Source of the DNA: Erodium maritimum
Lineage: Eukaryota > Streptophyta > Magnoliopsida > Geraniales > Geraniaceae
Assembly (NCBI GenBank): GCA_963921825.1
Contig: OY997594.1
Location: 2,609,001-2,673,000 of the forward strand
DNA length: 64,000 bases
Direction of reading: 5' to 3'
In this document: positions 1-64,000 of the stretch, piece by piece
How the letters are laid out: every line of letters begins with the position of its first letter
Numbering within the stretch: position 1 is the stretch's first letter
Position numbers and translations under genes: made by a program
Notes under the pieces: model-generated
Told to the model about the DNA's origin: nothing
The model's input: only the letters and a program-made list of their open reading frames with translations
The model's database searches: none

Positions 1-25
1 CATATATATACAGTTCAAGCTTGAC

Positions 26-565
26 TTGTTTAAAGGGATAATTGCAAAAAAGTACCTTGAGGTATTCACTTTTTTCATTTTGTTGCCCTCTTCTTTGATA
101 ATTGCGAAAAAAAGTGTCATGAACTTGTCTTTTTGTTGCACTTTGTATAAACTTGTTTAAAGGGATAATTGCAAAAAAAGTACCTTGAGGTATTCACTTT
201 TTGCAATTTGTAGCCCTCTTTTTTTATAATTGCAAAAAAATGCTTTGAACTTATCTTTTTGTTGCACTTTGTATAAATTTGTTTCAAAATGACAATTTTA
301 CCTATGGAAATCTAAATTTATAAAATAATGAGTAAAACAATAAAAGAAATCCATATTTTCACATCTGAGGGAAAAATGAAGGGATATGAAAATTTTGGAT
401 TTTTTGTTTTTTTTACTTATTATTTTTTAAATCTAAACAGTATACAAATTGAACAAAAATACAAGTTTAGGGTGTTTTTTTCGCAATTATCAAAGAAGAT
501 GGCTACACGTGACAAAAAAAATGAATACCTCAGGGTACTTTTTTGCTATTATCCTTTTGTTTAAA
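26..565. mobile_element. MITE-A copy with a partial tandem duplication, in the last intron of the DUF1336 gene
   Basis: The element runs from about 162 to 556, with ends GGGATAATTGCAAAAAAGT and a degenerate inverted match at 530-556. A second copy of its left ~120 bp lies just upstream (35-152). The 9-mer TTGTTTAAA occurs at 26-34, 153-161 and 557-565, so the target duplication is present three times. This fits a MULE-type 9-bp duplication followed by unequal duplication of the left end. Confidence 0.75.
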
Positions 566-592
566 CACCAGAGAACCAAAGAGGAGACACAC

Positions 593-3500
593 CTGGATGG
601 TAAGACCCAGATCAACGATTCCTAACTTCAAACGTTCTCGAAACGATTCTAGTCCCTTTCTTGATATGTAGCTGAAGCGATGAATGTCCAGATCAATCTC
701 AAAGTAACCTGGGCCCTGGACATGACACAAGGTTGGATCAGAACCATGAGATGACTCTGCAAAGCTTGAGGAGCTGGAGAGGACTTGCCTGGAAGAAGTT
801 GTGCTGAGGACGAGAGAGGACTGGTTTTTCATTGTAAGCATTTACAAGCTTCTTCTCCGTGGAGCTCATCTGGAGGTCATCGGGATTCAAAAGCCCTGCC
901 ATGATCTTTAGCCTCTCTCTGTAAGGTACACTTGAATCTTTTGCAAACCCTTTCACTTTCTCCATATCATCATCAACCAGTCTCTGTACCATCAATGGAA
1001 ACTTATGTGAATATTGCTGCAACATTTCAGTTTCACAGATGAACATTGCTGATTCGAAAAGAAGTTTTTACCTTGATGCTGTCCTGAAAATGAGGAGATA
1101 TCACTTGATCGAAATTCTCACAGAGTTTGAAATACAACACCAGACTCATCCCTTCTCCATCACTATCACTGATGAACATTGCAGCAGGATAAGTAGGAAG
1201 CTGTCACAACACAAGCAATAGAATTATTCGATATATCTTTCTTTTATTTATCAGCAAGAAAGCGGGAAAATTGTACTCTAGGCCAGCTCCAAGTGACCTA
1301 AAAGAGGTGAGAGAGCTCTCTGACCACCGGACAAGCCAAGTGGGCAAAATGATTTGATATAGAGGTAACTTCACTAATACCCCGTTTGACCTTTGTTTTT
1401 AGCACACACAATGTATATGTGAGACGTTATCAGACATCAATAACACAATGTCACCTTTCGTTTCTCATCAAGAACACCCGGATTTTGGTCATTTTGTCCC
1501 AAAAAAAACCATTGATAAATGAGAAAGGTAACAGTGTGTTCCTGATAAAATCATCACCTTTTCACTGTAAATCCGGGTGTTATTTATTAATACGAAAGAT
1601 GACAGTGTGTTACCGATAATTCCTCATCTTTAAGGGGTGTTTTTGATAGCAAAAGGTCAAAATGGGTATGTAAATAACGTTTTCCCTCCGATATATTATG
1701 ATCAGGAGTAGCTCAGGGGGCACAACTTTTTGAATGAATCAAAAAGATACCTGGATATTTACAATGAGAAGGGGAGGCCATTTCTCATGGGAATCGACAT
1801 TAGGAAGCTCGAGGTGTTGCGCAATGTGATTGGTTTTACGAGGGCATATGAACAGATCAACACCAATCGGGGTATATGGACTGAACTCTGATGCAGGGGC
1901 TTTCTGCTTATCTCTGCAACACATTTCATCATTAATTGTTGATCAAAGGCATGGTTAGAGAACATAAATTACCAAGACAGAGTCAACAGTGTACTTCAAA
2001 TAGTTCTTGCCACGAAGCTTAAAGTTCGATGGAGGAATCTCCGACCAAACCCCCGATGTGCCCTTCTCTTCTGTACAGAATGGAATCACTCTTCCTCCTC
2101 GGGGACGGTACAAGCTCCTCCTTGGTGTACCTGTAACAATAGTTACATGTTTCAGACCAATCTCCATTCTCAACCCTTAACAAAGCTCTGATCTAGCTTT
2201 TTTGCTTACCATGATCAGTGGTTTCTTCTGTATCGCAAGATCTTCTCTTGAAAGAAAGGCGGAACATTGATGATCTCTTCTTATGATGTGATTTGCTATC
2301 GTTGCAACTGGCACTGGTGGCCAACTTTGGGAAGCTAGAGTTCTTGTCTTCTGAAGATAGACCTTTGAAGCTTACACTTGTATGATCCTGCATTTTCTTC
2401 CTTCTCGCCGAATGTTCTTCAGCCTTCCCTAAGCATGGAACATCATACTAATAAGGTGTAACTCCATTAACACATTCTAAAGCTGAGGCGTTATCAATAA
2501 CACACATTGTCACCTTTCATTTATCATCAAAAACACCCGGATTTGGGTCATTTTGTCACAAAAAAAACAGTGATAAATGAGAAAGGTGACAGTGTGAACT
2601 TGACAAATCCATCACATTTTTTTGTGTAAATCCGAGTGTTTTTTATTAATACAAAAGATGACAATGTGTTTTACTGATAACCCCTCACCTTTATGGGGTG
2701 TTTTGACAGCGAAAAGACAAAATAGGTATGTAAATAGCGTTTTCCCTGCTAATTAGTGCATAGTCATAAACATTCTCTATTCTATTGCACCATATGAAGT
2801 TTTTGTGTGTGTGATTCAGATGAGGTCGATGCTCATTACCTCCATAAACACTACTGTACTCATCATCACCCTCTGAGTCAGACTCCAGCTCGTCAGACGG
2901 ATCAAACCATGCTTCATCTGGGCAAGTTAATGCAAATAGATGGTGTTATGAAATCAAAAGCTGCATATTTCCCAAGCAATGGCCTTCCTGACACTATCTT
3001 AATGTAAAGGGGTTATCATTAACATTGTCACCTTTCGTTATTCATCAAAAACCCATTAAAAAAGACGGGGTTTTGATCAAGAACACACTGAAAATGTGGG
3101 TTTTTGATCACGAACACACTGGAAAGGTGAAAAGGTGATAGTATGCTTCTGATGAAACCATCACCTATTCAGTGTGAATCCTTTGGTTTTTGCTGAATAA
3201 CAAAATGGGACAATGTGTTATTAATAACCGCTCACTATCATAATGTAAAGGGGCTGTCAGTAACACTGTTACCTTTCGTTATTCATCAAAAAACCACTGA
3301 AATTATGGGTTTTTGATCATGAACACACTGAAAATGTGACATTATGCTTCTGATGAAACTATTACCTATTATCCAGTGTGAATCTGTTGGTTTTTGATGA
3401 ATAACGAAATGGGACAATGTGTTACTGATAACCTCAAGAAGAGAGCCTACCATTACATTCATAGTAGCTATGAGGGAGATGGAACTGTGAACTGGAGACC

Positions 3501-3703
3501 TGAGATCTTCTGCAACCAGTTGTCGAGCCATCTTCAAGGCCATACTGGCTTAGAGCATAATCAACGCGGCTTCCTCCATCACAACTCCTCCTGATTATCG
3601 GACCCTCAGGAACCTTCCCATGTTTCTTTCTGGAACGAAGGCGATGCTTCTTCCTCACTTGAATGGTTTGATCTGGTCTTTGCCTTGAGGCACACCCACC
3701 CAT
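593..3703 (-). CDS. DUF1336 / EDR2_C domain protein (CW14, At3g29180-like), last exon off the window
   Basis: Eight exons are visible on the minus strand: 3451-3703, 2840-2917, 2210-2428, 1995-2130, 1751-1913, 1072-1200, 789-983 and 593-715. They join in frame to 432 codons. The protein starts MGGCASRQ, a likely N-myristoylation signal, followed by a basic stretch. Then come an acidic [18 protein letters not shown] segment and the DUF1336 domain with CPYTPIG-like, [40 protein letters not shown] and [16 protein letters not shown] blocks. The family includes the C-terminal part of EDR2; the molecular role of these short members is unknown to me. The final ~40-60 residues, normally after LGLTIQ, are missing because the last intron, filled by a MITE, runs off the left edge. 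The intron between exons 7 and 8 (716-788) has a GC donor. Introns 1, 2 and 5 hold MITE-C copies and intron 5 also a SINE piece. Exons and family are strongly supported. Confidence 0.9.
716..788 (-). promoter_or_regulatory. GC-AG intron (73 bp)
   Basis: On the minus strand exon 7 ends ...TTCCAG and is followed by GCAAGT, not GT. The acceptor is TGTCCAG at 722-716. Joining gives [12 protein letters not shown], which matches the family with no gap. AG|GCAAGT is the usual context of the minor GC-AG class spliced by the U2 machinery. Confidence 0.85.
1255..1345 (-). repeat. tRNA-derived SINE fragment
   Basis: Read on the minus strand it has a box-A-like TCCGGTGGTCAGAGAG stretch, and its 3' part ends TTTTCCCGCTTTCTTGCTGAT. 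The same layout recurs in the intron of the zinc-finger gene near 58690-58830. It lies in intron 5 of the DUF1336 gene. Confidence 0.5.
1345..1690. mobile_element. MITE-C copy in intron 5 of the DUF1336 gene
   Basis: It belongs to the family recognised by inverted TTATCAGTAACACA / TGTTACTGATAA blocks, 'CACCTTTCGTT' and 'AAATAACGTTTTCCC' at the right end. Boundaries are approximate. Confidence 0.6.
2452..2748. mobile_element. MITE-C copy in intron 2 of the DUF1336 gene
   Basis: Same inverted blocks as the 1345-1690 copy, with right end AAATAGCGTTTTCCC. It lies between exons 2 and 3. Confidence 0.65.
3005..3437. mobile_element. two MITE-C copies head to tail in intron 1 of the DUF1336 gene
   Basis: Copies at about 3005-3239 and 3240-3437 both start with GTAAAGGGG(T/C)T(A/G)TCA and end in ATTA(C)TAACC-type blocks. 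The second ends about 13 bp from the exon 1 splice donor at 3450. Confidence 0.65.
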
Positions 3704-5289
3704 TGTATCTCAAACTTCTCCAAATCTCAATGAGTAGTGGCTTGAAGCCAGCTTCACAAAAAGAGAACTTCTATCAACTATAATGTTCTGTTCTGCAGAA
3801 ATAAAAATACCCACAACCCAATATTAAAGAAAAGGGTTCAAAGTAAGTCTTGAAAGCATCTTTAGTGGGATTACCCCACGAGAGATTATTAGTCCAGACT
3901 AATTAAGTCGATTCGTCCAATCTCTTACATTGTTAAGGCAAATAGTCAAGTGAATCCGGATTAATAGCCACATGTCGTGTGTGACAGGTGACTTCTGGTG
4001 GACGAATTGAGCTTGCCTATGAACATGTATCAACTATAATGTGTTCTATAACCAAGTACTAACTATCATCGATTTGTACCGTTTAAGAACTGATTGTTGA
4101 CATATTAGTCGAAACTAACATTTTCTGTTAGAAATGACAGAAAACATTAGGAAAAACTCCATAAAGTAACAAGTCTACGGTTAGTTTTTGAGTACAATAG
4201 TCACATGACAGTTAGTTCTTAGAGTTTTGTCTAACGTTTTCTGTCATTTTAACGGAAAATGCTAGTTCGTGTAATTACCGTAAGTCTACATGCCTGACCT
4301 GATCGACTAATAAGTCAACAACAAATTCTTGAGATGTACAAGTTAAGAATAGTTAGTACCGGAAGTTTTTCCAATAAAATAACCCAAAACCCAATATTTA
4401 ACAAAGGGTTCAAAATAAGCATGGTGAGCATTTGCTATGGGATTAGTCCTAGGCGAATCTGGTCGATTTACCCAGCCTTTCACAACGCTGGATGCAAATA
4501 ACCACATGTCACGTAACAAGAGGCCACAGGGGCGAATTGGGCGGGCGAAGAATCTTTTGCCCCAAGTCATCGAATTTGTCAAAAACCCTTTTCTCACCCA
4601 TTCGCCCGTTGAATTCGCCCCAATTTACCCTCCAGAACACGGCCAAACCATGCCAAAAATCAACAATAACCCATGATCACAACAAAACAGATTAAACCCA
4701 CGTACCAAACAATCAAATTATGAACATTGTCCGAATTCACATCACATTTGGAGCAAAACCCAGAAAAAAAAAACTTGTGAGATAAAAACCCAACCTTTAT
4801 GTGATATGGCAGATGGATCTCCCTCTCTCTCTGCAATGGAGCCAACCAGAGAGAGAAGGACGACAGGCAATGGGTGGGTCCGACGATGTCGGATCCGGGT
4901 ACAGCGGCCGGGCCTGACCCTTCTTCCTTGTGATCGATCTCCAGACAAAATAGTAATAAACAGACAGAAACCTCAATTTCCTGGTACGAGGAGAAGAAAA
5001 AGCTTTCTGGGTCTTCTCTGTTCTTATGTGTCTTCTCCAGATTAACAGGAAACAGAGGTTAGAGACAGAGAGAGAGAGATGAGATCTTCTTTTTGTTTTT
5101 TGTATGTCCTTGAATTTAGCAATGGTGGAAATGAAACAGAGCTTGATTGAGCTTCTCTATCGACGTTGCTTAACCTTAATCTTCCTCGGTTCCGTTTACG
5201 TCGTATCTGCTTCCACGTAATATGGTTTTTCATGAAAGAATCGTAGGAGAAAGATTCATGGGATGTTGAGTAATGTAGACGTGGACACC
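3704..5289. other. upstream region of the DUF1336 gene with a diverged repeat pair and a CT-rich leader candidate
   Basis: 3805-3990 and 4370-4560 are diverged direct copies of one another (shared CCAATATT, AAAGGGTTCAAA, GTGGGATTA and CACATGTC blocks), probably an old MITE. Between them 4100-4260 holds an inverted pair around TTTTCTGT. 4740-5120, read on the minus strand, is CT-rich like a plant 5' leader and could hold a non-coding first exon. I see no coding exon here. Confidence 0.4.
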
Positions 5290-6420
5290 CCAAATTAGAA
5301 AAAACGAGGGACAACAAAGTGTTAAACTCCTCAAATATGAAACATCCATCCTTAGACGCTCCTAGTCAGCGTAGCAGTCGGAGATTCGATCCATTCGAGG
5401 AAGGTAAAAGAACGACCAACCGTTCTCATGCTGGAGAAGAATCCCTGTTGAACTCTAGCAAGAAGAATGTTTGGTTCAATAGTAGTGGACCCCGAGAAGA
5501 AACGACGATTGCGCTCTAGCCAGATATGCTAGAGACACAATAGCCCGATATCCGTCCACTCGGACCTCAACCTCCGAAGTCCCACCAGAGAGGTTCAAGG
5601 CTCAAGAAAAAGAGCTGGCAACAGCGAAAGAACACCTACGACTCCCCATCATCTCAAGACCAGAGACCAGACCCTCCAGGTCCACGAGCAAGCGACAAAC
5701 AAGTGCCTAGTGTCCTCCCCACCTGAACCACACAACACACACCTCCACCGGACCAACGGAATCGACACACCCCTATCCACCAAGAAGGAAATAGTGGGAA
5801 CCCCCTCATGAGCGAATAGTCATGCAAACAAATGGATCTTGGGAGGAATTGGGGCAGACCAGATCACAGAAGGCCACGGAGCGGTCCCATGATCCACCCA
5901 ACCAGTGACAACCTGAAAAGCTCTAGTTGTAGAGAAACCACGCGGATCCCAAGACCAGGTCAACGAATCACGGCGCTCTCGAACCAGACGAACCCCGATC
6001 AGACGGACCCTAATCTCCTCCAACGCCTCAGCATCTCGGACCCGAAGATCCCTACCAAACAGAAAAACTCATTCCCAATACACAAAAAACTCAGCAACTG
6101 ACCCATGATGGCCTTCCGCCAACCTATAAAGTTGAGGAAACTGAGTCGCGAGAGCGGCATCAAAAATCCATAGGTCCTCCCAAAAACGAATCATGGTGCC
6201 TGAATCAACCACCCACCTCAAAGTGTCATGACCAAACACTCTCGCAAACCCAGGGTCCCTATCCAAACGAACCACATGCCGAATGAAGGAAGAGGAAGCC
6301 CTCAACGGAACAGATTGTACACCCAAGTCCCACTCAGTCTCCATCCACCCAAAACAAGCACAAGCTATCATTTATTGCTTCTTCAAGGTGAATAATGATT
6401 TTTTTAAAGCCTTTTTATTT
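5290..6420 (-). mobile_element. LINE fragment, ORF2 C-terminal (zf-RVT) part
   Basis: On the minus strand, broken frames read RWVVDSGTMIRFWEDLW, then a W...SVIWSAPIPPKIHLFAW stretch and a C-x2-C...H...C zf-RVT finger around 5650-5720. This order (GxxIxFWxDxW, then PPKIxxFxW, then finger) is typical of the end of plant L1-type LINE ORF2. Reverse transcriptase and endonuclease are absent. It is a dead 3' fragment. Confidence 0.75.
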
Positions 6421-6902
6421 GCTCGAAGATTAGTCAAGGCGAATAATGACTTATCATACGAAAAATTAGCCCATTATCAACGCGGAAAACTGATCTAGCT
6501 GGAACTTATCATTTTCACGTGTCGCATAACAAATGAACACGTCTCTCTTCTTTTCATCTGCTTATGTGAACGACTCACCAAACTTTTCTTTTAGATGATT
6601 CGTCCGCTCCTTTTGCCCGACGTTATAACTGTTGTATGAGGGAAGACAATTATATAGACATGACTGCACCAAACAAATCAACATGTCTCTTCTACTTCTC
6701 GTAACTTGCATGCATGATTGAACTGAAACCAATAACAGCACCGAAAGAGTGGGTATGTTTTTGTCTTTATTTTTATCGCGTATAAAGTTGTGCATTTATT
6801 TTCGCATAAATAGACATATCTGCATGCATTATCATCACACACATTAAGCAAAAAGGTCCAACAAATAAAGCATAAAAAAAAGGCTCAACATTTGTGGTGT
6901 GG
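6421..6902. other. intergenic, no feature recognised
   Basis: AT-rich DNA with no coding exon or clear repeat that I can recognise. Confidence 0.5.
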
Positions 6903-7113
6903 TAGTGTCTAAGAGCACCTCCAACGGGTCGTGTCTACGCGTCGTGTCTGGCGTAGGCACGGCCCAGACACGACTTGTCGTGCCTAGACGTCGTGTCTGC
7001 GTGGTCGTGTCTAAGGGTCGTTGCTGGTTCTGGCAACGACGCCAAGTAGTGTCTATTGGTCATTTTGTTCCAAAAATGCTTCCTACCATGGTTAGACACT
7101 GCTCCTAGACACT
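6903..7113. mobile_element. small inverted-repeat element rich in GTGTCT
   Basis: The left end AGTGTCTAAGAGCA pairs with the right end TGCTCCTAGACACT. The interior repeats CGTGTCT or its complement many times and is far more GC-rich than its flanks. It is non-coding. No target duplication is evident. Confidence 0.55.
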
Positions 7114-7189
7114 GCACTTTTAATTGTTACATTTTTATTAATCATAGATAGCCGGTATATAAATTAATGTGACGAAGCTTTAAAATTGA

Positions 7190-7715
7190 GAATATGGAAA
7201 ACGTTATTTCCTAGCCTTTTGTGCTCTTTCATTAGGATTTCCTAACCGTCTTCGATCTTTTGTTACATATCGTAGCATAAAATGTGATTTTTTTTTTTAC
7301 AAAAGTAACCTAAAACGTGGTAATTTGTCACAGATCCTAATCCGGTTTTTCATAATTATTTATACAAGTTTTGTATAAATAAAAAAGGAAAACGTCATTT
7401 CCTAGCCTAATCGGAAAGGCATTTGCACATCCTAACCGTGCTCCATCTTTTGTGACAGATCCTAACACAAATGTGGTTTTTTTGTTACAAAAAGTAACAT
7501 AAAGGTTTTTTTGTTTCAAAAAGTAGCATAAAGGTGGTACTTTTTTACAAATACTAGCCCTTTTATTCATAATTATTTTACACGTTATTGGTACTTTTTG
7601 TAAACGTGTACCACAATTGTGTTCACCTTTGTGTTATGATCTATCACAAAAGGTGGAGCACGGTTAGAGAGTGTACAAATGGCCTTTCCGGCTATGCTAG
7701 AAATTGACGTTATTC
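7190..7715. mobile_element. palindromic MITE-H with a second degenerate copy of its left arm
   Basis: The left arm (about 7387-7480: GGAAAACGTCATTTCCTAGC, CATCCTAACCGTGCTCCATC) is the inverted match of 7625-7715. A degenerate extra left arm lies at 7195-7300. It is non-coding, with approximate boundaries. Confidence 0.6.
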
Positions 7716-9244
7716 CTCCAGAAAAAACATGTTTTTTGTCTTAGTATCTGTGACAAAAAGTCTAAAACAATTAAGAATTATCCCATATTTTTATCTTCAA
7801 ATCTTTACGGACCATGAACTTACATATCACTACATTTTATGTTACTTTATTCTGAAATGATATTTTTCTATGAAATTTAAATCAAACAAAAGCAAAAATA
7901 TATACACAGAAGATATAAATTCATTTTTTGTTATTAAATTATACTATCATAATTAAAAAAAAAATCATTCTACTAACCCGATCGAGTTTATAAAATTAAA
8001 TATTTTATTTACTTTAAAATTATATTTTTAAGAATTAGATTATGAAGTTGTCCATGACCTAACTCAAATTTAATTTAATTTACATTTTTATTTATCATTC
8101 TATTGCTTCTCTTGTGTCGTGTGGTCTTTGCAATACATTTCGTTTTTCCTTTCAACAAATAATAAGGTTCAAAATCCAAACAGTGAAACAAAACTTATTT
8201 TTATGAGTACTTACAGCTACAAGTTACATGTAATGTTTTTTTTTTTTGGGAGTAATGAGATGTTTTTATTTAAATGTCGGCAATGACATATAATGTGAGT
8301 ATTGACTGTATTAATTATATCACAAATGCTATATTTACCAAACAGTAGGTTTGGGCCTTTATGAGGCCCAAAATGACTGATCAGTATTAGTAGTGACTTC
8401 GATTTTTTCTGTTATGGATGGGCTTGTTCAAATCTTATGGGATTAGTATTTGCATATGTAATTTTAATAGTTAGGTTAGAGTATGTATGTTTAAAATCTT
8501 GAAAATATATAAAGGTTAATGTAGGTTTTTATAATTTTCAAATGTTAGGGTGTGTATGTATAATACGTGTATATGTTAGTGTAGGTAAACGTATTAACCC
8601 TATAAAATATGTCGGAATGTGAATATTTAAGTAAGCACAGTTGGAACCTATACTTGTGTGGATAATCTTTAGAGCAACTACACGTTGAGATCTTTTTAGA
8701 AGTTCCGAATCATGTTAGTTGTATTGGAATTTGTGTAATAGAGATTATCTATTGTTTTTCACAATATCTGGATCTAGGCCCGACTCAAACTTTTAAGCCA
8801 GTTAAGAATCCGCTTAAAGCCTCACATCGAAGCTAAAAAATATAATATGAAATATAGATTTTTATGATCAAAGTAAAAAAATATACAAAACAAACATATG
8901 AGAAATTCTCTAAGTGTTGATTTGATATATTCAATTTTCTTGATATTTTATAAATTATTTTCTTAGCATTCAAGTGTAGTTATGCAAAGTCTTTAAGAAT
9001 ATCAGTATTATTTTATTAGAAGAAAAACATAACATATATTAATGATTGGTGCTAGAATGTCTTGACTTTGTACTAAAATGTTTAGTATAAAATAGATCTT
9101 TTATCGAAGAATAATCTGTGAAATTCATGAACTAGAAGCACGAGTCTTATTGGGTTTAACAATATTGAAACTCAGGATACTAATATACACTACAAACTTC
9201 TTCTTCTTTTTGATTGGCGAATGCAAATTTAAATTTAAACTTCT
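7716..9244. other. AT-rich intergenic stretch
   Basis: There is no open frame of note, no recognised repeat and no RNA gene here. Confidence 0.5.
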
Positions 9245-9860
9245 CAAGAGGTAAGAGAGGAGTACAAGCAGGTCTAGCTACAGACCTGAGAGTGACACCA
9301 TGAATTAGCTACAGACTCGAGCGTTGGTAAGACGACACAACCTCATGAAAACCCCAACAAGGGGAGTGAATAAATGAAAGAGCATTCCTATACAAGGAAC
9401 CTTGGCATCCCAACATGGGAGCAAGCCAGACAAATAAAGGTCTAAATAACCAGATATTACAACCATAAAGCGTTAAACTAGTAACAGAAGAAAGCCTAAC
9501 ACCCATATTTTCCAACCATGAAGCGCACAAAAAAGGGGTCTATAACCCATATTTTCCAACCATGAAGTACAAGAGGAACCAAACAAACTACCAGAAGCGG
9601 ATAGAGCAGTTTTGCAACGACGAAGAAACGTGTCCCACGACCAAAGAAGAAACTAGACACGAGAGACGCTCCTCTATCGAGACCGCAAGGGATAGAATAG
9701 ACAAAGGAACACATACACAGGCCTCCCAAACCTAGAACCGGTCAACACCGAAAAAAGACTCAAAAAGAAATGACCAGTATTTCTGCCAAAAGGGAGGACC
9801 CATGCAGAAGCCCTAAATCATCACCACCCGACTACCCCAACACTCGCATCCACATTCAGC
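9245..9860 (-). other. probable retroelement remnant, unassigned
   Basis: The stretch is GC-richer than its flanks and has two overlapping minus-strand open frames without a recognisable domain. It contains a direct repeat (CCCATATTTTCCAACCATGA at about 9502 and 9546). The base composition resembles the LINE pieces elsewhere in the window, but I cannot name a family. Confidence 0.3.
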
Positions 9861-10449
9861 TCGACCGATCAATTTAGATTTTGTTAAGTAATAAGATATT
9901 TATGATAAGGAATGGAATGCCACACGATTTGGTTTGAAGTAAAAGACACAAGTTAGCTGTCTATTCAACTATCGCAGCACAGGCCATTGTCTAGACCTTA
10001 AACCTGTCCTGAAAACAAGCACACAGGAACATATATTACCGACACCTTGTCTTTTAGTGAAAATAAAGCATCGAGAACATTCACACTTTTGAATATCAGA
10101 TGTTCCCTCATTCTTTTGTGACTCTAGTTTGATGGGAGGCGTGTACCTCGTCCTAGCCATAAATATATCCTATGTCAATCAATCAATCCAATCCAATATC
10201 TAAAGTTTGTAGATAAAAATAATATCAAAAACTTAGTATCAAATGCATTTCTAACTTTTCGATTTCCTAATGGTTTTATACTTTATACATACATTTTTTT
10301 TCTTCAAATTCTTGATTCTAGTTGTTATAGGAGTCATTGCTTTGTATGGACTGAGATAACGTCAAATTCAATTTAAACACGGTCAAATACGCTAATCATA
10401 TATGTGTTTCTAATATTTGTAAGAGGCAAAACTTACAAAAGCTCCACAG
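9861..10449. other. intergenic, nothing recognised
   Basis: AT-rich, with no coding or repeat signal that I can support. Confidence 0.4.
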
Positions 10450-12745
10450 ACCTCGTCGTTGGTGGCGTCCTCTAGCAACCTGGAGGTTATTGGCTCTCCT
10501 CACCTTAACTCTCCCTTTCTCCTCCCTTCTTTTAGCTACCTCATTCTCCCTGATCTATGCTTCACCACTTCTTGTCCTGAATTCAACGAAAGTTTTGCGT
10601 TGGGACGGTCTGCGTCGGTCTTTCTCTCTCTGGTAGATCTACCTCTTCTCTGGTAGTTTCATGTCGTTGCTCGAGACAGTGCACCGTCTACGCTCTTTTC
10701 CAGTATATTTGGTTCCCCCGCTCTAGCTCTTATTCTGGCATTTCGTGGAGCGCCCCCTGCACCGTCATCTGCTGCTGAGGTTCAGGAATTTCCGCAACCG
10801 GTCCATGTCTCCCTCACCTACACAAAACTGCCTTCCTTTTGTTTTCAATGTGGGTTGATCGGCCATGTCATCCAAGATTGTGGTCGGGGGATGGTGGGTA
10901 CCCCACGTTTCGACTCCTCTATTTTGGAGTTCCAGAAGGATCGGAATACTGCATCTAAGGGTACAAATCCTCGAGTCAACATCCAGGGTGGGACAGTCGA
11001 TACAGGCTGGAAAATTTTGGTGGTCGGCCAACTCTCTGGTAGCAAGAAAACCGAAGTTTCAGGTCTTCCTAGGCACATAGATAGAACTAGAACTGGAGCT
11101 GGCACTGGAGGAGTGAAGAGGGGGTCTGTTGGTGAATCCCGGGATGATCAGGAGAGGGTTGGTGAGTAGCCTCGTCAGGAGGAATGTTAGGATCCTCTAG
11201 CTTCAGGGACTGGCTCCGGGAGAGGTCCCTGGTTGAAGCCATGCCTCCTACAACTGATGCAGTTCAAATTCGGTCGCTTTGCCCCCCAAATGCAGCGTGT
11301 AGGCACTAGAGCAGGACTTTCGGTTTCGTTTTCCAACCCCCACCTTTCCTTTATATTACCTATATGGCGTCTCAATACCGTTTATAATGGTTATATTATT
11401 AAAAGAGCGCACGAGAGCGCTGCCATGCTCTCGGTGGGTATTGCTTTGGGGATCAAAGGCTCTTCATCAAGAGGGCTCCATCGTCTGGTAAGGGATGTGG
11501 ATATATTGATATTGAATGGTGCGCTCCTCTTCTCATGCGATTAGGGGTTTGCGAATTGGAGGCGGCGAAGATTTACCACTCTGGCAGCCACCATATGTCG
11601 AGCAGCAAGGAACCTGAGGCAGGTCCGGTGGATCTCTTCCGATCGGCCTACCCACCTGTGTTGTCTCGTTCATTCTCTCGATCGCCTGCAAATATAATGG
11701 ATCCGGTAAGGGCGGTGTGGAGTGATGTATCTCAAAGGTTCTCGGTCCGAAGGTCGGGGGAGGTAGTTCTGGTAATCCCTAGAAAGGGAGGACGTAATTT
11801 TCAGGGCGGGAGCTTCCGAGGGAGGTGGACCGTGGAAGAGGAATGGCGGCGTGCTCTGATTTCGCTAGGATCGCCTCCGGCAGACTCGTTTCCGATGATG
11901 GAAGCTCAGAACGCCGTGGGAGGGAGTCCGGCCCGCCAGAGGGATGAAGGACCATGGCGGCGGCGTCTCTTTCGGCCTGGCCCTAGGGTTTCCGAGGTGG
12001 GCCGAGGTTCAGGTTTTGGGTCTTTTGATGGTCGGACTGGGATGCGTAATGTGATGGACCCATATGGTGTTGGGCTCGGTGCGGGCTTGTGCGGTAATCT
12101 AAGGCCTGATCTAGGTCCAATGGAAGTCGAGTTGGTGTTGGACCGGGTCAAAGAGCAGGGCCGGGACAAGGGACACAAGACGGGGCTGGATCGGATCATG
12201 GAAGTCGGACCTGGGTCGGGCCCAATTGGGCATGTAGATGGGTCGGGTCAGCTTCCGGACGGGGGTTCATTTGTAGCGGCGGGGGTCTTCAAGCACCCCC
12301 GCCTCTAGGAATGAGTGCTTGGGGGTCCAAGGAGGGGTTGGTCGGCTGTACCATCTCCCTGGAAAATTGGTGGCAATGGTTCTGCCAACAGTCGACAAGA
12401 TGCTTCCCTACCACTTCGGGGTCAGCAATCCCGAGTTCAGGAGCCCTAAATTTATCAGTCAAGGGAGGACGACGCACACTGACTTACCGGGCGAGTTATC
12501 GGTCCACCACTATAAAGTTTTCACTTGATATGCTCGATCAGCATCTTATGGTTGGAGCATACTGTATCGGTGTCTTTGGATGCTACCGTAGTCCCACCCC
12601 TCCGACCGACCTTATGTCCATGAGCAACATTTCCTATTCAGCACTTGTCTTTCAGATTTATGTTAGTTTCTTGGTTTGTATGGTGTTAGCCGCCTTCGCG
12701 GTCACCAGAATGCTTTAATTAATAATATTATCAGTTCGTTCATAA
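10450..12745 (+). mobile_element. LINE remnant, ORF1 C-terminal part with a CCHC knuckle
   Basis: Around 10820-10865 the plus strand encodes PSFCFQCGLIGHVIQDC, a C-x2-C-x4-H-x4-C zinc knuckle of the kind that follows DUF4283 in plant LINE ORF1. A downstream GESRDDQERVGE/PRQEE stretch matches a second copy at 18880-18970. A 257-codon open frame at 11535-12308 is GC-rich and repetitive in Arg/Gly and has no domain I recognise. The element ends near an A-rich stretch at 12745. It is broken, with no ORF2. Confidence 0.6.
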
Positions 12746-13059
12746 AAAAATTAAAAAGATGTGAACTTTTATGTTTTATCTATATTCTTGTTTAATGACC
12801 AAAAAATATTAATCTTGATGCACTTAATTATAGTTTAATAAAATTACACATATCGTTCAAAAAAATCAAAGAAGTTTTTGCACTTATAAATATGACCAAG
12901 TAGTCACGATGTGACACCAAAAAGCCACACCAAACTAGCAAACAAGTAATGCTTACTATAGTTCCTCATTTCGCATATATATATAGCTTTCATAGTTTCA
13001 CTTGCTTATATCAATACACATATTTGAGGACACATTTCAACTTTTAAGTTACGTTCGAG
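12741..13059 (+). promoter_or_regulatory. presumed promoter of the GA2ox-like gene
   Basis: An alternating TATATATATA lies at 12976-12985, about 75-85 bp before the ATG, the usual spacing for a TATA box with a short leader. The rest is AT-rich. I cannot assign other elements. Confidence 0.5.
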
Positions 13060-15710
13060 ATGTATTGCGAACCACCATTGAAGGAGAGCTACAAGTCCTT
13101 CAAGGAGTCTCATGCACAAGCCAATACTAACGATGTAGCTCGTACGGTCGAGGAACGCGAGCTCGAGCTTCCCCTCATAGACCTAAGCAGCCTGATCCTC
13201 GACCATAACGACGACAACAACAACAACAACAATGACAGAATCAGGTGTATGAAAGAAATAGGGGAAGCCGCGGGGGAGTGGGGATTTTTTCAAGTAGTGA
13301 ATCATGGAGTTCCGGGGGAGGTTCTCGGCGGGATGATCCGGGAGCAAAGGGAAGCGTTCAGGCGGCCGTTCCACGACAAGGCTCGACCGGACTTTCTCTG
13401 CTTGTCTCCCAATAGTTACCGGTGGGGAAACCCTAAGGCTAGTTGTGTGAACCAGTTCTTTTGGTCCGAGGCATTGCATGTGTCCGTTGCTGATGTCTCG
13501 GCCATTAATGACTACAACAGCAACAACACTCTGAGGTAAGACTTAGTGACTATTAAAGTTTTTTTGTCTTTCTTATTAATTTGAGATGTGACATTTTATG
13601 TACCAAAACTTGTTTGTCCAAATCGGTACTCAGACCCGGGTTTGAATCCGAATAATGAATACGGGTTTGAATCACGGTTATGATTCACACGTAGATGTTA
13701 AACCCTGCGCGTAAGTGGGAGTGTTGAAATATATTAGATGACAGAATCAACTAAAAGGTTAAGCTAACACGTGTTTTACGGACAAACCCGAGTATGAGTA
13801 TTGATGTGAAATATTTAAAAGGAGAAACGAGCTCATTGAGAAGAAGATAAAGACGAACCCATTATAGGCATTTTTTTTTTAAATCAAATTTGTCTATAAT
13901 GGGTTCGTATTTATCTTCTTTTGAATGAGCTCATCCCACTTTCTAAATATTTCACATAAAACTTACAATCGGGTTTGTCCGTAAGAACGCGTGCTAGCTT
14001 AACCTTTTAATTGATTTTGTCATCTAATATACCCCTACACTCTCTCTCATATGTAGGGTTTAACATCTATATGTGAATCATAGCAGGATCAGTTATCTTA
14101 GATTTTGCTGATATGGGTCATCTAATATACTTCAATCCTAAAGTTTTGGCATAATATTTCTGTTTTTGGATACGCTCCAGATCGGCCATTGATGAATTTG
14201 CAACAAAAGTTGGGAGTCTTGCAGAAGACATTGCTCAAGTTTTGTCCCAAAACTTGGGAGCTGGATCGAATTTGTTTGGGGAGATGTGCCCTAGAAGAAG
14301 TAGCTATGTCCGAATGAACCGATACCCTCCATGCCCCTTCTCTTCGGAGGTGTTCGGACTGTTGCCCCACACTGGTAGTGACCTCCTCACAATACTCTAT
14401 CAGGACGGGATCGGAGGATTGCAGCTGCTGAAAGACGGTGCATGGATTAATGTCAAACCGAACCCTAACGCTCTCATCGTTAACATCGGTGACATGTTTG
14501 AGGTAACATCTTAACTTTACCTTAAATTTGATTGTTAGTGAAAAATACTAAGGTCATTTTACCTGTTTTTGATGGAAAATCAGATAAAAAGTTAACAATG
14601 GGTACTCTAAATAAATTAATAAAAATTTAGGTACTGAAGTGACACAAAAAGATTTGGGGATAACTCTGGTTCCTAGCCTTGTTGAACGTTTCGTTTTCAC
14701 GTCCTAACTCAGACCAACGTTTCGTTACAGTGCCATACACGAAAGGTTAGAACTTTTACAAAACCTGATATGAACCGTTCAAATTAACGATTTTGTTAAT
14801 AGGGGAAGTGAAAAGTCGAAACTACCCCTCTATTCACGTTAACCTTTCAGCTCCCCATGTCCGTTAAACATGCAATTAGAACACTTAGTATACATATCCA
14901 ACAAATTTTCAGCACTGAATTTCAAAATAATGCATTATTTTGGGAAAGATGAGTTGAAAGGTTAACGTGAACGGAGTTGTAGTTTCGACTTTTCACTTCC
15001 TATGTTAACGAAATCGTTAATTTAAACGGTTCATATCAGGTTTTGTAAAAGTTCCAGCATTTCGTGTATGGAACTGTAACGAAACGTTGGTCTGGGTTAG
15101 GACGTGAAAACGAAACGTTCAAAAATGTTAGGACCCAGAGTTTTCCCAAAGATTTAAATGGTCTAAATAAAATATAAAAGGTTTAACATACCGAAGTAGA
15201 ATTACCCCTTATATTTCTTTTATTTTTATAAATATGTCTGTTGGCAAAGTCAACGGTCGTTTTCCTCTAGTAAGAAAGACATACAACAAAATGCGAGTGA
15301 TTGGGGAGATAAGAAGTCGGGCCCCCGGATAGTCAAGCAAAAGCGGTTAACCAGCAGTGAGGGATGCCGAACAGGCTCCACTATAAACACTCTTATATCG
15401 AGTTATGTTTATTTATTTTATCAATAGAATATCCGTCGCACAAAACGACATGTCTGATGATTAATTATTGTAGGCGTTGAGCAACGGTCAATACAAGAGC
15501 ATAAAACATAGGGTAGTTGCACATAAAGAGGTGGAGAGATTCTCCACAGCTTATTTCCTGTGCCCATCGAAGGACACAGTGATCGAGAGCTGTAGCAACA
15601 ACAAGCCTTCACTGTACCGAAAGTTTAGCTTCCAAGAGTACAAGGATCAAATCCTCAAAGATGTTGAGACCACAGGTGGCAAAGTTGGCCTCTCTAGATT
15701 TCTTCTCTGA
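13060..15710 (+). CDS. GA2ox8-like: C20-gibberellin 2-oxidase-like 2OG-Fe(II) dioxygenase with an HxG iron site
   Basis: Three exons (13060-13535, 14181-14502, 15474-15710) join to 344 residues. Blocks typical of class III GA 2-oxidases are present: ELPLIDLSSLI, EWGFFQVVNHGV, SYRWGNP, FWSEALHV, RMNRYPPCP, LTILYQD, GGLQLLKDGAWINVKPNP, LIVNIGDMFEALSNG, KHRVV, ERFSTAYFLCPS. These enzymes inactivate C20 gibberellin precursors by 2-beta-hydroxylation in the cytosol. The second iron His (H278) and the 2-oxoglutarate pair R288/S290 are present. The first iron motif, normally HTD, reads H222-T-G224 (codon GGT, 14374-14376), so the carboxylate ligand is missing. Introns and the 3' flank are crowded with inverted-repeat elements. 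The frame is otherwise complete. It may be an inactive homologue, a changed enzyme or a base error. Confidence 0.9.
13679..14082. repeat. ~400-bp palindrome of TRIM-like sequence in GA2ox intron 1
   Basis: 13679-13876 is the inverted match of 13887-14082. Paired blocks are GATTCACACGTAGATGTTAA, TTAGATGACAGAATCAAC, GACAAACCCGA and GACGAACCCATTATAG. Its blocks GGGTTTGTCCGTAA, AATGAGCTC and TTTATCTTCTT also occur in the interior of the TRIM at 26245-26555, so this is a head-to-head pair of relatives of that element. Confidence 0.75.
14514..15212. mobile_element. MITE-E remnant interrupted by a MITE-F, in GA2ox intron 2
   Basis: 14514-14656 and 15148-15212 are the two parts of a truncated MITE-E (TTTACCTTAAATTTG, AAAAGATTT, GTAGAATTACCCC). 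Between them MITE-F (14657-15147) has inverted ends GGGATAACTCTGGTTCCTA / GGGAAAACTCTGGGTCCTA (right end inverted) and a near-perfect 9-bp duplication, AAAGATTT(G/A). The insertion is younger than the host element. The MITE-E remnant starts about a dozen bases from the exon 2 donor. Confidence 0.8.
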
Positions 15711-15715
15711 TTAAT

Positions 15716-16102
15716 GGGAAAACTTTGTTTCCTTACCTTTACAAACGTTTCATTATCTGATCCTAACTCAGGTCAACGTTTGGTCTCAATTCCTAACATG
15801 ATAGGTTTGGAATTTCTCAGAAACTATAAAAAACCGTCCAAACTCACGATTCCGTCAACTCGTCGAGCATTGGGTTCAGTTGCTTGAGAACGAGGATAAG
15901 TTCAATGTCGAGGAAGGCACCATGGGTAATATACGACAACAATGACAACACTGGGATGAGTTGACGAAATCGTGAGTTTAGACGGCTTTTATAGTTTCTG
16001 AGAAATGTCAAACCTATTATGTTAGGAATTGAGACCAAACGTTGGCCTGAGTTAGGATCTGATAATGAAACGTCTGTAAAGGTTAGGAAACAAAGTTATC
16101 CC
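15716..16102. mobile_element. MITE-F copy immediately 3' of the GA2ox stop codon
   Basis: Inverted ends GGGAAAACTTTG / GGGATAACTTTG (right end inverted) enclose arms that pair over about 170 bp. It is flanked by a perfect 9-bp duplication CTGATTAAT (15707-15715 and 16103-16111). The left duplication includes the stop codon TGA (15708-15710). This points to a MULE-type element that landed at the end of the coding region, so the transcript's 3' UTR should contain a hairpin. Confidence 0.85.
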
Positions 16103-18169
16103 CTGATTAATCATTATACTGTTTTTTGACGAAAACTATATATAATACTGTTTTCGGGTTACAAATTGAAAATACTTGTGTAAGGGTAAAAATATGTTGT
16201 TCATTTATCGATTGTTGAACGTATTTTTATCAGCTCTGAAATACAATTCTACCCATTGTCGAATATATAATCCAAAATAATTTTGTCAACTCCTAAAATA
16301 ATTGCATAACATCTACAAAGAAATTAATTGGGACAGTGATCCTCAAAAACTAATAGATCAAAATTAATGTTGACTATACGTTTTTAATTTCTTTGAAAAT
16401 AAGATACTTTTTTTGAGCGAATCAACATCAATTTTATTGATAGAGAAATGTACGGAGTACCGAATATATAATTTTAAGATATTTTCAGAGATCCGGATTA
16501 TAGTATGAGACCCCACATACGAGTGTACCAATGCTCGGGATTATAGTAACAAGAGATTAAGTAAAACACATAAAAATATCACATTAACGATGATTATATT
16601 AATCCAGTTGTATATTTAAGGGATTTGACCCTATTCTTGTGAAGAGGTGCGTAGATTGTTTTTCTCATCTCGACTATAGTCATATTGCTTTGTCTGAGTT
16701 GCCCATTAATCCTGCGATAATAACTGTGGGACGAGGGGAGTGTAACGTGGAGAAGGAGATTCTTGACCTGCAGAAAAGAGAAATAGAGCATGTCAACCAT
16801 AAATTGAGAGATGAATCGAGGAATCTCAAATAATATAACGATAACACTATTAGAAAGAGACATCAGGGGATCGTAGGAGAAGATTCACCGTTGAAAACGC
16901 TAGCTGCTATAGTTAGTAGGGTTTCCTCAATCTAAAGAGGATTTTGGAATTAGTCTTATTGTTAATTTATGAAAGTATAAGTTTTTTTCGAGCATAATGG
17001 GAGCTCATATTTATTACAAATAACATAATGAAAGACATAAGGAAGGAGTAAGCATAGTCTCAGGTTTCGTAAGATCCAAGACGCTAATCCTGAAACAATT
17101 AACGATGCTTTGTACAACAACTTTAAATTGATGTAGTGAAACACATAAGAAAGACATATAAACGATGACTATCCTATGTGTAAAATTAAAGGATCCGACC
17201 ATATCTGTATGAATACACGCATCGTGCTTTTCTCGTGACTCAACCCGAGAGTATCAGATGAGGTCTCGACGAGAAGGATGAGTAAGATCAAAGAGCGAGT
17301 CGTTGATCGGCGTCCCGCTATCATCAGAACACGTGTCTAGCACTCCTGGTCTCTATCTCGTTGATGTCGCTCTTTCCCAAACACATGATAGATGATCCCT
17401 CATATGGTCGTCCACCAACACCTCTGGCCTCCACAATCCACCGGACAACGGTTCCATAGTAGCTCCGTCACTTACCCCTGCACAAGAGATAAAAAGACGA
17501 CCAAACCGACCCAAAAAATAAGGGATTTGTCTATGATAACCCTCTAGAGATGAACATACCATATATGATGAAAAGAAAGAGACAAAACGATCCATAAATA
17601 GCATTGGGTCAGAGAAGGAGAAGTAGAAGAAGAAGAGTCGTCCCAAACCCCCAGGTTCTAGAAGATCAGAGTCAATGACTGAAGGATGACGACTTAATTA
17701 ATTCAGTGAACTAAGCCATTTTCATAGCTTGTGTTATTGATAACGGGGATTTGTCAAAGACAACCGTGACTAGCGAAGTTTTGGAGCTTATGCTAGTACA
17801 CTTGAGAGATAAAAATTATAAGTTATTAATTAGCTTTGGCATGTAATATTTGTTTTCATTTTGTTATTATTTGTATCCAAACAATTATTTTTTCAAAAAT
17901 AAATAATTATGATTTTCACCTCAATAATTAATTAGAATTAAGAATTCCACCAAATTACTTGAGTAGTACATCAAGAAGAGCTCTGTTAGGGTTTGCGAAC
18001 TATCAATCCTAGTTGTCGTAACTATTAACATGGAATCTGGATGGTGCATCGGCGACGATCCGTAATTACTTGTTGCGATGATGTTCGCACTCTCCGTGTT
18101 AGCCTCCCATGTCTCGAGCGGGGACACGGCTGAAGATTTAGTCGGGAAAAATCAGACGAATCAGGCGAG
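16103..18169. other. intergenic with a diverged duplication
   Basis: 16560-16650 and 17137-17220 are diverged copies (AAACACATAA, AACGATGA, AAGGGAT..GACC/AAGGATCCGACC). The minus strand at 17350-17650 has an open frame of ~97 codons without a recognised domain. No host gene is seen. Confidence 0.35.
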
Positions 18170-18560
18170 GACTGCTATGCAACGTCGGTAAGCCCAGTGA
18201 GCAACCTAGGCTCCAAGGATGATCCGGGAGGAGTCCTTGGGACGAACTGCCACTCCAAGCCAGACTGTTAGGTTCAATTTCGGTAGCTCATTTGACAAAA
18301 TGAGTCCTCGGGGAACAGAGACCAAACAACGTTTAGGCCCTACTTTGAGCGATTCTTGACAGTTGGCACCTTTTGTATTTTATTTCTGTTTTAGTTTTGA
18401 TTTCAATTCTTATTTTAGTTATATTTCTGATTACTATAATCGTTTTTTATTAGACTGATTCATTTTGAGGGTTATTGGATAATTATCCTTACAAAGGTAA
18501 TAACCAGTGTGATAACTTTATTTTTCAGATTAATAAAAATATTTATTATTCTAAAAAGAT
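18170..18560 (+). mobile_element. LINE 3' tail
   Basis: It shares blocks with 49610-49999: GGTAGCT(C/T)ATTTGACAAAA, CGTTTAGGCCCTA, TTTTGAGCG-like and TATTCTAAAAA at the end. A shared 3' part ending in an A-run is what dispersed LINE ends look like. There is no coding domain. Confidence 0.55.
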
Positions 18561-18574
18561 ATAATTAAGATTAT

Positions 18575-19275
18575 TACGACCGGTTTGGGGACCACCTCGA
18601 TTTGGCTCTTTCCTGTTGGAGTATGACAGGGAGAAGCAGGTCAAACGGTACGCCGCCTAGCCCACCGGGTTTTGGCTCGCTAGGTACTTTAAAGTTGAAC
18701 AAAGCCCCTCGGACTCCCACGCCTCCTCAGCTGGAGTTTCAGAGTTCGACCAGTAAGGTTCAACCTCAACCCCCTGCCTCTCGTCCAGGGGTTCTACCGC
18801 GAAATTCCACTAAGGATGAAGGATCTCGTGCGGAAGTGGGAGCAATGGAGACGGTATTGTCCGGAGCGGCTGGACTGGGGGCTGGCCAGGGTACCCTCAA
18901 AAGACCGGCGTTTGGGGACTCTCGAGATGATCAATTCAGGGCGAGGAAGCAGCCCCGTCAAAAGGAATGAGTAGTGAACCAGACATCAGGGACTGGACCT
19001 GGGAGGGGTCCCTGTATGATGCGCTACCTCCCCCCATCATTTTTACCGTCGAGGTCCCTCTGAATCTCTGGTCTTCTAATCTCCCCACTCGTCTTCTATC
19101 ATTGCCTGTGAGGCATCAAAACATCGTCTGTAGCGGTTATGATACTAAAAGAGTCAGAGAACCATTGTTCATCAATTCTGACCCTCTTTTAGTAATCGAG
19201 GAGCTTGTTCTTTGATGCACATTTATGTAATTGTAGTTGATCAATAGTATTGTACCTTTCGCTCAAAAAAAACAA
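18575..19275 (+). mobile_element. LINE ORF1 fragment
   Basis: A 122-codon frame (18602-18970) ends with LKRPAFGDSRDDQ and PRQKE, homologous to the 11110-11180 stretch of the larger LINE remnant. Both are followed by SGTG(S/P)GRGP. The fragment ends in an A-run (CTCAAAAAAAAC at about 19263). It has no reverse transcriptase. Confidence 0.6.
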
Positions 19276-19754
19276 AATAGAAATTATGTTACGGGAGTGA
19301 AATGTGGTTTACTCACGACAAAATTGGTATTATGTGAGTTGCTTTGAAGTTTATAACACATAAACACGTGTCAACGTTTATGAGTCAAACTATTTGTGGC
19401 TTTGTCCACTAATGAAAACATTTAAAAGATTGTACGGACATCAAGCTCGACGTACATGCAAGCACGTGATGACATGCATGCAAAAGAGGTGTCACGTGCA
19501 TAATAGGCCCGTGCGAAATGACATTTCTAATAATGTTCACATTTAAGTGCGGGAAAATTATTTTTGTAAGATATTAATATTTTAATATTATTTGTACTTG
19601 TTTTATTGTTACGATATTTTTTAACGTGCCTCCCTTATTGAAAAATCCTATGTTCACCACTAATTGTGAGGGTAATCGAGCAAACGAGTATCACTAAAAT
19701 CAATCGGAAGAAGTGGGGTGCTATCCAGATTCCAGGAAAGTCATAAGTGCTCTC
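19276..19754. other. intergenic, nothing recognised
   Basis: AT-rich, with no gene or repeat that I can support. Confidence 0.4.
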
Positions 19755-21235
19755 TTTTTTATCAGTAATTTTTCTTTTATCAAAACCTAATCTTCGAAAT
19801 GAAGAATTGGGTTAAGGGAAACCCTCGAAACAGAAAACATACAAACAAATGTCACCTTAAAACAAAGTTCCTAGAGTAGAACATAGTATGTAACCTAAAT
19901 CAAAGAACAGACAAACAACCTAGTCTCAAAAACAACCCAAAAAGGGGTAAAACAGATACTACCTAGAAACCAGATAGAAAAAATTAAGTACTACAAAAGC
20001 CAACAAGGGCTAACCAAACTAAAGATAAACAGCTCCCCTCTAACCAATAAGGGAAAAATAACCAAAACAAACTAACGAAACTGGCCAAAGCACGGAGTCG
20101 GGAAAAGGAGGGGAGAAACAGCAAAACACAGATTCTCCAAACGGTAAGGCAGACCACCCACAAACAACCCAAAACAAATCAACCCGTCATAAGCACGACT
20201 CACTCAAGTCTTCCTCAAAACTCATCGGGGTCAATAAGACCCCGGCACACCGGTAGCCAACACCACAACGGTAAAGTACCTCCAAACCCGACCTGAACAG
20301 GTCTGTAGCACAGGCACAGAGCCAAACCCTCGACGTCGGCCAGCACACGAGCATCGAGTCTCCACCAAACGTGGTCGGAGAAGGAGACTCATTCATATCG
20401 AAATCAGAGGAAGGAGAGCAAGAGTGAGAGGACAAACCCGAGGGAAACCAAAAAAAAAAGGGGACTCTCGCATATAGCACTAGGGAGTGGCAAGCCAAAC
20501 CCAACTCACAACAATCTTCACCAGCGAAGTCGAAGAAATGTGTCCCACTGTTGAATCAGGTACCGGCCGCCGAGAAATATGAAGAGCATAAGTAGGAGCC
20601 ACCACATCAGCAAGAGAAGCCCGAAACTGCGACAATCCACAACAGAAAGTCGTCCCACGGCCAGTTCGATGCTGTCCGAACCCTCCACGCACGGAAGGAA
20701 ACGCCACTGACCACAAGATCTGAAACCGACAGAAGATCTGACGGTAACCAGAGGAGCAAAACAAAAGGGGGAGAAGAACAAATGCATAGGCAGGGCAAAC
20801 AGAGCAAAGGAGAGAGGCGAGGGCACCCTAATCCTACAATTTCGACCGATGATCTGAAGAAAAAAGGGTCAGCGACGACCAGAGGGAACCGTTTTCGGCA
20901 GCAAAATCCACACCGTATCACTGAAATCGATGGTGAACAACACCAAATCCATCGACCTCCAGAGATTTAGATGACCAGATGAGTGACAAGATCGTCAAAC
21001 AACCCCCAATATTGTAGATCTGGTGCGATTTCGGTCGAAGAGGGAGTCGTACCGGAGGAGAGAAGGAGAGAAGAAAAGGTGAAGCAAAGACGGAGAGGAA
21101 AGGCGGCAAGGAAGGGTAGAGAGGAAAGCCTCCGCTAGTATCTCCATGGTCGTGAAGACTAGAGCGTCGTCGGCAGGGGAAGGAGCAAGGACGACGAAAA
21201 TGTTGAAGGGCTAGTTTTTTTTAGAGAGAAAAGTG
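19755..21235 (-). other. probable retroelement remnant on the minus strand
   Basis: It is GC-richer than its surroundings, with several overlapping minus-strand frames of about 60-105 codons without a clear domain. The minus-strand 3' end runs into TTTTGATAAAAGAAAAAT, like a LINE tail. The CT-rich start near 21235 resembles the start of the stretch at 25325. I cannot name the family. Confidence 0.35.
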
Positions 21236-21354
21236 GTTTATATATTTTCTATAGTTATTGGTCAAAGGGACTAGTGCTTGATCAAACTCAACGTTAAGGC
21301 CTTGAGCGACAAACTCAACGTCAAGAAACAAGGATGGATGAAAATAAGTAAAAC

Positions 21355-22172
21355 GAATTTCTCCGCCATTTCAACCATAAAATCACAATTCCAACATACC
21401 ACGAGGGGAAATAATGTCAATTCGGCAGAATCAACCCCTAAACATAACATACTGAGCTTAATTAAAAAAAAAGATATAAATCGTAGATGGATCTCTTTGA
21501 AATCGTTAGTTGAAAGAGACAACTCGCACTGACATGTATATATATATAGAGAGAGATAATTTCACCTCCATACCCTAAATCTTTCATATTTCATTTAAAG
21601 TACCTTAAAAGTTTTTTGTGTCACTTCAGTAACCTAAACTTTTATTAATCAATTTAGAATACCCTAAATCTTTTTTGTCATCTCAGTACCATAAATTTTC
21701 ATTAATTCCATTTTAATACCCACCGTTAACTTTACCTTAAATTTGGTTGTTAATGAAGAGTATTATGGTCATTTTACCTGCTTTGGATGGAAAATCAGAT
21801 AGAAAATTAATAGTGAATACTAGAATGAATTAATGAAAGTTTATGGTACTTAGGTGACACAAAAAAGATCTAGGATATTTTAAATAAATTAATAAAAGTT
21901 TAAGATACTAAGATCACAAATAAAATAGATTACTTTAAATAAAATATAAAAGATTTAAGATATTTAGAAGGAATTACCTCTAAACGAGTTTCTCCACCAT
22001 TTCAACCATAGAATCACAACCCCAACATACCACAAGGAGAAAATATGTCCCTCCAGAAGAATCAACCCCTAAGCCTAACATATTGAACACAACTAAAACA
22101 AAGAAAAAAAATCGTAGACAGATCTTTTTCAAACAGTCAGTCGAAAGAGACAACTCATACTGACACGTACAC
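21355..22172. repeat. direct duplication (21355-21540 / 21985-22172) flanking a MITE-E
   Basis: The two flanks share AACGA(A/G)TTTCTCC(G/A)CCATTTCAACCATA, CAACATACCAC and GAATCAACCCCTAA-type blocks at perhaps three-quarters identity. MITE-E (about 21556-21977; TTTCACCTCCATACCCTAA, right end AAGGAATTACCTC) fills the space between them. Confidence 0.65.
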
Positions 22173-22582
22173 ATATAAATATAAGCGATCGGCTCCACGC
22201 GCACGTGACACACAAGGCGAACCCAATGGTTCGCAGGATGGTCTCAGTAGAATCATGGTCCACCAACATTGTAATAGTTGAGAGCAACGTTTGAGTAAAT
22301 AAAACACTCCAATGTTGTTGCTCACATGGCTTTGTTCTGGATATACATAACATGACAAATATGTAACTGTCCCCAACAGTTATGCAAAAACAAATCACTG
22401 TTTTGGCGGCAAGAAGTTTCATGAATATCGATTATGTGTGCTTATAATTTGAGGGACACTATATGCCAAAAATTATTGTTTGATAAGAATTGGAGAAATT
22501 TATCTGGACTATCATATCAAATAGATTTTATGGTCCATGTTTTTAACAGGGTTTTAATAAAATAAAATATTATATATTTATA

Positions 22583-22898
22583 AAGGATAATTCCACCTCA
22601 ATATCTTATTTTTTTTATTTCATTTAGAGTATTTTTAAATCTTTTTTGTATCACCTTAGTAATCTAAATTTTCATTAATTCTATTTTAGTACACACCGTT
22701 AGCTTTACCTTAAATTTGATTGTTAGTGGAGAGTATTATGGTCATTTTACATGTTTTGGATGGAAAATTTGATGGAAAGTTAACAGTGGGTACTAAAATG
22801 AAATTAACGAAAGTTTAGAGTACTGAGGTGACACAAAAAAGATTTAAGGTACTCTATATGAATTAATGAAAGTTTAGGGTGCTGAGGTGGAATTACCC
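22583..22898. mobile_element. MITE-E copy
   Basis: Ends GGATAATTCCACCTCAATA and its inverted TGCTGAGGTGGAATTACCC. The interior has the family blocks TTTACCTTAAATTTGATTG and GGTCATTTTAC. Confidence 0.7.
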
Positions 22899-23055
22899 AT
22901 ACTTATAATTCATGTCGTTTATGATTTTTTTCCAATAATCTAGATCGTTCAAAGTAGTTTTCAGTTCTTGTTGATATACATGATTTGTTTTTTTTTATCA
23001 GAGAGAAATAAATGAATTAAAAAAACGATGGAGTGAGTTTTGGGATAGGAGCCAC

Positions 23056-23244
23056 CGGTGGCGGAGCTAATTTTTTCAGTGTCAATACGTGACTGTAAAA
23101 AAAGATTGAGGGGGGCACAAATACGAAATTAGAAGGAATTAAGGGGTATTTTTGAAAGAAAAAAATCGAAAAACGTACACGAATTTTTCAAAAAAATTTG
23201 AGGGGGGCACGTGCCCCCCTGGGCACCATGTGGCTCCGCCACTA
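23056..23244. mobile_element. hAT-like MITE with a perfect 20-bp G-box palindrome
   Basis: Imperfect inverted ends CGGTGGCGGAGCTA / TTAGTGGCGGAGCCA (right end inverted) are flanked by an 8-bp duplication with one mismatch (GGAGCCAC / AGAGCCAC). An 8-bp duplication fits hAT. At 23201-23220 a perfect palindrome of six G, CAC, GTG and six C sits between A and T, with CACGTG at its centre. Confidence 0.7.
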
Positions 23245-23609
23245 AGAGCCACTAACCAACAAACCAAAGTCTCGAGATTCAAAAACAAAGCGAAAAAAGC
23301 ATGAAAAGAATACAAAGGACTACCTCGGTCTCCGCCGACACTCCCCAACCAGGCTAATGAGCCAAGAAGGATCTTCCAAGACCTCGACAATCGGGTTTGG
23401 AAAAGGAACCTGAAGGAACTGCACGAGTGGATCCTTTGATCTCATGAAGGATAAGTAATCCATGCTCCCCCAAAAACAGGTGGATTATCCCCAAACCGCA
23501 AACCTAGTAGGAACCCTCCAAGGCAAACTGAAGAGAATGACGACCTCAAAAAGACTAGCACACCTGGCTGAAGAAGGGACCACCGAATCCTGCATCTTGC
23601 CCACTTAGA

Positions 23610-23750
23610 TTAGTATGGTAGTGAATATCTCTTCACATCTCATCTCTCCTTAAGGTCATTAATTCAAATCCCAACAAGTACACTTGTTTAAGAGCAAGTG
23701 TGGATGATAGGTTAGGTTAAACTAATGTATTTACCCCGATAAAAAAAAAA
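23610..23750 (+). repeat. tRNA-derived SINE-like element
   Basis: A box-A-like TAGTATGGTAGTGAATATC, a box-B-like AATTCAAATCCC about 50 bp on, and an A-run at about 23742-23750 give the SINE layout. No tRNA cloverleaf can be drawn. Confidence 0.5.
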
Positions 23751-25290
23751 TACATTTTGCCTTTCTTCAAAATTTGGGCGCTCCATAAGGCTAGTGAGCT
23801 GCCATTTTGTGCTCAAACTTTTACATAAAGAGCAACTCCAACATTTGAGGTCGTGGTATAACATTCTTTCATTACAACTTATATTGTATTATAAATATAT
23901 TTTGGGTCGGATTTCAAAGTATCCTTAATTCGACCGAAGTTTGAATGGACTTGAGATGAACATCGGAATAGGAATATAGTCGGATATGAGATGCACGAAA
24001 CTCAAAGAAACTTCCCCGTCTCCACTCCTACCACTATCGACCCGCTCTTTGTTGTACTACTAAAGTACATGTTATTTTTCTGAAGCGTTAATTACATTTT
24101 CTTAACTTTAAAATGTTGTTTATAACTGTTTAGCCTTTCAAGGAATTATGTAGAATATATTTTGATATTGTGATCAATGAATTTTCTTTATTTTCTGTAA
24201 TATCTTACGTTTTAAAGTTAGATATAGTTATGATGCACCAAATAAGCAAACTCTATTTTACATTGGAGGCTCTAGTGATATGTTATTTATGTAAGGGCCC
24301 ATTCAAGTTGTGGGCTTGGGCCCAGGATAGACGATCGTAGATGGGCCGTTGATGCTATTGAGGTATGTGTGTTTTCTACTTCCGGAGATTAGATTAGTAA
24401 ATTCACAAGTGGACCTTTAAAAGCCCATATATTGTTGAATGGATTGGCTTCGAGTATTTGCTAGACATTTTCTTAGAAACATACCGATACACTTATCTCT
24501 CACTGCGTAAGGACACGGTTGAAAGAGGCCAACCGTTATTAACAAAACGGGGGAGAAATGAACCGATGTCGATGTTGAGTGTTGTCGGGGGAGTGCGATG
24601 TTGAGAGAGACGTTAATGTCGACAACGACACCCACCCCTGTGTGTGGTGGTTTTGTTGTGGTCTTACACCTCCTCCCTCACTCTACGGATCACCAATTTG
24701 ATTCGAAGGACGAGAATGGTTTCGAAGAAAAGAGAAGACCGGCTCTGAACATTGCAGATCTCTGTGTTGGGTCCTTTCAGTCCCCCTGATTTGAACCATA
24801 AAGATTATATCATTGGTTGTGGGCGACAATGGAAGCAACAACCAGTGGGAAGTCGACGGCAACACTGTGTTGCCAACAAGAGTCTTTGTTGGTCAAAAAA
24901 ACATCTGAGTAACAAACAGGAGAGCATGACGCTATTGAGGATACATGACCCTTCCCAATTGAATTCGAAAGATCGAGTCTTTTCCTTTTTCTTGAGGACC
25001 TCCTTATATGTCCGACATCAGCCTCACTTCCTCCAAAGGTCTTCACCGAGGGACCGGCGTGTTCGTTAGACAAAACGAGTCTATCCGAGTCGAGCCAGAA
25101 AAAGTACTTACTTGCCCTCGTTGCCAAAGGGATCCACCCTCCAGTCATCTGGCATAGCCTGGCGTCATAATCAAAATATTAGCACTTCGGGTTTTGTTTG
25201 GGGAAATTTCGCGCTCTTTATTTTTCGTTATTAATCTTGTTACCACTTATCTTTAATCAATGAAATTATTGATTTATGCTAAAAAAAAAT
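23751..25290. other. intergenic, no gene recognised; possible LINE tail at the end
   Basis: 24300-25170 is GC-richer than its flanks and has only short frames of unknown nature. 25200-25290 ends in TTGATTTATGCTAAAAAAAAA, like other LINE ends here. Confidence 0.35.
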
Positions 25291-25324
25291 TAGTATAACC
25301 TTAATCAGGAAAATATAAAGCCCA

Positions 25325-26244
25325 ACACTATATTGATTAACAAAACGAAGACGAGAAAGTTTGTACCCTAGTTTTTCTCTCTAAATCACTGCCCCTCTTC
25401 TTCTTCTCTCCTTTTCTACCATGGCCTCCTTCTTTTTGGTGGTCACTGGTTCTCCTCCCCTTTCCACCGTCTTGTGTCCTTCTCCCCTCCCTCTTTTCGT
25501 CTTTTTCTTCGACCTCTTTTGAATCGGCTCTCATCAGACGTTCGCCCATCCTTCAACTCTTTCGATCCCCGACTTCCGCCCCTCCCCAATCTTCCCTGCC
25601 ACCGTCCATCATATGATTCCCCCGCCGCCGTCCAAACCTTTCTCCGAGCTTTTGTCGACCCCGCGGACTGATGCCCGTCTCCCACGCCTCCCCCCCCCCC
25701 CCCCCCCCCCGTCTTGTCGAGCCAGTCACCTATCGTTGCCGAGCCTCGTCGCCTAGTCCCACCGCCCTACGCCGTCGAGCCTCGCCTCCTTTTCAGATCG
25801 GGTCGTATGAAGGATTGGTTGTAGTGTTGTCTGCTTCTGTCGAGCCTCGATGTCGTTGTTGGTTCCCTTCCGTCGTCGTACTGTATGGAGTGTCTGTGGC
25901 TCCTCTTTTGTGTCACCATACCGTCATCGTTAATTCGGGACTCCCTGATGCTTCGCACCCTGCAAAATTTCTTCTTGATCCTCGACCCCAACGACCAGGC
26001 TTCTCGATCTCGGATGAGCTTGCGGCCACCACAGTAGGTCAAGACAACTCCCTCGAAATGACTCTTAAAACTTTGTATCCGCTTAATTGTGCTAATGATC
26101 GTGAATGTGTAATGTCCTTCTAGTTGTCTTAGTAGTTTTTTACGCTTAGCATGTTGGGACATATGTTAGGGATTTTGAATGTATTCTCATTAAGTTGTAT
26201 GAATGTGTACGTTGACGTTTTTTGATGAACGAAACGTATCTCTT
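25325..26244 (+). other. GC-rich unassigned stretch with a 21-base C run
   Basis: It starts with a CT-rich segment like a transcript leader. Plus-strand frames at 25671-26123 (150 codons, Pro/Arg-rich start) have no domain that I recognise. 25690-25710 is a run of 21 C. It may be the 5' part of a retroelement. Confidence 0.3.
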
Positions 26245-26555
26245 TGTTAGAATATAACTATAATTGAGCTTTTAGTTGAGTTGGTCCTCTAATATGGTAT
26301 CAGAGCCTGACACCTCATGGACCCGGGTTCAAACCCCACTCTCTACAAAAAAAAATTCTAATTTCTTCTATATTTATCAAATTTGTCCCCAATGGGCTAG
26401 CCCTTATCTCTCTTCTTAATGAGCTCTTCTCCTCTTCTAATAATTCACCTCAAAACCTGTAAACGGGCTTGTCCGTGAGGGTGCGTGTTAGAACATAACT
26501 ATAATTGGGCCTTCAACTATTAGTTTAAGCTTTTAGTTGAGTTGGTTCTCTAATA
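26245..26555 (+). mobile_element. TRIM (terminal-repeat retrotransposon in miniature)
   Basis: Two short LTRs (26245-26294 and 26486-26555), both starting TGTTAGAA and ending CTCTAATA, flank an interior of about 190 bp. The tRNA-Met type primer-binding site TGGTATCAGAGC lies directly after the left LTR (26295-26306). There is no coding sequence, as usual for the group. The LTRs differ moderately, so it is not a recent insertion. Relatives of its interior form the palindrome in GA2ox intron 1. Confidence 0.8.
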
Positions 26556-26693
26556 CCCTTTACTAAAAAACGAAGACTTGTGTTCGAGTCTTGTCACTTT
26601 TTCAAAAAAAAAAAAGAGACTCCAGCACATCTTTCCATTCCCACCAACACAACACAGTCACAACCCCCACCGTCGCTGGTAACAACCACCACC

Positions 26694-26819
26694 ATGCCGG
26701 AACATACCTTGCGGTGCTTCTGCAAGCTCATATTCACCATAGGCCTCTCCTCCCTCTTCATCTACCTCACCCTCTGCACCAGACACCCCGCATGCTCCAT
26801 CAAGAAATTCACCCTCTAA
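26694..26819 (+). pseudogene. NDR1-like (LEA_2 family) N-terminal fragment
   Basis: The 41-residue frame MPEHTLRCFCKLIFTIGLSS...CSIKKFTL lines up with the start of NDR1: a short cytosolic Cys-containing head, the LIFTIGLSSLFIYLTL membrane segment, then PxCSIxxF. NDR1 is a plasma-membrane protein needed for some CC-NBS-LRR immune receptors. The frame stops just after the membrane anchor, and the next frame continues briefly (FYRPN). The ~170-residue extracellular domain is not found in the window. The Kozak context ACCACCATGCC is good. It is a fragment or dead gene rather than a working NDR1. Confidence 0.45.
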
Positions 26820-27400
26820 CATTCTATCGCCCCAATCTAGATTATTCTCATTATTTGACGGGTCATTACTCTTCTTCTCATGTGAAATACCTTTTCTAAC
26901 CTTATGTTAGAGCATGTGCAGTTTTAAGCGCCGATCAATAAGATAAAGTCCCAAAACGTGGATCCTTCTGTTAGGGATAATCTTATTATAAGATTTATTA
27001 GTATTATATTATTAAGATAATTAGTTAATTATGTGGGTAAAATAATATAGCAGTGGAAGAGTTTAATTGTTGGGTTAGTGGGTCATTAAATGTGGGTTAT
27101 TGGTGTGCTTAATTGTGGGGTTATGGAGATTTTTTTTGTGTGTTAGTGGGTTAGCTAATGAGTGTGTAATGACTGAAATTTATTTTGGTCTTTAGAGCTT
27201 CATATGTATTTCATTATAAATAGAGTAGAGTAGAATAGAAATGTATCAAGTTGTGGAGTCTAAGAAATAAAAAATGTTTATTTCTTATTGTCTTGTCTTG
27301 TGTTTGTTGTTCTTTTTAAATTGTTCCAACACCTTCTACAATCAGACAACGATTTCACTAGGCGATTGTGTGTAAATTAGCGCTCCAAAGCCAATTTCAA
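26820..27400. other. intergenic flank of the LINE insertion
   Basis: AT-rich. There are no exons that I can support. Confidence 0.4.
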
Positions 27401-27416
27401 CATCATCACTAACGTC

Positions 27417-28392
27417 TTTTGAATCGGCTCTCACCAGACGGTATTAGATGGGAACTTGGCTCGGGTTCTAAAATCTCCTTCTGGAGCGATTGCTGGACTG
27501 GCTCGGAAACTTTAGCCTCTCTTTACCCCAGGCTCTTCTCGGTTGCCTCAGATAAAAATGCCCGAGTCTGTGACTATTGGTCCGAGGGTTGTTGGGCCCC
27601 CATCTTCAGGCGAGATCTGTTCGTTTATAAAAATGATCTTGCGGTTTTGCTTCTCCAGCATCTGTCCTTGTTTTTCCCTTCTGCTGCCCCGGATTCCATT
27701 AGATGGGTTCACAACTCTAAAGAGTTCTCTGTCAAGCAAGTGTATGCTGAGATCAGGAAAAACCTTGATGGACCTAAGCCTCATTGGTGCTCAATTATTT
27801 GGAGATCAAAACTTCCTCCGAAGATCGCTCTTTTCGGTTGGTTGGTAGCGTTGGATGCGATCCCCTCCAAGCTGTTCCTTGAAGCTCGTGGTGTTCTGAT
27901 CCCCCTCTCCGAATCCTGGTGTTGTTTTTGTAAACTTTGCTTCGAGGATGATGCTCATCTCCTCTTACTTTGCCCCAGGTCTGTCTTCATCTGGTATTCT
28001 ATCTTTAATTGGTGGAACATCTCGGGTTGTCTTCCCTCTTCTCCGATCGACCTGATCTCCCAATGGCAAGGACTGGCCTCTAGTGGTTTAGCCGGCGCGT
28101 TTTGGAAGAGAATCTTGTTCATCAGTTTCTGGTACATCTGGTTGTCCCGGAATGCTGCTTGCTTCGCCTCCACTTTAGAACCACCTGAACTGGTCGTGCT
28201 CAGGATTAAGTTATATTGCTTCTCCTTGCTCAATGCCAAATCCTCTTCTCCCAACTACTTTGACCCTCATCTCTGGAAGTCTTCCCCCGCCTCCTATTTT
28301 GTTTGCCCTTCGAGGCTGTAGTTCTTCTCTATCTTTGTACTTCTTTTCATCTCAATAATAATCGTTTTTTTTTTGCGGATCAAAAAAAAAAG
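27417..28392 (+). mobile_element. 5'-truncated LINE with an uninterrupted zf-RVT frame and 16-bp target duplication
   Basis: An uninterrupted ~300-codon frame (to 28321) holds the C-terminal part of LINE ORF2: IRWELGSGSKISFWSDCW, SIIWRSKLPPKIALFGW, and the finger CCFCKLCFEDDAHLLLLC. It is followed by about 60 bp of 3' UTR and an A-run. The 16-mer CATCATCACTAACGTC flanks the element at 27401-27416 and 28393-28408. The uninterrupted frame and exact target duplication indicate a young insertion produced by target-primed reverse transcription with early 5' truncation. Confidence 0.9.
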
Positions 28393-28408
28393 CATCATCA
28401 CTAACGTC

Positions 28409-28779
28409 CCCACAAAAGAGAAATTATCGATTGGAAACGCCTACAAAACGTCGCTGACTACGGATGAGCTACCCCTCTAGTTCTTGATCACTCCAAGAGG
28501 ATCAACCATCTGAAACTGATCCCAAGCCCAGTCATAGCAGCCCAACTTTAGTCCAGATCCAATAACAACAACTCCGGCCCAATATCAATCTACAAGTCCG
28601 GCCCATACCAACCTCTTCCCCCACAAGTCCAGCCCATCTCACCAATAGCATCTCAAAAAAGTGATCTAGAGTTTTTAATTTGGTAGTTGATGGGGAAGGA
28701 ATATTTACATAGAAATGGAATAAACTCATGGTTATGGGAATATTTCATGCAATTGGTGGGATATTCTTACTAACTACAA
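28409..28779. other. flank after the LINE, nothing recognised
   Basis: 28500-28620 is rich in GCCCA and AGCCCA blocks. No exons are seen. Confidence 0.35.
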
Positions 28780-29390
28780 CAAGTTTACAACCCCAAAACA
28801 CAAATCTAAGCTTTGTAATGTGACCTTTGAGACTGTGGCTGTAGTTGGTTCATTTCACTCTCATTGCAAAAACTTACCCTTATGTTTCAATCAATAGTCC
28901 CCATAGTGACTTTTGTGCAAAAGCTTCGAGAACAAATTTACAACCCCAAAATACAAATCTATGTTTTTTAATGGGATCAAGAGACCGTGGCTGTAGTTGG
29001 TTCGTTTCACTCTCATTGCAAAAACTTACCCTTATGTTTCAATCAATAGTCCCCATAGTGACTTTGTGCAAGCTTCGAGAACAAATTTACAACCCCAAAA
29101 TACAAATCTATGCTTTTTAATGGGGCCTAGAGACCGTGGCTGTAGTTGGTTCGTTTCACTCTCATTGCAAAAACTTACCCTTATGTTTCAATCAATATGC
29201 CCCATAGTGACTTTTGTGCAAGCTTCGAGAACAAATTTACAACCCCAAAATGCAAATCTATGCTTTTTAATGGGGCCTAGAGACCGTGGCAGTAGTTGGT
29301 CCGTTTCACTCTCATTGCAAAAACTTACCCTTATGTTTCAATCAAGAGGCCCAATTGTGACTTGTGTGCAAGCTTCGAGGAACTCCATCA
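28780..29390. repeat. tandem array, about 150-bp unit x 4, upstream of ATG18f
   Basis: The marker GTGGC(T/A)GTAGTTGGT starts at about 28835, 28987, 29136 and 29286, spacings of 152, 149 and 150 bp. Units are closely similar, with the first and last the most diverged. The array ends about 640 bp before the ATG18f start codon. It is non-coding; a through-reading frame exists only because the unit is near a multiple of three. Confidence 0.9.
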
Positions 29391-30032
29391 CTTCACCATT
29401 TCCACCACGCCTACAAAAGCTTGGAGCGTGTCCGATTAGTGACATAACATTTGATTTTATCCGAATATAGAGAGGTTAAGTCAAGTGTAAGAGAAGAGTT
29501 TGACCCAACTGGAAGTTGAGTGAGAGAGAAAAGCAGACGTGTGGGAGAGGGAAATTGGTTGAGCGACATGAACAGAACCCGAAAACCGTATAAGAAAGGA
29601 ACCTAAACCGCTCCCAACTCCGTGTTTGTTCTAATCTGATTTCATTTCGGTTTCTCTCCCGATTTCTTATGCATAAACCCCATTTGATTTGTGTTTGATT
29701 CTCGATCACATGTTCATTTCTTCGTCGAAAGTTTTGAGCTTTATCGAGTTTTAAACTTGGGTTTCGATCACGCAGCGCGATTATCTACTGGGTTTGTTTT
29801 GAATCGTGGTGGGTTTTGTTTAATCTGTCAAATATTTGATTTTTTTTGGGTGTGTTGCGAGGATGGCGACACTTTTTACATGAAAGTTGCAGATTGGGGC
29901 TGTTTCTTCTTTTGGGTCGGAGACAAAAAGGGAGCAGCCTGGGCTTATGATTATTGCTGAATTGGGTGAATCGGTGGGTTTGGTTGATTTTCGCGTTCTG
30001 GGTCGTCTGTTTTGGTCTCTTTGGTTCTGGGG
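29391..30032 (+). promoter_or_regulatory. presumed ATG18f promoter and leader
   Basis: 29500-30032 becomes GC-richer and T-rich towards the ATG, as in plant leaders. I see no single convincing TATA box. The transcription start cannot be fixed. Confidence 0.4.
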
Positions 30033-33000
30033 ATGAAGAAGAATGGCTATGGCGGTGACGGACCTGTTGAGGTTCAGCGCTCCAACGGGTTCATTCCAGC
30101 TTCGTTTCGAGCCTTCTCTAGCTATATGAGGGTTGTTTCTTCTGGTGCTTCCACTGTTGCACGCTCTGCTGCTTCTGTAGCTTCCTCTATTGTGGATAGA
30201 GATGGTGATCCTGGCCATGATCAGGTAAGGGCTTGAGAAGTATTTGGGGTTTTTATGTTTGGGTTTTGATGCCTTGAAGCTGTGTTTTTAAGCTGTAAAT
30301 GACTTTGATTGTTAAGTTATGTTTGTGAGCAATGACATTGTAAAAGGTAGTTGATTGAGAGCCTATTATAGCATTGTCTAATTTTAGGCTCTTGTGTAAT
30401 TTGTGGATCATCCAAAGTGTGTTTTGACATTGAAATGCCAAAATAGAAAGCATAATATCTTGAGAGCACATTTTGAATACCTTCTATATGAAGTAGAAAG
30501 CATGTTGTCGAATAGCTTATATATGAGAAGAAAAGTGATAGTTACTTTTTGGTGTTAGTGGGAACTCTTTTGACATGGATATAGAAAGCATGTTATCATG
30601 CAAGGTGGTTTATATAAATGTAGTTCAGTCCGCCCGGGGACATCTTTGCAGAGTGATAGATTAGTTCAAGTTTTCTTAATCTATCCAATTAGTAGCTGGT
30701 TAATCGAATATATATTTGGCTATAAAATTAGATTTGGTTTGTTTTACATTATGCCGTATTTAAAGTTATTTTTCTTCCATGTTGGTAACAAGGAGGAGTT
30801 TTATTTGTGAGAGAACCTACCATGTATAACTGTGACTTTGTTTGCCATTCATGACTGCAGAACTTCTTAGATTTATGCGATGGTTTGCCACATATTATGC
30901 TAATCAATCTTCTTCACATTGGTTATAGTTTAATTGTGTTTTTGTATCACCGCCTAAAGGTAATGGGCTTAGCTGGGTTAGTTGATGGGGCATTATTTTC
31001 TTCAAGATTAATGGTTTGGTGCTCACTCTTCTGTTGGCTGTATGAGAAACTTGTTTTGCCCTAGTACGTTTGTTCATGCTTTGAAGTTAATCATAGGAGT
31101 ATCTTTATTGACTCACCCTTGGCGATCTTTGATTTTCAAAAACACATTGTATAGGTGAGGGATTATCAGTAACACACTGTCACCTTTCGTTTATTCATCA
31201 AGAATCTACTGAAAAGGTTGGTTTTTGATCAGGAACACACTGAAAAGGTGACAGTGTGTTCCTGATAAAAAACCATCGCCTATTCAGTGTGAATCCGTGG
31301 GTTTTTGATGAATAACGAAAGGTGACCATATGTTATTAATAACCCCTCACCTATAGTGGGGTTCCTAAAATTCAAAGGTCGTCGAGGGGGTGTAAATAAT
31401 GTTTTCCCTTAACTATAAACTAAGCGATGTTCCTTGTTTTCAAACACAGTTGCTCTGGGCTGGGTATGACACGGTGGAGTGTGAAGGCAATACAGCCGGG
31501 CGAGTTCTCTTGCTAGGGTATCGATCTGGTTTCCAAGTGTGGGATGTTGAAGAAGCAAACAGTGTCCGCCAACTGGTATCCAGGCATGACGGTCCTGTTT
31601 CCTTTATGCAAATGCTACCAAAACCGGTCACATTGAAGACATCTACGGACAAGTTTTCTGACAACCGTCCACTGCTTGCCGTTTGTGCTGATGGGTCTTT
31701 TTCTGGGGGTTTCAATGGCCAAGTTGCTCCTGGTAATGGGTTCCATGACCCAGTGAATGTCGGTTTTTCACCAACCACTGTTTGGTTTTATTCCTTGAGA
31801 ACTCGGTCTTATGTGCATGTTCTGAAGTTCAGATCAGTTGTTTATTCAGTAAGGTGCAGCTCTAGAGTGGTTGCTGTCTTACAAGCAACTCAGGTAATAT
31901 GTTGCTTCCTTTATTTTTGGGGATAATTGCAAAAAAGTACCCTGAAGTATTGACTTCTTGCAAGTTGTATCCCTCTAGTATGATAATTCCAATACGGTGC
32001 CTTGAACTTGTCTTTTTGGTGCACTTTGTGCAGATTTGTTTAAAAAATTTACCCTCAAAATCTGAAATCTACAAAAAGGTAAGAAAAGCAAAAAATTCGT
32101 GGGAGATGAAAATTCTATATTTTTTGTTTTTATTAACGTATTGTTTTCTAAATTTAATTTTTCGTGGGTAAAATCATCAATTTGGAACAAATTTACACAA
32201 AGTGAAACAAGAAGACAAGTTCAAGGCACTTTTTTTGCAATTATCATAGAAGAGAGCTACAACTTGCCCAAAGTCAATACATCGGGGTACTTTTTTGCAA
32301 TTACCCCTTATTTTTTGCACATCCCTTTTCTTGAGTGATCATATTGATTAATATTTTTATGTAACGGCTTTGACAGGTACACTGTTTCGACTCATCGACA
32401 TTGGAGAGGGAGTATAATATTCTCACAAACCCGATTGTCATGAGTGGTCTTGGTTCTGGTGGAATAGGTTATGGACCTCTTGCTGTGGGTTCTAGGTGGG
32501 TTGCTTATAGTGGAAGTTCAGTTGTGGTTTCCAACTCTGACCATGTAAGTCCACAACCTCTACCGCCATCTTCAAGCTTTCCCGGGTTTTCTTCAAACGG
32601 GAGTCTTGTGGCTCGCTATGCGAAAGAATCAAGTAAGCAACTTGGTGCTGGGGTTGTGACCTTGGGTGATATGGGATATAAGAAGCTTTCCAGATACTGC
32701 TCTGAGTTCTTACCCGATAGTAATACCTCTCCGCAATCGGCTACTCTTGGCTTGAAAGGCAACGGAGTTGTTAATGGCCTCGTGCCTGATACAGACAGTA
32801 TCGGAATGGTAAATTTCTTATTGGGATTATTGCAAATAAGTACCCTGATGTAATAATTGCAAAAAAGTGCCTTTAACTTGTCTTCTTGTTGCACTTTGTG
32901 TAAATCTGTTTCAAAATGACGATTTTACCGTAGGAAATTTAAAAATAATAAGTAAAAAACAAAAAAAATATAGAACGTTCTTCCTCTTTGTACCGTACAA

Positions 33001-35396
33001 GAAGGAAGAAAATTAAGGGAGATGAAACTTTTGTTTTTCCTATTATTTTTAGATTTCATATTTCAAGGGTAAAACCATCAATTTAAACAAATTTGCATAA
33101 AATGCAACAAAAAGACAAGTTCAAGGCATCATAGAAGAGGGCTACTACTTGTAAAAAGTCAATACCTTGAGGTTTTGCAATTATGCCTTTTTATTTCATG
33201 TTTATTTTCATATGCTACTGCAATTATTTACTTTATCTGCCTCCAACTGGTGTTTCGTTGTGAACTTTGGTCTCTCAGGTGATTGTCAGAGATATTATTA
33301 GTAAAAGCGTCATTGCTCAGTTTAAGGCACACAAGAGTCCTATTTCAGCATTATGCTTTGATTCTAGCGGGACGCTTTTAGTGACAGCTTCAGTTCAGGG
33401 CCATAACATAAATGTTTTCAAGATAGTGCCTATACTCTCTGCTTCTGAGGGTGGTACGTCTTGTGCACATCTATACAGGCTTCAGCGTGGCTTCACCAAT
33501 GCAGTAAGACCATATTTTTCACTTTTGTCAATTGCAAAAAAGTACCTTGGGGTATTCACTTTTTGCAAGCTGTAGCCCTCTTCTTTGATAATTGCATAAA
33601 CGTGCCATTAACTTTACTTTTAGTGATGGCCTTTGTGCATCCGGGCCACGAACTTTCCCTTTGTGCCTAAAGTGAATACCATGGGGTACTTTTTTTTTTT
33701 GCAATCATCCCTTGTCTAATCCCCTTATACGAATCATCGCTTCAGGTTATACAGGACATCAGTTTTAGCGATGACAGTAGCTGGATCACGATCAGTTCCT
33801 CAAGAGGGACCTGCCATCTTTTTGCTATAAACCCTTTAGGCGGGACGGTCAACTTGCAGCAGCCCGCCAGAAGTCGTGGGTCAGCCCAACAGGGCCTTTG
33901 TGCATCTGGGCCGCCAGTCACGCTTTCTGTTGTTAGCCGAATAAGGAATGGAAACAGTGGCTGGAAAGGTACTGTGAGTGGTGCTGCAATGGCTGCAACC
34001 GGTAGGGCAGGTTCTCTTCCAGTGGCCATTGCTTCATCTTTTCTCAACCCTACAAGTAACAAGTTCTATGTAGATGGTGGTTCCTTGAGAGCCAAGTATC
34101 ATCTCTTGGTTTACTCTCCTGGTTGTGTGATACAATACGCATTGACGGTTGCACCGAGATCGAGTAATGTGTATGAACCCGCTACGGAGTGTGACGGGAG
34201 ATTGGTGGTGGAGGCAATCAGGAAGTGGAGTATATGCCAGAAACAGAACCGAGTTGAACGGGATGATGTTGATATTTATGGCGACAATGGGAGTTATGGC
34301 GGCAAAAAAGTACATCCCGAAGTAACGAATGAGGTAATAGCCGGAGGCGGAGTCATGAAATCGAAGATGAGTCCTGAGGAAGAACGGTATCTGTTTATTT
34401 CAGAAGCTGAGCTGCAGATGCATCAACCTCGGGTTCCATTGTGGGCCAAATCCGAGGTCTCTCCCTCTCTCTCTCTCTTACTTGTTTTCTGAAGGAAACA
34501 TTTTTTCTTTGATTTCATGTTGTTGCGCCATTGTTTTGTCAGATATACTTCCAGTCTATGACGATGGAGAGAATCAAAATGGACGTTGATGATGCTTCAG
34601 GAGGAGAAACCGAAATTGAGGGGATTTCAGCGTGCACGATTGAAGCAAGGCCAAGAGGCTTAGTTCCAGTTTTGGATGATCTTCAGATTCCCAAACTTGA
34701 GGAAGAAAGGTGTGCCTATGTTCTCTGCATGATGTCAAATTTCGTCAGTAAAATGAGGGGATAATTGCAAAAAAGTACCATGATTAATTGTCTTTTTGCA
34801 ACTTGTAGCCCTCCTCTTCGACAACGGCAAAAAAATGTCCAGAACTTGTCTTTTTTGTTGCACTTTGTACAGATTTGTTTCAAATGACGATTATGGTATT
34901 CTTTTTTTGCAATTAGCAAAGAAGAGGGCTACAAGTTGCAAAAAGTGAACACCTCGGGGTACATTTTCGCAATTATCCCTAAAATAAGTATATTAACTTG
35001 GTTTACTTATTTCCTTTATCACTCAGGGTTCCTGCTGGGGATGTAACTGCAGTTGCAGATGGGTATTCTGTGCAGCATTCTAAGTCCGGGCTGTATGAGA
35101 ACGGCCGGCTTTCATGCAGGAGTAGCTCTGGCTCTCTGAACTGCATGACTGACACTGGCTATGCACTGTCCCAGGCTCTCAATCATTTTGAAGAGACTAT
35201 CGAGGATGGTGGTCCAATGGCTATAGGAACAAAGGGTTCTGTGAATAATACCGAAGGTTCTAAACCAGCTAGTCAGTCAGAGATTGTAAATAATAGAGAT
35301 AGCTTAACGATGGAGGCTCAACCCGACTGCATAAATAACAATGAAGAGATGAAAACGGGAAAACATTTTGAAGAAGAGCGTGATGAGTTTGATTAA
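30033..35396 (+). CDS. ATG18F: autophagy-related protein 18f (PROPPIN WD40 + BCAS3)
   Basis: Seven exons (30033-30224, 31450-31893, 32377-32808, 33279-33503, 33746-34456, 34543-34709, 35027-35396) join in frame to 846 residues. The N-terminus has a Ser/Ala-rich helix. A seven-bladed beta-propeller follows, with YRSGFQVWDVEEANSVR, SVRCSSRVVAV, KSPISALCFDSSGTLLVTAS and GHNINVFKI. LQRG (424-427) occupies the phosphoinositide-binding FRRG position. The BCAS3 region follows (ASGPPVTLSVVSRIRNG, EAELQMHQPRVPLWAKSE), and the acidic tail ends DEFD. ATG18 proteins bind PI3P/PI(3,5)P2 and act in autophagosome formation. The stretch between the propeller and BCAS3 is shorter than in relatives I recall. 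Introns 2, 3, 4 and 6 each carry a MITE-A, and intron 1 a MITE-C. The exon 5 donor is an uncommon GTCTCT. Convergent with the bHLH gene. Confidence 0.93.
31150..31408. mobile_element. MITE-C copy in ATG18f intron 1
   Basis: Inverted TTATCAGTAACACACTGTCACC / TGTTATTAATAACCCCTCACC-type blocks with TTATTCATCAA. The right end reads AATAATGTTTTCCCTT, about 40 bp before the exon 2 acceptor. Confidence 0.7.
31920..32306. mobile_element. MITE-A copy in ATG18f intron 2
   Basis: Ends GGGATAATTGCAAAAAAGTA and inverted TTTTTTGCAATTACCCC. Flanked by TTATTTTTG / TTATTTTTTG. Confidence 0.8.
32823..33187. mobile_element. MITE-A copy in ATG18f intron 3
   Basis: Left end GGGATTATTGCAAATAAGTA, about 14 bp after the exon 3 donor. 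Right end TTTTGCAATTATGCC. Confidence 0.75.
33528..33711. mobile_element. short MITE-A derivative in ATG18f intron 4
   Basis: Left end AATTGCAAAAAAGTACCTTG, right end TTTTGCAATCATCCC. The interior is shorter than in full copies. Confidence 0.7.
34758..34979. mobile_element. MITE-A copy in ATG18f intron 6
   Basis: Ends GGGATAATTGC / GCAATTATCCC with a 9-bp duplication TAAAATGAG / TAAAATAAG (34749-34757, 34980-34988), one mismatch. This supports MULE-type insertion. Confidence 0.85.
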
Positions 35397-36042
35397 AGGT
35401 AAATCGCTAACTTGTTGGATTATTACGAACAATTCGATCTTTTCGGGGTTTGAGAAAGTTGGGACTTGTGAGCAAATGTTGCTTCTGTATTGGTTAGGTA
35501 GTAAACTGAATGCATATTCTGATGTAATGGCTTTTTGGTGCTGCAGAGATGGGCTGACTTGGGATTCTTTTACTCTCCTAGGAGGTTCGTTAACAGTGAA
35601 TTGCTTTGGAGTTTGAGCTGATGATGAGGAACTGTGGATACTATCTATGTAGTTGGGTTTCATTTTATGTTTAGTTCAGTATTGTATATATTAGACACAA
35701 ACCAGTTGTAATTTGTATATAGAACTTTTACATTTATTATATGTGAATCTTATGTTAATATGTTAGCTTTCTCCTTGGAATTCAAAGTAGCAGCGGTCTT
35801 GGCCCAGCCCTCCACGTGAGAGGTCTTGAGTCCGATTATGTCTGAACAAATAACTGTATTTAGTGTAGGTTTATATGCATTTGTTGATGCGCAGCGTGTT
35901 GCACTCCAAAGAGTTTGTCTAGCGAGTCTTGAATATGTTGCCTTTGATTGCTTTGCTAAAGAGAGTTGGTCTAATCTCGGTTAATTCCGAGGTCAGACTG
36001 TTCACAGTAGGAAGCCTCTTATGGTCTATGCTTACCTGTGTA
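35397..36042. other. ATG18f 3' UTR and intergenic DNA
   Basis: AT-rich with no further exon. The poly(A) site is not defined. Confidence 0.4.
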
Positions 36043-36479
36043 TTTATTTGGTTAATTCTACCTCAGCACTTTAAATCTTTTATATTTTGTTTAGAGTACT
36101 CTAAAAAAAAATTGTCACTTCAGTATCCAAAACTTTTATTAATTCATTTAGAATACCCTAAATCTTTTTTGTGTCACCTCAGTACCCTAAACTTTTATTA
36201 ATTCCATTTTAGTACCCACCATTAATTTTATCCTAAATTTGGTTGTTAGTGACGGGTATTATGGTCATTTTACCTGTTTCGGATGGAAAATCAGATGGAA
36301 TGTTAACGGTGAGTGCTAAAATGAAATTAATGAAAGTTTGGGGTACTGAGGTGACACAAAAAAGATTGAGGGTACTCAATGAATTAATGAAAGTTTAGGG
36401 TATTGAGATGATACAAAAAAGATTTAAGGTACCCTGAATGAAATATGAAAGATTTAGGATATTAAAGTGGAATTATCCC
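36043..36479. mobile_element. MITE-E copy between ATG18f and the bHLH gene
   Basis: Ends GGTTAATTCTACCTCAGCA and inverted TTAAAGTGGAATTATCCC. Possible 9-bp duplication TTTATTTGG/TTTATTTAA. Confidence 0.7.
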
Positions 36480-37055
36480 TTTATTTAATTAATTAAATTG
36501 AAATGTGATATTTTAAACCTTACAAATATATTTTTAAATAAAAATATGAATTATGAAAAGCGGTTAGAAAGAGGAACACATGTCACGCTGAGATTGGGAG
36601 AGAGCTGGGTCATAGACCAGAAGTCACTACGAGCCCCTACTATCGGAAGCAGAGACTGGCATTTATGGGACTTGCACCCAATATCAAAGGCAAGCGGTGA
36701 CTAGTGGACGGAGGCAGAGCAAAAATCAGAGGCTTGCCTTCGATATCAGAGACCCGACTGTGGGTGCCATTCAGAGTTGTTACAAGATAAAACCAAGTAT
36801 GTACATTGCAGACGAGAAAGGTGAAGGATATTTCCTTCAAAACTTAGAAACACTGTAAAACTAAAAACATTGCCAAATCTAAATTATTAAGATCAAATTT
36901 ACATAAGAACGCTACCATAAATTCATACAAGTTCCCAGAAGTGTGGCATGCAGACCATCAACCCACAAAGTACAGTTATGGAACTCTTGACCAAAAACTA
37001 AGGAAGTCAAATCAGCAGCAAGATGGGTACAAGTTTTTCGAATCAATAGGCTTAC

Positions 37056-40000
37056 TTAAGCAACAGGAGGGCGAAGAACGTGATCCTGTGAGGTATCCAC
37101 AGCAGCAGGAGGCATGAACTGCCACATCGCCACTCCCGGATAACCAAGGAAAGGAACCAGCTTGTTGCCAGGAGCTTGACCCTGAGCAGCAAAAGCAGCA
37201 GGAATTGCAGGCTGTGGAGGAATGAAGCTTGGTTGTAGACTCATGGTCTTCAATTGCTGCTCCAGTTTATCTTTCTCGGCCTTCAGCCTCTGCTTTTCAT
37301 CTCGAAGCTCGTTCTTCTCCGCCTAACATGAACCAAGACAGCTTATTGTAACTCGTCTTTGAAAAACACCTATTGCTATCTATATTTGAACATTGTAGCA
37401 CCTTCTGGATAATGTAATGCAAGGGCAAACGACAAAAAATAGGGATGATTGCAAAAAAGTACCCTGGGTATTTATTTTTTGCAACTTGTGGCCCTCTTCA
37501 TTGATAATCGTAAGGAATTACCCTGAACTTGTCTTTTTGTTGCATTTGTATGGAGATGACAATTTTACCCTTCCAATTTAGATTTTAAAAAATAATAATT
37601 AAATTCTAAATTTCATTAACCTTAATTTCCTTCCTCTTTGTACCATACAAAAAGTAAGAAATCTAAGGAATATGAAAATCTAGATTTTATGTTTTTCAAA
37701 TTTATATATCGAAGGGTAAACTATCATTTTGAAACAAATTTATAGGAAGTGCAACAAAAAGACAAGATCAGGGCACTTTTATATAATTATCAAAGAAGAG
37801 GGCTACAAGTTGCAAAAAGGGAGTACCTTAGGGTATTTTTTTGCAATTATCCCCCAAAATTATTGAACATATAACCTTCAACTCTTTAATCTTCTCCTGC
37901 AGGCCCGAATTAGAGTCCTTCAACTTTTGGGCTTCGCCTCGTAATTCAGTGACCATCCGTACAGCATCTATCAGAATAGCAGACTTGTCTGTCTTTGGTG
38001 GCCTTCCTGGCTCCAGGATGGAGCCCAATTCTACAAACCTAGTGATTAAACCAATTTTAGAATGTGCACCAAAAAAAAAGGTTGTCTTTATGGGGAGAGA
38101 GAGAGGGAGAGGGAGAGAGAGAGAGAGAGAGTACTTCTCATTTAGCCTATCCCTCCGCTGTTTCTCCCTACATGCTTTAGAGCTAGAAGCATTGCATGAC
38201 TCAGATCTAACCCTGCAGCAGGAAATATGAGATAGGGAATTGATACAAGATTCTCCAAGTAGTAACTTGAAAATAAACATTAGGTACAGAAAAAAAAACA
38301 AGTGATAATTGCAAAGAAGTACACTGGAGTGATCACTTTTTGCAACTTGTACCCTTTTTCTTTGATAACTGCAAAAAAGTGCTCCAAACGGACCGAACTT
38401 ATCTTTTTGTTGCACTTTATAAATTTGTTTTAAAATGACAATTTTACCCTTCGAAATTTAAAATTTAAAAATAATAATTAAACATAAAATCCAAATTTTC
38501 ATATCGCATAAATTTCTTACTCCTTGTATGGTACAAAGAGGAAGAAAATTGATAGATATGAAAATTTGGATTTTTTTATTTTTTTACTTATTATTTTTTA
38601 AAATCTAAATAATAAGGGTAAGATCATCATTTTTACACAAATTACAACAAAAAAGACAAGTTCAGGATACTTCTTTGCAATTATGAAAGAAGAGGGTTAC
38701 AAGTTGCAAAATATGAATACCTCGAGGTACTTTTTTGCAATCATTCCTAAAAACAATTCATAAAGGCTTACCATCTCAGTTAAGGACTAAAGACTTCCTG
38801 AGATTGATAAGCATTAAAGGTATAAAGGCTCACCATTAATCATAGGCCATAAAGCTCAATGAGTGGGCTTCATTCTCTCTTACAACCAACAAAATTGAAG
38901 AAGAAATTATTACCTCTTTTTGGAGCCAGTTTCCTTGGAGACATCCGAATTCCCAAATGAGCCATCAACTTCCACACTAACAAGAGAACACCATACAAAA
39001 AGATTAGGAGAAAAAACAATGAAATGAACCATACAAGAATTTAAAAATGTAGCCTATCAGAAAATAGAGTTCAAACAAAGTAATAATATAGCATATAAGT
39101 TTCTGCGGTACACACAGGGAGACCATGTTTCACGAAAATGAGAAAAATCTTACGACAAATATCCCTATTTAAATGCATCACGTGTTAACTTATCTTAACA
39201 AAAATACAAAATGTAATAGTGTATGTGAATATAACAAACATATACACACAAGGCCACTGTCAGCAAAAAGAGCACTAAAAGGAAACCCACATAACCATCT
39301 TTAAAATCTGTTATCATCTACAGGCTATAATCAGATATTACAACTAGAACCAAAACAAGTGTTTTGTATCAAACCAAAGGCACGAGCATGCCAACATTAT
39401 CATCTAAAACACCCCAATACATAACTCATGACTTAAAAGTTCATATGGATCCAAGACAGCTAACTATGACAGCACATAACACATTCTATCTACACTGAAT
39501 TGAAATTTCAGCTGTGACACGCCGATGAATCAAAAAACAATCCTTCTATAACCTATAGGGAGCTCAGCCAATTATGCATGGTAGGTTACGGCAGAATAGA
39601 TTGGAAAATGGCTTGTTAGGTCTGCTTCATGAGTTTGAGCTATACTACTTATTTTTCGACAGCACTGAGTTTAAGGTTCAATGAAAGCAGTAGGCTAAGG
39701 TAGAAAATGGTATAAGCTAAGATAAGGTCTACACCACACCTAGGTTCCTCTACCTAAGGTATAAGTGAAACAAAGATGAAGTCTATGCTCAAAAAGTGAT
39801 AATTTTATTCAATGCCCCTTTCATTTTCAAAACTAGGATTGTTTGTTGAAGAGTATAATCCTAGGCTGAAGGTATGAGATAATCCCAGATTCTATGGGAT
39901 TTAAACAGATTTGCAAAACTCAAAACAAAAACAAATCTAATTCAAAATTACTTGACTTGCACAACACTTGTAATCCTCTGACAGATTTGGTTATGAGATC

Positions 40001-41224
40001 TAGACTATATCAGCAACCCTGTTGTTACAAAGGTTACCCTCCTCCAAGCTTAGGCCACCATGCCCTACAACCGAAATTAGGAGTTGGCTTCAAATAGTCA
40101 CATGTAGCCAGATTCTCCATTTCCTGCATCAGGCCTATTTCAAAAATTGCTGAACTAATAATGTGCAACTTCTTCTATGACATCCCCAATTTGTCATCCC
40201 TGTAACTTGAAGGATAAAGAAAATAAACCACAGACGATAGAGTCTGTAATCTTAAATGTAACTGGTCACAAAGCATTCCATCCACACCTAAATATAGTTT
40301 CGTTTTAGGCGAACCAATTTATCCCAAAACAGCTCCTCATAAAAAAAAAAACTCCATCCAATCAGTTTATGCTCGGGCATATGCATAGTTCTTGAACTAC
40401 AGAGCTAAGTTTGTCATCAATGATCCCCACTACAACAAATTAACATTTCTATCTTAAGAGTACAACAGAAAATTAGAAACGAGACACAGATAGGCTACAT
40501 ATCGTAAAATCAAGCTACAGAAAGGCATTCCATCCACACCCAAATCTAATTTCAGACGTGACACACTATATCCTCCAAAACCAGTCCAGCTCTAAGAAAA
40601 TCCTTAACTAAACCAATTAGCTCACAAATAAACCAATTAATTTGCATGATGAAAATTAAACACAGACGGAACCTAGATTGCCAAATGTAACACCTCATAA
40701 AACATTGCATCTATACCTAAATCGCCAAATCTACCTCAAACCGACAATTGGGACATACAAAATCATGAAGAGTAAACTAGACCTCCTGTCCAATACATTC
40801 ACAACTTTACCAATCTGTTTACGTCAAACCCACATTCACCACCCTTTAAAATCAATACCATAATCCATTCTTAAACTCATAATCAGCCAGCAAATAGCTA
40901 AAACACAATTAAGCTGGCACTAACATTCAGAAACCCAGAAACACTAAATTGATACAACATAGATCAAATATCTCATAATTCACAAAATATAAAGCACATA
41001 AACCTCAACTTCATCGATTCGGAGTGACCTAGGGCAAAATCCAAAAAAAATTAAACACCCCGATTGAGGGACGGATCAATATACCTGACGTTGGCCGAGC
41101 CGTTCAAGTCCTGCGCCGGCCACACGTACCCCGGAGCTGGCGCTAGCAAATTTCCGTCGGGGATGGGGATATCGTCGATGAGGCCGTAATCGAAAAGCCA
41201 ATTGGTGTTTTCCGGCGTGACCAT
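37056..41224 (-). CDS. ILR3: bHLH subgroup IVc transcription factor, ILR3/bHLH105-like
   Basis: Five exons (41085-41224, 38914-38976, 38135-38212, 37876-38038, 37056-37322) join to 236 residues; ILR3 has 234. It starts MVTPENTNWLFDYGLIDD. The basic region SKACREKQRRDRLNEK is at ~79-94, the helix-loop-helix with FVELGSILEPGRPPKTDKSAILIDAVRMVTELR follows, then a leucine zipper with KIKELKAEKNELRDEKQRLK. The strongly conserved tail is PGVAMWQFMPPAAVDTSQDHVLRPPVA. In Arabidopsis, ILR3 with bHLH34/104/115 controls the iron-deficiency response, and the E3 ligase BRUTUS binds its C-terminus. It acts in the nucleus as dimers. Introns 2 and 4 carry full MITE-A copies; intron 1 is 2.1 kb without repeats that I recognise. 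A TATATAGC box lies at 41360-41353. Confidence 0.95.
37442..37853. mobile_element. MITE-A copy in ILR3 intron 4
   Basis: Ends GGGATGATTGCAAAAAAGTA and inverted TTTTGCAATTATCCC. It stops about 22 bp from the exon 4 donor. Confidence 0.8.
38095..38131. repeat. GA-rich microsatellite in ILR3 intron 3
   Basis: A (GA)n/(GGGAGA)n run directly abuts the exon 3 donor; on the gene strand it is CT-rich. Confidence 0.8.
38302..38747. mobile_element. MITE-A copy in ILR3 intron 2
   Basis: Left end GTGATAATTGCAAAGAAGTA, right end TTTTTTGCAATCATTCC, with long internal pairing. The longest full copy in the window. Confidence 0.75.
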
Positions 41225-41352
41225 GCTGACCGGAAAACAGGAAATTCCCGGCGGGGATCAACTGCGAACCAAAAAAAAAAGGGTTCGGGTGTTTGGGTAG
41301 GGAGAAAATTTGGGGGTGCTCTTAATTTTCTCGGGAAAATATGGAATCTCTC

Positions 41353-41360
41353 GCTATATA
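41353..41360 (-). promoter_or_regulatory. TATA box of the ILR3-like gene
   Basis: TATATAGC on the minus strand, about 130 bp before the ATG, in a suitable place for a leader of ~100 bases. Confidence 0.5.
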
Positions 41361-41916
41361 AGAAAATGAATAGAGATTTAGTGGTGATCAGATTATTGTT
41401 GACTCGGTGGAGTGGATACTTTTGTGGATTTGGGCCTTAAGTTCCGGGTCTGGTATTGGGCCTTCACTTATGGGCCTGCGGACTCATTTTTCCATACACA
41501 AGTCTTATCAGAGGCTCAACGCTAGATCGAATCATGAAATCGACGAAAAATGCTCAATTCGTCTATTTTGTGATTACTTACCACGCGACCCGTGATTATT
41601 TAGTTTTATAAAGGCCGAACGTACCGACCGAAAAAATCATCATTGACTTAGGTAAATCGACCACCACAACGTTGAAGATGTTGTTGTAATCCAAACGACG
41701 CGTTTTGCTTGTCTTTCAAGAAAATTGACCATTCAAAATCAATTTTAGAGCATCTCCAAGGGAGAGCTAACCTGGATTTTTGCTCAAATTGTCGGTATGT
41801 CGATGAACCGTCCCGGGAAAATATGCATGGAGAAAGCCCAACGGTTACTTTCGTTTTAAATGTTGCTTTCGTTTGCCGAATCCCCTTGTACCACATGTTT
41901 ACTTTTAAAAAGGGGG

Positions 41917-42345
41917 GTTAAACGTAAATACCTATCATGAAGTATTGATCATGAACAGTAAACTACCTAAAGTTTATAAGGTTAATTACTTTTTTACCTT
42001 TTTGAATTGGTAACATACTTTTATTACCCCAAAGTTTTATAATGTTATATCCTTATGTTTTGGCAACACACATTTAATACCCTTTATGAATTGGTCACAA
42101 ATCATTTAATACCCCTTATGAATTGGTCACAGATTATCAAAATGGCGTAGAGTTGACCAAAATTTTGTCCAGAGCGTTACCAATACATCGGGGTACTAAA
42201 GGAGTGTTACCAATACATCGGGAGTACTAAAGGTAATTAACCCAAATTTATAAGTGTCAAACAAAGCACCCTAAGTTTTGGTTACATGTCATTTACATGC
42301 ATTTGTGAATTGATCACAAATCATTTACAAAATACCTTTTAGGTT
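41917..42345. mobile_element. MITE-B (41979-42243) nested in another inverted-repeat element
   Basis: MITE-B has ends AGGTTAATTAC / GGTAATTAACCC and a 9-bp duplication AAGTTTATA / AAATTTATA (41970-41978, 42244-42252). The flanks (TACCTATCATGAAGTATTGATCATGAA on the left; CACCCTAAGTTTTGGTTACATG on the right) are the two parts of an element that resembles 54432-54725. Confidence 0.7.
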
Positions 42346-42533
42346 TTTTTCTCTTCTGAAATCACTTTCTACTTGCGCTATTAACCCAAACTCCCAAAGT
42401 AACATAATGTCAGTTGAAGATACTCTTAGCTACCTTGTAATAAAAAATCACAGAAATGTTACAAATGATTCACAAAGCATACAATTATTAGCTATACAAA
42501 CTACAAGCAACCTATGTCAGAATCGCTATCGGA

Positions 42534-45500
42534 TCAGCAAATGCTCAGGCGAGAATCAACACTTCTCGGGATATTGTTGTTGGTTTGGCGCCGAGGAACT
42601 CCAATCTCACAAGCATTGACCCTGGCTGCAAAACGGAGGGAGCAAATGGACTCGCCGGCGGAGGAGGGATCGGGTGCAATGTTTACAAACATCAACGTCT
42701 TTGAGTCACTGCCTAGACATGGCTGCTCCAAACAAACATCGATTAGAAACAAGGAAAAAGTACATTTACCTGCCCACATTGACCTTTCGAGTCGAAACCC
42801 GATTTTACGGTAGTTTTCTTTAATGATAGTAATAGGTGACAGTGTGTTACTGATATGCAATGACCCTTTCAGTATGATACTCAAACTCAATAACCTTTAC
42901 GGTATTGGTATGTTTCTGATAAACAAAGGTCAAAATGATCACCTCTATATTGAGACCTGATATATTACCTGTAGAAGATATGTAAGTTTTGAGTTCCTGA
43001 AAGGTACATGGTCGTCCTTCTTCGCCAATGCAAATATTACATCACTTAGAGACGATAAACTTTTATTGATAGCCTGGATATGAATGATCAGAAATGATTA
43101 TGGATAATAATATCTTAGGGATAATTGCAAAACCTTACGGTGAATTATGCGTGCTGTGCAAATAGTATCCGTGAACTATATATTTTTTACAAAAAAACAT
43201 AATCCAATTATTTTCCATCTGCAAATTCATTATCTTAAACGGAAACTAGTCATGTGACAGTCACGTGACTACATTTTTTTGGAAATGACACTACGTGTTT
43301 TGCAATTTGGAATCCTTATGTATTATACACTTATGCATGGTTATTTTCGACTTTTAGCAAAAATAAAATAACCTCGTTAGTAAATTTGCGGAGTGGAAAA
43401 TAGTTAGGGATGTTTTTTTGTAAAAACAATATAGTTCACTGATGGTATTTGCAAAACACATAGTCCACCACAAGTTTTTGCAACTATTCCTAATATTTAT
43501 CATCTAAACTGACATAGTAACTACTTTTGTTAATACCTGAGTCTCTTTCAATCGATCCCCAGTTGAACCACTCTTGGATAGTCGCTCACTCCCAGCGAGA
43601 TCGACAAGATTCAAGACACCTTGTACTTGTTGCTCAGTGCTCTAGTGGGTAACACAATCATATAAGATCCATGGCATATGAAATATATGTATAACTTAAG
43701 GGGGTAATTGTAAAAAAAATCCCTGAGGTATTTTTTTGCCGTTATCCCTATAATTTACAAGCAAAAGCTAGGAGCATTCTTCTTACCTCATTCACACCGG
43801 ACATTCTCAGAGTGAAAACAAGATGACTTCGTGATGACTGCTCATTCATCTGTGTCTTGCCAACAGACCTGAAAGTAAAAATAAATGCAAGATTTTCATT
43901 TCAAATTCTCAACATCCACCGAATCGAAGGACATGAGAATTTGTTTTAGTTACCTGCTTTGTGCAGCTCGATCTAAAAGAAACGCAACTTCTTTGGAACT
44001 GCAGACATCTACAATGGTCAGGTCAGAAACATGTGTGTTTCCACGTGCATCGTGTTTGATTGTATATTGCTTCCCTACACCGTTCTCTAGTGATGAATGG
44101 TTTGGGGATAACAAGTCACGAATTGTTTCATTGTAAATTTCCAACATGGACACCTAAGATGACAAAGATAAACTATTCAGCAGCCACAATGACAGGTTTA
44201 TACTTATATGCCAACATAACCGGGAAGGTAACTACTGACCTGCATATCATATTTCCAACCTTGAGCTTGAAGAGACTGCCTTGTCTTGAATATCTGTTCT
44301 AAGGAACGGGGTATCAAACCTTTCTCCACGGGGTGTCCTGGTTTACCCATCATAGTGTAGGTTTTTCCTGAACCCGTTTGGCCATAAGCAAAGATGCAAA
44401 CCTGTATAATAGAGAACATGAAGAAACCACTGTAATCCCCGGATGCATGTGGAATTATAGGAGATGTTAAATGCAAGGGATAATTGCCAAAAAGTACCAT
44501 GAGGTATTCACTTTTTGCAAGTTGTAGCCCTCTTCTTTGATAACTGCATAAACGTGTATGAACTTGCCTTTTTGTTGCACTTTGTGTAAAACGATTTTAC
44601 CCCTAAAACCTTGATTTTCTTCTTTGGACATATATAAAAAGGAAGAAAATCTAGAGATGAATATTCTGGATTTTTTAGTTATTATTTTAAAAGGGTAAAA
44701 TAGACATTTTGAAACAAATTTACACAGTGCAACAAAAAGGGAAGTTCATAGCATTTTTTTGCAATCATCATAGAAGAGGGCCACAAGTTGCAAAAAGTGA
44801 ATACCTCAGGATACTTTTTTGCAACTATCCCTAAATGAAATAGAAAAGTTTCAGCTTGATATGAGTCACCTTATATCCATCAAGGGCACTTTGCACAAGC
44901 TGAGAAATATCTACAAAAACATCTTCTTGCAGAGCATCCGGCATAAAAACCTTATCGAATGAGAAAGAATGTTTTTGCCCTGATGACAACATAACACGAT
45001 TAAAATCCATAACCAATCTCAATAAAGCAAACAGATAGATACTATAAGGACTGTACCGTTATGAACCAAGTCAATGCCTCGCCCAAGAGCTTCTAAAGAT
45101 GTGGGATAAGAAACAACCTGGCCTTCACTACCAGAAACATCATCAGGCAAAAGAGGGCGTACTCTACAGAATACTCGGATGTTCCCTTTCAGTTCCTGAA
45201 GTGTGAGCAAATTTCAGAAAAAAGGGATAATTGCAAAAAAGTACCTTAAAGTATTCACTTTTTGCAAGTTACAGAAATAGGATGGAAGAATAAGATGGAA
45301 TAAGAAAAGGGCACTTACCAAGATGGTATTATGCAACTTTTTTCTTAGCTTTTCTCCATCGATAAGTTTGAACTCAGCATCTGCAAGGCGGATTTGTAAC
45401 TCGCTGATCAGTTTTGTTTGCTCTTCGAACTGGGTTCTTGTCTGAACTACTGATGAATCTGAATCCTAAAGAAAACAAGCATAACTTTGACAATGAGTTT

Positions 45501-48500
45501 ATCATTTCAAGACATTCAGAACCAAATGAATAATACAGAGGGGTAATTGGAAAAAAAAGTATCTTCAGGTATATATTTTTTGCAACTTGTAGCCCTCTTC
45601 TTTGATAATTGCAAAAAGTTGTCTTTTTGTTGCAACTTGTATAAAAATGATGATATCATCCTTACAAAGTCAGATCTAAGAAGTAAAAAGTAAAAAAAAT
45701 ATCCAAATTTAGTATTTCTTAATTTTCTTCCTCTTTATACTGTACACAGAGCAAGAAATTTAATGGATACAATTTTTTTAAAACTATTATTTAAAAAAAT
45801 TAACTTCCAAGGGTAAAACCATCATTTTGGAACAAATTTATACAAAATGCAAGAAAAAGACAAGTTTAGGGGTCTTTATGCAATTATCAGAGAAGAGGGG
45901 TACAAGTTGCAAGAAACGAATACATCAGGGTACTTCTTTACAATTATCCCTGATACATACATACCCTGGTATAAGAAATGTTTCAGGAAATGTCTTAAAA
46001 CACATAGAGTTACCTCCAATTTATTCTCAGCAGCTGTTAGTTGTTCCAGCAATGTCCTTATCTGATCACTTTGTGATAAACATCTTGCCTGTAAAACAGA
46101 ACCAACATCTTATAACTTGGACTGGAGGGACATAAGATGCTTGACAAGAAGAAGAAAAATGCAACGACGTGAAAAGCAAACCTCTAGTTCAGTTGACTTC
46201 ACTGATAGCTTATCCAACTCACGACAGGATCTTCCACTGCATTCCTTATAAGTCTCCACTTCAGTTGATAAAGCTTGTACTTGCAATTGTTGGCGATCAC
46301 GATCATCCCTCACCGTTTGGAACTCTCCCCTAAGTGATGTGATTTCATTCACCAGATTATCCCTTTCCTTGACAGCTTCGTCTTGAGAAGCCTTCAGGAA
46401 GATGATAATATCATATGCATAAAGTAGAAAAAAAATGTCGCTTTCCATTCAGTTATCAGTAAAGGTGAGGTGTTATCACTTATCAGTAAGGGCGAAGCGT
46501 TATCAGTAAGACATTGTCACTTTTCGTTATTCATCAAAAACACCTGGAATTGGGTCATTTTGTCCCCAAAAAAACAATTGATAAATAAGGAAGGTGACAA
46601 TGTGCTCCTAATAAAACCATCACCTTTTCTATGTAAATCCGGGTGTTTTTGATTGATACCAAAGGTGACAGTGGGTTACTGATAAGTGATAACCCTTCAC
46701 CTTTAGGGGTGTTTTTATAGCGAAAGGTCAAAGTTGGTATCTAAAGAACGTTTTCCCTAAAGTTAATTAAGGACGAATGTCAAACCACAGTTTAAGTAAA
46801 CTAAACTGAACAGAATAAGAGATTCCTTCTTAGATGCCAAATTCTATTGACAATTGTCAGAAATGTCAAATGCTAATAGTAGAATAAGTGTTTAATGACC
46901 TATAGAGTTTGGTTACCAACTAAGTTTCTTCTCAGTTATTTGGTACATGATTAGATTCTAGGGATGATTGCAAATGTGGCTGATCACATGTCAACATACG
47001 AGAGGTCCAGTTACACTCCAACAAAGACAGGTGGAATCATTATGGTTTAGTTATTATATTATATAAACCAAAAGATAAAATAAAAAGAATGTCTAAGAAC
47101 TAGTAACTAATAAATATTCACTCTCTATCAAAAGCATTTCAGGGTTCTAAGTTACAAATGAAGAAAAGAAGTAAAGCAGGAGGTAATTCAAAAAACTACC
47201 TTGGTTGAAGCAAGTTGATCTTGCAACAAGTTATTGTGACCCCTTAATGTGCTGAGCTTCTCCACTATAGCAGCCTTCTCCTGTTCTCCACGCCTAATTG
47301 TCTCATTGGCATTAGTAAGGTCTGTGTGAAGCTTACCATTGTATTGCTGTAAGCTTCTATTGTACTCCTGAAGATTCTTGTACATGTCACCAAGAGAAGA
47401 CAACTACAGCAGCAATAATATATGAAAAAGGCTCAGTATCACGCCTTTTGCTCCAGCAATAACAGCGAAAGCATAGATTATTCAACATTTAATTAAATCA
47501 TAGGATAATTGCAAAAACTTGCGGTGAACTATGTGTGCTTTGCAAATACAATAGGTGAACTATTTATTTTTGCAAATGGCATCCCCAACTATTTTCCGCC
47601 TGCAAATCCACTAAATGGGATAACTTTTTTGCAAAAAGTCGAAAGTGACCATGCAAAAGTGTATACATCAAGGGTTCCAAATTGCAAAACATGTATACAT
47701 GAGGGTTACAAATTGTAAAACACGTATAATGTACAGGGAAAAACTGACATTTCCAAAAAATATTTGAAGTCATGTGACTAATTTCCGTTAAAGATAACGG
47801 ATATACATACGAAAAATAGTTGTGGATGCCGTTTGCAAAGGAAAAAAGTTCACCAACATTTGCAAAACGTGCATAGTTCACCGCACGTTTTTGCAATTAC
47901 CTCTATATTACATTACCTGTTGGCTAACACTTTGGAGCTCTCTTTGAGCTTTTGCAAGCTCTTCAGCAAGAGATACTTGTAACCTCTCAACCTCTAGCCT
48001 AGCCTCTTTTTCTCTAGCAAGCATATCCACGGCAGCCTAATTGTAATTACAAGTTAACACATTGCAATCTGGTAATGAAAATTCGAAAACCAATCTAGAA
48101 TTTCCACAACTCACCGACTTCTCCGCTTCTTCTTTCGCTACTCTATCTTGCAAAGGCGTGTAGTTCCTCCTCAGCTCTACAATAACAGCATTCAATTCCT
48201 CTTCCTTGTTTCTCAATATAACCTCTGAAACCAAACAAAACCAATTCACTTCAATACACATACAAATCACTTGAGATACACTATAAGACCATGGAAGCTA
48301 ACATACCTGTTTCTTCACATTTCAGCTCAGCCAAATCCAATGTATGCAGAAGCTTGTCATGTTCTAATAGATACTTTCCCTCGAGCTCTTGGAACCACTT
48401 AATGCATGCTCTGAGCCTTTTTATGTACTCAGACATGTTCTCACATTTCTCCTACAAAACCAAACACTATTCCTAATTCAAGCCACTGAAATTAAGTCTA

Positions 48501-48927
48501 ACTAGAGATTAAAGAACCCTTAGAGCATCTGTAGTGGGGCCGTTTCCCCGTCAAATAAGCGAAAAAGGAGAGAATCTATATATGAGACCTTGCGGGTTGG
48601 ACGTCCACTGTGAAGATTTGCATAATGGACTCATTTATGTATCAAATAGACCTGTAGAATCGACCCTCCACTACAAATGCTCTTACTCACTCTACTGCTA
48701 AGAACACGAACACAGAGCAACCCAGTTGAAAAGTACCAATTTCAATTCAATTCAATTCGTAAACTAACCTTGAGATTGAACTTGCTCTTCCCTTTCAATT
48801 TCTCATTCACCAAGGCCTCGACCTCCTCCCTAGTGAGCTCCATGGTTCCACCCTCAGATCCAGCAATGCTCGGACTCAACACTGAAAATACTTGCCCGGG
48901 CCTCCCGTTGCTCGCCGTGCCGACCAT
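42534..48927 (-). CDS. ATK3-like: kinesin-14, minus-end-directed motor, ATK3/KATC-like
   Basis: Sixteen exons join to 753 residues: 48769-48927, 48307-48451, 48115-48224, 47917-48036, 47200-47403, 46182-46391, 46014-46088, 45319-45465, 45057-45195, 44870-44979, 44240-44401, 43954-44153, 43787-43868, 43537-43641, 42969-43073, 42534-42722. After a short head come a coiled-coil stalk (~55-385), the neck [21 protein letters not shown], and a C-terminal motor with P-loop GQTGSGKT (480-487), SSRSH (605-609) and DLAGSE (635-640). It ends DSRLSIC. C-terminal motors of this subfamily work in spindle assembly and cortical microtubules. I chose the ATG at 48927 (AAAATGG context). Relatives have ~25 more basic residues before it, and an upstream in-frame stretch (GERWRTGELK) resembles that region without an ATG, so the true N-terminus may need another exon. 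Eight introns hold or border repeats. Confidence 0.93.
42806..42945. mobile_element. partial MITE-C in the last intron of the kinesin gene
   Basis: Contains AATAGGTGACAGTGTGTTACTGATA, the right-hand block of the family, as a fragment. Confidence 0.45.
43116..43492. mobile_element. MITE-D copy in a kinesin intron
   Basis: Left end AGGGATAATTGCAAAACCTT, right end AAGTTTTTGCAACTATTCCT. Long inverted arms contain GTCATGTGAC and AATTATTTTCC-type blocks shared with 47501-47908. Confidence 0.7.
44477..44831. mobile_element. MITE-A copy in a kinesin intron
   Basis: Ends GGGATAATTGCC / GCAACTATCCC with a 9-bp duplication TAAATGCAA / TAAATGAAA, one mismatch (44468-44476, 44832-44840). Confidence 0.85.
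45224..45271. mobile_element. solo left end of MITE-A in a kinesin intron
   Basis: Only the first ~48 bp (GGGATAATTGCAAAAAAGTA onward) are present in the small intron 45196-45318. Confidence 0.75.
45541..45950. mobile_element. MITE-A copy in a kinesin intron
   Basis: Left end GGGTAATTGGAAAAAAAAGT, right end TTTACAATTATCCC. A full-length copy. Confidence 0.8.
46455..46763. mobile_element. MITE-C copy in a kinesin intron
   Basis: CAGTAAGACATTGTCAC, CCGGGTGTTTTTGATT and right end AAGAACGTTTTCCC blocks. A repeated TATCAGTAA(A/G)G at 46455-46500 suggests a small internal duplication. Confidence 0.65.
47501..47908. mobile_element. MITE-D copy in a kinesin intron
   Basis: Left end GGATAATTGCAAAAACTTGC, right end TTTTTGCAATTACCTC; arms pair over more than 100 bp. 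Confidence 0.75.
48522..48684. mobile_element. MITE-I copy in kinesin intron 1
   Basis: Ends AGAGCATCTGTAGTGG and inverted CCACTACAAATGCTCTT. Contains GGACGTCCACTGTGAAGA, shared with 59690-59996. Confidence 0.75.
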
Positions 48928-49609
48928 TTTCAGTTCACCGGTCCTCCACCGCTCCCCTACCGGCGAATCATCACCAGCACAATCGTTCAAATAAAAACGA
49001 AACCCACAAAATCAAAACTCACCCAATACAGATCACCAGAAAAGGGCTGATCTTCAATCGAGAAATCAATAGAATTTCCAAAACCCAAATCTCCGAGAGT
49101 GCATTGCAGGTCTCCAGAAGACCCAGAAACGAAAACCCAGAAGAAAAAAAACACTACCGGACTAAGATTGAGACCCAAATCGGAGGTGAAGGCGTGAAGG
49201 AGCGTGATTCAGAAACAGGAGCTTACTGTTGCAGAGCTTGTGAGCTCGACTTGGTCTGGTTTTGGGAGCAATTTGGGGAGGAGGAGGAGGGAATCAAGTA
49301 CAGGGAGGTACGATTCAGTGTGGGTCCGTTGATTGTATTCGAAGCGACCGATTCATGCGAGCCGTTGCTTTCCCGAGCAGCAAGGACGGAGATCGGTTGA
49401 TTAGAGAGAAAAAAAAAATGTATTCTTTTTTTACAATTGAATTGAAAATTAGCATATGATTATGAGTGTAAGAACAAAATGTTTAAATAACATATAGTTG
49501 TTAGTAACATATAATTGAATTGAAACTAGTCGTTGGAGTTCTAATTCCCAAATTGTCCTTGTATATATTATTTTATTTATTTATTTAATAATATAATTCC
49601 ATGGATCAG
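48928..49609 (-). promoter_or_regulatory. kinesin leader and promoter region
   Basis: 48970-49400 on the minus strand is C/T-rich like a plant leader and has a short upstream frame ATG ATT CGC CGG TAG about 45 bp before the chosen start. No clear TATA box is assigned. Confidence 0.4.
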
Positions 49610-49999
49610 ACGAGGGTTGGGAAGTAGCCGCGCCACGAAAGATGAAAGGATCTTGGGCTCAAGGCACCTGCACCAGAAGGAGTCCCTGAGACGAGCCGTC
49701 ACTCCCAGTCAAACTTTCAAGTTTAAGTCGGTAGCTTATTTGACAAAACGAATCCTTGGAGAGTAGAGACCAACCAGCGTTTAGGCCCTATTTTGAGCGG
49801 TTTTTGACAGTTTCCACCTTTTGAATTTTGTTTTTGTTTAAATTCATGTCTTATTATACTTTTTGCTTTAGTTTTGATAGCTATAACCTTTTTTACCGGT
49901 TTGTTGTCAAGAATTATTGACTATTATTCCGTTACGATTACTAGTCAGCATAATGACTATGTTTTATTATTAATGAAATTACCTCTTATTCTAAAAAAA
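49610..49999 (+). mobile_element. LINE 3' tail
   Basis: Shares CGTTTAGGCCCTA, GGTAGCTTATTTGACAAAA and the end TTATTCTAAAAAAAA with 18170-18560. It is a tail with no coding part. Confidence 0.55.
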
Positions 50000-52010
50000 A
50001 TGTCTTTACCTTTCGATTTTGACTAGTTGAGATGTGGGAAGAAAGGTGAATTTTTTAGGGGTAGGTGAAATGAAAATAAATGCTACATGTGTACGTAAAA
50101 AGTTCATTTTATATTTGGATAGTTCATCCTCTCAATTATTTTCATTCATGTATTTGGAAAATGAATGTATATTTACAAAACTAAATTCTACAATCTTTTG
50201 ATTCATGTATAATTAGATGTTATGGAGGGAAAAGAATGGGTGAATGGATAAAAAAAAATTGTTGCACTGGTTGACGTTTAATACGATATTTATAGCTCCT
50301 ATTAGTCTTCGATGAATTCAATTTTATCCAATAAAATATGGTATGTGATGTAACTACTTGTCATGTGTCGCGTGGGAGTCTACCCTGTATGGGGTGAGCT
50401 GTATTATGAGAGGTTGGGCAAAACGGTCGAATTCATATAGACGAATCGCCTCACATAATGAAAATGCTATGGTGATGTAATATCTCTTTTTTTGAACCAT
50501 AATTGATATCTGTTAATAATGTTTATTATTATACTTCACCGATACACATTCGAAGTTATTATTATTATTATTATTATTATTGATCACTTCACTTGATTAA
50601 GGTTGTTAAGGCCGATATTTAAGGGTATAAAACCATGTGGAAAGACAGGTGCAATGACTAAATCCAGCATTGAAAATATAAATGTTCGTGAGAAAAAAAA
50701 AAGTAATCCATAAATCAGATAAAAAAATTCATTTTATGAGATAAAATAATTAAACCCAATTATGGGGACAAGTGGACTCTTGTCGAGGCCATATAAATCC
50801 ACGGCACAACTAAGAAGATTCCTAATTAAGTTTGGTTGATCAATGATTATAAACTAATAATGAATAGTAGGTACAATTGGGATTTAAACACGTGTCAAAT
50901 CATTCTTAGCATGGGATTATTTGATAATGATTTTGCCGGCCAAATATGGCTAGATCTTATTTCTTCAACTGAAACAATAATGGGTAAGCAATTTGAAACT
51001 AAGTCGTTCAATGATTTGAGACGATACATTCGTCCTCAAAGTTAGTCGAATGAGCATTTGGTCACAAATTTATACAAACCTCATTGATGTCAATTACATC
51101 TACTAATCTTCCATCACCACAAATTGATCCATCGGGAGAAAGGAGTCGTTGAAAACCAACAGTATTTTCCCCCGTCTATGTAAAAGAACTCCTCCCCTAT
51201 TCAGGTTTACATCAATTTTTATAACGCTCATCGACCCTACCCAATAGTCAATTACATGTCTAGAGGCTCTTCCTCTTAGGGACTTCCTCATTTGGATCGG
51301 GACCTGATCAACATCCCGTCAATCCTATTCCACCCGACCTGGGGGATGGAGTGAGGGATGCATGACCCGCAGTATTTAGCCTAGTTCGGTACTTCTCGAA
51401 CTTAGATCATATCCGATCTCCAGCCTCTTCCTTTCTCTTCAACAACTTGACAGTCTCTTCTCTTCCACTTCAAAATCTCCTTTGGAAAAGTATTCCTTTT
51501 GAAAATGCAAGTGATATCAAAACTCATCCCATCAATTCATTGAAAAGTCAATAATACCCTTATCATATCTAGTTCTATAGCAAATGTTTTATAGTAATCA
51601 AAATAATATTTCTATCAAATTTAACAAAAAAATCAATGTTAAGTTTTGCAACTCCAATGTGATTACCATCATATTTTCTTATTTAAAATCCAGTGTTTGA
51701 AAAATCCCAACTAAACCCGGTCTAGGCCCCATTTCCTTATCAACCGACCCAATTAATCCACATTTAATCTCTTACTAATCCCCAAAAAGACTAATCATCT
51801 AATTAGGGTCTAGTGATTTTTAGAACCTTGTTTAAATCATAACCATAAACATTTAAATGTCACAAATTCTAGAATAAAAATGAAATTATGAAGATGAACC
51901 ATATATTCACATCACCACTGAAACCACCTAAACCAGCACGACCTAATTGCACAATAACATGAAATCAGAAGTAACCACAGCAATGTGTCATCTAAACCAA
52001 AACCCTAATC
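50000..52010. other. intergenic with an (ATT)n microsatellite
   Basis: A run of about eight ATT units lies at 50557-50581. Otherwise AT-rich with only short frames of no recognised family. Confidence 0.5.
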
Positions 52011-52602
52011 CTAATCTTCATCAGCTCCGGCGGACTTCGAAGCTCCGGCCTTCTTCGGCAAGAGCAGATTGTGGATGTTCGGCATCACACCACCGTTCGC
52101 AATCGTCACGTCGCCGAGAAGCTTGCTCAGCTCCTCGTCGTTCCTCACCGCGAGCTGGATGTGCCTCGGCACGATCCGAGTCTTCTTATTGTCCCTCGCC
52201 GCGTTACCGGCCAACTCCAGAACCTGGCACAAACCCAAAAACCCCCAATTCAGAAAAATTCAAAACCCTAAATTCCCAAGGAGTTCGAAATCGAAGATAC
52301 CCAAAAAACCCCCAATTCAGAAAAATCCAAAACCCTGAATTCCCAAGGAGTTCGAATTCGAAGATTTGAGAGATCAGAGAGAAGGAGATGAGGATTGAGA
52401 TCGGAGATGTTACCTCGGCGGCGAGGTATTCGAGGACGGCGGCGAGGTAGACGGGGGCTCCGGCGCCGACTCGTTCGGCGTACTTGCCGGCCTTGAGGAA
52501 ACGGGCGATACGGCCGACGGGGAACTGGAGGCCGGCCTTGCTGCTCCGGGAAGTGGCCTTCTTGGAGGCGCCTGATCCTAGGGTTTTGCCACGTCCCGCC
52601 AT
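52011..52602 (-). CDS. H2A: histone H2A (canonical plant type)
   Basis: Two exons (52414-52602, 52011-52223) join to 133 residues. The core is fully conserved: [41 protein letters not shown], then [58 protein letters not shown]. The tail is short and ends SAGADED. It lacks the SQEF motif of H2A.X, the SPKK repeats of H2A.W and the H2A.Z signature, so it is replication-type H2A. The position of the single intron (after LAAE) matches plant H2A genes. The intron holds a 67-bp tandem duplication. Closest in place and sequence to Arabidopsis HTA1/RAT5. Confidence 0.97.
52233..52366. repeat. tandem duplication (~67 bp x 2) in the H2A intron
   Basis: Both units contain CCCCCAATTCAGAAAAAT, AAAACCCT(A/G)AATTCCCAAG and GAGTTCGAA(A/T)TCGAAGAT. 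Few differences, so a recent duplication. Confidence 0.9.
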
Positions 52603-52686
52603 TGATGAGGGTGCTGAAGGAGGATAGAGAGCGAAATGGTGGATCGGAGAGACGACCGGAGATGAGGAATTGGAGCTTTGATTCGG

Positions 52687-52694
52687 TTTTTATA
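52687..52694 (-). promoter_or_regulatory. TATA box of the H2A gene
   Basis: TATAAAAA on the minus strand, about 85-90 bp before the ATG. A reverse CCAAT (ATTGG) lies about 30 bp further upstream. Confidence 0.65.
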
Positions 52695-52989
52695 CTGGGG
52701 AGTGATTTTCGGGAGAGCCAATAGGAAGAGAGTACACGGATTGATACTGATGGCCGTTGGATCTGGATTATCTGGACGGTGGAGATTGGTCTGCTTTTTG
52801 TTTTCGCTCGTTTTTTTTGGTGTTGCGCGGGCTTTTTGATTGGGAAAACGTTGTAGTCGTCTATTTCGAAAGGGTCGGGCTGGGCTATTTGGGCTTGACT
52901 TGGGCCGTAGCCCAACTCTTTAGAAAAATATCAAAAGGCTTCAGAGGGCCCAACTACAAAGGCCTATCATTTTTCTTTTGTAGTATGCT

Positions 52990-53330
52990 GAAAAAAGTTA
53001 AAAATAAATCGATGAGAAAAATAATTGTATTAAAATTTGTCAATGTTAGAGGTGTAATTTTCTGCTCTGAATGTGGTTATTCTCAGCAAACTGGCTACCG
53101 TCCCCTTCTTTTCGGTGGGAAGCGTCATCCAAGACATTCAACTAATGCTCTTTCAAATCGAGGATTTAAAACTCGTGTTCGTAAAAAGATTAGCGAATAA
53201 AGCCGCTCATTGGTTTGTCAGATCAGCTTCTGTTATGCCTGTTCTTACGTGGTCGGGAGACCAACTCCCGACCGCCTTAACCAATATTCTCTTGAACATT
53301 AATAAAGATCTCCGGTTCATGCTAAAAAAA
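52990..53330 (+). mobile_element. LINE fragment, RNase H end
   Basis: The plus strand encodes GSVIQDIQLMLFQIEDLKLV then FVKRLANKAAHWFVRSA and LPTALTNILLNIN, the end of the RNase H (RVT_3) domain found in plant LINE ORF2, followed by an A-run (CTAAAAAAAGG). A 3' fragment only. Confidence 0.7.
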
Positions 53331-54953
53331 GGTGTAATTTTTTTTATCAGCTCATAAATTCATCAGAAAAGAAATGTTTATCATGGAGGAAAGCATCTCA
53401 AGGTCAAAAAATTGGAAACAACGATTTCAGAGGAGTTTCCGACAATGGAGCTTAACGGAATAGCTTTTAAAACCAATAAGAGTAGTCCCCCAAAAAACAA
53501 AAACAAAACAAACAAACCAAAAAGACACAAAAAAAACAATTGTGAATCTTTGCAACCCCCGAGAAAGTTCCCTTCGAAGCTTCAAGAACCGATTGATTCC
53601 ACATATCCGTCGATAAAGAGGCACTTTGAATAGCCTTTTTCCAACTCATGGACCTCGTTGTAGGCTTAGTAAAGGTCACAATACCATCAGAATTGTGCTT
53701 CTTAGTGACCCGACCCCAAGCATTCGATGACTGAATTAGGGCATCTTTTCAAATACTATTCTGATCCCCAACAACCGATGTCGAGTCTTTCAAAACACCG
53801 ATGCCGACAACCGGACTACAAACCGTAACAAATGAATTATCCCAAAATTCTTTTGTACAATCATCTCAACATATCATTGACGTCATTAAAATTAATTACA
53901 ATCCATTGTAGAGATATCAGTGACCTGGATCTACACGAAATTTCAAGCCAGAAAATGCAGATTTCTATACTAAGATGGGTCTCTCCTATACTTGAAAATG
54001 ACCTAATTTGATTTGTTTTTATACACAGCAATTGAGGTATTGGAATTGAAATTTACAACATATAAATAATCAAAAAAACACATGCATTTTAATCTATATA
54101 AAATATCCAAAATAGCAACAAAAACACATGTTTGTATAGTGTCCACAACCACAAAGTTTCCAGGTAACTTCTAAAATTTGAAATGTGGACATAAGAAATA
54201 CAAAACTGGATTTGAATTGAAAGAGAGGAGAATTTATTATTGAAACAGTGACAATGAACAAAGAGACAAGCCAGAGCAGAGTGAATGAGTTTATCTAGAA
54301 AATGGTGCCAACAATTTCAGAACCTGAAGCCCATCATGTGCTTGCATTTATTCACATTCAACTTACACCTCACTCATGTTTATATAATTACCCAATTAAT
54401 GTTTGTTAGGTGGTATGGTTATCAATGTTTAAAGGGTTAAATACAAAAAGATGCCCTGAAATATTGGTCACATACATTTAATTATGGTGAGGTATTGATC
54501 ATGTATAGGATAAATTTAGACGAAATTTTCGACACTTTTTAATTCATAGAGGTGTGTCAATGATATTTGACAAATTCATAAGGTATGTAAATGATATGTG
54601 ACCAATTCATGAAAATAAGTAAAATGACATGTGACCAAAACTTAGGGTACCTGATTTACGACTTCTAAACTTTGAGTTGTTTATTGTTCGTAATCAATAC
54701 TCTACCATAGATTTTTACATTAATGCTTCTGAATGCGCATGGTCCAGTTAATCCAGTGAATAGAGAGTTTTTGGTAACAAATTGATTATTTTGAATGTTT
54801 AATTTATATTCACCTACATTGAAATCGAGTATTGGTTAATATTTTTATTAACAAAATCGCTTGGCCAATACTTAAAATAATGCATTTGTCATTTTGAAAC
54901 GTTGGGTAGTGTAGTGTTCGTGACCAATACTAAAGTTCTGATATTTAACCCTA
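53331..54953. other. intergenic with an inverted-repeat element near 54432-54725
   Basis: 54432-54725 resembles the outer element at 41917-42345 (TATTGATCATG, TTAGGGTACCTGATTTACGACTTCTAA-type blocks). The remainder has no gene that I can support. Confidence 0.4.
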
Positions 54954-55257
54954 AGGTTAATTACCTTTTGTACTCATTTTAAATTGGTGACATACCTTTT
55001 GTACCTCTGCGTTTTGTAACGTTCAATAACAATCCATCCTTTTTGGTAACTGTCATTTGGTTACCTTGATGAATTGGTCACAAATCATTTAATACTCTTT
55101 ATGTATTGATAACATAATATTCAATACCTCTTATGAATTAGTCACATATCATTAAAATGACGTAAACTTGACCAAAATTTTGTTCAAAACATTATCAATA
55201 CACCATAATACTAAAAGAGTGTTACCAATACATAAGGGACACTAAAGACAATTAATC
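54954..55257. mobile_element. MITE-B copy with perfect 9-bp duplication
   Basis: Left end AGGTTAATTACCTTTTGTAC, right end AAGACAATTAATC. TTAACCCTA flanks it on both sides (54945-54953, 55258-55266). Confidence 0.85.
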
Positions 55258-55356
55258 TTAACCCTAGAATCTAACAATATGATTCAATTTAAATTAAAGC
55301 TAATGTAGTATGGACCACACTCAATTGTAGTTTTAAGTTTTGGTTGCTTTAATTAA

Positions 55357-55737
55357 GGGTAAACTACATATACATACCCCAAACTTGTCACGATTAACTG
55401 ATACCTACCCTCATGTTATTTTTGTAACCGATACATACTCAAATGTTCCAAAAATTAATGCAAAGCCCCTGCAGACAAGTAAAATGACGAAAATGCCCTG
55501 AAGTGGGTTTTTAAATAAAACTGAAGTGATTTAATAAGTACATATATATACCTAACAAAAATGATTTTTTTTTAAGTAATTACTGAAACGCAGTTGAGGG
55601 CATTTTCGTCATTTTACCTATCTGCAGGGGCTTTGCGTTAATTTTCGGAACATTTGAATATGTATCGGTCACAAAAAACATGTGAGTATGTATCAGTTAA
55701 TCGTGACAAGTTTGAGATAGTTATTTGTAGTTTACCC
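55357..55737. mobile_element. MITE-G copy with perfect 9-bp duplication
   Basis: Ends GGGTAAACTACA / GTAGTTTACCC; arms pair for ~140 bp (CTGCAGGGGCTTTGCGTTAAT against CCCCTGCAGACA). TTTAATTAA flanks it at 55348-55356 and 55738-55746. Confidence 0.9.
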
Positions 55738-55746
55738 TTTAATTAA

Positions 55747-56348
55747 TGTTGCCACCATCCATGAATGTCTCTCCGATGCATGACATCATTTGGAGACTGT
55801 CTCGTACGTTGACATTTTCAATTCACAAACATGGTTAGTGTTTAATGGTCAAAGCTGGTACCAACTGAATTAATAGTGTCAATCTTAAAATCTGATTTCC
55901 AATTAATTGTAATTAATTTGTAACTAAATCATTGACTTCCTTTTTCTAATCGATCCTTATTTGAGTACCCTAGTCAATCTTAATTATTTCCATAACATTT
56001 CTGTTTAAGGACGGCTCTTGAAAACCTTTTTCTTCTAATTTGACTTAAATCAATCCCATAATTTATTTCTACATTTCAGAATGATTGTAAAAAAGAGAAA
56101 ATTTCACCTAACTATCTATAATTATTACGTAGTTATACCGATTTTTTTTTTATTCGTCTGGAAGAAACCCTATCCTTCCAAAATTTTCACTTTTTATTAG
56201 TTTTTGAACAGAAAAGAGATTACATGCCATGCACATGACCACATTTTTTCATAAATGACATAATTCCCGATGTTGTTTTCCCCTTATTTTCTCTCTTTCA
56301 TCTATCCCTTATGTTATTTTTGAGAAATTTTCCCCATATAATAATGTT
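55747..56348. other. intergenic, nothing recognised
   Basis: AT-rich, with no gene or repeat that I can support. Confidence 0.4.
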
Positions 56349-56652
56349 GGGTTAATTACCTTTTGTACCCATTTGAATTGGTAACTCACCTTTAGTACCC
56401 CAAAGTTTTATAACGTTCAATAAGAGTATTTACGTTTTGGTAACACAACTCTAATACCTCTTTTGAATTTGTCACAAATTATTTAATACCCCTTAAGTAT
56501 TGGTAACAGAACAAATACATGCCTTAAGAATTGGTCACAAATCATCAAAATGGCGTACACTTTACGAAAATTTTATTCAGTGCGTTACCAGTAGATAAGG
56601 GGTACTAAAAGTGTGTTACCAATAGATAAGGGGTACAAAAGGTAATTAACCC
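56349..56652. mobile_element. MITE-B copy
   Basis: Ends GGGTTAATTACCTTTTGTAC / AAAGGTAATTAACCC with TATAACGTTCAATAA inside. Confidence 0.8.
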
Positions 56653-57507
56653 TGCAATGTATATAAGTCAATTCGTCAATTGTATGTTCGAGTCTAATGT
56701 CTGATTTTCCTATGAAAAATCGTCACATGACATATAACAATTTATAACCGGTTCCTACTTTTTGTTTAACTAGGCTAGGATTGAACCGAATCGGTTTAAT
56801 CCTAGGTATTTTGTTTAGGATTAGAAATATAATCACTTTTACTGATTGAAAATTAGGTTGTTGGGTTTTATGTTTTAACCATGCAATTAAGTGCTTTGAA
56901 AACTTGTATTGAAATGAGATATGGCTCGTGAATAAGGCTCCATCAAATCAATAAGACAAAGAGCAATTCAAACTTCACTGTCTCTCTTGTCTTACTGAGT
57001 TCATTCACAGCTCATCTCCTTCTTCATTAATTACTAATATAAATATAAAAATAGATGTTTTTTTTTTGTTTCTACCTTCTTGTTCTTAAGGTTGGTTCTC
57101 ATGTCCTCCCACAGTTGCACAGATTCTCCAATTCCTGAGTTTTTCACTACCAATTTTGAAATTTTGCACCTTTCTTTTTTGTATTAAATTGGGTTCTAAA
57201 TCTGATATTGGTTTCTGGGGTTTGAGCCCACACTGTCTTCTTTCATTTTCATGGGTTCCCATTTTAGAAAAAGAGCTGCCATAAATGCTTCATGCCATGA
57301 TGGTTGGAAGGCACACAAATATGGACTGATACCCAACTGAAAATTTCAAATCTTTTTGTGGGTTTTCTCTCAAGTTTTGATTTTGAGGCCTTGGGTCAGT
57401 CTGGGTTTTGATTACACAGTGAAAGGGTCAGAGAAAGTTTGAAACTTTCTAGATGGGTATTGGAAGGTTGTGAAGCTCTGTGGTCTCTGAGCATTGGAGG
57501 CTAAGCT
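56653..57507 (+). promoter_or_regulatory. upstream region of the zinc-finger gene
   Basis: 57060-57500 is T-rich and then GC-richer towards the gene, like a long leader. No TATA box is assigned with confidence. Confidence 0.35.
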
Positions 57508-57618
57508 AGAAGAAGAAGAAGAAGAAGAAGAAGAAGAAGAAGAAGAAGAAGAAGAAGAAGAAGAAGAAGAAGAAGAAGAAGAAGAAGAAGAAGAAGAAGA
57601 AGAAGAAGAAGAAGAAGA
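57508..57618 (+). repeat. (AGA)37 microsatellite in the leader of the zinc-finger gene
   Basis: A pure AGA/GAA triplet run of 111 bp ends 14 bp before the ATG at 57633. Such GA-rich runs in plant 5' leaders are polymorphic. Confidence 0.95.
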
Positions 57619-57632
57619 CAGTGTTGAGAGAT

Positions 57633-59482
57633 ATGCCAACAGTATGGTTCTCTCTGAAGAAGTCTCTGCACTGCAAGTCAGAGCCATCAGAGGTTCATGA
57701 CCCAAAAGCAAGGAAGCAATTGAGCTCAATACAGACCAGAAAGGGTGGAGGGAGGTCAGGTTGCTCAAGGTCCATAGCCAATCTCAAGGATGTGATCCAT
57801 GGAAGCAAGAGGCACTTGGAGAGGCCACCTAGTTGCAGCCCTAGATCCATTGGGAGCAGTGAGTTTCTCAACCCTATAACCCATGAAGTCATCCTCAGCA
57901 ACTCAAGGTGTGAGCTCAAAATCAGTGGCTTTGATGGGTCTGGTGGTGGTGGTGGTGGTGGTGGTGACAGGAGTGGTGGTGGAGGCTCAACCTTTGTGGG
58001 TACTCTCAGGCCTGGGACACCAGGACCTGGAGGGCACCCTACAATGCACTACTTCAACCCTTCTTTTAGGACATCCTCCCCTCCCAGAAGGAAGTCCCCT
58101 TTCCTCTCAGCTGATAAAGAGGGCTCAACTGGTCTTGGTGCTCATTCAAGTAGCAGAGTGGCTCTTGAGCCAGACTCAAATGGGTCTTGTAGTGTCACTT
58201 GCCACAAATGTGGAGAGCAGTTCACCAAATGGGATGCTGCTGAAGCTCACCATCTCTCCAAGCATGCTGGTACCAAACTCTCTTGGCCTCATTTGTCTTT
58301 ACAATTTCAAAATCATCTCATAAGAAGATAAGACCCAACCCAAATGTTTGTTCTGGCTAAACATTCAAAAACATTAGCTTTTCTCCCCTCCCGGGTTGAT
58401 CCGGTGGTTAAAGAGCTCTCTCACCTTCAGATCATCCTAGAGTAGGTTTTTTGCAAACATTCAAAAACAATAGCTTTTTTGTCCACTTGGGTTGACCTGA
58501 TAGTCAAACAACTCTCACATTCTCAGGACTAGAAGTTCGAATTCCAATGGATACATCTGTTTGAACATCCTAGAATAGGATTTCTCCGCTTTCTTATTGA
58601 TCGCTAGTCTTGTCATGGCAGTGACCGAGCTTGTGGAGGTGAGAGTTCTCTCACCTTAAGATCATCCTAAAGTAGGATTTTTGCAAACATTAAAAACAGT
58701 AGCTTTTTTGCCCATCTAGGTTGATCCGGTGGTTAGAGAACTCTCACCTTCTTAAGGTCAGAAGTTCGAATCTCAATAGATACATCTGCTTAGACACCTT
58801 AGAACAGGATTTCCCGCTTTCTTACTGATTGTTTGGCCTTGTTATGGCAGTGACCGAGCTTGTGGAGGGCGACTCTTCACGAAAGATTGTAGAAATCATC
58901 TGCCGGACGAGCTGGTTGAAGTCAGAGAACAACTGTGGCAGAATCGAGAGGGTCTTGAAAGTCCACAACATGCAGAGAATCCTAGCAAGATTCGAAGAAT
59001 ACAGAGAGATGGTCAAGATCAAAGCAAGCAAGCTTCCCAAGAAGCACCCTAGGTGCATTGCAGACGGTAACGAGCTACTCAGATTCTTTGGCACAACTGT
59101 GGCCTGCTCTCTAGGCCTCAATGGCTGCTCAAGCCTCTGTGCATCAGAAAGATGCTCGGTCTGTCGGATCATAAGGAATGGCTTCTTCGCAAAGAAGGAG
59201 CTCAAGGAAGGTGTAGGGGTTTTCACAACATCAACCAGTGGGAGAGCTTTTGAATCCATTGAAGTTTCTGAAGAAGACCCTTCTCTGAGGAAGGCGTTGA
59301 TAGTGTGTAGAGTGATAGCTGGGAGGGTTCACAGGCCTCTTGAGAATATCCAGGACATTGCAGGCCAGACCGGGTTCGATTCCTTGGCTGGGAAGGTAGG
59401 TCTTTACTCCAACATTGAAGAGCTTTACTTGCTCAATCCTCGAGCTCTGCTTCCTTGCTTTGTGGTCATCTGCAAACCCTGA
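57633..59482 (+). CDS. C2H2 zinc-finger protein with ADP-ribosyltransferase-like C-terminus (At5g54630-like)
   Basis: Two exons (57633-58269, 58851-59482) join to 422 residues. The start MPTVWFSLKKSLHCKSEPSEVHDP and the block SRSIANLKDVIHGSKRHLE...SPRSIGSSEFLNPITHEVILSNSRCELKI define a plant family that includes At5g54630. A Gly-rich linker (101-118) precedes one C2H2 finger: C190, C193, H206, H211. After the conserved VTELVEGDSSRKIVEIICRTSW, the C-terminal ~140 residues (RFFGTT 290-295, IIRNGF, GVGVFTTSTSGRA, IVCRVIAG, GFDSL, NIEELYLLNPRALLPCFVV) follow the strand order of PARP-type folds, but the usual His and Tyr of the active site are Phe. A nuclear role is likely from the finger; function is not known to me. 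The intron contains a tandem duplication that copies the splice acceptor. Confidence 0.92.
58385..58868 (+). repeat. tandem duplication (~230 bp x 2) of the 3' intron end and first exon 2 bases, with SINE-like content
   Basis: Unit 1 (about 58411-58638) and unit 2 (about 58639-58868) share GATCATCCTA(G/A)AGTAGG, GCAAACATT, AGCTTTTTTG, AGAAGTTCGAAT and CATGGCAGTGACCGAGCTTG-type blocks. The SINE-like part has a box-A-like TTGATCCGGTGGTTAGAG and a box-B-like AGTTCGAATC. Unit 1 ends with a copy of the exon 2 start. Confidence 0.75.
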
Positions 59483-59689
59483 AAAGATTGGAATGAAATT
59501 GGTCATGTTATGACTATGAACCTAAGTGTATGTGAACTGTGAATCCTTTCTTTCTCAACCTTTTTTTTTTTTCCTTTGGCAGAGGTTGAGTTTTGTTTTT
59601 GTCATTCCTTTAGGCTCTTCCTTCACTGTGTTGATTCGTGCTTTGATTGTATGAAAAGTGAAGACTTTTTCACTGAGATTTGTATGTAT

Positions 59690-59996
59690 AGAACAAATGT
59701 TGTGGAGGGTCGATTCTTAAAGTCTGTTTGACAAAAAACTGGGGTTGATTATACAAGTCTTCACTGTGGACGTCCATAGGGTCACATGTAGAGAGGATTC
59801 TGTAAGAGAAACGAATCAGGAGAGAAGAAGAAATGGTCTCTATAAAAGATCTCTTTTCAACGTCCACAGTTTCATCCACGCGTTAGAGGAAAGAGGGAAA
59901 AAAACACATTTTCACCCTAACTCTCCTTTTTCAGTAATTCGACGGGTCAGAATCGACCCACAACAAATGCTCTTAGCATATTTCTCACAACTAATT
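59690..59996. mobile_element. MITE-I copy in or after the zinc-finger 3' UTR
   Basis: AACAAATGTTGTGGAGGGTCGATTCT on the left pairs with AGAATCGACCCACAACAAATGCTCTT on the right (each read in parts of under 20 bases). It shares GGACGTCCA with the kinesin intron copy. Confidence 0.75.
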
Positions 59997-60609
59997 ACTC
60001 GCAATGAGGGGCGAATACAACAAGCGGAAGGATGAACAAGGGTTTTTCAGCTGATCGTTCACTTGGGGCTAAGGATTCATCTCCATGCCCAATTCGTCAG
60101 ATGAACAGGAGTTTCCCACCTTCTGGCCTTTTGTCGTGCGACACGTGACTCTTCACCTAAATTTGTTTGATTAATCACTATCCGTCGACGAAATGAAGTC
60201 TAATCGTCTCGGGTGGGCAAATCTTATTGGAGATGCTCTAAGAAAAAATAAGACCAGGATTGAAAAACAAAAGAAACCCATCTTCATCCATGGAATTGGG
60301 ATACAGGTTTTAAGAATAGTTTATGTGAGTGTTTTTGTGTAGCAAATTCAGTATTAATCTGGGACATGTGGCCAGCTAGAGTTTAAGAGCATTAAAACAC
60401 TAAAGACAGAACAAAAACCAATTGATTAACCAAATCTACAAGTTTCTCCCACCACACCAAAACAAACACAAGAGAATGGTAGTTCACACATTGATGGACT
60501 GTACACCCAATACTTGTGATTAGTGACAAAACATCTTTTTAAGAGACTTGCAAGAAAGTTCCCAATTCTTTAATTATGCCTTTCTTGCATGCTAATAGGA
60601 CAGCGAATG
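59997..60609. other. intergenic with an old GAGCATCTCC-type element end
   Basis: 60225-60241 reads TTGGAGATGCTCTA, the inverted end common to small plant MITEs. No gene. Confidence 0.4.
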
Positions 60610-60830
60610 TAAGATTGTAAGTTGCTTTTATATTCAATCGAGAAAGTTCAACTCGTGTTTGTTAAGAGGATAGCGAATGCTGCAGCCCACTGGCTTGCCA
60701 GAGCTGCAAATTGTTTGTATGTCCCTATGAGATCTGGATTTATTCCCCTTGACGCACTTGCTTGTATCTTGTCGAAAAACATCCTCTGAGTAATGACAAC
60801 AAGTCAATTTCAAAAAAAAAATAGCACCTA
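60610..60830 (+). mobile_element. LINE fragment, RNase H end
   Basis: The plus strand encodes SIEKVQLVFVKRIANAAAHWLARAAN then a stop shortly after ILSKNIL and an A-run at 60813-60823. It is the same domain end as at 52990-53330. Confidence 0.7.
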
Positions 60831-60957
60831 CAATAGCGTCGAATCTGGAGGTCAAATCGACGGAAAAGAAGAATTTCGAATGAAAAAGTCTGGTTGTGGT
60901 TCTCTCCCTGGAATCCTCCATTTTTTAATGTATTTATTTATTCCCGATAAAAAAATA

Positions 60958-61200
60958 GGGATAATTACCTTTTGTACCCCTGCGATTTGTAACGTTCAAT
61001 AACAGTCCCTCCGTTTTAGTAACTTTCATTTAGTACCCTTTATGAATTGGTCACAGATAATTTAATATCCCTTATGAATTGATAACAACCCCTTATGAAT
61101 TGGTCACAGATCATCAAAATGGTTGTCCAAAGCGTTACCAATACATCAGGTACTAAAAGAGTGATACAAATAGAAAAGGGGTACTAAATGTAATTAACCC
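60958..61200. mobile_element. MITE-B copy
   Basis: Left end AGGGATAATTACCTTTTGTA, right end AATGTAATTAACCC. The interior is shorter than in other copies. Confidence 0.75.
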
Positions 61201-62033
61201 AAAAGAAAAATATCCAAAAAGACAGATGTTTTGTCTCTTTACAAGACAACTCTTGTCTGAATATGATAATCTTCTTAGTGTGGCCTTAACATATATAGGA
61301 TAAGGTTCATGTAGTCCAGAAACCCCATTTCATTTCCTCTTCATCTGTCCTGCTTTAAAGTCTCTGGCACATGCACCTCATAAATGGATGTGAAGTAATG
61401 AACCAAAGGAAATTGATTGGAAAACTCAGTCCCCAGTCTTAAATACCTGAAATGGGGTAGTTTGGGAGCAGATGAATACAAATGAAAGATGAGACTGTGC
61501 AGTTGGGGTATCTTGAAACCTTGATTTGGACCCTTCATTTCATGGGGTACCCTCTCCCTGTAGGGCTACCCCAGATACTGACCTATGGGCCATTTCCTGG
61601 TCACTGATAATGAGACAGAAGAAATCTACAGAATAAAGTAAACAGAGGACAACACTAGTCACTAGATGATGATGATGATACTTGGGATCTTAGAGTCTTT
61701 AGCTTAGTTGATCATCTACATATCTTATGGTTTTTGAAAGCAAAACTGGAGCTTTCTATTCAAGGATGCATAAACTTGGGACTGCCCTTTTGTTCTGGAC
61801 TCTCCTTTTTTAGTAGCCCTCCATGCCTCTTTTGCTACTCTGAACATTTTGGTTTCAGAGATCAACAAAAAAATGATATGCACAACACATTGCATGAACA
61901 AGGTCTATAGACTAGTCACTAGCATTGGTTGTTGCTCTTGAAGAAAACCCAGCATTTTGCCATTTTGGAGCCATTGCTGCTGCTCTAGGTGCAAAAAGCT
62001 ACACTTCTGAAGTGAAAATAAGCTATTTAAATT
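61201..62033. other. intergenic, nothing recognised
   Basis: No exon or repeat that I can support. Base composition is more even than elsewhere, so an unrecognised transcript is possible. Confidence 0.35.
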
Positions 62034-62339
62034 TGGTTAATTACCTTTTGTACTCCTTTTGAATTGGTAACATACCTTTAGTACCCCAAAGTTTTATAAC
62101 GTTCAATAACAGTCCTTGCGTTTTGGTAACACACATTTAGTACCTTTTATGAATTGGTCACATATCATTTAATACCCCATATGTATTGATAACAAAACAT
62201 TTAATACCCCTTATGAATTGGTCACATATCATCAAAATGGCGTAAACTTGACCAAATTTTTGTCCAGAGCGTTACTAATACATCAGGGGTACTAAATGAG
62301 TGTTACCAATACATAAGGGGTACTAAAGGTAATTAACCC
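62034..62339. mobile_element. MITE-B copy with perfect 9-bp duplication
   Basis: Ends TGGTTAATTACC / GGTAATTAACCC; ATTTAAATT flanks it at 62025-62033 and 62340-62348. Confidence 0.9.
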
Positions 62340-62360
62340 ATTTAAATTGTTAAAAAAGTA

Positions 62361-62795
62361 GGGATAATTGCAAAAAAAAAGTACCATGAGGTGTGTTTTT
62401 TTGCAAAACTTGCAACCCTCTGATTTGATAATGGTAAAAAAAATATACCCCGGACTTTTTTTTTGTTCCAGTTTGTATAAAAATGACGTTTTACCCTTAC
62501 AATTTAGATTTAAAAAATAACCAAGTAAAAAATTCAAATTTTCATATCCCTTATTTTTCTACCTCTTTGTACCGAACAAAGAGGAAGAAATTTAAGAAAT
62601 ATGAAAATTTTGATTTTTTGTTCTATAATTATTATTTTTTAAATTTGAATTTCCAAGGGTAAAATCGTTATTTTGAAATAAATTTGTGTAGAATGCAACA
62701 AAAAAACTAGTTCAGGGTAAATTTTGAAATTATCAAACACGAGGGCCACAAGTTGTAAAAGGTGAATACCTCAGGGTATTTTTTGCAATTATCCC
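62361..62795. mobile_element. MITE-A copy
   Basis: Ends GGGATAATTGCAAAAAAAAA / TTTTTGCAATTATCCC, starting 12 bp after the MITE-B target duplication. Flanks AAAAAAGTA / TCAAAAGTA. Confidence 0.8.
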
Positions 62796-64000
62796 TCAAA
62801 AGTAACATGGGGAAACATAGTCCAACATAAAAGCAATATGCCATAATGGGACAGGAATAATATTTTCTTAAGAACTTGTAACTTTGGAAAAAATAAAAAC
62901 ATTCTGCAACTGTGTTCTTGTAGCAGAACTGAATGTTGCCATATATAATTGAGAATGCATTAAATTTGCCTCTACCATTGTTGTGACCCAAATCTAACAC
63001 TTTAAATGATCTATCTTATCACCTAGACTCTATATGCTGCCTTACTGCTATGTTGAGTATTAAACTCAAAACATGATTAACATAACTAATTCAATGGTGT
63101 CTCTGGTGGCAAGAAACTACCCCAAGTCCCCAACCAGTCCTGAACTCAGATTTCCATGAGATCACAGATCCAGTTTGGTCCCGGTGCCAGCACTGGTCAT
63201 GCTCACAAACAGAGAGGCAATAAGAGGCAAAAAAGGCCCACATCTCGTGAGGCATTGATGGTGGCTATAGAGTTTTTAGAACTGGAATTTAAAGAAAGCA
63301 ACACATACCTAACAGTTGTTGATCATCTAGATACTTCATTTATGATCCACCGATGACGATCCAGCCCTGCTCTGGTGAAGAAGCTGCTTTGATCTTGTTG
63401 AGAAATGGAAATAAAGGCCATACTGTTACTAGTAGTTTCAGTTGGTGCTACCATAGTAACTTTAAAGTGAAGATATTGAAAAGGAATGATTGCAAAAAAA
63501 AAGTACCATCAGATATTCACTTTTTGCAACTTGTAGCACTCTTCTTTGATAATTGCAAAAAAGTACCCTGAACTTGTTTTCAATTATCGAAGAGGAGAGC
63601 TACAAGTTGCAAAAAATGAACACCCCAGGGTACTATTTTTTTTTTGCAATTATTCCTTTGAAAATGTAAGCAGATAGAGGCATGCCAAGAAATAGGATCC
63701 ATCAGTTCTTGGTATAATGAAGATATTGAGTTCAAGTAGATGACATAAACCAAAGTACTTTTTGCTTTATTACCAAATAATAGGAATACAAATTTTATCA
63801 ACCTTTGACAGATCTATCCCCAAATCCAAATATGATTCACTGAAAGTTCGCACATAGTAATGAGTAATTGCAGTCTTCACAAGTAATAATGCTAAGTCAT
63901 GTATCAGATCATGCAATATCGACCATGCATTAGTTGTTAACCGGGGTGGTTCAACAATGGCAGAGAATAGCAGTCAGTAGCGGCGATATGGAGGAGCCAT
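62796..64000. other. right edge of the window, no gene assigned; contains a short MITE-A (63483-63656)
   Basis: 63483-63656 has ends GGAATGATTGCAAAAAAAAA / TTTTTGCAATTATTCC. On the minus strand 63790-63935 reads open for about 48 codons (NAWSILHDLIHDLALLLVKT...) and could be an exon of a gene continuing to the right. I do not recognise it. Confidence 0.35.

Follow-up and report, generated by a model that had tools for sequence, protein, structure and literature searches.

A gibberellin 2-oxidase-like gene of Erodium maritimum with glycine in place of the iron-ligand aspartate: a possible recent loss of function

In the 2-oxoglutarate (2OG) oxygenase superfamily the carboxylate of the HxD motif is one of the three protein ligands of Fe(II), and the C20 gibberellin (GA) 2-oxidases normally use Fe(II), 2-oxoglutarate and O2 for the 2-beta-hydroxylation of GA precursors. 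The window analysed here, a stretch of 64,000 nucleotides of the Erodium maritimum genome (C7:2609001-2673000), contains a gene resembling these enzymes in which the carboxylate has given way to glycine, which raises the question whether the gene is dead, encodes a binding-only protein or supports an altered reaction. We judged these three outcomes, which had been put forward in a prediction made earlier from the window (the original prediction), to be a fair set.

A 344-residue open frame (1035-base coding sequence) was read in the window sequence from three forward-strand exons joined at GT..AG borders, with the donors GTAAGA and GTAACA and acceptors ending in CCAG and GTAG. Exon 1 (13060..13535), recognised by its ORF, the GT donor at 13536 and a match to Pfam PF14226, encodes residues 1-158, begins codon 159 with two bases, and contains the DIOX_N domain and the SYRWGNP block. 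Exon 2 (14181..14502) lies between an AG acceptor and a GT donor, and completes codon 159 with one base before encoding residues 160-266, including the H-x-D site (here H-T-G). Exon 3 (15474..15710) runs from an AG acceptor to the stop codon TGA at 15708-15710, and encodes residues 267-344, with the second iron histidine (His278) and the 2OG-binding Arg288 and Ser290. Reading through the exons from 13060 to 15710 revealed no stop or frameshift in the frame and no broken splice site. The Pfam domains 2OG-FeII_Oxy (PF03171, 4.6e-31) and DIOX_N (PF14226, 9.4e-15) were both detected, and the SYRWG, NRYPPCP and GGLQL blocks are present.

Within exon 2, the sequence CCCCACACTGGTAGTGACCTC at positions 14365-14385 encodes P-H-T-G-S-D-L (residues 221-227), in which codon 224 (14374..14376, forward strand) is GGT for glycine, replacing the iron-ligand aspartate. 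The first iron histidine is kept at codon 222 (CAC, 14368..14370), and the aspartate two residues past the lost ligand, at codon 226 (GAC, 14380..14382), is common to the four closest paralogues, which read HTDSD; we take this position to be a non-ligand one in the 2OG oxygenase family. In exon 3, the second iron histidine at codon 278 (CAT, 15507..15509) was recognised from the sequence and from column comparison, and the 2OG carboxylate site R-F-S at codons 288-290 (15537..15545, with Arg288 starting at 15537 and Ser290 at 15543) is likewise kept, all on the forward strand. The HxD..H iron triad is thus incomplete, with HTG at residues 222-224 and H278 retained, while the 2OG-binding RxS (R288-F-S290) is intact; HTG together with H278 matches the HxG/A..H pattern of 2OG halogenases. 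The reading of HTGSD instead of HTDSD, with H278, R288 and S290 in place, therefore stands as originally described.

We subsequently compared this site with its relatives in the assembly (763 Mb, 40 contigs). A six-frame search with the window protein gave 122 matches, and since only 117 of 302 candidates were scored, the family may be larger than seen. After exclusion of the window's own loci and of duplicate copies, 105 places in 102 loci covered the site, and among these listed matches His was found at position 222 and Asp at position 224 in 105/105, with a stop inside the aligned stretch in eight of the places (intron read-through or broken genes). This uniformity among the matches listed indicates that Gly224 is not background variation. 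Agreement of at least 75% among at least 30 aligned places was reached in 33 columns, and the window gene differs at four of these (165, 213, 224 and 283). At a threshold of 90% there are 19 columns, of which it departs only from 224, and the other highly conserved positions are kept as predicted (18/18 remaining columns). Since the columns were derived by aligning each place with the window protein in pairs, regions of high divergence are under-represented, and exon 1 is barely covered. An alignment error at the site was ruled out, as residues 221-228 were free of gaps in every row printed.

Glycine at codon 224 is genuinely present in the assembled sequence, and none of the relatives compared in this genome shares it. 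The genome search found one full-length copy of the gene and no GAT version of codon 224, and when the assembly was scanned with a 24-base pattern that allowed GAT as well as GGT and tolerated at most two mismatches, the single match was GGT; a second haplotype or duplicate carrying GAT was thus not found there. As a single base decides, the assembly could hold a base error, or the sequenced individual a private allele, in a species that otherwise carries GAT. We gave little weight to this explanation, against which stand the 1035-base coding frame with no other sign of error and the presence of one copy and one allele in the assembly.

Among the matches listed, the nearest relatives in the genome are located at C2:27.49, C1:91.77, C2:74.17 and C3:71.28 Mb. 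All four have the three-exon layout with the same borders, intact frames and HTDSD at the iron site, with codon 224 being GAC in two and GAT in two, which bears out the expectation that paralogues would carry Asp. The window protein shares 47–52% identity with them over the aligned length, and its exon 2 is 60% identical to that of the C2:27.49 Mb paralogue. Out of three codon trees tried, the best placed the window gene outside the two pairs of paralogues, and pairing it with either of the two nearest paralogues was worse by 19 and 22 lnL units. A protein tree separated the window gene and the four paralogues from two outgroup rows with 100/100, and left the exact fork unfixed. When Arabidopsis GA2ox7 and GA2ox8 were added, with sequences that we presume to be correct, GA2ox7 became the partner of the window gene and GA2ox8 that of the four paralogues (97/95). 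This pairing is a lead only; if true, the window gene would be the only GA2ox7-type gene seen in the genome among the matches listed, and one lacking its Asp. The best of 71 matches to PDB sequences was At5g05600 (6lsv, 1.1e-44), with rice GA2ox3 (6ku3), which we take to be a C19-type enzyme, at 6.8e-31.

The domains, the three-exon paralogues and the HTGSD site agree with the original description of a GA 2-oxidase-like enzyme with HxG, and the name C20 GA 2-oxidase, partly based on these presumed Arabidopsis sequences, is not proven, nor do the matches to solved structures settle it. The window gene resembles C20 GA 2-oxidases of the GA2ox7/GA2ox8 type, including the four paralogues, in both domains, in the SYRWG, NRYPPCP and GGLQL blocks, in the second His and RxS and, for the paralogues, in the exon borders, but differs from the paralogues in having HTGSD where they have HTDSD. 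Two further features of the family were seen on C1. A decayed C20-GA2ox-like copy at 92.09 Mb (C1:92088500-92095500) has a stop in exon 1 and an exon 2 split between frames, and still reads PHTDSD, and the second intron of the intact C1 paralogue (C1:91766500-91775000) measures 5.45 kb, versus 76–312 bases in the other three intact paralogues.

Selection on the coding sequence was estimated from 291 codons of the five genes, after removal of columns with gaps and of the first 36 columns of the alignment. One shared omega of 0.159 fitted the five genes, and allowing the window branch its own value (0.142, against 0.163 for the others) improved the fit by only 0.07 lnL units. An omega of 1 on the window branch was rejected, being worse by 10.35 lnL units for the 291 codons and by 4.2 lnL units for exon 2 alone (109 codons), and the approximate 95% range for the window branch, obtained by interpolation, was 0.075–0.27; these omega figures are rough, because dS on the window branch is ~1.2–1.3 and thus near saturation. 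The dN/dS comparison suggested with the original prediction therefore points to ordinary purifying selection along the long branch of this gene (omega 0.14), so that any neutral phase should be recent. Relaxed selection, as a shift of omega towards 1, was not found on the window branch, where a recent loss would leave no trace. Such constraint fits either a recent loss or a retained function, unlike an old dead gene, and an old pseudogene was ruled out by the intact frame and splice borders together with the rejection of omega = 1. Accelerated evolution of the window gene was also considered: it departs from columns invariant in the paralogues at 29/144 positions, compared with 17/132 for the C1:91.77 Mb paralogue and 1–3 of 116–118 for the other three, and since it also has the longest tip branch (1.35, versus 1.00 for the C1 paralogue), we do not claim a clear excess of change.

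The Gly224 change could have occurred anywhere on this branch of dS ~1.2–1.3, and neutral decay would fit only its final few hundredths. The chance that the frame and splice borders survive neutrally was 0.28–0.56 at 0.01 substitutions per site, 0.175 without and 0.022 with a frameshift rate at 0.03, and 0.055 without and 0.002 with it at 0.05, the frameshift rate behind the lower figures being an assumption. If the change ended the function of the gene, these values place it close to the tip, in the final few per cent of the branch, and if it is older, the gene was kept afterwards. A null allele of recent origin would therefore be expected to resemble the window gene.

The gene is surrounded and interrupted by transposon-like sequences. 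Intron 1 contains a palindromic element of 404 bases (13679..14082) with outer arms of 97 nt that are 82% complementary, and intron 2 contains a palindromic repeat element of ~491 bp (14657..15147, within the span 14654-15150) with long inverted arms, for which at least 39 other copies at 92–95% identity were found with 40 of 2644 candidates scored. A third, inverted-repeat element of 387 bp (15716..16102), with outer arms that are 93% complementary and at least 40 other copies at 93–95%, lies at the stop codon, and is flanked by perfect 9-bp target duplications CTGATTAAT at 15707-15715 and 16103-16111. The stop codon of the gene falls within the left duplication and is preserved, and transposon sequence follows directly. 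The coding frame is untouched. Transposon insertions of this kind are common in plants and do not prove inactivity. By eye, the ends of the intron 2 element resemble those of the 387-bp element, and the two possibly belong to one superfamily.

Bacterial 2OG halogenases such as SyrB2 have Gly or Ala at the place of the carboxylate, and enzymes of the SyrB2/WelO5 type share this with the window gene, but they act on other substrates and are likened to it by motif, not by sequence. Gly or Ala at this place has been described for bacterial halogenases (PMC7170919; WelO5 in PMC12346261). In plants, the dechloroacutumine halogenase (DAH) and the DAH-like protein of Menispermum canadense are 2OG oxygenases with HxG..H, as in the window gene, and Asp-to-Gly sets the DAH motif apart from that of its flavonol synthase ancestor (PMC12346261). 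The window gene could by analogy encode a halogenase or another anion-transferring enzyme, as its iron site shows the Asp-to-Gly replacement seen in DAH while the second His and RxS are retained. We consider this highly improbable. Descent separates the two, since DAH derives from a flavonol synthase and carries other changes, while the window gene is a relative of GA2ox; the paper argues that DAH needed many further changes, and reports that its HxG neighbour, DAH-like, is a pseudogene (PMC12346261). More directly, in that paper ten plant 2OG oxygenases, AtGA2ox3 included, were mutated from Asp to Gly or Ala, with alternative products reported for F3H and H6H only, and AtGA2ox3 was among the 8/10 mutants without a halogenation product (PMC12346261). 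As AtGA2ox3 was changed at the same residue, this weakens the halogenase reading, and the proposed analogy with the chloride site of SyrB2 and DAH fared poorly. Furthermore, no biosynthetic cluster was apparent by eye among the 18 ORFs of at least 150 residues in the window.

According to the original prediction, an enzyme without the carboxylate can normally no longer hydroxylate, which was too strong. Human AspH and the Asp-to-Gly variant of FIH, in which two His bind the iron and Gly occupies the ligand position as in the window gene, hydroxylate despite HxG, and F3H D219G and H6H D219A still favoured hydroxylation, with halogenation as a side reaction (PMC10947486 and PMC12346261, respectively). 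The claim does hold for FLS D230G, for which no detectable activity is reported (PMC12346261). AspH and FIH are not plant enzymes, AspH hydroxylating Asp/Asn in EGF-like domains, and are again likened by motif and not by sequence (PMC10947486). By analogy with these proteins, the window gene may still encode a hydroxylase that is slower or has an altered affinity for 2OG or Fe, if Gly admits water as third ligand, as is supposed for AspH and the FIH variant. The normal constraint and the retention of all other catalytic residues agree with such an enzyme, which we nevertheless regard as unlikely given the inactive FLS variant, the absence of an alternative product from the AtGA2ox3 mutant (PMC12346261), and an Asp that is otherwise invariant in all places read among the matches listed in the genome.

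The protein might alternatively have become a binding pseudoenzyme, which holds GA precursors or partners other GA oxidases without turnover. The intact frame, the purifying selection over the branch and the other conserved residues would suit this role, for which we see somewhat less of a case than for a surviving hydroxylase, as the constraint is an average over the whole branch and may in large part predate the change. Under the broader proposal that Erodium represents an independent, second case among plants of a 2OG oxygenase, here a relative of GA 2-oxidase, having fixed Asp-to-Gly, with selection keeping the protein as a two-His oxidase, a GA-binding pseudoenzyme or an enzyme of altered chemistry, a sole visible lesion located at the ligand, and being Gly, would also be the expected appearance. 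We consider this proposal possible but doubtful.

Our preferred explanation, with a probability of roughly 0.57, is that a once-normal GA 2-oxidase was deprived of its iron carboxylate in recent times, leaving it with little or no activity; this and our other gradings are judgements and not computed values. The ancestor would have been a C20-type GA 2-oxidase, in which replacement by Gly at codon 224 took away the carboxylate ligand, leaving an open iron site with only His222 and His278 that would be weakened, with the reaction lost or nearly so. The loss would be recent enough that stops and frameshifts have not yet accumulated, and the function is probably covered by the four intact HTDSD paralogues, the presence of which provides redundancy. 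Counted in favour of recent loss were the Asp in 105/105 other places, the odds of a frame staying intact for a short time under neutrality, the transposon with identical target duplications directly after the stop, and published work on plant 2OG oxygenases, in which the AtGA2ox3 mutant did not halogenate, Asp mutants are described as hard to express and purify, and FLS D230G had no detectable activity (PMC12346261). Counted against it were the lack of a second lesion in the gene, the 18/18 other conserved columns, a branch omega no higher than on the other branches (0.142 vs 0.163), hydroxylation by AspH and the Asp-to-Gly form of FIH (PMC10947486), the resemblance of a lone Gly lesion at the ligand to a selected change, the long branch on which the change may lie, and the unproven GA 2-oxidase name. 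The documented outcomes of HxG changes lead us to rank a recent and probably complete loss of the original reaction first, a two-His hydroxylase second and a binding-only protein third, with AtGA2ox3 speaking against halogenation.

Loss of strength in individual GA2ox copies while others dominate has a parallel in rice, where OsGA2ox7 is functionally attenuated and OsGA2ox10 is a pseudogene; the weak OsGA2ox7-type activity was tied to four variants at residues other than the iron ligand (PMC8319247). Among the titles listed from one library of open-access literature, none reports a GA2ox altered at its iron-ligand Asp. An intact HxG gene in a subfamily other than that of DAH represents either a gene caught at the onset of its decay or a naturally occurring experiment on whether a two-His oxygenase can stay useful in a plant, and annotation by similarity alone could label the window gene as a working GA 2-oxidase.

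Some minor features of the surrounding sequence were recorded. A string search located a TATA-like stretch at 12975..12986 on the forward strand, 85 bases upstream of the ATG, which is suggestive only. Just upstream of the gene, long ORFs at 10657-12308 include a zinc-knuckle-like stretch and appear retroelement-like by eye. Further along the window, again by eye, the ORF at 31396-34492 resembles an ATG18-type WD protein, and two ORFs on the minus strand, at 37828-38457 and 52204-52689, resemble a bHLH factor and histone H2A, respectively.
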